A stretch of 38,974 nucleotides of DNA from an uncultured Massilia sp. (GTDB taxonomy: Bacteria > Pseudomonadota > Gammaproteobacteria > Burkholderiales > Burkholderiaceae_D). Where the stretch lies: contig CAJYQM010000260.1 in assembly GCA_913777025.1 (NCBI GenBank), forward strand, positions 1 to 38,974. Direction: 5' to 3'. This document shows, in pieces, positions 1 to 38,974 of this stretch. The stretch's first letter is position 1. Each line of letters starts with the position of its first letter. A program made the translations under genes and the position numbers. The notes under the pieces were generated by a model. The model had not been told where the DNA came from. It did no database searches and saw only the letters and a list, made by a program, of their open reading frames with translations.

Positions 1-866
1 TCTTCGCGCCAGTAGCTGCCGATCCAGAACATGACGAACATGACCAGGCCGAAGAACAGCCAGCCGTAGATGATGTGGTCGACGCCGGTCGCCAGTTCCA
101 TGCCGGACAGGTGGCCGATCATCACGATCATGTAGGCGCGCAAGCCGTTGGCGACGATCGGCACCAGGATCGACAAGCCGATGAACAGCACGCGCCGCGC
201 CGTCGAGCGGTAGGTCAGGTAGGCGTACAGGCAGCCCAGCGTGATCGAGGAGATCAGGTAGCGCACGCCGCTGCAGGCCTCGACCACCGACCAGCTGCCG
301 GTCGGGAGTTCGAAGCGGGTGCCGCTGCGCAGCACCGGGATGCCGGTGGCGCGCACCGCCCACACCGTGAAGTCGGCGGTGAACTGGATCAGCGGGGCCA
401 CGAACACGTCGCCGAAGGGGACGGCGAACAGCAGGAACAGCAGCGGGAAGGCGAGCGAGCCGGCCAGGCGCGGGCCGAGCAGGGCCAGTGCGGTGACCGG
501 GAGCATGGCCACGAAGGCGTATTGCGACACGAACTGCACCTCGCCCAGCCGCGCCGCGAACCAGCCGGCGCCCAGCACGGCCAGCAGCAGCAGCGCCGGC
601 GCGTAGGGCTTGGGCGGATACAGGCTGAAATTCTCGCGCTTGCGCCAGATGAGCCAGAGGCTGATCGGCAGGATCACGTAGCCGTGGGCGAAGGTCTCGG
701 AACTGTTCCAGATCGAGACGATCGATTCGACCGTGCCCAGGTAGAGCAGGAAGGGCGCCAGCAGGGCGACCGCGATCAGCACGATGCTGGCGCGTGACAG
801 GGGAACTGCGGGAACTGCGGGCGCGGTGGCGCTGCCGGCCACGCCGGGAGTCGGCTTCAGGAACAT
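1..866 (-). CDS. xrtA: Exosortase A (XrtA/EpsH), C-terminus cut by window edge
   Basis: Inner-membrane transpeptidase-like enzyme that is thought to recognise the C-terminal PEP-CTERM signal of exported proteins and cleave it. I translated this frame by hand because it runs off the window; 288 codons are present. It is strongly hydrophobic with several membrane segments. The catalytic triad of the family is visible: Cys198 in EACSGVRYL, Arg243 in NGLRAYMIV and His264 in GVDHIIYGW. The ATG at 866 overlaps the end of the upstream glycosyltransferase gene by 10 bases, which points to translational coupling. It is the last visible gene of the minus-strand XrtA operon. In related loci an EpsI-type domain may be fused or follow; that part would lie outside the window. 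Its likely substrate in this window is the PEP-CTERM protein at 16877-17809. Confidence 0.96.
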   Translation of the reverse strand, partial: MFLKPTPGVAGSATAPAVPAVPLSRASIVLIAVALLAPFLLYLGTVESIVSIWNSSETFAHGYVILPISLWLIWRKRENFSLYPPKPYAPALLLLAVLGAGWFAARLGEVQFVSQYAFVAMLPVTALALLGPRLAGSLAFPLLFLLFAVPFGDVFVAPLIQFTADFTVWAVRATGIPVLRSGTRFELPTGSWSVVEACSGVRYLISSITLGCLYAYLTYRSTARRVLFIGLSILVPIVANGLRAYMIVMIGHLSGMELATGVDHIIYGWLFFGLVMFVMFWIGSYWRE

Positions 867-2059
867 TCCAGGTTCTCTCCTATGCAGGCAAGATTGCTCG
901 ACCAGCTGTATTGACTTTGCACCTTGGCGCGTGCGGCCAGGCCGATCGCGGCCGCGGCTTCCTGCTGGCCGGCCAGCAGCGCGCCGACGGCGTCGGCAAA
1001 GGCGGGCGCGTCTTCCGCCAGTACCAGTTCGCTGCCCGGCACGGCGTCGATGCCTTCCAGCGCCTGCGGCGACACCACCACCGGGGTCGCCATCGCCATC
1101 GCCTCGAGCACCTTGTTCTGGATGCCGCGCGCGATGCGCAGCGGCGCCACTGCGACCGCGGCGTGGGCGATGTAGGGCCGCACGTCGGGCACGGTGCCGG
1201 TGACTTTCACGCCTTCACGCTGGGCCAGCAACTGCACCGCAGGGCTTGGACGCGAGCCGACGATGTAGAAACGCAGGTCCGGGAAGCGCTGGCGCAGCGC
1301 CGGGAACACCTCGTCGCAGAACCACTGCACGGCGTCGACGTTCGGCCAGTAATCCATGGCGCCGGTGAACACCAGCGCGCGCTCGCCGGCGGCGTACGGG
1401 CTGGCGTGCGCTTCGTGCGGCGAAAAGTAATCGGTGTCGACGCCGTTGCTGAAGTGGCCGATGCGGGCGCTGCTTTCCGGCGCCAGCTTGCGGAACAGCT
1501 CCGCCTCGGGTGCCGACACGAACAGCGAAGCGTCGTAGTCGCGCGCCACCTGGCGCTCGTAGCGCAGCAGCTGGCGCGCCTCGTAGTGGTAGATCCAGTT
1601 CATCGGGAAGGATTTCTTTTCCGCGTACTGGCGCCACTTGTCGGAATCGACGTCGACGAAATCGACCACGCGCCGCGCGTCGCGGTAGTGGTCGGCGTAC
1701 TGCGCCATCGCCGACGAGAACACCAGCACGCGCTCGATGCCGTGCGCGGCCACGGTGTTCTCGACCCAGCGCGCCAGCTTGCGGTCGCGGTAGTACTCGA
1801 GCGACAGCGAGCGGTTCTTGACCAGCGCCTGCAGGCTGCGCACGCGCGCCAGCAGCGGGTTCATGCGCGCGAAATGGCTGCTCGCGCACAGGGCCTCGAC
1901 GTGCGGCACGTATTGCCAGTCGTCCGGATCATCCACGAAGGTCGCCAGGTGCACCCGGTAGTGGCGCGCCAGGTGCTTCAGCAGGTGGTAGGAGCGGATC
2001 TTGTCGCCTTTGTTCGGCGGATACGGGATCCGGTGGATCAGCAGGAGCAGGTCTTCCAC
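857..2059 (-). CDS. XrtA-system glycosyltransferase (TIGR03087 type)
   Basis: Cytoplasmic GT-B fold glycosyltransferase of 400 residues, expected to add a sugar during synthesis of the exopolysaccharide linked to the exosortase. The N-terminus LLLIHRIPYPPNKGDKIRSY is the signature of the family of sugar transferases found only in PEP-CTERM/EpsH loci. A glycosyltransferase group 1 C-terminal half follows: the ALVFTGAMDYWPNVDAV segment, then the donor-binding part around GIQNKVLEAMAMATPVV. It lies 34 bases downstream of the FemAB-like gene and overlaps the exosortase gene. The sugar donor and acceptor cannot be read from the sequence. Confidence 0.93.
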   Translation of the reverse strand: MEDLLLLIHRIPYPPNKGDKIRSYHLLKHLARHYRVHLATFVDDPDDWQYVPHVEALCASSHFARMNPLLARVRSLQALVKNRSLSLEYYRDRKLARWVENTVAAHGIERVLVFSSAMAQYADHYRDARRVVDFVDVDSDKWRQYAEKKSFPMNWIYHYEARQLLRYERQVARDYDASLFVSAPEAELFRKLAPESSARIGHFSNGVDTDYFSPHEAHASPYAAGERALVFTGAMDYWPNVDAVQWFCDEVFPALRQRFPDLRFYIVGSRPSPAVQLLAQREGVKVTGTVPDVRPYIAHAAVAVAPLRIARGIQNKVLEAMAMATPVVVSPQALEGIDAVPGSELVLAEDAPAFADAVGALLAGQQEAAAAIGLAARAKVQSQYSWSSNLACIGENLECS

Positions 2060-2093
2060 GATTATTCCAGGATGGGCTGTGCGCGGTCCGCCG

Positions 2094-3203
2094 TCAGCCC
2101 AGGTTGCGGACGATGTAGGGACCCATGAAGTTCGCCAGCGGCAGCGGCAGCTTCTTCCACATCTTGATGAACAGCTGGTACTTCGGGTTCAGCGGGTTGT
2201 TGTCGGGCAGCGCGTCCGATCCATACAGCTTGTATTCGTAGGGCAGGTGCTGGGCGGTGAAGCCCCAGTTCTTCTTGAAGTCGTAGGCGCCGGTGCCCAG
2301 CTTGCTGCGGCCGAAGTCGAACAGGCGGCAGCCGCGCGCCGCGGCCGCCTGCATCAGGTTCCAGTACATGAAGTCGTTGCCCGCGACTTCGCGCGCCAGG
2401 TCCATGCCGCCGCCGTAGTAGGGCACGACCTCGTCGCGCCAGTAGAACGACAGCACCGCGGCCACCAGGCGGTTGTCCTCGGTGACGATGGTGCGCACCT
2501 CGCACTCGTCGCCGAAGGTCTGTTGCAGCAGGGCGAAGTATTTTTTCGGGAACACCGGGGTGCCCAGGCGGTGCACGCTGTGCGCATAGGCTTCGAACAT
2601 GCGGTCGACGTTGTCGTCGACTTCGCCGCGCAGGCCCAGTTTGATGCCCTTGCGCACCATCGCGCGCTGCTTGCGCGGGATGGCGTTCAGGTTGGCCTCG
2701 TCGTCGCCCGTGATCTCCTTGCGGAAGGTGACGTACAGTTCCTTGGTGTGCCAGGAGGCGTCGTCCGGGTGGAAGCGCTGCATGCCGCGGTATTCCAGGT
2801 GGCCGACGCCGAGCTTCTGCGCCAGTTCGTGCGCGGCCTGGTCCAGCATCGCCTGTGCTTCCGGACTGGTCGCGACGGGGCCGCCGTACACGCAGAACGG
2901 CATCGCGCCCAGCGAGTGGCCGAACAGGCGGCTCTTGATCTCGGCCAGGGGCAGCACGCCCTGGATCCGGCCGTCCTGCTCGACGTAATAGAAGAAGGTC
3001 TTGATGCCGAACGACTGCTCGATCACCTTCTGCCAGCCGGACAGGTGGAAGAAGGTGGCGTCGGGGCAGGCGCGGACAAAACTGTCCCAGCGCGCGTAGC
3101 CGGACGGTTGCAGCAGGTGTACGGTCAGGGGGCCGGGATTGGGCATCACCGCGACGGCGGGTGCGGCGTGCCTGGCCTGGGCGGCTTCGATGATCGAGTT
3201 CAT
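2094..3203 (-). CDS. FemAB-like XrtA/PEP-CTERM-associated protein (TIGR03019 type)
   Basis: Protein of 369 residues with two GNAT-like halves as in FemAB aminoacyltransferases and peptidoglycan-bridge enzymes. Its reaction in exosortase loci is not known; transfer of an aminoacyl or acyl group to the polysaccharide or a cell-wall component is an inference from the fold. Residues such as ACPDATFFHLSGWQKVIEQ near the N-terminus and the C-terminal ARGCRLFDFGRSKLGTGAYDFK segment are typical. The open frame extends much further upstream (to 3941), but that part is a shadow of the deacetylase gene. The ATG at 3203 overlaps the deacetylase stop in an ATGA arrangement, which decides the start. Confidence 0.92.
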   Translation of the reverse strand: MNSIIEAAQARHAAPAVAVMPNPGPLTVHLLQPSGYARWDSFVRACPDATFFHLSGWQKVIEQSFGIKTFFYYVEQDGRIQGVLPLAEIKSRLFGHSLGAMPFCVYGGPVATSPEAQAMLDQAAHELAQKLGVGHLEYRGMQRFHPDDASWHTKELYVTFRKEITGDDEANLNAIPRKQRAMVRKGIKLGLRGEVDDNVDRMFEAYAHSVHRLGTPVFPKKYFALLQQTFGDECEVRTIVTEDNRLVAAVLSFYWRDEVVPYYGGGMDLAREVAGNDFMYWNLMQAAAARGCRLFDFGRSKLGTGAYDFKKNWGFTAQHLPYEYKLYGSDALPDNNPLNPKYQLFIKMWKKLPLPLANFMGPYIVRNLG

Positions 3204-4084
3204 GGGCGGTTCAGGAAAATGCGGTCCATGCGGTCCCAGGCGAAGTCGCGCGCCAGGGCTTCGATGCGGCTTTCCATGCGGTCGATGTTGACGTAGTGGC
3301 GGAAGCGCGACTTGGCGCCCACGCCTTCGGGGCGCGGCTGGCCGGGGTCGATTTCCCACGGGTGGAAGTAGAACAGCGCCGGCTGGCGGTCGTCCTGGTT
3401 CACCTTGGCCATCATCCAGCGCGACAGCGCGTAGGGCAGCAGGCGGAAGTAGCCGCCGCCGCCGGCCGGCAGGTTGCGGCCCATCATCTGCACCGTGGTG
3501 ATCGGCACTTCGAGCAGGCCGTCGGTACCGTTCGGGTAGAAGGCGAAGCGCGGCGCTTCCGGCATGCCGTAGTGGTCGTGCACGACGGGGTAGATGCTCG
3601 AGCTGTAGCGGTAGCCGGCTTCCAGCAGCGCGTCCAGCGCCCACAGGTTGTCGCGCCCGATCGAGAAGCTGGGCGCGCGGTAGCCGATCACTTCCTGGCC
3701 GCCGAGGTCTTCCAGCAGCGCCTTGCTCGAGCGGATGTCGTTGTCGAATTCGGCGCGCGTCTGGTCCGAGGCGCGCAGGTGGCCGTAGCCGTGGCTGGCC
3801 AGCTCGTGGCCGCCGGCGACGATGCGCTTGACCACGTTCGGGTAACGCTCGGCGATCCAGCCCAGCGTGAAGAAGGTGGCGCGCACGCCCTTGGCATCGA
3901 ACAGTGCCAGGATGCGGTCCATGTTGGCTTCGACGCGGCATTCGCGCGTGGGCCAGCTGGCGCGGTCGATGTAGGGCGCGAAGGCCGAGACCTGGAAGTA
4001 GTCCTCGACGTCGCAGGTCATGGCGTTGCGGATGCGTTCACCGGGTGCCGGCGCCGGGCGCGCGGCCAGTTCGTACATGTTCAT
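3200..4084 (-). CDS. XrtA-system polysaccharide deacetylase (NodB type)
   Basis: Carbohydrate esterase family 4 protein of 294 residues, expected to remove N-acetyl groups from the exopolysaccharide or its precursor. The NodB motifs are visible: TCDVEDYF with Asp25, ASHGYGH with metal-binding His98 and His102, GYRAPSFSIG, and the late FYFHPWEID. This DVEDYF form, together with the C-terminal DUF3473-like part, marks the PEP-CTERM-locus subfamily (TIGR03006). No signal peptide is evident, so it may act in the cytoplasm. It overlaps both neighbours by four bases, giving tight coupling with the ATPase and FemAB-like genes. Confidence 0.94.
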   Translation of the reverse strand: MNMYELAARPAPAPGERIRNAMTCDVEDYFQVSAFAPYIDRASWPTRECRVEANMDRILALFDAKGVRATFFTLGWIAERYPNVVKRIVAGGHELASHGYGHLRASDQTRAEFDNDIRSSKALLEDLGGQEVIGYRAPSFSIGRDNLWALDALLEAGYRYSSSIYPVVHDHYGMPEAPRFAFYPNGTDGLLEVPITTVQMMGRNLPAGGGGYFRLLPYALSRWMMAKVNQDDRQPALFYFHPWEIDPGQPRPEGVGAKSRFRHYVNIDRMESRIEALARDFAWDRMDRIFLNRP

Positions 4085-5148
4085 TCTTGGTTGTCCACGT
4101 GATGGGTTGCCGCCCCCTGGGGCGTGGCCACGATCTTTTTCAGGATCGACAGCACCGACACGATCGATTTCTCCAGGCGCATCATGCGCTCGTCCAGCAT
4201 CTCGACGCTGCTGGCGCGGCGGTCGCCGTTGCGCTGGTCGATGGTGCGCAGGCCGCCGGCGTGCAGTTCGCCGTCTAGGCTGGCGCCGGCCACCGGCATG
4301 GCGTCGTCGGCCGGCGTGCCCATGACCTCGGGCACCTTGTATTCTTCGTTGATGTCGCGGATGACGGTGTTGATGTCCTCTTCCGTGAAGGCGTGCAGCT
4401 CTTCCAGGAAGCCCATCAGCAGCACGCGGTCCATCAGCGTGTTGACCTTGCGCGGGATGCCGCCGCTGTAGGCGAAGATCGCGGCATGGGCGCCGTCATC
4501 GAAAGCGGGGTCGCCCTGCCAGCCGACCGTGGCCAGGCGGTGCTCGATGTAGGCGCGGGTTTCCTGCGCATCCATCGGGCCCAGGTGGTAGCTGGCGATC
4601 ACGCGCTGGCGCAGCTGCTGCATGCCGGGGCTGTGCAGGGTGGCGCGGAACTCCGGCTGGCCGAGCAGGAAGGTCTGCAGCAGCGACTTGTCGTCGGTCT
4701 GGAAGTTCGACAGCATGCGCAGCTCTTCGACCGTGCGCGCCGACAGGTTCTGGGCTTCGTCGATGACGAGCAGGGCGCGCTTGCCCTGGTGGTCGACGTC
4801 GCACAGGAAGCGCTCCAGGCGCGTGAGCAAGTCGGTCTTGCTCGCGCCCTCGTAGGGCAGGCCGAAGGCCGACACCACCATCCGCAGCGTGTCGTCCGGA
4901 TCGAGGTGGGTGTTGACGATGTGGGCGGCCACGATCTGGTCCGACGGCAGCCGGTTGAACAGGCTGCGCACCAGCGTGGTCTTGCCCGCGCCGACCTCGC
5001 CGGTGATGACGATGAAGCCTTCGCCCTGCGACAGGCCGTACTCGAGGTAGGCCATGGCGCGCTTGTGTCCCTTGCTACCATAGAAGAAGTGCGGGTCGGG
5101 GCGCAGCTGGAAGGGCTTGGCGGACAGGCCGTAATAGGATTCGTACAT
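4081..5148 (-). CDS. XrtA-associated AAA/ExeA-like ATPase (TIGR03015 type)
   Basis: Cytoplasmic ATPase of 355 residues resembling ExeA/GspA ATPases. The N-terminus MYESYYGLSAKPFQLRPDP is characteristic. Walker A is GEVGAGKTT (residues 50-58) and Walker B is LLVIDEAQN (about 127-134). After the AAA core there is a tail of some 90 residues ending in a putative coiled-coil stretch (SSVEMLDERMMRLEKSIVSVLSILKKI). Its role in the exosortase locus is unproven; an energy-supplying or assembly role in polymer export is inferred from its relatives. It starts 17 bases after the outer-membrane protein gene and overlaps the deacetylase gene by four bases. Confidence 0.94.
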   Translation of the reverse strand: MYESYYGLSAKPFQLRPDPHFFYGSKGHKRAMAYLEYGLSQGEGFIVITGEVGAGKTTLVRSLFNRLPSDQIVAAHIVNTHLDPDDTLRMVVSAFGLPYEGASKTDLLTRLERFLCDVDHQGKRALLVIDEAQNLSARTVEELRMLSNFQTDDKSLLQTFLLGQPEFRATLHSPGMQQLRQRVIASYHLGPMDAQETRAYIEHRLATVGWQGDPAFDDGAHAAIFAYSGGIPRKVNTLMDRVLLMGFLEELHAFTEEDINTVIRDINEEYKVPEVMGTPADDAMPVAGASLDGELHAGGLRTIDQRNGDRRASSVEMLDERMMRLEKSIVSVLSILKKIVATPQGAATHHVDNQE

Positions 5149-5165
5149 CTCGATGGCTCCGCTTC

Positions 5166-6749
5166 TTAATACTGGATCGAGAACGTCGCGACCAGCGCGT
5201 TCTCGCTGTAGTTGCCGCCGTTGAGCAGGTACAGGGAGCCGCGCGTGTGGCGCAGCTCGAGGCTGCCCCGGGACCTGGCCGCGAAGCGGTGGTTCATCCC
5301 CAGGCGCGTTTCGTTGTAATTGCTGACGACGTCGTTGGACAGTGAACGGGAACGCGCGACCGACAGGTTGGCGAAGGCGTTGGTGCGCGGTGCCAGCCGG
5401 TAGTCCAGGTTGACGCTGGCGCCGCGCTGGGTGGTGTTGTCGTTCAGCGTGGCCAGTTGCCCCAGCAGCAGGGCGCTGTCGCTCTGCTGCGTCGACAGGG
5501 CGACGCGGTCTTCGTCGTACACCGTGAACGTCAGGTTGCTGCGCGCGCCGCGGAACACCGCCGCGCCCTGCAGGCGCTTGATGCGGATGTAGCGGTTGCT
5601 CAGGTAATTGATGCTGTTGGCCAGCGTCGGCGGCAGGCCGGTGGCGGCGATGTAGGCCTGCACCGCCTGCTGGCGCTGCACCGGGTCCGGGAAGTTCGCG
5701 GCGAACAGGCCGTCGAGCATGGCGGCGGTGTCGACCGAGGACGGCAGCAGGAATTGCGAACGGTTGGTGGTGACCGCGTCGCTGTAGTCGAGGGTCCAGA
5801 CGCTGCGCTGGGTGCGGTAGCTGGAGGCCAGCGAACCGGTCTTGCCGAAGTAGCGGCGGCCGAAGGAGGCTTGCACGCTGGTGCGGGTCGACGGCGTCCA
5901 GATGAAGCCGGCCGACCAGCTGCGCCCGCGCGTGGACTCGCCCAGCGTCGGGTACTCGTACTTGTCGTAGCCGGCATTCGCGGTCAGGCTGAGGCGCCGG
6001 ATCACGCCCCAGCGCAGGCCGACCGTGCTGTTTTCGGAAGACGATTCGCCCCCGACCGTCGGCGCGGAGCTGCCGACCACGTGCTGGTCCAGGTCCTGGT
6101 GGTAGTACGACAGGTTCCAGCCGAAGGTGGTGAAGCGGGTGCCGCTGCTGATGTCGGCCGAACGCGTGCTGGCCATGCTGCTGCCGTAGCCGGCCACGCC
6201 GCTGTCGACCGAGTCGCGCATGTAGCGCAGCGTCATGTCCGCGGTCGAGCCGAAACGGTGGCGCACATAGGGGCTGATGCGCCAGGTGCTGATGTCAGTG
6301 CGGTTGGTGGACGAGAACGTGTTGTTCGATACCGGGCCGAAGGCCGAAATCGCCTGGCGCGAACCGCTGGCGCCGGCGTCGACGAACAGCAGTTCGTCGA
6401 CCACCACCGCCTGCGCGGTGCCGTTGTAGTGGCGCTGGCTGTCCTGCAGGTTGGGCACATCCTTGTCGCTGTAGGCGTACAGGTTCCAGCCGGCATCGGC
6501 ACTCACCTTCAGGCGCGGTCCGTTGCTGCTGACGTTGATGCTCGGCGCGACTTCGCTGATGAAGCTGCCGCGGGTGTCGCCGCCGTTCTGCAGGCCCACG
6601 TTGTCCGAATAGGTCTCGCGCAGGTCGAGCCGCGGCGAGATGCGCCAGTCGGCGCCATGCGAGGCGCCCGACGCCAGCATGGCGGCCAGTGCGAATGGGG
6701 TCAGCTTGAGCGCGGCGCCCAGGCGCGCCGCTCGCGGGTTCTCCGGCAT
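5166..6749 (-). CDS. XrtA-system outer-membrane beta-barrel protein (TIGR03016 type)
   Basis: Predicted exported outer-membrane barrel of 527 residues. After a signal peptide (hydrophobic stretch LTPFALAAMLASGASHGA) comes DWRISPRLDLRETYSDNVGLQ, the usual start of this family, then many alternating aromatic/polar strands and a final aromatic residue (ATFSIQY), as expected for a barrel recognised by the BAM complex. It may be the outer-membrane pore or scaffold for the polysaccharide, but this is unproven. An in-frame ATG at 6770 would give seven more residues, but those codons lie inside the conserved YDYHYG tail of the kinase gene. The ATG at 6749, one base after the kinase stop, is therefore preferred; neither start has a strong ribosome binding site. 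Confidence 0.9.
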   Translation of the reverse strand: MPENPRAARLGAALKLTPFALAAMLASGASHGADWRISPRLDLRETYSDNVGLQNGGDTRGSFISEVAPSINVSSNGPRLKVSADAGWNLYAYSDKDVPNLQDSQRHYNGTAQAVVVDELLFVDAGASGSRQAISAFGPVSNNTFSSTNRTDISTWRISPYVRHRFGSTADMTLRYMRDSVDSGVAGYGSSMASTRSADISSGTRFTTFGWNLSYYHQDLDQHVVGSSAPTVGGESSSENSTVGLRWGVIRRLSLTANAGYDKYEYPTLGESTRGRSWSAGFIWTPSTRTSVQASFGRRYFGKTGSLASSYRTQRSVWTLDYSDAVTTNRSQFLLPSSVDTAAMLDGLFAANFPDPVQRQQAVQAYIAATGLPPTLANSINYLSNRYIRIKRLQGAAVFRGARSNLTFTVYDEDRVALSTQQSDSALLLGQLATLNDNTTQRGASVNLDYRLAPRTNAFANLSVARSRSLSNDVVSNYNETRLGMNHRFAARSRGSLELRHTRGSLYLLNGGNYSENALVATFSIQY

Positions 6750-6750
6750 G

Positions 6751-7737
6751 TCAGCCGTAGTGATAGTCATACGTTTCTTCGATGCCCGGGAATTCCCTGG
6801 TCTTGTTATAGATGAGATTCACGTTGGGGTAGCCTTCCAGCTGGCTCAGCGCTTCCTTGACGGCGTGCTGGGTCGTGGTCTGGGCTTCGACCACCATCAC
6901 GATCTGGCCCATGTGCGAGGCCAGCACGCGCGATTCGCTGGTCAGGAGCAGCGGCGGCGAGTCGAAGATGACGATCCGGTCCGGATAGCGGTTGGCGATC
7001 TCGTTCACCAGCTGGGTCATGGTCGAGCTGGCGAGCAGCTCGGTGGCGCGCGGGGTGGCGGTGCCGGCCGGCAGGATCGACAGCGTGTCGACGTTGGTGC
7101 GCAACATCACGTCGGCCATGTCGAGCTTGTCGTCGACCAGGACGTCCATCAGGCCGCGCTGCGGCGGCAGGCCCAGCGTGCGCAGCACCGAAGGGCGCGC
7201 CACGTCGGCGTCGACGAGCAGCACGGTGTGGTCGAGTTCCATGGCGATGCTCATCGCCAGGTTGATCGCCGTGTAGGTCTTGCCTTCGCCCGGCAGCGAA
7301 CTGGTGATCATGATCAGGTTGTTCGGGCGGGTCTTCGGCGCGCGCTCGGCAAAGGCGCGCTGCAGCAGCGGGCGCTTGATGACGCGGAAGTCTTCCAGCA
7401 GACGGGTACGGCCGGCGGCGGCGGTGACCATGCCCAGGTCGCGCATGCGCGCCAGGTCCAGTTCCACGCGGCGGGTCGAGAACTTCGGTGCCGGCGCCTC
7501 GGGCGCGGCGGCCGGTGCCGCGGCAGGGGCCGGTGCGACCGGGGGCACGGCATGGACGGCCGGGGCGGCCGGCAGCGGCGCGACTTCGGCGACCGGCACC
7601 GCCGGTGCGCGCACGATGTCGGCGTCGGCCAGGAGGGTGGCGGCGTTGTTGGCGCTGGCCGGGCTGGTGCCGGCGGGATGGCTGGCGGCGTTGCGCTGCT
7701 GGTCGATCCGGCTGGCCGCTTTTTCGATAATGCTCAC
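6751..7737 (-). CDS. XrtA-associated tyrosine autokinase (BY-kinase, TIGR03018 type)
   Basis: Bacterial tyrosine kinase of 328 residues of the CpsD/Wzc C-terminal class. It works with the separate Wzz-type membrane protein encoded just upstream (28-base gap) to control polymer length and export. It has an Ala/Pro-rich flexible segment (about residues 41-85), then Walker A SSLPGEGKT (146-154), Walker A-prime TVLLVDADV and Walker B RIVIFDSPP. The C-terminus TYDYHYG has three tyrosines (323, 325, 327), the expected autophosphorylation cluster. The split kinase/Wzz arrangement is like Gram-positive systems and is usual in exosortase loci. Confidence 0.95.
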   Translation of the reverse strand: MSIIEKAASRIDQQRNAASHPAGTSPASANNAATLLADADIVRAPAVPVAEVAPLPAAPAVHAVPPVAPAPAAAPAAAPEAPAPKFSTRRVELDLARMRDLGMVTAAAGRTRLLEDFRVIKRPLLQRAFAERAPKTRPNNLIMITSSLPGEGKTYTAINLAMSIAMELDHTVLLVDADVARPSVLRTLGLPPQRGLMDVLVDDKLDMADVMLRTNVDTLSILPAGTATPRATELLASSTMTQLVNEIANRYPDRIVIFDSPPLLLTSESRVLASHMGQIVMVVEAQTTTQHAVKEALSQLEGYPNVNLIYNKTREFPGIEETYDYHYG

Positions 7738-7765
7738 GGTGGTCTACTCCTTGTGATCGTCGCGT

Positions 7766-9298
7766 TTACAGCGTGGGCCGGACCAGGATGGCGGCCATGC
7801 CGATGCCATAGGCGCCGAACAGCAGCAGCACCGAGGCGGTGAGGGCAACCAGGCGGCGCTTGCGGCGGACGGTCTGTTCGTTGGTCCAGTTCATGCCGAT
7901 CGAACCCAGCACCGGCAGGCCGGTGACGTCGCGCAGCGCTGCCTGGCTCATGAAGGTCGGGCGTACCTGGCTCATCAGGAACGCGGCGGCCAGGCCGGCC
8001 ACCAGCGCGCCGCCGAACACCATCGAGAACAGGCGCAGTCGGTTCGGGCCGCTCGGCTGCGACGGGGCGGTGGGCGGGTCGATGATGCGGAAGCTCAGCA
8101 TGTCGGTGGCCGAGGTCAGGTCACCCGACAGGCGCGCCGACTCGCGGCGTTCGACCAGGCGCTGGTAATTGGACTTGTTGACGTCGTAGTCGCGGTTCAG
8201 CTGGGTCAGCTGGGCTTCGATCTCCGGCGCGGTGGTGCTGCGCGAACGCAGGCTTTCCACGCGTGCCGAGTACTCGCCGACGCGGGCGCGCAGCGAGGCC
8301 ACGCGGGCATCGGCCTGCGACAGCGCGACGGTCAGCTGCTGCAGCATCGGGCTGTAGCCGGCGCCCGGGTCCAGGCTACGCTTCTTGTTCTTCGACAGGT
8401 CGGCCTTCTGGGCCAGCAGCTGGTCGAGCAGGCGCTTGTTCGCGATGACGTCCGGGTGCTGCTCGGTGTATTGCAGGCGCAGGCTGTCCAGGTTCTTCTG
8501 GGTCGCCGCGATACGGCCTTCCAGTTCCGGATCCAGCATCGCCGGGTCGATGGCCGGGGCGCCCGGCTTGGCCGGGTCGCCGTTGATCTGGCGGCGGATC
8601 GCGTTGCGTGCCTGCTCGGCCTCGTTCAGCTCCAGGCGCGCCTGGTTCAGCTGGTCGGTGGCGGTGCCCAGCTGGCCGCTGAAGTCGCCGCTGCCGGGCA
8701 GCATGCCCATGTTCTTGATCTTGAACTCTTTCAGCGAGTTCTCTGCGGCGGCCAGCTTCTCTTCATAGGTCTTGATCTGGTCGTCGATGAACTGGATGGC
8801 CTTGGCGGAATCCTGTTTCTTGCCGCCGAAACTGCCTTCGACGAAGATGGTCAGCAGGCCCTGCACGATGTCCTTGCCCATTTTCGGGTTGTCAGCCGTG
8901 TAGGAAATCGTGTAGATGTCGTCGCGCTCGGTACCGCCGATGCGGATCTTCGAGATCAGCTCGTCGACCATCCGTTCGTGTTCCTTGCTGTCCTTGGCCT
9001 TCACGTCCAGGTCGACGTCGCGCATCAGTTTCTCGATGTTCGGACGGCTGAGCAGGGTGCGGCGCATGAAGACGACCTGTTCTTCCAGGTTGGGCATGGT
9101 GGTCATGCCCGACAGCAGCGGCCGCAGGATGCTCTGGGTATCGACATACACCCGGGCCGACGCTTCATACTGATTAGGCAAACGCAACACCACGGCCCAG
9201 CCGATCAGGGCCACGGTCCAGGTAATCACGACCGCGTACCAGCGGTACTTGCCGATCGCTTTAAGAAAATTAAGAAGTACGGCGGTGATTTCTGCCAT
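7766..9298 (-). CDS. XrtA-system polysaccharide chain-length determinant (Wzz family, TIGR03007 type)
   Basis: Inner-membrane polysaccharide co-polymerase of 510 residues. An N-terminal membrane segment (about residues 19-37, WYAVVITWTVALIGWAVVL) is followed by the Wzz domain (RLPNQYEASARVYVDTQSIL). A long periplasmic helical region with coiled-coil character (residues about 160-400) follows, then the GNRD-like SGPNRLRLFSMVFGGALVAG segment and a last hydrophobic stretch near the C-terminus. It is the first gene of the minus-strand operon and is followed by its partner kinase. It is transcribed away from the protease and Wza-type lipoprotein genes, so polymer export is encoded by divergent units. 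No convincing promoter was found upstream. Confidence 0.95.
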   Translation of the reverse strand: MAEITAVLLNFLKAIGKYRWYAVVITWTVALIGWAVVLRLPNQYEASARVYVDTQSILRPLLSGMTTMPNLEEQVVFMRRTLLSRPNIEKLMRDVDLDVKAKDSKEHERMVDELISKIRIGGTERDDIYTISYTADNPKMGKDIVQGLLTIFVEGSFGGKKQDSAKAIQFIDDQIKTYEEKLAAAENSLKEFKIKNMGMLPGSGDFSGQLGTATDQLNQARLELNEAEQARNAIRRQINGDPAKPGAPAIDPAMLDPELEGRIAATQKNLDSLRLQYTEQHPDVIANKRLLDQLLAQKADLSKNKKRSLDPGAGYSPMLQQLTVALSQADARVASLRARVGEYSARVESLRSRSTTAPEIEAQLTQLNRDYDVNKSNYQRLVERRESARLSGDLTSATDMLSFRIIDPPTAPSQPSGPNRLRLFSMVFGGALVAGLAAAFLMSQVRPTFMSQAALRDVTGLPVLGSIGMNWTNEQTVRRKRRLVALTASVLLLFGAYGIGMAAILVRPTL

Positions 9299-9438
9299 CT
9301 CGTCAGTCTCGCGATAAATGACCCCAAGGGAACAATGAAGATGCCTTGAGCCGGGTCAGAAAATAATTAAATACCTCGCATGATCGCTTGTGGTGGGAGC
9401 AATTGCAATTACGCGCGAGAAAAATGTGAAGAGCTCGG
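9299..9438. other. Divergent intergenic region between the XrtA operon and the protease gene
   Basis: This stretch is more AT-rich than the flanking genes, with the run AAAATAATTAAATAC near 9359-9373. It must contain the start signals of the minus-strand operon, but no clear -35/-10 pair or sigma-54 site on that strand could be supported. At 9353-9371 there is a degenerate match to the element proposed as an enhancer at 11220-11238 and 17977-17995; alone it would not be called. Confidence 0.5.
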
Positions 9439-9453
9439 CGGCTCGTGCCTTGC
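9439..9453 (+). promoter_or_regulatory. Candidate sigma-54 promoter (-24/-12)
   Basis: CGGCTCG-N4-TTGC matches the consensus TGGCACG-N4-TTGC at all but two positions and keeps the invariant GG (9440-9441) and GC (9452-9453) with exactly ten bases between them. Transcription would start near 9465 and run towards the protease gene at 9675. It is weaker than the two sites at 11324 and 17889. Confidence 0.5.
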
Positions 9454-9486
9454 CTACAACACCCACAGCGTCCTAGAGGACGTAAA

Positions 9487-9651
9487 ATGACCGGTTATGC
9501 ATTAACTTTCAGCAATTATTTCCGATGGGTTAATAAAATCACAGCGGTTTGTTGCGCATCATCAACACTACCCGTGCAGGATACGATGGCATCACGTAAG
9601 CTTGTGTTGAGGACCTTGTCCGATATCAAACGCTTTATTGTAATGTCTTAA
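9487..9651 (+). CDS. Possible small ORF, 54 residues, doubtful
   Basis: An ATG with a good ribosome binding site (AGAGGA about six bases upstream) opens a frame of 54 residues, MTGYALTFSNYF... to ...KRFIVMS, about 20 bases after the predicted start of transcription from the sigma-54 candidate. It has no recognisable domain. Third codon positions are much poorer in G and C than in the neighbouring genes, which argues against a conserved protein. It could be a leader peptide, a recent or transferred gene, or chance. Confidence 0.2.
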   Translation: MTGYALTFSNYFRWVNKITAVCCASSTLPVQDTMASRKLVLRTLSDIKRFIVMS

Positions 9652-9674
9652 ATGCAAAAGGGGGTGCACGTTTG

Positions 9675-10472
9675 GTGCCTGATCGAAATATCAATATGTC
9701 CGGCCGGCAAATGCGCGGCCGCATGCGGGCCTTGCTGGCCGCCTTCATCGTCGCAGCCGCTCCGGCGCTGCCGGCCGCGGATCTGACCGCGGTGGTCCCC
9801 ACCGTCAAGCGCTCGGTGGTCGGGGTCGGCACCTTCGAACGCACGCGCAGTCCTGCCACGGTTTTCGTCGGCACCGGCTTCGTGGTCGGGGACGGCCTGA
9901 GCGTCATCACGAATTCCCACGTGGTGCCGGCCAGCGTCGATACCGAACGCATGGAGCAGCTCGGCATCGTCATCGCCGATGGCGACATGGTGCGCTTCCG
10001 TCCCGCCGAATTGGTGGCGCGCGACACCGAACACGACCTGGCCTGGCTGCGCCTGTCCGGCACGCCCTTGCCGGCGCTCGAGCTGGCCGATTCGACAGGG
10101 GCACTGGAAGGGCAGGCGCTGGCCTTCACCGGTTTCCCGCTGGGCATGGCACTGGGCCTGCACGCCGCCACCCACCGCGCCACGCTGGCCGCGATCACCC
10201 CGGTCGTCACGCCCTCGCTCAGCTCGAAGAAGCTGGACCCGCGCCAGATCGCACAGCTGCAGCGCTCCTCTTATAACATCTTCCAGCTGGATGCGACCGC
10301 CTATCCGGGCAACAGCGGCAGCCCCTTGTACGATCCCGCCAGCGGCAAGGTGTGGGGCGTGATCAACGCCGTGTTCGTGAAGGGCTTGAAGGAGACGGCG
10401 ATCACCAACCCGAGCGGGATTACCTACGCGGTGCCAGTTAACTACGTCAGGGAATTACTACAACGGAAATAA
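9675..10472 (+). CDS. Trypsin-like serine protease, exported
   Basis: Protein of 265 residues with a signal peptide (RGRMRALLAAFIVAAAPALPA) and a chymotrypsin/DegP-like protease domain. The triad is visible: His82 in TNSHVV, Asp121 in TEHDLAWL, Ser214 in GNSGSPL. There is no PDZ domain, so it is shorter than DegP/HtrA. The GTG at 9675 is chosen because AAAAGGGGG ends ten bases before it; a TTG at 9672 and an ATG at 9696 are alternatives. It lies between the divergent XrtA operon and the Wza-type gene, so a role in maturation or quality control of surface proteins or the export machine is plausible but only inferred. The substrate is unknown. Confidence 0.88.
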   Translation: MPDRNINMSGRQMRGRMRALLAAFIVAAAPALPAADLTAVVPTVKRSVVGVGTFERTRSPATVFVGTGFVVGDGLSVITNSHVVPASVDTERMEQLGIVIADGDMVRFRPAELVARDTEHDLAWLRLSGTPLPALELADSTGALEGQALAFTGFPLGMALGLHAATHRATLAAITPVVTPSLSSKKLDPRQIAQLQRSSYNIFQLDATAYPGNSGSPLYDPASGKVWGVINAVFVKGLKETAITNPSGITYAVPVNYVRELLQRK

Positions 10473-10586
10473 TCCGTAGGAAATTTCTATCGTGCGCGGT
10501 CTTTTCAGAAAGCACTATGGTATACAATAGGCTGTTGTTGATGCCTTAATAACATTTACTTAGAAGTGAGCTGGAAAGGATCCGAC

Positions 10587-11216
10587 GTGGGCAAATACAA
10601 GGCGAACCTGATCAAATATTCGGCAATCGCGCTCGTCGCCGCCGGCACGCTGGCGCTGGGCGGTTGCGCTACCCGCATGACACCGGCGCCGGCCGAGATC
10701 CAGGCGGCCAACCCGGATTACCTGATCGGTCCGGGCGACTCGATCAACATCATCGTGTGGCGCAATCCGGAAGTGTCGATGTCGGTGCCGGTGCGTCCGG
10801 ACGGCAAGATCACCACCCCGCTGGTCGAAGACCTGCCGGCATCCGGCAAGACCTCGACCGAACTGGCGCGCGACATCGAGAAGGCGCTGGCCAAGTTCAT
10901 CCAGCAGCCGGTCGTGACCGTCGTGGTATCGAGCTTTGTCGGCACTTACGGCGAGCAGATCCGCGTGATCGGCCAGGCCGCCCGGCCGCAATCGCTGCCG
11001 TACCGCCGCGACATGAGCCTGATGGACGTCATGATTGCCGTCGGCGGCACCACCGAGTTCGCGGCCGGCAACCGTGCCAGCCTGGTGCGTGTGATCGATG
11101 GCAAGCAGCAGAAGTTCAACGTGCGCATCGACGACCTGGTCAAGGATGGCGACATCTCGGCCAACGTGCCGATGCGTCCGGGTGACGTACTGGTCATCCC
11201 GGAAAGCTATTTTTAA
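10587..11216 (+). CDS. XrtA-system polysaccharide export lipoprotein (Wza-like, TIGR03027 type)
   Basis: Outer-membrane lipoprotein of 209 residues with a poly-export (BexD/CtrA/Wza) domain, expected to form the periplasmic/outer-membrane channel for the exopolysaccharide. The lipobox LALGGC places the lipidated cysteine at residue 27. The export domain begins DYLIGPGDSINIIVWRNPEVS and an SLBB-like part follows (GEQIRVIGQAARPQSLPYRRDMSLMDVMIAVGG). The GTG at 10587 is preferred to an in-frame GTG at 10566 because GGAAAGGA ends six bases before it. It is encoded divergently from its expected partners, the Wzz-type protein and kinase. A possible -10 box TACAAT is at 10523-10528, without a good -35. 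Confidence 0.94.
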   Translation: MGKYKANLIKYSAIALVAAGTLALGGCATRMTPAPAEIQAANPDYLIGPGDSINIIVWRNPEVSMSVPVRPDGKITTPLVEDLPASGKTSTELARDIEKALAKFIQQPVVTVVVSSFVGTYGEQIRVIGQAARPQSLPYRRDMSLMDVMIAVGGTTEFAAGNRASLVRVIDGKQQKFNVRIDDLVKDGDISANVPMRPGDVLVIPESYF

Positions 11217-11219
11217 TTG

Positions 11220-11238
11220 CTGTCAGGTTTTTTTACAG
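11220..11238 (+). promoter_or_regulatory. Proposed enhancer (upstream activating) site for the sigma-54 promoter at 11324
   Basis: CTGTC-N5-TTTTTACAG, also readable as the dyad CTGT-N11-ACAG. The same CTGTC-N5-TTTTTACA core occurs at 17977-17995 in the same orientation relative to the other strong sigma-54 promoter (13 of 19 positions identical). The site ends 87 bases before the -24 GG. Its identity as an activator site is inferred from position and conservation; PrsR is the likely candidate protein because PrsK/PrsR with RpoN is known to control PEP-CTERM genes. Confidence 0.5.
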
Positions 11239-11323
11239 TCGGGCATGATGAGTGTGCGAGGGCAACTCCCGGTGCTGGCCTAAGTGGCTGATTCTAAAGC
11301 GTTGCTTTTGGGCAGCTTATCGT

Positions 11324-11338
11324 TGGCACAAGGATTGC
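11324..11338 (+). promoter_or_regulatory. Sigma-54 promoter of the HprK-related operon
   Basis: TGGCAC-N5-TTGCT is a near-perfect match to the RpoN consensus TGGCACG-N4-TTGCW, with GG at 11325-11326 and GC at 11337-11338 spaced by ten bases. Transcription should begin near 11350, about 53 bases before the GTG at 11403. It is the only strong promoter signal seen ahead of the six-gene operon 11403-16790. Confidence 0.85.
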
Positions 11339-11402
11339 TTGATCACGTGGAATCTGGCATTGTGCCTGCTGCCCGACTGTTTTAAAACCGAGTGAGGACC
11401 CC

Positions 11403-12029
11403 GTGGCTACCGAACACCGTCACCCAAGCGAATCTGATCCTGTCGTGCCGAATCCGGATGCGAACGCCGTACCCGCGTCCGCGGCGGCCTCGCTCTCCGA
11501 CAAGGGCAAGGCGCGCCGCCGCTTCGCCAGGGCCGGCGCCGGTGCCACCGGCGTGCTGCTGACGCTGCACAGCCAGCCCGGCATGGCCTGCACCTTTTGC
11601 GGCATCTCGGCTTCGGCGGCGGTGTCGGCGATCGGACAGAACAAAACCATCGGCACGCTCAGCCACCGCCCGGTGGCATCGGTCTGCAACGGTATCCGTC
11701 CGAGCGAATGGTGTGGCCGCACGTGGCCGGCCGGCTGCAAGCCGACCGACACCTTCGGCACGCATTTCAGCTGCAAGATCGGCAGCGCCTACGCCAACGC
11801 GACCTGCAAGGAAATCATGGAAGGCGCCAGCTGCGACCAGTCGCACATGGCCCAGTACATGCTGGCAGCTTACCTGAACGTGCTGTCCGGGCGCGTCAAC
11901 TTCCTGTCCGTCGAGTCGCTGCGCTCGGCCTGGTACGAATGGGTCACCAAGGGCTATTACGCGCCGATGGCCGGCCAACGGTGGTATGCCAACGACATGG
12001 TCACGTACCTGTACGGGACCATGGACTGA
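11403..12029 (+). CDS. Cysteine-rich Tat-like exported protein of unknown function
   Basis: I do not recognise this 208-residue protein. It has a disordered, hydrophilic N-terminus, then a twin-arginine-like motif (RRRFARAG, residues 38-45) and a moderately hydrophobic stretch ending in GMAC, which resembles a Tat signal. Eight cysteines follow at 63, 66, 95, 104, 112, 124, 135 and 144, beginning with a CTFC pair. The C-terminal 60 residues are aromatic-rich without cysteine. The GTG start has AGGA five bases upstream. As first gene under the sigma-54 promoter and four bases before the PqqD-like gene, it is the natural candidate for the protein acted on by the kinase/PqqD/nucleotidyltransferase set; that is an inference. 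A metal- or cofactor-binding periplasmic protein is an alternative. Confidence 0.82.
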   Translation: MATEHRHPSESDPVVPNPDANAVPASAAASLSDKGKARRRFARAGAGATGVLLTLHSQPGMACTFCGISASAAVSAIGQNKTIGTLSHRPVASVCNGIRPSEWCGRTWPAGCKPTDTFGTHFSCKIGSAYANATCKEIMEGASCDQSHMAQYMLAAYLNVLSGRVNFLSVESLRSAWYEWVTKGYYAPMAGQRWYANDMVTYLYGTMD

Positions 12030-12033
12030 CGGC

Positions 12034-12345
12034 GTGACCGCCAGCGAGACATGGTGCCTGCGGCAGGGGCAGACCCTGCAGTACCGGCACTGGGATGGCG
12101 AATACGTGTTGTACAACGACCTTTCCGGCGACACCCACCTGCTGGGCGATGCCGCCATCGAACTGCTGCTGGCCCTGAAGGCTGGTCCCGCCAGCCGGCA
12201 GGCGCTGGCTGCCGTGCTGGAGGCGCAGTTCGAGATCGATCCGCTCGAACTGGACCTGGAAACCGGCGAACTGCTGCGCCACCTGCAACACTTGTATTTC
12301 ATCGAACCCCTCGTCGACACCGGCGTCGAATTACCCGCATGCTGA
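12034..12345 (+). CDS. PqqD-like peptide chaperone of the HPr-rel-A system
   Basis: Small protein of 103 residues with the PqqD/RRE fold, which in known pathways binds a precursor peptide and presents it to modifying enzymes. The core reads LYNDLSGDTHLLGDAAIELLLAL and then helices ending LLRHLQHLYFIEPL, as in the PqqD-related family that accompanies HprK-related kinase A. The frame is open further upstream, but the GTG at 12034, five bases after the previous stop codon, gives the usual length; no clear ribosome binding site is seen, so coupling to the upstream gene is likely. It overlaps the kinase gene by seven bases. Confidence 0.85.
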   Translation: MTASETWCLRQGQTLQYRHWDGEYVLYNDLSGDTHLLGDAAIELLLALKAGPASRQALAAVLEAQFEIDPLELDLETGELLRHLQHLYFIEPLVDTGVELPAC

Positions 12346-13256
12346 CGGTCGCATCGCTCACCCGCGCCCAATTGGCGGCACGCCTGGCCAGCGACGGCCT
12401 GCTGGTGCAGACCGGCGCGTTCGTCAGCCGCATCCGGTCCCCGATCCGCAGCGTCGCCGACGGCATCGCCCTGCTGTATGGCGATTATCCGCTGCACGGC
12501 GCCGGCGGCTTCGCCGACTTCCACGTCGGGCTGCAACCCTCCGGCGGCATGCGCCGCTGGTACCGGCCGCAGGTCAACTTCGACCTCGACGGCCAGGAAC
12601 CGTTCGAACCGCTGCCGGAGGCGCACGCCTTTCCGATGCTGGAATGGGGCCTGAACTGGTGCATCTCGACGCGCGCCCACGCCTGGCTGATGATCCACGC
12701 CGCCGTGGTCGAACGCGACGGCCTGGCGGCAATCCTGCCGGCCCCGCCGGGCTCGGGCAAGAGCACGCTGTGCGCGGCGCTGGTCCACCGCGGCTGGCGC
12801 CTGCTGTCCGACGAGCTGGCGCTGCTGCGCCCGGAAGACGGCCTGCTGGTGCCGGTGCCGCGCCCGGTCAGCCTCAAGAACCGCTCGATCGACGTGATCC
12901 GCGGCTACGTCGCCGATGCGGTGCTCAGCCAGCCGGTCAGCAATACCACCAAGGGCACGGTGGCGCACCTGAAGGCGCCCGCGGACAGCGTCGCCCGCGC
13001 CCACGAGACCGCGCGGCCGGCCTGGATCGTGTTCCCGAAATACGAAGTCGGCGCCGCCACCTCGCTCACGCCGATCCCGCGCGCGCGCGCCTTTTTCCGC
13101 GTCGCCGACAACGCCTTCAATTACAGCCACATGGGCGCGCGCGGCTTCGATACGCTGGCCGGCGCCATCGAGCGCTGCGCCAGCTACGATTTCCGCTACA
13201 GCGACCTGGACGAGGCGATGGCGCTGTTCGCCGCACTGGAGCGGCCGCGCACGTGA
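12339..13256 (+). CDS. HprK-related kinase A
   Basis: Protein of 305 residues related to HPr serine kinase/phosphorylase, though no HPr gene is near. The P-loop is APPGSGKST (residues 135-143), followed by WRLLSDEL (about 153-160), which corresponds to the acidic segment after the P-loop in HprK. An N-terminal part of about 110 residues of unknown role precedes the kinase fold. Members occur with a PqqD-like protein in exosortase-bearing bacteria (TIGR04352), but their substrate is not established. HprK-like kinases of lasso-peptide clusters phosphorylate peptide precursors, so a peptide or protein substrate is plausible. The ATG at 12339 overlaps the upstream gene by seven bases. Confidence 0.92.
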   Translation: MLTVASLTRAQLAARLASDGLLVQTGAFVSRIRSPIRSVADGIALLYGDYPLHGAGGFADFHVGLQPSGGMRRWYRPQVNFDLDGQEPFEPLPEAHAFPMLEWGLNWCISTRAHAWLMIHAAVVERDGLAAILPAPPGSGKSTLCAALVHRGWRLLSDELALLRPEDGLLVPVPRPVSLKNRSIDVIRGYVADAVLSQPVSNTTKGTVAHLKAPADSVARAHETARPAWIVFPKYEVGAATSLTPIPRARAFFRVADNAFNYSHMGARGFDTLAGAIERCASYDFRYSDLDEAMALFAALERPRT

Positions 13257-14341
13257 AGCCGCCTGTCCTGCTCCGCCTGCTGCGCGATCCCGGCCTGGCC
13301 GCCAGCCTGGACTTGTCCGAATGGGACCTGGCGCTGCGCCAGGCCACCAGCGCCAACCTGACCCCGTCGCTGCTGGCGCTGATCGAGGAACGCGGCCTGC
13401 TGGAACAGGTGCCGGCGCAGCCGCGCGCCCAGTTCGAATGGGTGCGCGCCCTGGCCACGCGCCACCGCCAGGCGGTGCGCTTCGAGGTCGACTGCATCCG
13501 TACCGCGCTGGCCCCGGTCGCCGCGCCGCTGCTGCTGCTCAAGGGCGCGGCCTATGCCATGGCCGGGTTGCGCGCCGGGGAAGGGCGCCTGTTCGGCGAC
13601 ATCGACATCCTGGTGCCGAAGGCCCGGCTGGACCAGGTCGAGTCGGCGCTGATGCTGCATGGCTGGATCGGCACCAAGCTCGACGCCTACGACCAGCGCT
13701 ATTTCCGCGAGTGGATGCACGAACTGCCGCCGATGCAGCACGTGCGCCGCGGCAGCAGCATCGACGTGCACCATGCGATCCTGCCGGAAACGGCCCCGGT
13801 GCGCCCGGATCCGGACAAGCTGCGCGCCGGCGCGCGCCCGATTCCCGGCAGCGGCGGCCTGCTGGCCACGCTGTCGCCGTGCGACATGGTGCTGCACAGC
13901 GCCGTGCACCTGTTCTTCGACGGCGAATTCGACAAGGGTTTGCGCGACCTGCTCGACCTGCACCGCCTGCTGGAAGAGTTCGGCCGCGAGCCCGGCTTCT
14001 GGGAGGCGCTGCCGGCGCACGCGCGCGAACTGGAGCTGGCGCGCCCCTTGTTCTATGCGCTGCGCTACAGCCGGCGCCTGCTCGGCACCGCGATCCCGCA
14101 GGCGGTGCTGGATGCGGCCGCAGCGGCGGCACCGCATCCGCTCCTGCGTGCGCTGATGGACGCCTTGTTCGAACGCGCGCTGCTGCCCATGCACGCCAGC
14201 TGCGCAGACGCCTTGACCGGACCGGCGCGCTTCATGCTGTACGTGCGCGGGAACTGGCTGCGCATGCCGCCGCTGATGCTGGCGCGCCACCTCTTCCATA
14301 AAGCCTTCCTATCCAAAAAGGACGCGCCGCAGGCCGCCTGA
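13253..14341 (+). CDS. Nucleotidyltransferase family protein (NTP_transf_5 type)
   Basis: Protein of 362 residues with an N-terminal nucleotidyltransferase fold. Visible motifs are LLLLKGAAYA (about residues 93-102) and GDIDILVP with the metal-binding aspartates 116 and 118. The C-terminal half is helical (HSAVHLFFDGEFDKGLRDLLDLHRLL). The longer open frame starting at 12644 is a shadow of the kinase gene; the GTG at 13253 overlaps the kinase stop in a GTGA arrangement. Proteins of this family accompany HprK-like kinases in other clusters. The nucleotide and acceptor are unknown. Confidence 0.9.
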   Translation: MKPPVLLRLLRDPGLAASLDLSEWDLALRQATSANLTPSLLALIEERGLLEQVPAQPRAQFEWVRALATRHRQAVRFEVDCIRTALAPVAAPLLLLKGAAYAMAGLRAGEGRLFGDIDILVPKARLDQVESALMLHGWIGTKLDAYDQRYFREWMHELPPMQHVRRGSSIDVHHAILPETAPVRPDPDKLRAGARPIPGSGGLLATLSPCDMVLHSAVHLFFDGEFDKGLRDLLDLHRLLEEFGREPGFWEALPAHARELELARPLFYALRYSRRLLGTAIPQAVLDAAAAAAPHPLLRALMDALFERALLPMHASCADALTGPARFMLYVRGNWLRMPPLMLARHLFHKAFLSKKDAPQAA

Positions 14342-14358
14342 CGCGAAGAAAAAACCTT

Positions 14359-15969
14359 ATGTCCGACACTTTCGACCTGAATCAAGCCTGGGATGCCATC
14401 GTGATCGGTACCGGCATGGGCGGCGCCACCCTCGGCCATGCGCTGGCGCGCGCCGGGCGCCGCGTGCTGTTCCTGGACAAGGGACCGGCCAGCCCGGACC
14501 TGGTCGGCCGCTACGCCGAAGATGCCTTCCCGCGCGCCGAGGCGCCGCAGCCGGCGCACCGCGCGATCCTGGCGCGCGCCGGCCGCTATGCCGACCAGCT
14601 GGCGGACCGCAGCACGCCGCGCACCCAGCGCTTCATCCCCTTCATCGGCGCCGGCGCCGGCGGTTCCAGCGCGCTGTACGGCATGGCGCTGGAGCGCTTC
14701 TTCCCATCGGATTTCGCCGCCGCCGAACATTACGCGGCCCCGCCGGGCGCCAGCCTGCCGCCGCGCTGGCCGGTGTCGTATGCCGAGCTGGCGCCGTACT
14801 ACGACGCCGCCGAAGCGCTGTACCGCGTGCGCGGCAGCGCCGACCCGCTGCGCGCGGACGGCCCGCGCGAGCACCTGATGGCGCCGCCCTCGCTGACGCC
14901 GGCCGCCATCGAGATGTCGGCGCACCTGGCATCGCGCGGCCTGCACCCGTACCGCCTGCCGCAGGCCTGCGAATTCGTCGACGGCTGCACCGGCTGCCAG
15001 GGCTACCTGTGCCGGCGCGCCTGCAAGAACGATTCGCGCCGCATCTGCCTGGAGCCGGCCCTGCGCGAGCATGGCGCCCAGCTGCTGGACGCCTGCGACG
15101 TGGTGGCGCTCGAGGCCGACCGCGCGCGCGTGACCGGCGTGGTGTGCGAGCGCCACGGCGAACGCATGACCCTGTGCGCGCCGCTCGTGGTGCTGGCGGC
15201 CGGCGCCCTCGAGACCCCGCGCATCCTGCTGGCGTCGCGCTGCGCCGACTGGCCGCAGGGCCTGGCCAACGATTCCGGCCTGGTCGGGCGCTTCCTGATG
15301 CGCCACCACATCGACCTGTACCTGGTCGAACCGAAGCTGGGACGGCCGTTCGACAACCGCCAGAAGGAAATCGCGTTCAACGATTTCTACCTGAAGGATG
15401 GGAACAAGCTCGGTTCGGTGCAATCGTTCGGGCGCCTGCCGCCGGCGGCGACACTGGCGGCCTCGCTGGCCGACGACCTGCGCCAGGGCCCGGTGCCGCT
15501 GGCCGCACCGCTGTTCTCGCTGGCGCGGCCCTTCGTGACGCCGGTGCTGCGCCAGCTGGTCGAGCGCCGCTACATCCTGGCCACCACGCTCGAGGATTTC
15601 CCGTATGCCGACAACCGCGTCGTACCGGGCAAGGACGCGCGGCTGGACATCGAGTACCGCCTGCACCCGGGAGACCGCGAACGCATCGCCGCAATGCGCG
15701 CCGCCATGAAGGACGTGCTGGCGGGCTACGGCTACAAATTGATCAAGCAGGCCGAGAACAACCAGCGCATCGCCCACGCCTGCGGCACCTGCCGCTTCGG
15801 CGACGACCCGGCCACCAGTGTCCTCGACCGCGACAACCGCGCGCATGGCCTGGCCAACCTGTACGTGGTCGACAGCGCCTTCTTCCCGTCGTCCGGCGGT
15901 ACCAATCCGAGCCTGACGATCGCCGCCAACGCCCTGCGCGTGGCGGCGCGCCTGCTGGCGCAAGCCTGA
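14359..15969 (+). CDS. GMC-family FAD-dependent oxidoreductase
   Basis: Flavoprotein of 536 residues. The FAD-binding Rossmann motif is VIGTGMGGATLGHALARAG (residues 16-34) with the acidic LFLDKG strand end near 40. The C-terminal GMC part has HACGTCRFGDDPATSVLDRDNRAHGLANLYVVD and then SSGGTNPSLTIAANALRVA. A cysteine-rich segment (Cys 204, 210, 213, 218, 222, 230) sits in the middle, resembling the C-x2-C clusters in some dehydrogenase-type GMC proteins; whether it binds iron-sulfur is not known. Seventeen bases separate it from the nucleotidyltransferase gene, so it is in the same operon. An alcohol or sugar may be its substrate; nothing narrows this. Confidence 0.9.
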   Translation: MSDTFDLNQAWDAIVIGTGMGGATLGHALARAGRRVLFLDKGPASPDLVGRYAEDAFPRAEAPQPAHRAILARAGRYADQLADRSTPRTQRFIPFIGAGAGGSSALYGMALERFFPSDFAAAEHYAAPPGASLPPRWPVSYAELAPYYDAAEALYRVRGSADPLRADGPREHLMAPPSLTPAAIEMSAHLASRGLHPYRLPQACEFVDGCTGCQGYLCRRACKNDSRRICLEPALREHGAQLLDACDVVALEADRARVTGVVCERHGERMTLCAPLVVLAAGALETPRILLASRCADWPQGLANDSGLVGRFLMRHHIDLYLVEPKLGRPFDNRQKEIAFNDFYLKDGNKLGSVQSFGRLPPAATLAASLADDLRQGPVPLAAPLFSLARPFVTPVLRQLVERRYILATTLEDFPYADNRVVPGKDARLDIEYRLHPGDRERIAAMRAAMKDVLAGYGYKLIKQAENNQRIAHACGTCRFGDDPATSVLDRDNRAHGLANLYVVDSAFFPSSGGTNPSLTIAANALRVAARLLAQA

Positions 15970-16001
15970 CCTTCATTTCACATCCCGACAAGGAGCCAAG
16001 A

Positions 16002-16790
16002 ATGCGGCTTTCCGACATCAAAGGACATTGGGCGCTGGTGACCGGCGCCTCGTCCGGCATCGGCCACGAGTTCGCGGTCCAGCTGGCGCGCGCCGGCGCC
16101 AACCTGGTGCTGGTCGCGCGGCGCGAAGAGCGCCTGCAGGCGCTGGCGCGCACGCTGGAACAGGAGCACGGCATCGCGGCGCGCGTGGTCGCGCTCGACC
16201 TGGCCGGATCCGGCGCCGTGGACAGCCTGCGCGCGCAGCTGGGTGACGCCGGCATCCGCGTACGCCTGCTGGTGAACAATGCGGGCGCCGGACGCTGGGG
16301 CCGCTTCGAAGGCACGCCAGCTGCCGACTATGAACGCATCAACGCGCTGAACACGACGGCACTGGTGGCGCTGTGCCGCGGACTGTTCGACGACCTGGCG
16401 TCGTTCCCGGCCAGCGCCGTGATCAACGTGTCCTCGGCGGCCGCCTACCAGCCGGTGCCCTACATGGCGATGTACGCGGCCAGCAAGGCCTTCGTGCACA
16501 GCTTCAGCCAGGCGCTGCACGGCGAGTGGAAGGCGCGCGGGATCCTGGTCCAGACCCTGGTGCCGGGACCGACCGAGAGCGAATTCGACGACAAGGCCGG
16601 CGCCTACGAGAGCGCCATCACGCAGCGCGACACGCCGCAACAGGTGGTAAGGGCGTCGTTGGCGGGGCTGGACGGCGGGGCGCCGGTGGTGGCGGTGGCA
16701 AAGGGGACGTACAAGCAGCGTTTCTTTGCCGGGCTGTTCCCTCCGGCGATGGTGATCCGGGAAGTCGGGAAGATGTTCAAGCCCAAGTAA
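16002..16790 (+). CDS. Short-chain dehydrogenase/reductase (SDR)
   Basis: Classical SDR of 262 residues. The cofactor motif is VTGASSGIG (residues 13-21), NNAG lies at 92-95, the catalytic serine is in INVSSAAAY (144/145) and the YxxxK pair is Tyr158 and Lys162. The arginines after the second beta strand (LVARREER) suggest NADPH preference. The start has AGGAG (15990-15994) upstream. It is the last gene of the sigma-54-driven operon, 32 bases after the GMC gene, and is followed by a strong terminator. The substrate is unknown. Confidence 0.92.
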   Translation: MRLSDIKGHWALVTGASSGIGHEFAVQLARAGANLVLVARREERLQALARTLEQEHGIAARVVALDLAGSGAVDSLRAQLGDAGIRVRLLVNNAGAGRWGRFEGTPAADYERINALNTTALVALCRGLFDDLASFPASAVINVSSAAAYQPVPYMAMYAASKAFVHSFSQALHGEWKARGILVQTLVPGPTESEFDDKAGAYESAITQRDTPQQVVRASLAGLDGGAPVVAVAKGTYKQRFFAGLFPPAMVIREVGKMFKPK

Positions 16791-16810
16791 TAAGACATTG
16801 TTTTGATAAT

Positions 16811-16840
16811 AAAAAACCGCGGCCGAGACCGCGGTTTTTT
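16811..16840. terminator. Bidirectional rho-independent terminator
   Basis: Perfect 12-base inverted repeat: AAAAAACCGCGG (16811-16822), six-base loop, CCGCGGTTTTTT (16829-16840). The GC core with a T run on each strand can stop both the plus-strand operon ending at 16790 and the convergent PEP-CTERM gene ending at 16877. Confidence 0.92.
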
Positions 16841-16843
16841 TAT

Positions 16844-16869
16844 GAACAGGTTTTAATCAAAACCTGTTC
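16844..16869. repeat. Second perfect hairpin beside the terminator
   Basis: GAACAGGTTTT (16844-16854) pairs exactly with AAAACCTGTTC (16859-16869) around a four-base loop. It starts eight bases after the PEP-CTERM stop codon on the minus strand and may act in tandem with the terminator or protect the 3' end of that transcript. Confidence 0.75.
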
Positions 16870-16876
16870 GAAGGCA

Positions 16877-17809
16877 TTAGGCCTTTTTCGACTTGCGGCG
16901 GGTTGCGCCGACCAGGCCCAGCATGCCCATGCCCAGCAGCATCATGCTGCCCGGTTCCGGCACGTTGGTGAAGGTGTTCGAACCGTCGACCTTGAAGACG
17001 ATGTCGTTGGCGCCGACTTTGTAGTCGCCGAACATGCTGCCGCCGCCCATGTGGAAGCCGGTGGTGTTGGCGGCGTTCGCCGGGTAGTTCAGGGTCGATT
17101 CGAAGTTGATGCCGAACAGCATGTCGGAGATGCCCGACAGGTAGGCGTTGTTGATGAAGTCGCCGTTGGCTGCATCGACGGTCGCGTGCAGGCGAGCCGA
17201 ACCCTGGCCGGTGTTGGTGCCGTTGATCGCGGTGAACTGCGAGGTGGTGCCGTCCTGGACGATGGTCAGCAGGGCGATCATTTCGCCGTCATCGAAGCCG
17301 GTACCATCGGCGGTGTTCGAGTTCGCTGCTGCGTCGTAGTAGATCGCGACCTTGTTGCTGCCGGCGCCCAGGCCGAAGATCGAGGTCGGGTTGCCGCCGA
17401 TGGTGCCCGACGAGGTCACGACTTCATTCAGGCGAGCGACGATGGTGTATTCGAACGAGGTACCCGGGTCTTTCTTGCCGTTCGAGGTGGTGTCCAGGTC
17501 GCGCAGGGCCAGTTGCGGGTCACCGCCGCCGACGCTGGTCAGGTTGGCCTGGTACAGGAACTGGAAGCTCGCGCCGACCGGCAGCTGGGCTTGCGAGTTG
17601 AACGGACCAACGCCGATCGCCACGCCGCTGCCTTGTTGGTTCCAGTCCAGGCTGGTTGCGCCGGACACCAGCACGTCGCCATTGGCGTTTTTCAGGTCGA
17701 AGTTGCTGCCGATACCGTTGTTCGGGACAACTTCAGCGTGAGCGGCGGTGGCGAAAGTCATGCCGATTGCTGCAGCGAGGGGGATCAGTTTGCGAAACGA
17801 AATCTTCAT
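16877..17809 (-). CDS. PEP-CTERM sorting-domain exported protein (PepA-like)
   Basis: Secreted protein of 310 residues, the likely substrate of exosortase A. It has an N-terminal signal peptide (LIPLAAAIGMTFATAAHA) and at the C-terminus the full sorting signal: VPEPGS (283-288), a hydrophobic stretch MMLLGMGMLGLVG and a basic tail RRKSKKA. The body (about 30-280) is Gly/Asn/Thr/Ser-rich and cysteine-free, with FDLKNANGDVLVSGATSLDWN near the start. It resembles the flocculation-associated PEP-CTERM protein PepA of floc-forming betaproteobacteria; that name is a family-level guess. The ribosome binding site GGAG lies eight bases upstream. It has its own sigma-54 promoter (17889-17903), so expression is likely tied to biofilm or floc formation. 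Confidence 0.95.
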   Translation of the reverse strand: MKISFRKLIPLAAAIGMTFATAAHAEVVPNNGIGSNFDLKNANGDVLVSGATSLDWNQQGSGVAIGVGPFNSQAQLPVGASFQFLYQANLTSVGGGDPQLALRDLDTTSNGKKDPGTSFEYTIVARLNEVVTSSGTIGGNPTSIFGLGAGSNKVAIYYDAAANSNTADGTGFDDGEMIALLTIVQDGTTSQFTAINGTNTGQGSARLHATVDAANGDFINNAYLSGISDMLFGINFESTLNYPANAANTTGFHMGGGSMFGDYKVGANDIVFKVDGSNTFTNVPEPGSMMLLGMGMLGLVGATRRKSKKA

Positions 17810-17888
17810 GTTGGCTCCAAAATTATTCGGCGATATTTATTCGGTGTTACAGCCCAGCTTGTCGTTGCGGGCGTATGCCAACTACTAA

Positions 17889-17903
17889 GCAAGGGGTGTG
17901 CCA
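17889..17903 (-). promoter_or_regulatory. Sigma-54 promoter of the PEP-CTERM gene
   Basis: On the minus strand TGGCAC-N5-TTGCT, a near-consensus RpoN site with correct GG-N10-GC spacing. Transcription would start near 17877, giving a leader of about 68 bases before the ATG at 17809. Confidence 0.85.
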
Positions 17904-17976
17904 GCCCGTCTGACTTCTTTTAAAATCAAGGGCTTGCGCAACATCTTTGATAACAAGGTGAATTTGGAAATGTGCA

Positions 17977-17995
17977 TTGTAAAAATTTTCGACAG
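17977..17995 (-). promoter_or_regulatory. Proposed enhancer site for the PEP-CTERM sigma-54 promoter
   Basis: On the minus strand CTGTC-N5-TTTTTACAA, matching the site at 11220-11238 at 13 of 19 positions. It lies 75 bases before the -24 GG, against 87 for the other copy; the 12-base difference is close to one helical turn. It also lies just after the stop codon of the glycosyltransferase gene at 18000. Confidence 0.5.
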
Positions 17996-17999
17996 GCAG

Positions 18000-19298
18000 T
18001 TAATGCTCGGCGGAAACCATATGCGGCTGCCCGTCTTGCGGCGGTTCACCTTTGCCGGACTGCGCGGCCAGATGGCGCAGCGGCACGATGCGGTGAAAGG
18101 CACGCACCCCTTCCAGGAAATCCGCCATGCGCTGCGCGGTTGGATAGCGCGAGAAGGCGATCGCCACCTGGCGCGCGGCTGCCGTCATGCCGCGGTTGTC
18201 CAGCATGGCGCGCACCTGGCGCAACAACTGTTTCTTGCGGAAGCGGTCGGCGCGCAGTGTCACGCCGGCCCCGGCCTTGACCACCCCGCTCATGTTCAGG
18301 AACTGGTCGAGGTTGCCGGCGATGCCGAGCACCGGTACGCCGGCCACCAGCGCCTGCTGGCTCGTCGGGCTGCCGCCGTTGCAGATCACCAGCGCGGCGC
18401 GGCGCGCAGCGAGGTCGCCCGGGAGGTAATTGGCGACGAAGGCGTTGGCCGGCGCGCTGGCGACGTCGATGGTGCCGGCGGTGGCCGCGATCACGGTCAC
18501 GGGCAGGGTCGACAAGGCATCCAGCACCAGCGGCAGCAGGCGGCCCTGGCCGGAACTGCCCAGCGTGACGTAGACGATGGGCTTGTCGGTGGGCACATCG
18601 TCCCACCAGTCCGGCTTGGGCAGCGGCGGCGCCCAGATGATCGGGCCGATATAGGCGTGCTGCTGCGGCAGGCTCTTGGGCGGGAACAGGTCCGGCACGT
18701 CGGCGTACATGCTGTAGTCGGCGTCGGTGTAGACCTTGCGCAGGTCGGTGCCCAGCGAGGGCAGGCCGAACTGGCGGCGCACCCGGTTCAGCGGGATCGA
18801 GTGCGAGGCGAAGGCGATCGGGCGCGCCATGCGGAACAGGGCATTGGCGATGCGGATCGGGACCAGGCGCGTGAGCGGGATGTGCGGCACCGAATAATGC
18901 TGCATCACGTGCGGGCTCCAGTAGGCGTTCATCAGCGAGACATAGGGGATCCCGCGCAGGCGCGCGCTGACCGACAGCGACAGGCGGAAGTCGCCGACCA
19001 CCAGGTCCGGCTTGACGACGTCCAGCACGCGCAGGTCGTCCTCGACGTAGCGCGCCAGCGTTGCCGTGTTGTACACCGGCTTGCCGCCAGCCAGCGCCTT
19101 CAGGAACTGGCTGCTGGGGATGCTGTCGAGGCGCCAGCGCGTGAAATGGGTGCCGGTGAAGCAGAAATCGAAGCCGTCGGCGCAGGCGAAGTGGACGTCG
19201 AAGCGCGTGGGATCGAGGCTTTGTGCCAGCGCGATCGGGCGGCCGACGTGGGCCAGCGTGACCGCTTCCGCGAAAAACAGGATTTTGATACGTTCCAT
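18000..19298 (-). CDS. UGT/macrolide-type glycosyltransferase
   Basis: GT-B fold protein of 432 residues of glycosyltransferase family 1, the class that glycosylates small lipophilic acceptors (macrolides, lipids). The N-terminus KILFFAEAVTLAHVGRPIALAQSL is the acceptor-side Rossmann motif with the expected histidine. The donor side has YVTLGSSGQGRLLPLVLDAL and VICNGGSPTSQQALVAGVPVLGIAGNLDQ. No signal peptide or membrane anchor is seen. It lies 85 bases after the nitroreductase-like gene in the same direction, so it could glycosylate the product of the acyl amino acid pathway; that is inference. No good ribosome binding site is seen at the chosen ATG. Confidence 0.9.
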   Translation of the reverse strand: MERIKILFFAEAVTLAHVGRPIALAQSLDPTRFDVHFACADGFDFCFTGTHFTRWRLDSIPSSQFLKALAGGKPVYNTATLARYVEDDLRVLDVVKPDLVVGDFRLSLSVSARLRGIPYVSLMNAYWSPHVMQHYSVPHIPLTRLVPIRIANALFRMARPIAFASHSIPLNRVRRQFGLPSLGTDLRKVYTDADYSMYADVPDLFPPKSLPQQHAYIGPIIWAPPLPKPDWWDDVPTDKPIVYVTLGSSGQGRLLPLVLDALSTLPVTVIAATAGTIDVASAPANAFVANYLPGDLAARRAALVICNGGSPTSQQALVAGVPVLGIAGNLDQFLNMSGVVKAGAGVTLRADRFRKKQLLRQVRAMLDNRGMTAAARQVAIAFSRYPTAQRMADFLEGVRAFHRIVPLRHLAAQSGKGEPPQDGQPHMVSAEH

Positions 19299-19383
19299 GG
19301 GGCCAGTGATCGGTAAGGGATTGCGGGAACGTGACGGCGGAAGCGGGCAAGCGCCGCCCGCACGTTCCCGCGAGCGGGCCGAA

Positions 19384-20454
19384 TTATTTCAACAGCGCTT
19401 CGACCGGCTTGCGCAGCGAGCGCGACTGGGGCGCGGGGCCGGCGCCGAGCCGGCCCATGAAGACCGGGTGGCCGGGACCGCTGCCGACCAGCTTGCGCAG
19501 GCGCGGCTGCAACTGGCGCGCCGCGCCGTGCAGCTTGTCGATTTTCGAAAAGCTCTTGTTGTGCTGCAAGTACCAGGAAAAGATCAGCGGCGTCATTTCC
19601 GGCTGCATCGCCAGGCCCAGCTGGGTGAGCGTCAGCCAGAAGCGCTGCACCGCGCGGCCGGCGGCAACATGGTCCTCGACCGTGGCAGGGGCCTGTTTCG
19701 CGATGATGACGAAGTGGGCGGCGCAGGCCAGGCCCGGGACCAGGTCCATCTGCAGGCGCGGCGCCCAGGTGCCCATCAGGCGGTTCATCGTGGAGAGCCG
19801 GCCCCAGCTGGTCATCGCCCATTTCATCAGGCGCAGCGTGGCCTGGTCGACGCCGAGCGCCTGGTCGGGCACGCGATCGTTGCTGTGGCGCGCGTTCCAG
19901 TGGATGATGCGGCGGTGCACCTCGTAGGCTTCCGGCATCGTCAGGCGCAGCTTGGCATTCGAATACATCAGGCGCGCCGCGTTCAGCTTGCCGCCAAAGC
20001 CATCGATCCAGCGCACCTCGAAGCCGGCGCCCACGGCGGCTTCCAGCGCCTGTTTCTCGTCCGTGCGCAGGGCGCGCGTGCTCATCGGGCGGCGCTGTAC
20101 GCTGCGCGACTGGATCGCGCCGAGCAGGGGGCTGGGCTTGACCTGCACGTCCGGCACGAAGCGCACGTCGAATTCCGGATTCGTGTCGCTGCTGGCCGGG
20201 CGGCGCGCGACGTCGGCGCGCAGGCCCTGGGCGCTGGCGGCGATCGCGATCGTCTCGAGCAGGGCGCCGTGCGAGATCTGGCTGGGACGGCCGGCGAAAT
20301 CGTAGACGCAGTGTTCGCGCGTGTCGCGGCAATGCACGACCAGGTGGTCGGGCGCGGCGATCTCGAAGTGCCAGGCCTGCTCGTTGTCGCCGCTCGGTGC
20401 CCAGCGCGCCAGGTCGAGGATGCGGTACAGCGAGTCGGGAATCGCGGCACTCAT
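19384..20454 (-). CDS. Nitroreductase-like FMN protein
   Basis: Protein of 356 residues of the nitroreductase superfamily. The N-terminus ILDLARWAPSGDNEQAWHFEI is the FMN-binding motif (Arg/Ser/Asn around RWAPSGDN), and LQHNKSFSKIDKLH and other parts fit a divergent member. Its length exceeds simple nitroreductases (about 200 residues), as in MoeY/Rv1355c-like proteins, where a ThiF domain is fused to such a domain. Here the two are separate genes that overlap by four bases (ATGA), which decides the start at 20454. The open frame to 20814 is a shadow. An oxidation or reduction of an acyl amino acid, or of a ThiF-activated product, is possible; the reaction is unknown. Confidence 0.85.
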   Translation of the reverse strand: MSAAIPDSLYRILDLARWAPSGDNEQAWHFEIAAPDHLVVHCRDTREHCVYDFAGRPSQISHGALLETIAIAASAQGLRADVARRPASSDTNPEFDVRFVPDVQVKPSPLLGAIQSRSVQRRPMSTRALRTDEKQALEAAVGAGFEVRWIDGFGGKLNAARLMYSNAKLRLTMPEAYEVHRRIIHWNARHSNDRVPDQALGVDQATLRLMKWAMTSWGRLSTMNRLMGTWAPRLQMDLVPGLACAAHFVIIAKQAPATVEDHVAAGRAVQRFWLTLTQLGLAMQPEMTPLIFSWYLQHNKSFSKIDKLHGAARQLQPRLRKLVGSGPGHPVFMGRLGAGPAPQSRSLRKPVEALLK

Positions 20455-21338
20455 GCCCGCACTTCCTTGCCGGCCAGTTCCTTGGTCATCTGGCGCTTGG
20501 CGACGCTGATCATCAGGCGGTGCAGCAAGTTGCCGTTGCCGCCCGGACGCCAGGTATGGGACAGCTTGTTGCGGTAGGCATCGAACTGGACGCCGTGCGG
20601 CGCGGCCAGCACCTTGCCGCGTCCGAGCAGGATCTTGAGGGCTTCGGTGGCGACGATGCCGGCGCACAGCTGGCAGGCCATGAAGGTCGAGGGACCGCGG
20701 CGCTCGGCAAAATTGACCGCTTCCGGCACCACCAGGTAGGGGCGGTGCAGGCCGGCCGGGGCCAGGCCGACCACGAAACGGATCGCCTTGTCCAGCTCCG
20801 GGAGGTTCCCCCACTGGAAATACTCTTCGAAGGTCATCTGGCCCGGCATGAAGTTCAGCAGGGCCGCGCCCATCCCGAGCGGCGCCGCGGTGGTGGCCGG
20901 GATGCCGAGCTCGGCACAGGCCGCAAACGTTTGCTGACGGGCGTCGAAGGCAAAGAAATCGAGCGCGTCGACGTACAGGTCGACCCCGGCCAGGAATGCC
21001 TTCAGGTTGCCCTTGTTGACGCCTTCGTCGAAGATCTTGATGTCGATCTCGGGATTGATGTCCTTGGCCATGCGCGCCAGCACCTCGGCCTTGGGCTGGC
21101 CGACGGTCGACATCATGGCGCCGACCTGGCGGTTGAAGTTGACGACGTCGAAGCTGTCGAAATCGGCGATGTGGAAGTTGGCCACACCCAGGCGTGCCAG
21201 GGTCAGCAAGTGCACGCCGCCGACCCCGCCGCCGCCGGCAATGGCGACGCGCTTGCCGCGCAGGGTCGATTGTTCTGCCGGCGTCACCCAGCCGATATTG
21301 CGTGAAAACGCTTGTTCATAGCGGAACGGATTGTTCAT
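20451..21338 (-). CDS. ThiF/E1-like adenylyltransferase
   Basis: Protein of 295 residues of the ThiF/MoeB/HesA family, which activates carboxylates (usually protein C-termini or peptides) with ATP. The nucleotide-binding loop AIAGGGGVGG (about residues 32-41), the acidic Asp59 in HIADFDSFD, the NFNRQVG motif (Asn-x-Asn-Arg-Gln, about 67-73) and Lys83 are all present. The usual zinc-binding CxxC pairs are not evident, though CQLCAG occurs late. No ThiS/MoaD-like carrier with a C-terminal GG is encoded nearby, so the substrate may be a small acyl amino acid. It starts 32 bases after the FeeM-like gene. Confidence 0.9.
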   Translation of the reverse strand: MNNPFRYEQAFSRNIGWVTPAEQSTLRGKRVAIAGGGGVGGVHLLTLARLGVANFHIADFDSFDVVNFNRQVGAMMSTVGQPKAEVLARMAKDINPEIDIKIFDEGVNKGNLKAFLAGVDLYVDALDFFAFDARQQTFAACAELGIPATTAAPLGMGAALLNFMPGQMTFEEYFQWGNLPELDKAIRFVVGLAPAGLHRPYLVVPEAVNFAERRGPSTFMACQLCAGIVATEALKILLGRGKVLAAPHGVQFDAYRNKLSHTWRPGGNGNLLHRLMISVAKRQMTKELAGKEVRA

Positions 21339-21370
21339 CGATGCGGAAACGGATTATGGGGATGCCCGCA

Positions 21371-22150
21371 TCATACCGCGTGCTGTTCGTCCATGCGCAT
21401 CAGGCGGTTGCGAATACCCATTTCTTCGCGCGGCGAGAAGAAATACGGATAGAACGAGCGTTCGCTAACCGTATTGTCCGCGCTGAAGGTGCCGCCGAAT
21501 TTCTGGATCTGCTCCGTGACGAAATCCAGGTTCACGCGCAGCAGATAGGCCGGGGCGTCGACCCGCGGATTGATTTTCAAATCGCCTTCCTGCTGAAAAC
21601 CGAGCATGCGTTCGTAAAAACGGCGATGGCGCGGATTGACTTCGATGACGATATCGGTGCACTGGTGGATATCGCGGCCGTAGATCACGGCCAGGTGGAA
21701 CAGGTTGGCCAGCGAGGTTTTCGAGCGGACCGACGGGTCGAACGCCAGCTTGGTGAACTCGCACAGGCGCGCGCCCTTGTTGCGGTGCGCGTCCAGTTCT
21801 TCCTTGAAGATCTGGTCGGCCATCAGGCCGATCGGCGAATCGATGCCGATGGTGAGCGTGCCCACCACTTCGCCTTTGTCGGTTGCGGTGAGGGTGATGC
21901 GGTTCGGGTCGTCAGTCAGTTGGTGCGTGCCGGCATAACCGCGCCAGGCATACATCTTGTTAATCAGCATACTGGCTGAATTACGCCCGTCAGCGGTATC
22001 GGTAAGCCGGATTCCGTACGAATCGTGGTTCACGATAACATCCTCATATTGAGAGGGCGCCATATTATCGCGATCACTGAAAACATGAGCGTCCGATAGG
22101 GATGCAGCCGATTCACCCTCTGGATCCTTGAAATCGTCGAAAGTCGTCAT
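21371..22150 (-). CDS. N-acyl amino acid synthase, FeeM type
   Basis: Protein of 259 residues with a GNAT/autoinducer-synthase-like fold related to FeeM, which makes long-chain N-acyl amino acids (such as N-acyl tyrosine) from acyl-ACP. Visible features are YGIRLTDTADGRNSASMLINKMY (substrate entry), the acyl-site strand region EVVGTLTIGIDSPIGLMAD, ARLCEFTKLAFDP and DIVIEVNPRHRRFYERMLGF. Such synthases are known to be linked with PEP-CTERM/exosortase genes in Gram-negative bacteria. The ATG at 22150 is chosen over one at 22165 because GGGGA precedes it at a good distance. It is followed by ThiF-like, nitroreductase-like and glycosyltransferase genes. Confidence 0.85.
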   Translation of the reverse strand: MTTFDDFKDPEGESAASLSDAHVFSDRDNMAPSQYEDVIVNHDSYGIRLTDTADGRNSASMLINKMYAWRGYAGTHQLTDDPNRITLTATDKGEVVGTLTIGIDSPIGLMADQIFKEELDAHRNKGARLCEFTKLAFDPSVRSKTSLANLFHLAVIYGRDIHQCTDIVIEVNPRHRRFYERMLGFQQEGDLKINPRVDAPAYLLRVNLDFVTEQIQKFGGTFSADNTVSERSFYPYFFSPREEMGIRNRLMRMDEQHAV

Positions 22151-22210
22151 CGCAGGATTCCCCATTTGTAGAAAGCACCCGGAAAAATCGCCCGGGAGCC
22201 AGGTTGACTG

Positions 22211-22247
22211 GCCGCGCGCGGGACGCCGCGCGCGGCTTGTTTTTTTT
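22211..22247 (+). other. GC-rich hairpin with a T run pointing the wrong way
   Basis: GCCGCGCGC (22211-22219) pairs with GCGCGCGGC (22228-22236) around eight bases, followed by TTG and a run of T (22240-22247) on the plus strand. This is a terminator-like structure for plus-strand transcription, yet the genes on both sides (prsT and the FeeM-like gene) are on the minus strand. On the minus strand the T run is missing. Confidence 0.6.
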
Positions 22248-22273
22248 ATTATGTGTAACGTATATTAACTTAG

Positions 22274-25051
22274 TTACAAAGTTTTTAGCAATGCGCGGGC
22301 GTCGTCGGCCTGTGGGAAAGGCTTCCCTTGGGCGAGCAACTGATTCAGCTCCTTGCGCGCGCCCTGCTTGTCGCCGGATTTATGCAGGCCGACCGCCAGG
22401 TGATAACGGATTTCCGAGGCGTTCGGCGCCATGCCGCTGGCTTTTTGCAGCAAGGGCAGGCCGCGCGCGGTGTTGCCCTGCTCGACCAGCATCCAGCCCA
22501 GGGTATCCATCACGCCCGGGTTGTTGGCGGCCAGCTTGTAGGCCTGCTCGGCGGTGGCCAGCGCGCGCGGATCCTTCTCCTGCTGGTAAGCCCAGGCCAG
22601 GTTGTTCAGGACCGCCGGATTGTTCGGATTCTGCTTCAGCACGTTTTCCAGGATGGCGATGGCCGGCTTGAATTCCTTGCGCGCCAGGCTGGCCTCGGCC
22701 ACGTACATGCCGACCAGCGGGTCGTTCGGATGCGCCTTCAGCCACTGGTCGGCGCGCGCCTGCGCTTCCTTGCCCTTGCCGGTCAGGCTCATCGCCTGCA
22801 GCGAGCGCACCAGCACCTGCGGCGACTGGGCGAGACTGAAGGCCTTATCGTAGGCCGGCAGCGCCTGCGCCGGCTTGTTCTGGGCCAGCAGGATGTCGCC
22901 TTCGGTGGCGTAGCCGACCGGCGACTTGTCGTTCAGCTTCTGGATCTGGCGCGCGATGGCGAGCGCCTCGTCCGGCCGGCCGCTGCGCATCGCCATCTCG
23001 ACCTGGGCCATGCGCGGCGGGATCAGGTTCGGCTGCAGTTCGACGGCGCGCTTGAGGTCATCCGTGGCGGCGCCGGTGTCCTTCATCAGCATGTGCACGC
23101 CGGCCAGGCGCATGTGCGGCGCCGCCGATTTCGGCGTGACGTTCACCAGCTTGCTGTAGGTTTCGAGCGCGCCGTTCATGTCCTTGTTGGCGATCTGGGC
23201 CTGGCCCAGCAGGTCGAGCAGTTCGGCATTGGTCGGGTTGCTGGCCTGATACTTGCGCGCCAGGTTCAGAGCCTTCGGCGCCTGGTTGGTGCGCAGGTAC
23301 TGCATGCCGAGCGTGACGGCAGGGGCAACGGCATCCGGCTTGACGGCGCTGGCCTTTTCGAACCAGGTGGTGGCTTCGTCCTGGCGGTCCTGCATCAGGG
23401 CCAGCTGGCCCAGCGACGTCATGGCTTCGACGTTGTTCTTGTCCTTTTCCAGCACTTTTTCATAGCGCTGCTTGGCCGCGTCCGGCTTGCGCTCGACCAG
23501 GTCCAGGCGCGCCAGGTTCTTGACGGCCGGCGCGAAGGTCGGCTGGATCGCCAGCGCCTTTTCCAGCGCGGCTCTAGCCGCCGGGACGTCGCCCTTGACC
23601 ATGTTGACGGCGCCGCGCAGGTTGTACACCTGCGGATTGTTCGGCTCCTGCTTCTCGAGGGCGTCGACCGCGGCCAGCGCCTTGTCGAAGTGCTTCATGC
23701 CCATCTCGGTCTGCACCAGCGCCATCGTGGCGCGCGGCGATTTCGGATCGAGCGAGGTCGCCATTTCGAGTTCGCTCAGGCCGCCGGCCTGGTCGCCCCT
23801 GGCCAGCTTGGACAGGCCGAGCGAGGTGCGCACGGCGGCCGCTTTCGGCGCCAGTTCGGCGGCTTTTTCAAAGTAGCTGCTGGCCTTGTTGAAGTCGCGC
23901 ACCTGCATGAAGGACTCGCCGGCCAGGGCCAGCAGTTGCGGATCGTCTTCGGCATTCTTCAGGGCCGGCGCCAGGGTCGCGGCCGCATCCGCCGGCTGGG
24001 CATTGCGCAGCTGGGCCTGGGCCAGCAGCTTGCGCGCGTAGACGTCGTTCGGTGCGGCTTCCAGGTACTTGCGCAGGTGCTGTTCGGCCTGCTGGGTCGA
24101 GCCCAGGTTCAGCTCCGACGCGCCGGCCAGCAGGACGCTGGGCATGTGGTCCGGGGCCACCCGCAGCACGCGCTGCAGGGCTTCCTGGGCGGCCGCGAAC
24201 TTGGCTTGCGAGAATTCGTACAGCGCGCGGGTGTACAGGACCAGCAGGTTGCCCGGCGCATTCTTTTCGGCGGCATCGATTTCGGCCTTGGCGGCGGGGA
24301 ACTTGCCGCGCGCGATTTCGACATAGGCTTTTTCGATGTGGGCGGTGCGGTGGGCCGGGTCGAGCGCCAGGGTCTGGCTGAACGCGGCCAGCGCCTCGTC
24401 CGGCTTGCCCTGCATGCGCAGCATGGTGCCCTGCGCCATGAAGACTTCGGGGTTCTTCGGATCCTTGGCGACCGCTTCGTTGACGTAGCGCTCCGCGGTC
24501 TCGCGGTCGCGCGCCACGACCGCCATGCGGGCCAGGCCCAGCAGGGCATTGCCCGAGTTCGGGTTCTGTGCCAGCGCCTGTTCGAAGGCTTGCTTGGCCT
24601 CGTCAGGCTTGCCGCCGGCCAGCAGGGCTTCGCCACGCAGCGACATCAGGGTCGCCGATTTGGCCGCCACTTCCGGCGACACGTCATCCAGGATGTCCTT
24701 GAACTTGCCTTGCGCGGCCAGGGTCTTGCCCAGCAGCGGTAGCACGCGGTCGGCGGGGACGCCGAGCGAGCGCGCCTTGCGGAATTCTTTTTCGGCCGAG
24801 GCCATGTCGCCGGTATTCAGTTCCAGCGTGCCCAGTGCGATACGGGCTTCGCCGTTCTCGGGGCTTTTTTCGACGGCGTTCTTCAGCTGGATCAGGGCCG
24901 ACTTCAAGTCACCCTTTTGCTGGTATTGCTTGGCTTCGGCCAGCAGCGACTCGGTGGTCTCGGTCTTGCTGCAGGCGCCCAGGCCGGCGACCAGGAAGGC
25001 GCCGGAGAGTAGGGCGGCGGTGAGTTTGAGCTTGTGGGCGTGACGCGGCAT
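22274..25051 (-). CDS. prsT: XrtA/PEP-CTERM TPR-repeat lipoprotein PrsT
   Basis: Lipoprotein of 925 residues. The signal ends in a lipobox (LVAGLGAC) with Cys27; the rest is a long array of tetratricopeptide repeats starting at SLLAEAKQYQQKGDLKSALIQLKNAVEKSP. The order and length match the PrsT family (TIGR02917), found with exosortase A and the PrsK/PrsR sensor-regulator pair. It probably acts as a periplasmic scaffold in polymer or protein export; its exact partner is unknown. The ATG at 25051 is chosen because AAGGAA lies just upstream; an ATG at 25087 would add 12 residues before the signal. The prsK and prsR genes are not in the window. A small hairpin (CTTGCC/GGCAAG, 25076-25093) lies in its leader. 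Confidence 0.93.
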   Translation of the reverse strand: MPRHAHKLKLTAALLSGAFLVAGLGACSKTETTESLLAEAKQYQQKGDLKSALIQLKNAVEKSPENGEARIALGTLELNTGDMASAEKEFRKARSLGVPADRVLPLLGKTLAAQGKFKDILDDVSPEVAAKSATLMSLRGEALLAGGKPDEAKQAFEQALAQNPNSGNALLGLARMAVVARDRETAERYVNEAVAKDPKNPEVFMAQGTMLRMQGKPDEALAAFSQTLALDPAHRTAHIEKAYVEIARGKFPAAKAEIDAAEKNAPGNLLVLYTRALYEFSQAKFAAAQEALQRVLRVAPDHMPSVLLAGASELNLGSTQQAEQHLRKYLEAAPNDVYARKLLAQAQLRNAQPADAAATLAPALKNAEDDPQLLALAGESFMQVRDFNKASSYFEKAAELAPKAAAVRTSLGLSKLARGDQAGGLSELEMATSLDPKSPRATMALVQTEMGMKHFDKALAAVDALEKQEPNNPQVYNLRGAVNMVKGDVPAARAALEKALAIQPTFAPAVKNLARLDLVERKPDAAKQRYEKVLEKDKNNVEAMTSLGQLALMQDRQDEATTWFEKASAVKPDAVAPAVTLGMQYLRTNQAPKALNLARKYQASNPTNAELLDLLGQAQIANKDMNGALETYSKLVNVTPKSAAPHMRLAGVHMLMKDTGAATDDLKRAVELQPNLIPPRMAQVEMAMRSGRPDEALAIARQIQKLNDKSPVGYATEGDILLAQNKPAQALPAYDKAFSLAQSPQVLVRSLQAMSLTGKGKEAQARADQWLKAHPNDPLVGMYVAEASLARKEFKPAIAILENVLKQNPNNPAVLNNLAWAYQQEKDPRALATAEQAYKLAANNPGVMDTLGWMLVEQGNTARGLPLLQKASGMAPNASEIRYHLAVGLHKSGDKQGARKELNQLLAQGKPFPQADDARALLKTL

Positions 25052-25235
25052 CTGGATTCCTTGGGATAGGTCGTACTTGCCGTACAAGGCAAGTTCCTCT
25101 TTAACAATAATACCTCAAGGAATAGATTGTAAGCCGCATAAGCGGCCCGTGCCGTACAAATGTGCTCAGCAAAGTGGCAGGAGTGGTAGAAGCGCCACCG
25201 AACGTGAGTAATTGACGGTTAATATAACAATTTAA

Positions 25236-25556
25236 TTACTCGTCAACACCGTTTTCGCCTTTACGCAAGCGGCTGAGCAGGGCGTCGACATTGTCGCCGA
25301 CCGGCAAACCGTGGCGCCGCAACAGTTGTACATGCAGCACCAGGTTCTCCAGCACCAGCTTGGCGGACACGGCCAGCAGTGTCATCAACTTATCCTCGGT
25401 GCTGAAGTTTTCCATCGACGCCGCCATTTCGCACAGATGGGTGGCGACGAGCTGGCGTAATTCGTCTTCGGGGAAGGGGAGGTCGGCGAAATCGATCGGG
25501 TCTTCCTGCTCGACTTCTTGCATGAGGGCGGCGAGTTGCTCGGGCTGGATCGGCAT
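25236..25556 (-). CDS. Hypothetical protein, 106 residues
   Basis: I do not recognise this protein. It is acidic at the N-terminus (VEQEDPIDFADLPFPEDELRQLV) and then mostly helical (MENFSTEDKLMTLLAVSAKLVLENLVLHVQLLRRHG), with no signal peptide. The ATG at 25556 has GGAG eight bases upstream; the frame is open further up but that part contains a hairpin. It follows icmF on the same strand with a 77-base gap and might be read through from it. Confidence 0.75.
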   Translation of the reverse strand: MPIQPEQLAALMQEVEQEDPIDFADLPFPEDELRQLVATHLCEMAASMENFSTEDKLMTLLAVSAKLVLENLVLHVQLLRRHGLPVGDNVDALLSRLRKGENGVDE

Positions 25557-25558
25557 GG

Positions 25559-25586
25559 ATGGCTCCACGGTGGTTCGTGGAGCCAT
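25559..25586 (-). promoter_or_regulatory. Hairpin that would hide the ribosome binding site of the 106-residue gene
   Basis: ATGGCTCCAC (25559-25568) is an exact inverted repeat of GTGGAGCCAT (25577-25586) around an eight-base loop. In the minus-strand RNA the second arm carries GUGGAG, the only Shine-Dalgarno-like sequence before the ATG at 25556. There is no T run, so a simple terminator is unlikely. Confidence 0.55.
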
Positions 25587-25633
25587 TCTAGAGCAGGCTT
25601 GTGGCACACGCCCACGAGCCTGCCTGTTTACTA

Positions 25634-28600
25634 TTACATATTGCGCCGGTACTGCCCGCCTACCTCGAACAGCGCCGTCGTGATCTGTCCCAGCGAGCAG
25701 ACGCGCACCGCGTCCATCAGGCGTGCGAACACGTTGTCGTTGTCGATCGCGGCCTGCTGCAGCGCGGCCAGGGCGGCGGGGGCCGCGTCGGCATGGCGGC
25801 GGTGGAAGTCGTCCAGGCGGGTCAGCTGCGACTGTTTTTCCTCGATGGTGGAGCGCGCCAGTTCGATCGTCGCCGGGGCGCCTTCGCCTTTCGGGTTGCG
25901 GAAGGTGTTGACGCCGATGATGGGCAGCGAGCCGTCGTGCTTCTTGTGCTCGTACAGCATCGACTCTTCCTGGATCTTGCCGCGCTGGTAGCCGGTCTCC
26001 ATCGCTCCCAGCACGCCGCCGCGCTCGGCGATGCGTTCGAATTCCTGCAGCACCGCTTCCTCGACCAGATCCGTCAGCTCGTCGATGATGAAGGCGCCCT
26101 GGTTCGGGTTCTCGTTCTTGGCCAGGCCCCACTCGCGGTTGATGATCAGCTGGATGGCCAGCGCGCGCCGCACCGATTCGTCGGTCGGCGTGGTGATCGC
26201 CTCGTCGTAGGCGTTGGTATGCAGCGAGTTGCAGTTGTCGTAGATCGCGATCAAGGCCTGCAAGGTGGTGCGGATGTCGTTGAAGTCGATTTCCTGGGCA
26301 TGCAGCGAGCGGCCCGAGGTCTGCACGTGGTACTTGAGCTTTTGCGAACGGTCGTTGGCGCCGTATTTGTCGCGCATCGCCACCGCCCAGATGCGGCGCG
26401 CCACGCGGCCCAGCACCGTGTATTCCGGGTCCATGCCGTTGCTGAAGAAGAACGACAGGTTGGGCGCGAAATCATCGATGTGCATGCCGCGCGCCAGGTA
26501 GGCTTCGACGAAGGTGAAGCCGTTCGACAGGGTAAACGCCAGCTGCGAGATCGGGTTCGCGCCCGCCTCGGCGATGTGGTAGCCCGAGATCGAGACCGAA
26601 TAAAAATTGCGCACCTGGTTGTCGACAAAGTAGGCCTGGATGTCGCCCATCACCTTCAGCGAGAACTCGGTCGAGAAGATGCAGGTGTTCTGGCCCTGGT
26701 CTTCCTTCAGGATGTCGGCCTGCACCGTACCGCGCACGTTGGCCAGCACCCAGGCGCGGATTTTTGCCGCTTCCTCGCTCGTCGGCGCGCGGCCGTTGTC
26801 GCGTTCGAACTTGTCGACCTGCTGGTCGATGGCGGTATTCATGAACATCGCCAGGATGGTTGGGGCCGGACCGTTGATCGTCATCGAGACCGAGGTGCTG
26901 GGGCTGCACAGGTCGAACCCGTCGTACAGCACCTTCATGTCGTCCAGGGTCGCGATCGACACGCCCGAGTTGCCGACCTTGCCGTAGATGTCGGGGCGCA
27001 GGGCCGGGTCGGCGCCGTACAGCGTGACGGAATCGAAGGCGGTCGACAGGCGTTTCGCATCCATGCCGGTCGACACCAGTTTGAAACGGCGGTTGGTGCG
27101 GAAGGCGTCGCCTTCGCCGGCGAACATGCGGGTCGGGTCTTCGCCTTCGCGCTTGAACGGGAATACGCCGGCCGTGTAGGGGAAGGCGCCGGGCACGTTT
27201 TCCAGCATCAGGAAGCGCAGGATCTCGCCGTGGTCCTCGTAGCGCGGCAGCGCGACCTTGCGCACCTTGGTGCCGGACAGCGTGGTCTGCACCAGCCGGG
27301 TACGGATTTCCTTGTCGCGGATTTTCACGACGTGCTCGTCGCCGGCATAGGTGGCCTGCAGCTGCGGCCAGGCGGCCAGCTGCTTCTTCGCTTCGCCATC
27401 CATGGCGCCGTCGCGCTCGGTGATCAAGTCATCCAGCACAAGGTTATCAGTCAGGTCCGCCCGATTGACGGCCGCCAGCATGCGCTTGGTTTCCGTCAGC
27501 TGCTGGCGCTCGCGCGCGAGCCTGACCTGTTTGTCCACGTTGCGGTGGTAGCCGCGTACCGTGTCCGCGATCTCGGCCAGGTAGCGCGCGCGGCTTGGGG
27601 GCACGATCACGTTCTTGCCGCTCGAGTACTTCTGCGGCGGCTTGGGCAGCTTCGGCGTGTTTACCTGCAGGCCGAGTTCGCCGAGCGCCGGCAGCAGGCC
27701 GTGATACAGCGCGGTGACGCCGTCGTCGTTGAAGCGCGAGGCCTGGGTGCCGTACACCGGCATCTCGTCGGGCTGGCGGCTCCACAGTTCGCGGTTGCGC
27801 TGGTACTGTTTCGCCACGTCGCGCAGCGCGTCCTGGGCGCCCTTGCGGTCGAACTTGTTGATGGCGATGAAGTCGGCGAAATCGAGCATGTCGATCTTTT
27901 CCAGCTGCGAGGCGGCGCCGAATTCCGGGGTCATCACGTACATCGACAGGTCGACGTGCGGCACGATGGCGGCGTCGCCCTGGCCGATGCCGGAGGTTTC
28001 GACGATGACGAGGTCGAAGCCGGCCAGCTTGCAGGCGGCGATCACGTCGGGCAGCGCCTGCGAGATTTCCGAACCCGCTTCACGCGTGGCCAGCGAGCGC
28101 ATGAACACGCGCGTTTGCCCGTTCCACGGATTGATCGCGTTCATGCGGATGCGGTCGCCCAGCAGGGCGCCGCCCGACTTGCGGCGCGACGGGTCGATGG
28201 AGATGACGGCGATGTTCAGGCGGTCGTTCTGGTCCAGGCGGATGCGGCGGATCAGCTCATCGGTCAGCGAGGATTTACCCGCGCCGCCGGTGCCGGTGAT
28301 GCCGAGCACGGGCACGTGCAAGGCTTCGGCCAGGTCCATCACCTGCTTGCGCAGGGCGCTCTCCACCTTGCCGTTTTCCAGTGCCGTGATCAGCTGGGCC
28401 AGCGGGCGGTGGCGCTGCTCGATCGGCCCGGTCCGCAGCGGTTCGACCGTGGTCGGGGCATACGGGGACAGGTCGATGTCGCAGGCTTCCAGCATCGAGC
28501 GGATCATGCCGACCAGGCCCATGCGCTGGCCGTCTTCCGGGCTGAAGATGCGGGTCACGCCGTAGGCATGCAATTCCTCGATCTCGCTCGGCACGATCAC

Positions 28601-28936
28601 GCCGCCACCGCCGCCGAACACCTTGATGTGGGCACCGCCGCGCTGGCGCAGCAGGTCGATCATGTACTTGAAGTATTCGACGTGGCCGCCCTGGTAGCTG
28701 GAGATGGCGATGCCCTGCACGTCCTCGGCCAGGGCCGCGGTGACGACTTCGTCGACCGATCGGTTGTGGCCCAGGTGGACGACTTCGGCACCGTTCGACT
28801 GCAGGATGCGGCGCATGATGTTGATCGAGGCGTCATGGCCGTCGAACAGCGAGGCCGCGGTCACGAAACGCACTTTGTTGGCCAGTTTCGGCTGTTCCGG
28901 GAGCTCGAGCCGGGCTGCAGGGGTGATGTCGTTCAT
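25634..28936 (-). CDS. icmF: Fused isobutyryl-CoA mutase IcmF (B12-dependent)
   Basis: Cytoplasmic fusion enzyme of 1100 residues that interconverts isobutyryl-CoA and n-butyryl-CoA (and often related acyl-CoAs) with adenosylcobalamin. Domains in order: B12-binding domain with [15 protein letters not shown], where His34 is the lower cobalt ligand; a MeaI-like G-protein chaperone with P-loop GTGGAGKSS (215-223), switch segment [12 protein letters not shown] and NKFD; then the mutase TIM barrel with [20 protein letters not shown] and the [22 protein letters not shown] segment. The length is as expected for IcmF. It is preceded by a promoter overlapping a 20-base palindrome, so it is probably controlled with branched-chain acyl-CoA breakdown. 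Confidence 0.96.
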
Positions 28937-28979
28937 GGTGTTCCTTGGAATGTCGGAAGCGAACAGGTGTTCTTTGTAC

Positions 28980-29006
28980 GGTATATGACGTTAACGTTAA
29001 CGTCAA
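28980..29006 (-). promoter_or_regulatory. icmF promoter overlapping a perfect 20-bp palindrome
   Basis: TGACGTTAAC followed by its exact mirror GTTAACGTCA occupies 28986-29005. On the minus strand TTGACG (29001-29006) can serve as -35 and TATACC (28980-28985) as -10 with a 15-base spacer. The palindrome fills the spacer, the usual position for MerR-family regulators; LiuR-type regulators of branched-chain amino acid breakdown bind ACGT-containing palindromes of this kind. The regulator is inferred. The site ends about 44 bases before the ATG at 28936. Confidence 0.7.
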
Positions 29007-29040
29007 GTTGGGTGCGATGCGAACATGCGCTGGACGCGTG

Positions 29041-29108
29041 GACAGCAAGCTGTCCACCCTGCCTGTGAGGCATGCGCTACCGGCAGGGTGGGCGGGTTTC
29101 CCGCCCAC
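29041..29108 (-). terminator. Stacked hairpins after the oxidoreductase gene
   Basis: Three inverted repeats: GACAGC/GCTGTC (29041-29054), CACCCTGCC (29055-29063) with GGCAGGGTG (29082-29090), and GTGGGCGGG (29088-29096) with CCCGCCCAC (29100-29108). The last two share bases and cannot form together. They lie just after the minus-strand stop at 29130. No T run follows, so they are only a probable transcription or RNA-processing barrier. Confidence 0.5.
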
Positions 29109-29129
29109 GCGCTCAAGGTCCGCGGAAAT

Positions 29130-32100
29130 TCAGGCGGCGCGCTTCTTCACGTTGCCGTCAAGCAGCTCTTCCTTGCGCGCCCGGTATTCGGCCACGGCCT
29201 TGTCCTTGACGTGCCCGAAGCCGCGGATCTGCTCAGGCAGCGACGCCAGCTCGACCGCCGTCGCATGGGTGCCGGCATCGAGCGCGTCCAGCATGCCTTC
29301 GACCATCCCGCGGTACTCGAGAATGAGCGCGCGCTCCATGCGGCGCTCGGCCGTGTAGCCGAACACATCGAAGGCGCCGCCGCGCAAGCCTTTCAGCTTG
29401 GCCAGCAGCTTGAACACGCCCCACATCCAGCCGCCGAATTCCGCCTTCATGAGCTGACCCTTGGCATCCTTCTTGGCGAACAGCGGCGGCGCCAGGTTGA
29501 ACCTGAGTTTGACCTCGCCTTCGAACTGGGCCTTGACCTGTTCGACGAAGCGGCCGTCGGTATACAAACGCGCGACTTCGTACTCGTCCTTGTAGGCCAT
29601 CAACTTGAACAGCGACTTCGCCACAGCCAGGGTCAGCTTGTTGCCCAGCCCCTGCGCGCGCTCGGCATCGCGCACGCGCGCGACCAGCGACGCGTATTGC
29701 GCGGCATAGGCGGCGTCCTGGTAGTCGGTCAGGAAGGCGACGCGCTTGTCGACGATGGCGTCCAGGCTTTCCGGCATGCGCACGACGACGGCCTGCGCGG
29801 GCGTGGCGACGCGTTCGACGCGCTGGAGGTCGACGGCGGCGCGGCGGCCCCACAGGAAGCTGCGCTGGTTGGCCGCGACCGCCACGCCATTCAGTTCGAT
29901 CGCGCGCTGCAGGGACGCTTCCGACAGCGGGACCAGCCCTTTTTGCCAGGCATAGCCCAGCATGAACAGGTTGGCCGCGATCGAGTCGCCCATCAGCGCC
30001 GTGGCGAGCCTGGTCGCATCGAGGAAGTCGACGCCCGACGATCCACCGACCGCTTCCTCGATCAGTTCACGCACCTGCGCGGTGGGGAATGCCCAGTCCC
30101 TCTGCTGGGCGAAGGTGCCGGTCGGCTGCTCGTGCAGATTGACCACGACGATGGTGCGGCCCGGGCGCATCTTCGAGATCGCATCGGCGGCGCCGGCGGT
30201 CAGCATGTCGCAGCCCAGCACCAGGTCGGCTTCGCCGGTGGCGATGCGCTGTGCGCGCAGGCGCTCCGGCGTTTCCGCGATTTTCACGTGCGAGGTCACG
30301 GAGCCGTTCTTCTGGCTCATGCCGGTCATGTCCAGCACCGACGCGCCCTTGCCCTCGAGGTGGGCCGCCATGCCCATCAGCGCGCCGACGGTGATCACGC
30401 CGGTGCCGCCGATGCCGTTGATCAGGATGTTGTACGGCGACGCGATCGAAGGCAGTTGCGGCTGCGGGAGCACGCCCCAGCCATCGTCCGCGTCCGGTTT
30501 GCCGGCGCCGGCCTTGTTCTTCTTCAGCGTGCCGCCTTCGACGGTGACGAAGCTCGGGCAGAAGCCTTTGGCACACGAGTAATCCTTGTTGCAGGACGAC
30601 TGGTCGATGGCGCGCTTGCGGCCGAATGCCGTTTCCTTCGGCAGGATCGAGACGCAGTTCGACTGCACGCCGCAATCGCCGCAGCCTTCGCACACGGCTT
30701 CGTTGATCACCATGCGCTTGGCAAGGTCGGGAAACTTACCGGCACGCGCTCCGTGCGCGCGCGCCTTTCTACGGCGGCGCTTCTCGGCGGCGCAGGTCTG
30801 GTCGTAGATCAGGACCGTCACCCCGGGCAACTCACGCAATTCGCGCTGGATGTCGTCCATGTGCTTGCGGTCGTGGATCGTCACTGCCGCCGGCAGCGAC
30901 GAACGGTCTTCGTAGCGCGACAGGTCTTCGGTGACCAGCGCGATGCGTTTCACGCCCTCGGCCGCCATCTGCTGCGCGATCAGGGGCACCGAGGTACTGC
31001 CGTCGACCGGCTGGCCGCCGGTCATCGCGACCGCGTCGTTGTACAGGATTTTATAAGTGATGTTGACCCTGGCCGCGATCGCCGCGCGGATGGCCAGGTA
31101 GCCGGAGTGGAAATAGGTGCCGTCGCCCAGGTTCTGGAACACGTGCGGCACCTTCGAGAACGCGGCCTGGCCGATCCAGGGTGCGCCTTCGCCGCCCATG
31201 TGGGTCGTCAGCTTGTTCATCTCGGGGTAGATCGAGGTCGCCATCACGTGGCAGCCGATGCCGGCCAGCGCGAACGAACCGTCCGGCACCTTGGTCGAGG
31301 TGTTGTGCGGGCAGCCGGAGCAGTAGAAGGCGGGGCGGAAGGGCGTGGTCACGGCTTTCATCAAGACCGCGTCCTTGGCTTCCAGGAAGGCGAGGCGGGC
31401 CTTGATCAGCGCGCGGGTATGATCGTCCAGGTCCAGCCGCGCAATGCGGCCGGCGATCACGCGCGCCACCTGGGCCACCGAAAAGTCGGCCTTCGGCGGC
31501 AGCAGCCATTCGCCGCGCGGCGCGACCCACTCGCCCTTGTCGTCGAACTTGCCGACGATGTGCGGGCGCACGTCGTCGCGCCAGTTGTACAGCTGTTCCT
31601 TCAGCTGGTATTCGACGACTTGCCGCTTTTCCTCGACCACCAGGATCTCTTCCAGCCCCTGCGCGAACTCGCGCACGCCTTCCGGCTCCAGCGGCCAGAT
31701 CATCGCGACCTTGAACAGGCGCAGGCCGACGCGCGCCGCCATCGCTTCGTCGATGCCCAGTTCTTCCAGCGCTTCCAGCACGTCGAGATAGGATTTGCCG
31801 GAGGCGATGATGCCGAGTTTCGCGTCCGGGCTGTCGATGACGGTGCGATTCAGCTTGTTTTCGCGCGCATAGGCCAGGGCCGCGTAGATTTTATAGTCCT
31901 GCATCAGCGCTTCCTGGGTGCGCGCCTGCTGGCCCAGCGGGCTTGATGACAGGCGCGTATTCAGGCCGCCCGCCGGCATCGCGAAGTCTTGCGGGATCTT
32001 GACGTCGACGCGGAACGGGTTGGCGTCGACCGAGGCGCTCGATTCGACGGTGTCGGCCAGCGCCTTGAAGGCCACGGCGCAGCCGGAAAAGCGCGACATC

Positions 32101-32729
32101 GCCCAGCCGTGCACGCCCAGGTCCAGGTATTCCTGGACGTTGGACGGGTACAGCACCGGGATCATGCAGGCCGAGAAGATGTGGTCGGACTGGTGCGGCA
32201 GGGTCGAGGAGTAGGCGCCGTGGTCGTCGCCGGCCACCAGCAGCACGCCGCCGTGTTTCGCGGTGCCGGCATGGTTCATGTGCTTGAAGACGTCGCCGCA
32301 GCGGTCCACGCCCGGACCCTTGGCGTACCACATGGCGAACACGCCTTCGTATCTGGCCGGGCCGATCAGGTCGACGGTCTGGGTGCCCCAGACGGCGGTC
32401 GCGGCCAGGTCTTCGTTCACCCCCGGCACGAACTGGATCTGCTTCGCTTCCAGGTGCGCCTTCGCCTTCCACAGGTTCTCGTCCAGGCCGCCCAGCGGCG
32501 AGCCGCGGTAGCCGGAGACGAAACCGGCCGTGTCCAGGCCGGCGGCTTCGTCGCGCAGCTTCTGGATCATCGGCAGGCGCACCAGCGCCTGGATCCCGGA
32601 CAGGAAGATCTTGCCTTCGGTGGCGGTGTACTTGTCGTCGAGGCTGACGTCTTTGAGCCGGTCCGGTGTTCCGGATGCGGGCGTGACGGCGGGCGCGGGT
32701 GCGCCTTGGCCGAGGACGGTGTCGGGCAT
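29130..32729 (-). CDS. Indolepyruvate/2-oxoacid:ferredoxin oxidoreductase, fused alpha-beta
   Basis: Cytoplasmic enzyme of 1199 residues that decarboxylates aryl- or branched-chain 2-oxoacids to acyl-CoA with thiamine diphosphate and iron-sulfur clusters. The N-terminal pyrimidine-binding part has FVSGYRGSPLGGLDENL. The TPP part has YCSGCPHNTSTKVPDGS, GIGCHVMATS and NLGDGTYFHSG. Two cysteine groups, CEGCGDCGVQSNC and CNKDYSCAKGFCPSF, are the cluster-binding region. The beta-like part starts near ILINGIGGTGVITVGALMGMAAHLEGK. The start ATG has GGAGA five bases upstream. It lies upstream of icmF on the same strand; both enzymes could serve branched-chain amino acid breakdown. Confidence 0.93.
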   Translation of the reverse strand: MPDTVLGQGAPAPAVTPASGTPDRLKDVSLDDKYTATEGKIFLSGIQALVRLPMIQKLRDEAAGLDTAGFVSGYRGSPLGGLDENLWKAKAHLEAKQIQFVPGVNEDLAATAVWGTQTVDLIGPARYEGVFAMWYAKGPGVDRCGDVFKHMNHAGTAKHGGVLLVAGDDHGAYSSTLPHQSDHIFSACMIPVLYPSNVQEYLDLGVHGWAMSRFSGCAVAFKALADTVESSASVDANPFRVDVKIPQDFAMPAGGLNTRLSSSPLGQQARTQEALMQDYKIYAALAYARENKLNRTVIDSPDAKLGIIASGKSYLDVLEALEELGIDEAMAARVGLRLFKVAMIWPLEPEGVREFAQGLEEILVVEEKRQVVEYQLKEQLYNWRDDVRPHIVGKFDDKGEWVAPRGEWLLPPKADFSVAQVARVIAGRIARLDLDDHTRALIKARLAFLEAKDAVLMKAVTTPFRPAFYCSGCPHNTSTKVPDGSFALAGIGCHVMATSIYPEMNKLTTHMGGEGAPWIGQAAFSKVPHVFQNLGDGTYFHSGYLAIRAAIAARVNITYKILYNDAVAMTGGQPVDGSTSVPLIAQQMAAEGVKRIALVTEDLSRYEDRSSLPAAVTIHDRKHMDDIQRELRELPGVTVLIYDQTCAAEKRRRRKARAHGARAGKFPDLAKRMVINEAVCEGCGDCGVQSNCVSILPKETAFGRKRAIDQSSCNKDYSCAKGFCPSFVTVEGGTLKKNKAGAGKPDADDGWGVLPQPQLPSIASPYNILINGIGGTGVITVGALMGMAAHLEGKGASVLDMTGMSQKNGSVTSHVKIAETPERLRAQRIATGEADLVLGCDMLTAGAADAISKMRPGRTIVVVNLHEQPTGTFAQQRDWAFPTAQVRELIEEAVGGSSGVDFLDATRLATALMGDSIAANLFMLGYAWQKGLVPLSEASLQRAIELNGVAVAANQRSFLWGRRAAVDLQRVERVATPAQAVVVRMPESLDAIVDKRVAFLTDYQDAAYAAQYASLVARVRDAERAQGLGNKLTLAVAKSLFKLMAYKDEYEVARLYTDGRFVEQVKAQFEGEVKLRFNLAPPLFAKKDAKGQLMKAEFGGWMWGVFKLLAKLKGLRGGAFDVFGYTAERRMERALILEYRGMVEGMLDALDAGTHATAVELASLPEQIRGFGHVKDKAVAEYRARKEELLDGNVKKRAA

Positions 32730-32904
32730 GGTGTCTCCATTGATATTGTGAGCTGGCCCGCGGGGGAGGTTGCGCCGGGTAGGCGCTGGTCCTGGGCGGG
32801 CCGGGTCCGTTTTTACGGTGTTGGGCCCAGTGTAGAGACAAGGTGACGTATACGGAAATACCGATTGGGGATGGGGGTATAAGAAAAAACGATGGCCCGG
32901 CCAT

Positions 32905-32931
32905 GAAAAAAGCCGCCATCGTGATGGCGGC
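32905..32931 (-). terminator. Rho-independent terminator of the cyd operon
   Basis: GCCGCCATC (32912-32920) pairs with GATGGCGGC (32923-32931); on the minus strand the hairpin is followed by TTTTTT. It lies 20 bases after the cydX stop codon. Confidence 0.88.
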
Positions 32932-32951
32932 CTTGCGGGGTCAAATCGGAA

Positions 32952-33110
32952 TCAGGCCCGTTTCTTGTTCCGGCGCGCATCCTTGAAGCGCGCCACCGTC
33001 CTGGCTTCGACGCGCTGGCCAAAGGCGTAGTTGGTTTCGAGCCAGATGGCGTTGATGATGGCGACCGTGATGGCGAGGCCCAGGCCGAGGATCCATGAGA
33101 AGTACCACAT
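32952..33110 (-). CDS. cydX: Cytochrome bd oxidase small subunit CydX
   Basis: Inner-membrane peptide of 52 residues, translated by hand. It starts MWYFSWILGLGLAITVAIIN, the near-invariant CydX signature, has one membrane helix (about residues 4-23) and a basic tail ending RRNKKRA. CydX binds CydA and stabilises the haem centres of the bd-I oxidase. It follows cydB by 19 bases and ends the operon before a terminator. The basic tail is longer than that of the E. coli protein (37 residues). Confidence 0.93.
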   Translation of the reverse strand: MWYFSWILGLGLAITVAIINAIWLETNYAFGQRVEARTVARFKDARRNKKRA

Positions 33111-33129
33111 GATGATCTTCCTTGCGTAA

Positions 33130-34272
33130 TTAGTAGGCGGTGTGCTGGTTGTCCTGGATGTGCTGGTGCGTGACCTTGCCGCGCATGACGCGGTAGACCC
33201 AGCCGGTGTACAGGCTGACGATCGGCAGCATCACGATCACGACCCAGAACATGACGGACAGGGTGCGGTGGCTGGAGACGGCGTCCCAGGCGGTCAGGCT
33301 GTGCGCCGGCAGCAGCGAGGACGGCATCACGAAGGGGAACATGGCCGCGCCGGCGGTCAGCACCACGCCGGTCACCGCCAGGCCGCTCGACAGGAAGGCC
33401 GGCAGCGAGCGGCGCGCGGCGCTGAACAGGCAGGCCAGCGCCGCGCCGCCCAGGCCCATGGCTGGCAGGATCCACAGCAGCGGCCAGCGGCCGAAGTTGT
33501 CCAGCCAGGCGCCCGAGGCGCGCACGACGCTCTTGGCCGAAGGCAGGAATACGCTGTTCGCGTCCGGCATGGCGGCGATGCGGTAACCGTCGATGCCGTT
33601 CGCGATCCAGAAACCGCCGGCGGCGAACAGCAGGATGGTGATCACGGCGGCGCCCATCGCCATCAGGCGGGCGCGCTCGGCCACCGCGCCTTCGGTCTTC
33701 TGCTGCAGGTAGGTGGCGCCGTGCATCGACAGCATGGCCAGGGACAGCACGCCGCACAGCAGGCCGAAGGGGTTCAGCAGCTCGAAGAAGGTGCCCGTGT
33801 ATTCCAGGCGCAGCATGTCGTCGTAGCGGAAGGGCACGCCCTGCAGCAGGTTGCCGAAGGCGACGCCGAAGATGATCGGCGGGATGAAGCCGCCCGCGAA
33901 CAGGCACCAGTCCCAGGTATTCCTCCAGCGCGGGTCCTGCAGCTTGTTGCGGTAGTCGAAGCCGACCGGGCGGAAGAACAGGGCGAACAGGCACAGCAGC
34001 AGGGCCACGTAGAAGCCGGAGAAGGCGGCCGCGTAGACCAGCGGCCAGGCCGCGAACAGGGCGCCACCGGCGGTGATCAGCCAGGTCTGGTTGCCTTCCC
34101 AGGTGGCGCCGATGGTATTGATGACGATGCGGCGCTCGGTGTCGGTGCGGCCCACGAAGGGCAGCGCGGTGCCGACGCCGAAGTCGAAGCCATCGGTCAG
34201 GGCAAAGCCGATCAGCAGCACGCCGACGAAGGCCCACCAGATCAGTTTATAGGTTTCGTAATCGAACAGCAT
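33130..34272 (-). CDS. cydB: Cytochrome bd ubiquinol oxidase subunit II
   Basis: Inner-membrane protein of 380 residues with about nine membrane segments, the structural partner of CydA in the bd-type terminal oxidase that reduces oxygen to water with ubiquinol. Typical motifs are [28 protein letters not shown] near the N-terminus, [23 protein letters not shown] and [11 protein letters not shown]. The length matches E. coli CydB (379). It lies 16 bases after cydA. Confidence 0.96.
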
Positions 34273-34288
34273 GATGGTTCCTCAGGGG

Positions 34289-35887
34289 TTAGGCGGCGGC
34301 GATCTGGTCGTCGGCCAGGTGTTCGGGCTTTTCACTGCCCGGCTCGCCGTGATAGCGGCCGGTGTGCAGGCTGGCCGGGCCGATCTTGGCGTACTTGATC
34401 ATCAGGCCCATCTCGACCACCAGCAGCAGCGTGTAGAAGCCGAGGAAGCCGATCAGGCTGAACCACAGGCTGCCCGGGGTCAGGCTGGAGGCCGACATGT
34501 GGGTCGGCAGCACGCCGGCGATGGTCCAGGGCTGGCGGCCGTATTCGGCCACGACCCAGCCCAGTTCGGCGGCGACCCAGGGCAGCGGGATCGAGATCAC
34601 GCACAGCTTCAGGAGCCAGCGCTGCGGCGCCAGGTTACGGCGCACCATGAACCACACCGAGGCGCAGAAGATGAACAGGAACAGGAAGCCGAGGAAGACC
34701 ATGCCGCGGAAGGACCAGAACAGCGGTGCGACTTTCGGGATGGTGTCGGCGGCCGCCTGCTTGACCTGGGCGTCGGTGGCGTCGACCACGTTCGGGGCGT
34801 ACTTCTTGAGCAGCAGGCCGTAGCCGAGGTCGGCCTTCACGGCATCGAAGGCGCTGCGCGCTTCAGGCGACTTGTCGCCGCTTTTCAAGCGCAGCAGGGC
34901 GGCATAGGCTCGCATGCCGTTGCGGATGCGTCCCTCGTTTTCCCGGCGCAGTTCCTTCAGGCCGATCACCTGGCCGTCGGTGGAGCGGGTCGCGATCAGG
35001 CCCAGCACCCAGGGCAGCTTGACTTCGAAATCCGTCTTCTGGGCCTCGTCGTCGGGGAAGCCGAACAGCGTCAGGCCGGCCGGCGCGCTTTCCGTTTCCC
35101 AGGCCGCTTCGATGGCGGCCAGCTTGACCTTGTTGACTTCGCCGGCGGTGTAACCCGATTCGTCGCCGAGCACGATCACGGACAGGGTCGAGGCCAGGCC
35201 GAACGCGGCGGCGATGGCGAAGGAGCGCAGCGCGAACTGCACGTCGCGCGCCTTCAGCAGGTACAGCGACGAGATGCCCAGCACGAACATCGAGGCGGTG
35301 ACGTAGCCGGCGGCCGCGGTGTGCACGAATTTCACCTGCGCGACCGGGTTCAGGATCACTTCGGCGATCGAGACCAGTTCCATGCGCATGGTGTCGAAAT
35401 TGAATTCGGCGCCCACCGGATGGTTCATCCAGCCATTGGCGATCAGGATCCACAGCGCGGACAGGCTCGAGCCCAGCGCCACGCAGAAGGTCACCATCAG
35501 GTGCTTGCCCTTCGACAGCCGGTTCCAGCCGAGGAAGAACAGGCCGACCATGGTGGACTCGAGGAAGAAGGCCATCAAGCCTTCGATCGCCAGCGGGGCG
35601 CCGAAGATGTCGCCGACGTAGTGGGAGTAATAGGCCCAGTTGGTGCCGAACTGGAATTCCATCGTGATGCCGGTGGTGACACCCATCGCGAAGTTAATGC
35701 CGAACAGCTTGCCCCAGAACTGGGTCATGTCCTTGTACACCTGGCGGCCGGTCATCACATAGACCGACTCCATGATGAACAGGATCCAGGCCAGGCCCAG
35801 GGTGAGGGGAACGAACAGGAAGTGATACAGCGCGGTGGCTGCGAACTGTAGCCGCGACAGGGCTACGACATCGTCGAGCGGAGGCAT
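34289..35887 (-). CDS. cydA: Cytochrome bd ubiquinol oxidase subunit I
   Basis: Inner-membrane catalytic subunit of 532 residues carrying haems b558, b595 and d. The conserved haem and proton-path residues are present three positions later than in E. coli: His22, Glu102, Glu110 and His189. The quinol Q-loop (about 250-380) is long, as in the E. coli-type oxidase, and the GRQPWTIAGVLPT motif follows it. It lies after cydP and before cydB in a single unit. High-affinity oxygen use under low oxygen fits the FNR-type box upstream. Confidence 0.97.
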   Translation of the reverse strand: MPPLDDVVALSRLQFAATALYHFLFVPLTLGLAWILFIMESVYVMTGRQVYKDMTQFWGKLFGINFAMGVTTGITMEFQFGTNWAYYSHYVGDIFGAPLAIEGLMAFFLESTMVGLFFLGWNRLSKGKHLMVTFCVALGSSLSALWILIANGWMNHPVGAEFNFDTMRMELVSIAEVILNPVAQVKFVHTAAAGYVTASMFVLGISSLYLLKARDVQFALRSFAIAAAFGLASTLSVIVLGDESGYTAGEVNKVKLAAIEAAWETESAPAGLTLFGFPDDEAQKTDFEVKLPWVLGLIATRSTDGQVIGLKELRRENEGRIRNGMRAYAALLRLKSGDKSPEARSAFDAVKADLGYGLLLKKYAPNVVDATDAQVKQAAADTIPKVAPLFWSFRGMVFLGFLFLFIFCASVWFMVRRNLAPQRWLLKLCVISIPLPWVAAELGWVVAEYGRQPWTIAGVLPTHMSASSLTPGSLWFSLIGFLGFYTLLLVVEMGLMIKYAKIGPASLHTGRYHGEPGSEKPEHLADDQIAAA

Positions 35888-35905
35888 GATGGGACCTGCT
35901 TATGG

Positions 35906-36103
35906 TTATTTGTGAGTGGGTTGGATGGAGAACAGGTGGCGCTCCAGCTGGCCGTCCGGCAGCACCATGTGCTTGGTCTGCGGATGCGAGAAGCAGGCGT
36001 ACCAGAGGCCGTACAGCAGCAGGCATTTGATGGCGATGGTGATGGCCAGCGTCAGGGCCAGCCGTTCGCGGCCCGGCCTCGGGGTGGTGGACAAGGTATT
36101 CAT
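35906..36103 (-). CDS. cydP: Cytochrome oxidase putative small subunit CydP
   Basis: Membrane peptide of 65 residues with one hydrophobic segment (LALTLAITIAIKCLLLYGLWYACF) and a conserved tail KHMVLPDGQLERHLFSIQP. It matches CydP, a small protein encoded upstream of cydAB in many beta- and gammaproteobacteria. Its exact role is not proven; it is taken to be an accessory subunit. It starts the cyd operon, 18 bases before cydA. Confidence 0.88.
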   Translation of the reverse strand: MNTLSTTPRPGRERLALTLAITIAIKCLLLYGLWYACFSHPQTKHMVLPDGQLERHLFSIQPTHK

Positions 36104-36214
36104 TGTGTGCGCCTTCGAAAACCGTCGTGTCAGCTTGAGTCAGCGCAAAGCACGTTTCCCCGAATCTGATAACGACCGATGATGCGAGGTTATTTTTTCC
36201 GAGCGGAAAAATCC

Positions 36215-36228
36215 TTGATCCACATCAA
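36215..36228 (-). promoter_or_regulatory. FNR/Anr-type box of the cyd operon
   Basis: TTGAT-CCAC-ATCAA is an exact FNR consensus palindrome centred at 36221.5. With a -10-like TAACCT on the minus strand at 36187-36192, transcription would start near 36180 and the box would sit at -41.5, the position for class II activation. The ATG of cydP is about 77 bases further on. A separate AT-rich inverted repeat (TTTTTCCG-AG-CGGAAAAA, 36194-36211) lies between box and start. Confidence 0.8.
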
Positions 36229-36255
36229 AAAGCCGGAACACCCACGGCGCATGGC

Positions 36256-37182
36256 TTACAGGGGACGCGCGCCGATCCAGGCGCCGCTGGCGCACAGGTC
36301 ATGCGCGACCTGGGCGACCAGGCGGCTGACCGCGGTGGCGGCATTGGTGAGGGGGATGTTGCGGGAATTGCATAGCACGACGGTGCGCGCGATGGCGGGG
36401 TCGAAGATCGGCAGCGCGCGCATGGCGCCGCGTTCGACTTCGGCCAGCAACGGCGCCACCGGCAGCAGGGTCGCGCCCATGCCGGCCAGGATCGCCGATT
36501 TCAGGATCGCGATCGAGTTGATCTCGATGACGTCGCGCACCTGCAAGCCGGCGGCGCGCGCCGTGCTTTCGATGCGCGGGCGCACGCCGTGCTGCGCGCC
36601 GGGCAGGATCAGGGTGGTGTCCAGCGCTTCGCGCAGGGTTACGCTGGCGCGCTGTGCCAGTGGCGCATCGGCGCGGCAGATATAGCGCAATTCTTCCTCG
36701 ACCAGCGGGGTCGTGGCGAAGCCGCCCAGCTGGCCGTCGTCGAGCAGCACGGCCAGGTTGACGCGGCCGGCGCGCAGCTGCTCGGCCAGGTTGCCGGTCA
36801 ACTCCTCGGTCAGTTGCAGCGTGATTTCCGGGTAGCGCTCGCGAATCGCACTCAGCAGCGGCAGGGCCAGTGCTCCCGAAATACTGTGCGGCAGCCCGAG
36901 CGTGACGCTGCCCGACGGTCGTTCGGCCGACTGCACCACGGCCGCCTGGGCATCGGCCACCTGCTTCAGGATGGCCAGCGCGTGCTGGTAGAACACCTTG
37001 CCGGCATCGGTGCTGAGCACGCCTTGGGCGCTACGGTGCAGCAGCTGGACACCCAGTTCGTCTTCCAGCTGGCGCAGCTGCTGGGTCAGCGCGGGCTGCG
37101 CCACGTGCAGCACCAGTGCCGCGCGCGACAGCGAGCCATGATCGACGATCGCAACGAAATAACGCAGCTGGCGAAGTTCCAT
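36256..37182 (-). CDS. LysR-family transcriptional regulator (Nac-like)
   Basis: DNA-binding regulator of 308 residues. The N-terminal winged helix-turn-helix (MELRQLRYFVAIVDHGSLSRAALVLHVAQPALTQQLRQLEDELG) is followed by the linker and a periplasmic-binding-protein-like effector domain (about 90-300, beginning GSVTLGLPHSISGALALPLL). The opening MELRQLRYFV and the sequence pattern resemble the Nac (nitrogen assimilation control) branch. The effector and targets are unknown. It is divergent from the HD-GYP gene, and its stop is 27 bases from the FNR box of the cyd operon. Confidence 0.9.
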   Translation of the reverse strand: MELRQLRYFVAIVDHGSLSRAALVLHVAQPALTQQLRQLEDELGVQLLHRSAQGVLSTDAGKVFYQHALAILKQVADAQAAVVQSAERPSGSVTLGLPHSISGALALPLLSAIRERYPEITLQLTEELTGNLAEQLRAGRVNLAVLLDDGQLGGFATTPLVEEELRYICRADAPLAQRASVTLREALDTTLILPGAQHGVRPRIESTARAAGLQVRDVIEINSIAILKSAILAGMGATLLPVAPLLAEVERGAMRALPIFDPAIARTVVLCNSRNIPLTNAATAVSRLVAQVAHDLCASGAWIGARPL

Positions 37183-37315
37183 GAATTAATAACGTATCTC
37201 TGAGGCTACACAATCATTGCAACTTGTTTAATTGAGGCAACTAATGTTTCCTTCAGTTGATATACTGGGTGGCCACCGAAAACGCGGCGAGATTAACATA
37301 CCTCCGGTTTTTCCC

Positions 37316-38533
37316 ATGCTGAAGAAAGTTGATTCCTCACAGTTGCGCGTTGGGGTGTTCATCCATGACCTCGATTGCGGCTGGATGGAACATCCCTTCG
37401 TGCGCAGACGGTTCGTCATCACGAGCGACGACGACATCCGCAAGATCCTGGACGCCGGCATCCGCAGCGTGACCATCGATTGCGCGCGCGGCCTAGACGT
37501 CGACGCGCCGACCGTCGAGGAAGCGGCGGCGGTGGCCGAAGCCGAACTCGCCGTCATCGCAGCCAAGCCGGTGGCGCCCCTGCGCAGCACACTGGCCGAG
37601 GAATTCGACCGCGCCGTGGCGATCCGGCGCCAGGCCGCCGGCCTGGTCCGCACCGTGATGCAGGACGCGCGCCTGGGCAAGGCGGTCGAGATGGATAAGG
37701 TGTCGCCGGTGGTCGAGAGCGTCACCGCGTCGATCCTGCGCAACGCCGGCGCCTTGCTCGGCCTGTCTGTCATCAAGACCGCGGACGATTACACTTTCCT
37801 GCATTCGGTCAGCGTATGCACGCTGCTGGTGGCCTTCTGCCGCTCGCGCAAGATGGATGCCGACACCATCTACCAGGCGGGCATCGGCGGGCTGCTGCAC
37901 GATACCGGCAAGGCCCTGATCCCGGAAGCCATCCTGAACAAGCCGGGCCGCCTGACCGAGGAAGAATTCGAGATCGTGCGGCGCCATCCGCAGAACGGCT
38001 ACAACATCCTGCATCGCACGCCGGAAATCGGTCCGATCCCGCTCGACATCACGCTGCACCACCATGAACGGCGCGACGGCAGCGGCTATCCGGAGCGCCA
38101 GAGCGGGGACGGGATCAGCGAACTGGCGCAGATGGCGGCCATCGTCGACGTCTACGACGCCATCACGGCCGACCGCTGCTACCACAAAGGCATTCCGGCG
38201 GCCGAGGCGCTGCGCAAGATCTACGAGTGGAGCAAGCATCAGTTCAATCCGGCGCTGACCCAGGATTTCATGCGCTGCGTCGGTATCTATCCGGTCGGCA
38301 CGCTGGTGCTGCTGGAATCGGGGCGCCTGGGCGTGGTGGTCGAGCCGCACGAGACGAGCCTGCTCACGCCCAAGGTCAACGTGTTCTACAGCACGCGCAG
38401 CCAGACCTATATCCGGCCGGAGACGGTCGACCTGTCGCGCGGGATCGGCCACGGCGGCGGCGACAGGATCATGCGCCACGAGTCGCCCGAGAAGTGGCAG
38501 GTGGATCCGCAGCGCTTCATGGCGCTGGCGTGA
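37316..38533 (+). CDS. HD-GYP domain cyclic-di-GMP phosphodiesterase
   Basis: Cytoplasmic protein of 405 residues. The N-terminal DUF3391-like part (MLKKVDSSQLRVGVFIHDLDCGWMEHPF, to about 130) precedes an HD-GYP domain with HDTGK (His195-Asp196) and HHERRDGSGYP (249-259), the full catalytic signature for cyclic-di-GMP hydrolysis. The frame is open to 37232, but ATG 37316 fits the family start; no strong ribosome binding site is visible. A -10-like TATACT is at 37261-37266. It is convergent with a GGDEF gene, so synthesis and breakdown of the same second messenger are encoded side by side. Confidence 0.93.
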   Translation: MLKKVDSSQLRVGVFIHDLDCGWMEHPFVRRRFVITSDDDIRKILDAGIRSVTIDCARGLDVDAPTVEEAAAVAEAELAVIAAKPVAPLRSTLAEEFDRAVAIRRQAAGLVRTVMQDARLGKAVEMDKVSPVVESVTASILRNAGALLGLSVIKTADDYTFLHSVSVCTLLVAFCRSRKMDADTIYQAGIGGLLHDTGKALIPEAILNKPGRLTEEEFEIVRRHPQNGYNILHRTPEIGPIPLDITLHHHERRDGSGYPERQSGDGISELAQMAAIVDVYDAITADRCYHKGIPAAEALRKIYEWSKHQFNPALTQDFMRCVGIYPVGTLVLLESGRLGVVVEPHETSLLTPKVNVFYSTRSQTYIRPETVDLSRGIGHGGGDRIMRHESPEKWQVDPQRFMALA

Positions 38534-38558
38534 GCCGGCGCGGCTGCGCGGGACGGCG

Positions 38559-38974
38559 TCAGAAGAATTCGGCGGTGTCGTTCGAGGCCACTTCCTGCAC
38601 CACCCCATCCGAGACCAGGTCGTCGTAGTGGCAGGCGCGGTTGCGGCCGCTGCTCTTGGCGTGGTACAGCGCCTGGTCGGCGTGGCCCAGCGTGACCACC
38701 GGCGATTCGCAGGCGCTGATGCCGACGAAGCCGACGCTGACCGTGACCCGCCCGACCTGCGGGAAGTCGTGGCGCTCGACGTTGGTGCGGAAGCGCTCGA
38801 TGATCTTCCAGGCATTTTCCAGCGTGGTCGAACGCAGCAGCACGACGAATTCCTCGCCACCGAAGCGGAACACGCGGTCCTGGGTACGGAACGAGGATTG
38901 CAGCAGGTTGGCGATCAGGATCAGCACCTCGTCGCCGTACAGGTGGCCGAACTTGTCGTTGACCGCCTTGAAGT
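38559..38974 (-). CDS. GGDEF diguanylate cyclase, C-terminal part only
   Basis: The last 138 codons of a diguanylate cyclase; the N-terminus lies beyond the window. It begins inside the domain at FKAVNDKFGHLYGDEVL, then has the active-site GGEEF in VFRFGGEEFVVLL. An RTQD motif five residues before it fits the inhibitory I-site (RxxD), so product inhibition is expected. A substrate-contact segment HADQALYHAKSSGRN follows. The sensory part is not visible. Confidence 0.92.
   Translation of the reverse strand, partial: FKAVNDKFGHLYGDEVLILIANLLQSSFRTQDRVFRFGGEEFVVLLRSTTLENAWKIIERFRTNVERHDFPQVGRVTVSVGFVGISACESPVVTLGHADQALYHAKSSGRNRACHYDDLVSDGVVQEVASNDTAEFF

Follow-up and report, generated by a model that had tools for sequence, protein, structure and literature searches.

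The stretch analysed here, referred to as the window, comprises 38,974 nucleotides from an uncultured Massilia sp. and is one contig of a 4.7-Mb assembly. Its left part holds an XrtA/PEP-CTERM exopolysaccharide locus, in which XrtA-associated NCBIfam models for a FemAB-like protein, an ATPase, an outer-membrane protein, a tyrosine autokinase, a chain-length determinant and an export protein score over their cut-offs. Directly behind the export gene of this locus lie the four linked genes that the initial annotation had described at 11403-14341; all are present, the first with a Tat-type signal and the other three with family matches over cut-off. The features are as follows.

3-779, reverse strand: XrtA
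11221-11237, forward strand: 17-nt activator box (TGTC-N8-TTACA) of the PEP-CTERM regulon type; two in the window, 0.07 expected
11324-11339, forward strand: sigma-54 -24/-12 site, perfect match, 86 nt after the box
11403-12029, forward strand: precursor gene for a 208-aa Tat-signal protein of type A, the candidate substrate; GTG start, eight Cys, RRRF
11514-11588, forward strand: Tat leader core, residues R38-A62; R38 and R39 invariant in 52 sequences
11613-11627, forward strand: codons S71 to S75 with Ser71 and Ser75, invariant in the 52-sequence alignment; candidate modification site
12037-12345, forward strand: predicted PqqD-like peptide binder, TIGR04353 (57.4 bits, cut-off 35)
12339-13256, forward strand: HprK-related kinase A, TIGR04352 (413 bits, cut-off 200)
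13253-14341, forward strand: nucleotidyltransferase-fold enzyme, PF14907 (187.7 bits, cut-off 31.2, E 3.6e-55)
17888-17903, reverse strand: second perfect sigma-54 site, at a PepA-like PEP-CTERM gene
17978-17994, reverse strand: second 17-nt box, upstream of the same PepA-like gene

Overlaps of a few bases link the PqqD-like, kinase and nucleotidyltransferase genes. With both models over cut-off, the window is a member of the HPr-rel-A system (TIGR04352 kinase and TIGR04353 PqqD-like chaperone), whose NCBIfam models name the kinase and the chaperone but no substrate. Six Tat-signal precursors of three types gave no NCBIfam match, the window precursor matches neither NCBIfam nor Pfam, and 0 of 52 type A members match Pfam. 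A paper naming the system was not found in the open-licence literature, and two RRE surveys (PMC12710340, PMC7470986) gave no match to the kinase terms; the exported protein families look undescribed.

The active sites of both enzymes are intact, as judged from alignments of their relatives. In the kinase, 99-100% of 109 sequences retain the P-loop GKST (G140-K141-S142-T143) and the acidic pair D158-E159, and the window protein aligns with solved HPr kinases at E 0.03; in the nucleotidyltransferase, D116, D118 and D171 are kept in 97-98% of 95. The absence of a lasso cyclase, also remarked on at the outset, was borne out when 20 proteins of the window were compared with the NCBIfam models. An asparagine synthase gene follows in several f40, f47 and f60 loci, and the one beside a type B operon was considered as a lasso cyclase and rejected, as it is the XrtA amidotransferase TIGR03108 (942 bits, cut-off 817, versus 287 for the lasso cyclase model, under its cut-off of 525). 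A GMC oxidoreductase was likewise set aside as an operon member, with a relative in at least 3 of 109 loci, a lower bound because 30 of the 109 stretches are shorter than 10 kb and several end soon after the operon.

The association between precursor and kinase was examined in 195 genomes of the same family, 50 of which carry TIGR04352 over cut-off. A search with the A1 profile found the precursor gene adjoining the kinase in 50 of these 50, the check that the initial annotation had proposed for the cysteine-rich gene, and the opposite outcome, usual absence of the gene from HprK-related loci, did not occur. It should be noted that the profile represents 52 of the 61 type A proteins and contains most of the 50 genomes' own precursors, so that the informative part of the search is the absence elsewhere: the 145 kinase-less genomes, with up to 17 first-look candidates scored in each, yielded only two weak leader-only matches (G059 and G163). 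Even with both counted, the association has a Fisher p of about 1e-44. With the window precursor as tblastn query, 29 of 31 loci, the window's own counted, showed a relative next to the kinase, and a protein with a similar leader occupies the same place in the remaining two. One named relative of the precursor emerged from the genome scan, in Massilia sp. YIM B02763 (56% identity over the best segment).

Across a phylum sample, TIGR04352 exceeds its cut-off in 61 of 398 genomes. The 109 loci analysed consist of the 50 same-family loci, that of the one named Massilia and 58 others, with G366, a kinase fragment, left out. A precursor-like gene was detected by HMM in 93 of them, a figure that leans towards association because only same-strand neighbours of the kinase were accepted, a PqqD-like gene in 96 and a nucleotidyltransferase in 95. 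Typically, the precursor lies about 1,060 and the PqqD-like gene about 600 bases before the kinase centre, and the nucleotidyltransferase about 1,000 after it. Eight more loci, all f45, carry a different Tat-leader protein at the precursor position, as read by eye, and in f13 loci the PqqD-like ORF is degenerate or below HMM detection. Outside the family, the precursor is missing in 8 of the 58 loci (G216, G263, G275, G319, G331, G382, G407 and G461). The G382 kinase sits at a contig end. On plasmids, no relatives of the window precursor were found; relatives of the nucleotidyltransferase occur in four records, three of them Vibrio alfacsensis, and in one plasmid record an annotated HprK-related kinase A lies behind two ORFs, one of 274 aa and Tat-type, the other of 84 aa. 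A Rhodococcus plasmid match to a relative's motif was at chance level (E 0.8) and was discarded. Overall, the gene neighbourhoods pair a single Tat-signal protein with the kinase and the PqqD-like protein and, in most cases, with the nucleotidyltransferase; the four genes form one conserved operon, and the product of the first is likely the substrate of the products of the others.

Relatives across the phylum repeat this gene order, and the mature part that follows the Tat-type leader comes in at least three types. Type A, to which the window belongs (61 proteins), has a Ser-x3-Ser tail and in many members a C-x-G-x-S-P-G-Y-W stretch; in type B (28 aligned), the mature part spans about 110 residues and has three invariant cysteines and a C-terminal [ST]-C-W-x-S; and type C (9 aligned) has T-C-[FY]-A-S-L-Q near its end. 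The twin-arginine-like signal reported for the window protein stands, with an RRRF motif and with R38 and R39 invariant in 52 relatives, and Tat export is predicted. The eight cysteines, in contrast, are a correct count for the window protein but not a defining trait of the group: only C66 (92%) and C95 (85%) are well kept among the 52 relatives, and cysteine richness, rejected as the key trait, is lineage-specific. The conserved features are instead the Tat-type leader and, in the window's type, the Ser-x3-Ser tail motif.

In profile comparisons, types A and B align in the leader and nowhere else (E 3.8e-8), compared with E 1.8e-4 for type A against MsrP-like Tat leaders, the one control for this likeness; A against C gave E 5.5e-4, at the level of the MsrP control, and B against C gave E 5.1e-5. 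An aligned leader threonine is found in 83% of type A and in all of type B, and its position counted without gaps is R+16 in 54 of 92, the G374 precursor, which has no usable leader, being left out of the leader counts. The likeness between the A and B leaders would suit a common docking signal for these two types. Exceptional conservation of the leader, which had been considered as proof of RRE binding, was abandoned as an argument because the MsrP-like Tat control is equally conserved: in the same 12 genomes, leader identity is 0.56 for the precursor versus 0.57 for the MsrP-like proteins, and mature-part identity 0.35 versus 0.79. That control drew its 12 from 30 searched genomes, 15 of which contained a locus in the appropriate size class; L174 (no frame of the expected length) and L167 and L170 (removed as wrong) were excluded.

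The invariant columns in the 52 type A proteins are R38, R39, S71 and S75, of which only the two serines lie in the mature part. The Ser-x3-Ser pattern is found in 59 of 61 type A proteins versus 8% of control windows, with a letter class that was picked after the sequences had been inspected. In the model of the window precursor, pLDDT is below 50 at residues 68-83, so that S71 and S75 lie in a tail predicted to be flexible, and confidence is high beyond about residue 90, where helices and one small pair of strands are modelled; for type A, the mature part is confidently predicted to form a helical domain some 120 residues long. The motif is absent from types B and C, which have an invariant serine close to the C-terminus, as is likewise the case for lasso peptides phosphorylated by HPr-kinase homologues. 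The type A fold had no PDB match, and its best match in the viral library was no stronger than E 0.29; the type B fold (model mean pLDDT 69.8) also had no PDB match, and searching PDB sequences with the profile of type A gave a single match, at chance level.

The sigma-54 control proposed for these genes gained support, since the site is perfect, recurs in relatives and can be assigned to a predicted regulon. PMC1569441 describes a PEP-CTERM regulon motif consisting of a 17-nt element ending in TTTACA, a spacer of 32-92 nt and a sigma-54 motif, and proposes PrsR as the activator; the box at 11221-11237 and the sigma-54 site at 11324-11339, 86 nt apart, follow this arrangement. In addition, PMC9850573 reports RpoN dependence for a PEP-CTERM gene that carries a TGGCAC element. 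Sigma-54 sites with at most one mismatch number 3 in the window versus 1.4 expected, which is weak taken alone. Across genomes, sites with at most two mismatches were found in 42 of 51 same-family loci (4.0 in mononucleotide shuffles) and in 19 of 40 others (2.5), and the exact 17-nt box in 40 of 51 (0) and 6 of 40 (0.1), respectively; as the box pattern was drawn from the two sites of the window, the other genomes, and not the window, are its independent test. When the two intergenic regions were aligned locally, the score did not exceed that of shuffled sequences. By these sequence matches, the operon carries the control region of the PEP-CTERM regulon.

XrtA scores over cut-off in 48 of 50 kinase genomes versus 23 of 145 other same-family genomes, and in the phylum sample an exosortase is matched in 32 of 61 kinase genomes versus 48 of 337 others, many of the 29 kinase genomes without a match being incomplete. 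Each of the 11 f45 genomes contains an exosortase match. Among the 79 loci with a stretch of at least 10 kb, XrtA or exopolysaccharide genes lie within that stretch in 39 of 42 loci of the same family, in 22 of 26 of the other loci outside f45 and in none of the 11 f45 loci. The operon shares its control region and, in most loci, its neighbourhood with the PEP-CTERM/XrtA system and its PrsK-PrsR-sigma-54 regulon, but the window precursor differs from PEP-CTERM proteins in having no PEP-CTERM domain match and a Tat-type signal.

Taken as a whole, from binding through to Tat export, we read the locus as an operon dedicated to protein modification and belonging to the PEP-CTERM/XrtA exopolysaccharide regulon, with a probability of roughly 0.5. 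The four-gene set probably puts a tag, a phosphate and then perhaps a sugar or nucleotide, on the exported protein. The PqqD-like protein would dock the Tat leader in the cytoplasm and delay export, the kinase would phosphorylate a serine of the flexible tail (Ser71 or Ser75 in the window protein), the PF14907 enzyme, by analogy with PsmN, may cap the phosphate with a hexose or a nucleotidyl group, and the folded, modified protein would leave via Tat to act in the periplasm or the exopolysaccharide matrix. The Tat pathway exports folded proteins, which fits a scheme in which ATP-dependent modification takes place in the cytoplasm before the protein is exported. Counting against this reading are the merely ordinary conservation of the leader, the lack of Ser-x3-Ser in types B and C, the degenerate or undetected PqqD-like ORF in f13, the eight loci outside the family with no precursor and the 11 f45 loci with no XrtA-type neighbours.

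The closest precedents are the lasso peptide clusters of paeninodin (PadeK) and pseudomycoidin (PsmK/PsmN), which share with the operon an HPr-kinase homologue, a nucleotidyltransferase and a PqqD-like RRE. In pseudomycoidin, PsmK phosphorylates the C-terminal serine and PsmN adds one or two hexoses to the resulting phosphate, although the reviews mention true nucleotidyl transfer, with a host enzyme acting afterwards, as a further possibility (PMC9266682, PMC8498205). The acceptor there is a serine, as in the candidate site here, and sulfotransferase genes occur in some clusters (PMC8498205). Phosphorylation of the precursor is likely. Lasso clusters differ, however, in having a short precursor and a cyclase, in place of a 208-aa Tat-signal protein with a confidently folded predicted domain and no cyclase match in the window. 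Bufferins and other MNIO-modified RiPPs offer a second parallel, as they have a signal peptide in place of a leader, a proposed recognition by a partner protein and, in some cases, long, protein-sized substrates (PMC12452194), but they use Sec rather than Tat and enzymes different from those of the operon.

Three other explanations were weighed. An unlikely one, although it accommodates the most constant parts of the system (binder, kinase and Tat leader), is export control without lasting modification, in which the PqqD-like protein is a signal-peptide chaperone and reversible HprK-like phosphorylation times export. HprK proper both adds and removes phosphate, which counts in its favour. Signal-peptide chaperones of Tat substrates are described in PMC8428690. 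Export control leaves unexplained, however, the nucleotidyltransferase retained in 95 of 109 loci and the TPR-sulfotransferase gene that lies directly 3' of the kinase in 8 of 8 f43 and 3 of 4 f60 loci. We are more doubtful of a strict RiPP, in which cleavage of the mature protein would yield a short, modified, secreted peptide: a variable mature part behind a leader would fit it, as would an RRE-type binder accompanied, like those of lasso clusters, by a kinase and a nucleotidyltransferase, but the type A mature part is confidently predicted to fold over some 120 residues, and the trypsin-like protease (9672-10472) that recurs near the kinase was rejected as a dedicated processing enzyme because it is also common in kinase-less XrtA genomes (18 of 23, E 3e-38 or better), so that no dedicated protease was found. 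A third possibility, that the substrate of the kinase and the nucleotidyltransferase is a sugar or polysaccharide intermediate in exopolysaccharide synthesis, with the Tat protein a separate matrix protein sharing the operon, is improbable, since despite the exopolysaccharide genes near most other loci the f45 loci lack such neighbours while a Tat-leader protein precedes the PqqD-like gene in 9 of the 11, the PqqD-like binder implies a peptide substrate, and kinase-less genomes gave nothing beyond the two leader-only matches.

Returning to the modification of an exported protein, we can also sketch, speculatively and with considerable doubt, a class of protein phosphoglycosylation in which a Tat-exported protein is phosphorylated and capped with a sugar or nucleotide on a flexible serine tail, the RRE proofreads the Tat signal, the modified site primes or anchors the joining of exopolysaccharide to protein, and lineages have swapped the cargo domain.

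Finally, one testable substrate per genome, a candidate acceptor serine and a regulon are now available for the kinase/PqqD pair. If the proposed chemistry is true, folded proteins exported by Tat would join the targets of lasso-type phosphorylation and glycosylation, and a protein-modification branch would be added to the exosortase/exopolysaccharide system, which is important in floc formation.

Several further genes flank the four-gene operon of the HprK-related kinase A in the window:

9672-10472, + strand: Trypsin_2 protease
14359-16790, + strand: GMC oxidoreductase and SDR-like ORF, following the operon on the same strand
16877-17809, - strand: PEP-CTERM protein similar to the flocculation protein PepA (69 bits)
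19387-22165, - strand: adjoining genes for a nitroreductase-like protein, a ThiF-type E1-like protein and a FeeM-type N-acyl amino acid synthase

The Trypsin_2 protease is repeatedly found at XrtA (exosortase/exopolysaccharide) loci, whether the kinase operon is present or absent, and relatives of the GMC oxidoreductase are seldom near the kinase outside the window. The PepA-like protein, whose score lies slightly below the cut-off of 80 bits, is encoded by a gene that has an activator box and a sigma-54 site of its own. The nitroreductase/ThiF/FeeM trio resembles the PRK14851/PRK14852 proteins in split form; among the 109 genomes with a kinase locus, ThiF-cluster genes occur in the kinase neighbourhood in 26 and the FeeM-like cluster lies close to the kinase in 19.

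A version of the kinase operon is also plasmid-borne, as seen in Vibrio alfacsensis:

L182 (plasmid locus), 6001-9080: Tat-type ORF, a short ORF lacking annotation, a gene annotated as HprK-related kinase A, and a nucleotidyltransferase gene

Genes for 2-aminoethylphosphonate adjoin this plasmid segment. Finally, a TPR-sulfotransferase gene lies directly 3' of the kinase in 11 genomes (loci L107 and L138 and their relatives; families f43 and f60), which suggests an alternative or additional modification of precursors with a type B mature part.

What the first reader, a model, noticed from the sequence alone, without database searches (positions are those of the whole stretch)
11403..14341. Possible peptide-modification system: cysteine-rich Tat-like protein, PqqD-like chaperone, HprK-like kinase, nucleotidyltransferase
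Four tightly linked genes combine a precursor-like exported protein (eight cysteines, twin-arginine-like signal) with a PqqD/RRE-type peptide binder, a kinase related to HprK and a nucleotidyltransferase. RRE, HprK-like kinase and nucleotidyltransferase also occur together in paeninodin-type lasso peptide clusters, where the kinase phosphorylates the precursor. Here there is no lasso cyclase or protease, so a different modification, perhaps phosphorylation or nucleotidylation of a folded exported protein, may be made under sigma-54 control.
Basis: partly seen in the sequence, partly recalled or inferred. Interest (0 to 1): 0.8.

Follow-up and report, generated by a model that had tools for sequence, protein, structure and literature searches.

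The report
Tat-leader peptide-modification cassette with its substrate
Four neighbouring genes look like a dedicated machine that tags one exported protein, probably with phosphate on a serine just behind its export signal, under the same control signals that bacteria use for proteins of their sticky polysaccharide coat.

Summary
The four genes are real. The PqqD-like and kinase genes belong to NCBI's HPr-rel-A system (TIGR04353, TIGR04352), for which I found no published substrate. The upstream "cysteine-rich" gene fits as substrate: in 33 of 33 kinase-positive related genomes a gene with its leader lies beside the kinase (32 directly upstream), against one weak hit in 28 kinase-negative genomes.

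Conserved are a Tat-like leader in nearly all precursors, and S-x-x-x-S plus a C-terminal domain in about 99 of 106; only two cysteines are widely kept. One 74-residue precursor has leader and serines but no domain. The PqqD-like protein is predicted to fold like lasso-peptide leader-binding domains (RREs). Divergent relatives have short precursors with the published RRE-binding motif inside the Tat hydrophobic stretch, and a PqqD-kinase fusion. Upstream lie the box and sigma-54 site of PEP-CTERM genes.

Best reading: an RRE-guided kinase phosphorylates a serine near the leader, the nucleotidyltransferase extends the phosphate, and Tat exports the product: a Gram-negative variant of the Bacillota linear polyphosphorylated peptides. 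A trypsin-like protease often encoded nearby may process it. No chemistry was tested, and the serine site is an inference, because the serines usually travel with the domain.

The parts
9672..10472 (+). Trypsin-like (HtrA/MarP-like) serine protease; possible processing enzyme, uncertain part
   Evidence: PF13365; homologue in 28 of 32 and 53 of 80 cassette loci, and in 11 of 26 loci of the class survey against 0 of 28 loci with divergent kinases or orphan short precursors. In close relatives it is simply syntenic.
11221..11237 (+). PEP-CTERM-regulon enhancer-like box (TGTC-N7-TTTACA, 17 bases), predicted PrsR site
   Evidence: One of two occurrences in the window; a 17-nt motif 1 ending in TTTACA is described upstream of PEP-CTERM genes in PMC1569441 (passages seen).
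11324..11339 (+). sigma-54 (-24/-12) promoter TGGCACAAGGATTGCT, 86 bases after the box
   Evidence: One of two exact matches in the window; site >=9/11 in 78 of 97 upstream regions versus 39 of 485 control windows.
11403..12029 (+). Precursor/substrate gene: 208-aa protein with Tat-like leader, S-x-x-x-S segment and C-terminal helical domain
11511..11588 (+). Tat-like leader (residues 37-62, ARRRF...TLHSQPGMA)
   Evidence: RRx[FLMWI] in 103 of 105 precursors, T54 89%, S57 90%.
11598..11627 (+). Segment C66...S71-x-x-x-S75, predicted modification site behind the leader
   Evidence: S71 and S75 invariant in 79 homologues; S[GASVDT]xxS in 99 of 106 divergent precursors versus about 10% of control windows.
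11670..12026 (+). C-terminal domain (residues 90-208), helical model, no PDB fold match found; shared by about 99 of 106 precursors
12034..12345 (+). PqqD-like RRE (HPr-rel-A system PqqD family peptide chaperone, TIGR04353)
   Evidence: profile and model best match lasso-peptide RREs.
12339..13256 (+). HprK-related kinase A (TIGR04352), Walker A GSGKS, HprK-like H120 and D158-E159
13253..14341 (+). PF14907 nucleotidyltransferase (GDIDIL motif), predicted to extend the phosphate
   Evidence: a homologue in the fetched stretch of 112 of 112 loci.

Best explanation
The four genes form an RRE-guided protein-modification cassette for one dedicated substrate. Shown by sequence and models: the kinase's partner gene with a Tat-like leader; serines close behind that leader; an RRE fold for the PqqD-like protein; and the box plus sigma-54 signature of PEP-CTERM genes. 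Inferred: the RRE binds the hydrophobic part of the Tat signal, where divergent relatives still carry YxxPx[V/L/I], and so both presents the precursor to the kinase and holds it back from export. The HprK-like kinase phosphorylates (perhaps polyphosphorylates) a serine near the leader, in the window Ser71 or Ser75. The PF14907 enzyme adds a sugar or nucleotide to that phosphate. Tat exports the product, and the leader is removed by ordinary signal peptidase I, perhaps helped by the trypsin-like protease often encoded nearby; this would replace the dedicated peptidase and transporter of the Bacillota systems. The product works at the cell surface or in the exopolysaccharide matrix.
For: Partnership: kinase over cut-off in 33 of 61 genomes; leader protein beside it in 33 of 33 (32 directly upstream, one about 1.6 kb downstream), one weak hit in the other 28. 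Within the genus the whole-precursor profile hits exactly the 28 of 37 genomes with the kinase. In 112 loci (32 unnamed, 80 named, partly the same genomes) a leader profile hit one ORF per locus among 11,509; PqqD-like and PF14907 homologues in the stretch of 112 of 112. Class survey: leader in 24 of 27 kinase genomes versus 7 of 247 others. Serines: S71 and S75 invariant in 79 homologues; motif in 99 of 106 divergent precursors, about 10% of control windows; a 74-aa precursor whose part behind ...VAAA is GSACISCNASLI. RRE: best PDB profile and fold matches are TbiB1 and TfuB1. [YW]xxPx[LVIFA] in 11 of 14 short leaders; PqqD-kinase fusion in L248. Analogue: LppK phosphorylates Ser3 behind the LppA leader (PMC13381572, sections 6-8 and 12 seen). 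Control: box and sigma-54 site together in 78 of 97 upstream regions versus 13 of 1071 control windows; PrsR over cut-off in 32 of 33 kinase-positive and 8 of 28 kinase-negative genomes.
Against: No chemistry was observed. The serine segment nearly always travels with the C-terminal domain: both are present in most precursors and both are missing in six (L071, L072, L221, L232, L237, L239); only the 74-aa L230 has the serines without the domain. So the serines may be conserved for the domain's sake. In HPr-rel-A leaders the YxxP motif is degraded: P-x-hydrophobic in 26 of 106, none with an aromatic residue three before the Pro. Six of the 14 short leaders were found with a profile that already held the motif. 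Deleting the NTP transferase of the lpp cluster changed nothing detectable. NCBIfam's Tat model does not hit the window protein. The structure model has low confidence over leader and serines. The box-to-promoter spacing (mean 92) is longer than the published mean of 62.8, and 52 of 78 exceed the published maximum of 92. L072's genome lacks PrsR over cut-off. Loci are related, and the profiles were built partly from loci that they then hit.
Confidence: 0.55

Rival explanations
1. The precursor is the substrate, but the kinase and nucleotidyltransferase act on the folded C-terminal domain (for example its conserved Thr near the C-terminus or a loop), and S-x-x-x-S is kept only as part of that domain.
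For: The domain is shared by about 99 of 106 precursors and goes with the serine segment in all but one. It has highly conserved positions (C95 92%, W108 92%, N159 93%). In paeninodin and pseudomycoidin the phosphate goes on the C-terminal Ser (PMC9266682, passages seen). T206 is 90% or more conserved among close homologues.
Against: L230 keeps the serines without the domain; six precursors of the same system have no such domain; T206 is only 71% conserved across the divergent set.
Confidence: 0.21
2. The PqqD-like protein is mainly a Tat proofreading chaperone and the kinase a regulator: phosphorylation in the cytoplasm controls when the surface protein is exported, and is not kept in the mature product.
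For: Tat-like leader in nearly all precursors, an RRE that could sit on the signal, no LppS-type peptidase or ABC exporter on the window's contig, and regulon-type promoters.
Against: The conserved serines lie behind the leader and would stay in the exported product; a PF14907 homologue was found in the stretch of 112 of 112 loci, and its relative PsmN appears to add hexose to phospho-Ser in pseudomycoidin.
Confidence: 0.15
3. The kinase and nucleotidyltransferase act on the exopolysaccharide or another small molecule; the exported protein is a matrix protein that is only co-transcribed.
For: The locus lies in the XrtA/PEP-CTERM exopolysaccharide gene cluster in the genus.
Against: In L041, L071 and L072 no homologue of the window's exopolysaccharide genes was found within 18 kb; the leader tracks the kinase; RREs bind peptides (PMC13381572).
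Confidence: 0.06

Closest known systems
Linear polyphosphorylated peptides (LPP; lpp genes of Paenibacillus alginolyticus, PMC13381572)
   Same: Precursor with conserved N-terminal leader; discrete RRE; HprK-like kinase; NTP transferase; serine close behind the leader; location in polysaccharide gene clusters.
   Different: LPP has its own signal-peptidase-like LppS, an MsbA-like transporter and the YxxPxVLxHQxIxFETxxS leader, and is stated there to be restricted to the Bacillota. Here the leader is a Tat-like signal, neither a signal peptidase I nor an ABC exporter lies on the window's contig, the precursor is usually a large protein with a shared domain, and the promoter is of the PrsR/sigma-54 type, in Pseudomonadota.
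Paeninodin-type phosphorylated lasso peptides (PadeK, PsmK/PsmN)
   Same: HprK-like kinase and nucleotidyltransferase, RRE; PsmN appears to add hexose to the phospho-Ser of pseudomycoidin (PMC9266682, passages seen).
   Different: No macrolactam cyclase or B2 peptidase seen here; the phosphate site there is the C-terminal Ser of a short peptide.
HPr-rel-A system (NCBIfam TIGR04352 kinase, TIGR04353 PqqD family chaperone)
   Same: The window genes are members by curated cut-off.
   Different: The model names give no substrate or mechanism; this work proposes the precursor, its leader and serine segment, the regulon and divergent short-precursor relatives.
PEP-CTERM/exosortase regulon (PrsK-PrsR-RpoN)
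   Same: Same kind of box and sigma-54 site as PEP-CTERM genes; PrsT and XrtA-system exopolysaccharide genes lie in the window; PrsR is encoded elsewhere in the genome.
   Different: The precursor has no PEP-CTERM tail, and the box-to-promoter spacing is often longer than published.

Membership tests
HPr-rel-A system (TIGR04352/TIGR04353) | Kinase over curated cut-off (200 bits) | tested here: met
   413.4 bits
HPr-rel-A system (TIGR04352/TIGR04353) | PqqD-family partner over cut-off (35 bits) | tested here: met
   57.3 bits
LPP family of Bacillota | Precursor with conserved leader and highly variable C-terminus | tested here: inconclusive
   Leader conserved, but about 99 of 106 share one C-terminal domain; it is absent in seven
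LPP family of Bacillota | Discrete RRE, HprK-like kinase, NTP transferase | tested here: met
LPP family of Bacillota | SpI-like peptidase LppS beside them | tested here: not met
   The only Peptidase_S26 match in the genome (83.5% complete) lies on another contig, C542; flanks of other loci were not searched for it
LPP family of Bacillota | MsbA-like transporter beside them | tested here: not met
   Seven ABC_membrane matches in the genome, none on the window's contig C260; other loci not searched
LPP family of Bacillota | YxxPxVLxHQxIxFETxxS leader motif | tested here: not met
   Window leader is RRRFARAGAGATGVLLTLHSQPGMA; [YWF]xxPx in none of 106 HPr-rel-A leaders
LPP family of Bacillota | Polyphosphorylated Ser near the core N-terminus | not testable with these tools
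   Needs mass spectrometry; conserved serines are there
Paeninodin-type lasso peptides | Macrolactam cyclase and B2 leader peptidase | tested here: not met
   Neither among the window genes annotated; the gene at 794-2059 was not annotated and two others matched nothing
RiPP recognition element (RRE) | PqqD-like winged-helix fold matching leader-bound RREs | tested here: met
   Model pLDDT 91.6; top Foldseek hits 5v1v, 5v1u, 6jx3
RiPP recognition element (RRE) | Binds the precursor leader | not testable with these tools
Tat substrate | Twin-arginine motif with weakly hydrophobic h-region | tested here: inconclusive
   RRx[FLMWI] in 103 of 105, but TIGR01409 does not hit the window protein at E<=0.001 and of 9 further precursors only one short one, below its cut-off
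PEP-CTERM (PrsR/sigma-54) regulon | 17-nt motif 1 followed by a sigma-54 site | tested here: met
   Window: 11221-11237 and 11324-11339, gap 86, published range 32-92. Among relatives 52 of 78 gaps exceed 92
PEP-CTERM protein | C-terminal PEP-CTERM sorting signal | tested here: not met
   No TIGR02595 or PF07589 match in the precursor

The most novel reading that the evidence does not exclude
A Gram-negative class of Tat-exported, RRE-guided phospho(glyco)proteins: the Tat signal doubles as RiPP leader, the RRE doubles as Tat proofreading chaperone, and the phospho-sugar set on serines behind the leader serves to attach the mature protein to the exopolysaccharide made under the same regulon, as a route to the matrix parallel to exosortase/PEP-CTERM.
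Probability: 0.15. Interest if true: 0.93.

Novelty: new variant of a known kind. Interest (0 to 1): 0.73.

Why it matters
HPr-rel-A has model names but, in the searches made here, no published substrate or function. A steady partner protein, a likely modification site and a regulon turn it into a directly testable pathway. If the Tat signal really is the RRE-bound leader, it joins two fields (RiPP leader recognition and Tat quality control) and shows how RiPP-type chemistry can be applied to a large exported protein rather than a small peptide. The link to exopolysaccharide genes, reported also for Bacillota LPP and paeninodin clusters (PMC13381572), points to a shared role in biofilm or capsule.

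Tried and rejected

Paper searches: nothing for HPr-rel-A, HprK-related kinase, TIGR04352/TIGR04353, HprK+PqqD+nucleotidyltransferase, Tat signal+RiPP precursor. Searches (8 papers; 191 papers, 12 listed) gave listings in which I saw no such system; I did not open those papers apart from PMC13381572. All of this covers only the open library.

Limits and dropped rows: alignment A2 held one row read on the wrong strand (L009) and was replaced by A3. Of A4's 23 rows, 9 come from genomes of the 61-genome survey, and others may. L102 (contig start, no RR) was left out of the motif count (106 of 107 representatives); L220 was mis-anchored there, so it counts as lacking the motif although its sequence holds CSVSGMQS, and was left out (105). 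L232 counts as having the motif, but its SAAVS lies at the leader end. L053 has S-L-A-V-S. Two PqqD picks (L075, L076) were out of frame and left out of the PqqD profile. In the class survey PqqD and PF14907 genes were each found in 25 of 26 loci over the cut-off; L236, a short contig, lacks both. Second, weak, unlinked hits: G036 and G005. Upstream-region counts use 97 distinct regions of 112 loci. Of 20 loci with kinases under the cut-off, 13 showed no short precursor. The 8-mer count counts most words twice and is not used.
Full report
What is there. Searches show four same-strand genes: a 208-aa protein with an export-like leader (11403-12029), a 103-aa PqqD-like protein (12034-12345), a 305-aa kinase (12339-13256) and a 362-aa nucleotidyltransferase (13253-14341), the last three overlapping end to start. 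By curated cut-offs the second and third belong to NCBI's HPr-rel-A system, TIGR04353 and TIGR04352; the fourth is PF14907. The first matches no Pfam or NCBIfam model. The kinase keeps HprK's active-site block: His120, the Walker A GSGKS and Asp158-Glu159 line up with HPr kinase 1jb1, but at a weak profile score (E 0.066), no better than a cytidylate kinase (E 0.056; residues). In the genus the block sits in the XrtA/PEP-CTERM exopolysaccharide cluster, next to the export protein TIGR03027, chain-length and tyrosine-kinase genes, and PrsT. That the window comes from the Massilia group is inferred from its relatives. The GMC oxidoreductase and SDR downstream are in only 3 of 32 neighbourhoods.

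Is the upstream gene the partner? In 61 related genomes the kinase exceeds its cut-off in 33. A profile of close precursor homologues hits 31 genomes, and within the genus exactly the 28 of 37 with the kinase. A profile of the leader alone hits all 33 kinase-positive genomes, directly upstream of the kinase in 32 and about 1.6 kb downstream in one (G041); among the 28 others there is one weak hit, in a 458-codon frame. A leader profile run over 11,509 ORFs gave 112 hits at E<0.01, one per locus. PqqD-like and PF14907 homologues were found in the stretch of 112 of 112. These profiles were built in part from sequences of the same loci. Named hosts include Massilia, Duganella, Pseudoduganella, Undibacterium, Noviherbaspirillum, Sulfuricella, Gallionella, Nitrotoga, Accumulibacter and Thiobacillus. 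Across 274 genomes of the class, 27 have the kinase over cut-off. The leader profile hits 24 of those 27 and 7 of the other 247, two of the seven being next to kinases under the cut-off. Looking at the loci, a leader-bearing gene lies directly upstream in 26 of 27, the window included: 25 by profile, L220 by eye; the last locus is cut by a contig end. The counts contain related genomes and are not independent trials.

What is conserved in the partner. Among 106 precursors less than 80% identical, S-[GASVDT]-x-x-S occurs behind the leader in 99, against about 10% of equal-length windows from the rest of the same proteins. RRx[FLMWI] is present in 103 of 105; T54, S57, C66, S71 and S75 are each 89-94% conserved, and so are C95, W108 and N159 in the C-terminal part. 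In 79 closer homologues S71 and S75 are invariant. Mean conservation is 0.61 in the leader, 0.49 in the serine segment and 0.39 in the rest. At first I took the C-terminal part for a variable passenger. A profile test corrected this: 73 of 74 held-out precursors with a GYW-type pattern, and 26 of the 32 without it, share one domain. Seven do not: L071, L072, L221, L232, L237, L239 and L230. The first six also lack a proper S-x-x-x-S behind the leader; by eye each has a Ser two or three residues behind the last leader Ala, where LppA has its modified Ser3 (the cleavage points are my guess). L230 is a 74-residue precursor ending ...VAAAGSACISCNASLI, so it keeps leader and serines without the domain. 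So serines and domain travel together with one exception, and the serine site is an inference. The domain is modelled as helical (blocks of pLDDT 75-91), without a PDB fold match.

The recognition domain. The PqqD-like protein is predicted with pLDDT 91.6. Its best fold matches are lasso-peptide RREs solved with their leaders (5v1v, 5v1u, 6jx3), then PqqD and domains of other RiPP enzymes. A sequence profile gives the same two RREs first, weakly (E 0.015 and 0.022). Loci with HprK-like kinases below the TIGR04352 cut-off are informative: 7 of 20 carry precursors of 56-149 residues with SRRxF-type leaders. Of 14 such leaders, 11 match [Y/W]xxPx[L/V/I/F/A] and all 14 a looser form. In the first eight, found without regard to this motif, it is 6 of 8; the other six came from a profile of those eight. 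This is the RRE-binding motif published for lasso and LPP leaders (PMC13381572, sections 6-8 and 12 seen), here inside the hydrophobic stretch of the Tat-like signal. In HPr-rel-A leaders only P-x-hydrophobic survives, in 26 of 106. In L248 a PqqD domain is fused to the kinase; in L284 an oxygenase domain, a PqqD domain and a weak kinase match lie in one protein.

Control. The window holds two exact TGGCAC-N5-TTGC[AT] sites, upstream of the precursor and, on the other strand, of a PEP-CTERM protein gene (16877-17809), and two TGTC-type boxes ending in TTTACA, upstream of the same two genes. Such a pair was reported upstream of proteobacterial PEP-CTERM genes, with PrsR as predicted activator (PMC1569441, passages seen), and RpoN dependence of one such gene was shown by experiment (PMC9850573, passages seen). 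With up to two mismatches in each motif, both occur upstream of 78 of 97 precursor genes against 13 of 1071 control windows; the strict box alone occurs in 45 of 97 against 9 of 927. The spacing (mean 92, s.d. 8) is longer than the published mean of 62.8; 52 of 78 exceed the published maximum of 92, though the window's own 86 lies inside. PrsR itself exceeds its cut-off in 32 of 33 kinase-positive genomes (not in G041) and in 8 of 28 kinase-negative ones. L071, with no homologue of the window's other genes within 18 kb, has both motifs. So membership in this regulon is likely, also away from the exopolysaccharide cluster.

Processing. The genome's only signal-peptidase-I match and its seven ABC-exporter matches lie on other contigs. 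But a trypsin-like, HtrA-type protease gene lies at 9672-10472. Its homologues are in 28 of 32 and 53 of 80 cassette stretches, and in 11 of 26 of the class survey against 0 of 28 stretches with divergent kinases or orphan short precursors. It may process the exported product; in the genus it could be mere synteny.

How it most likely works. The closest worked example is the lpp cluster of Paenibacillus alginolyticus: RRE, HprK-like kinase, NTP transferase, signal-peptidase-like LppS and a transporter. There LppK puts one to four phosphates on the precursor, with Ser3 behind the leader as the site; deletion of the NTP transferase changed nothing detectable. In pseudomycoidin PsmK phosphorylates and PsmN appears to add hexose to the phospho-Ser (PMC9266682, passages seen). 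By analogy I expect RRE-guided phosphorylation at Ser71 or Ser75, extension by the PF14907 enzyme, then Tat export and cleavage. Partnership, leader, serines, RRE fold and promoter are shown by sequence and model; chemistry, leader binding and Tat route are inferred.

Known or new. It is not an LPP or lasso member: the LPP leader motif, LppS, transporter, cyclase and B2 peptidase are not met in the window. It works like them, and it is an HPr-rel-A member. I found no paper on HPr-rel-A or on a Tat signal as RiPP leader in the open library. I call it a new variant of a known kind.

Noticed in passing
16877-17809 (-), with sites at 17888-17903 and 17978-17994: PEP-CTERM protein near the PepA flocculation family (69.3 bits, below the 80-bit cut-off) with the same kind of box plus sigma-54 promoter as the precursor gene; these two genes carry the only exact sites of both kinds in the window.
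   Followed up: partly
9672-10472 (+): Trypsin-like (HtrA/MarP-like) protease gene whose homologues recur near the cassette: 11 of 26 class-survey loci, 0 of 28 comparison loci. A possible processing protease.
   Followed up: partly
L071, L072, L221, L232, L237, L239: A minor type of precursor without the shared domain and without a proper S-x-x-x-S behind the leader; by eye each has a Ser two or three residues behind the last leader Ala, as in LppA.
   Followed up: no
L244 (G161) 4576-4749 and 6212-6391: Two short Tat-leader precursors (57 and 59 aa) flank one divergent HprK-like kinase and carry repeated HGS/GSR segments; they look like a RiPP family of their own.
   Followed up: partly
L279, L280, L281, L282, L283: Orphan short precursors with the same YxxP-containing Tat-like leader and a Gly-Ser start, without a kinase match within the stretch fetched.
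   Followed up: partly
L248:1559-2803 and L284:2714-4546: Fusions: PqqD domain with HprK-like kinase; and a 2OG-Fe(II) oxygenase domain with a PqqD domain and a weak kinase match in one protein, next to a short Tat-like-leader peptide.
   Followed up: partly
14359-16790: GMC oxidoreductase and short-chain dehydrogenase pair directly downstream, present in only 3 of 32 related neighbourhoods.
   Followed up: partly
19384-22165 (-): Recurring neighbours: Acg-like FMN oxidoreductase, ThiF-like adenylyltransferase (NF006077) and a protein matching part of PRK14852, kept wholly or in part in many related loci; function unknown.
   Followed up: no
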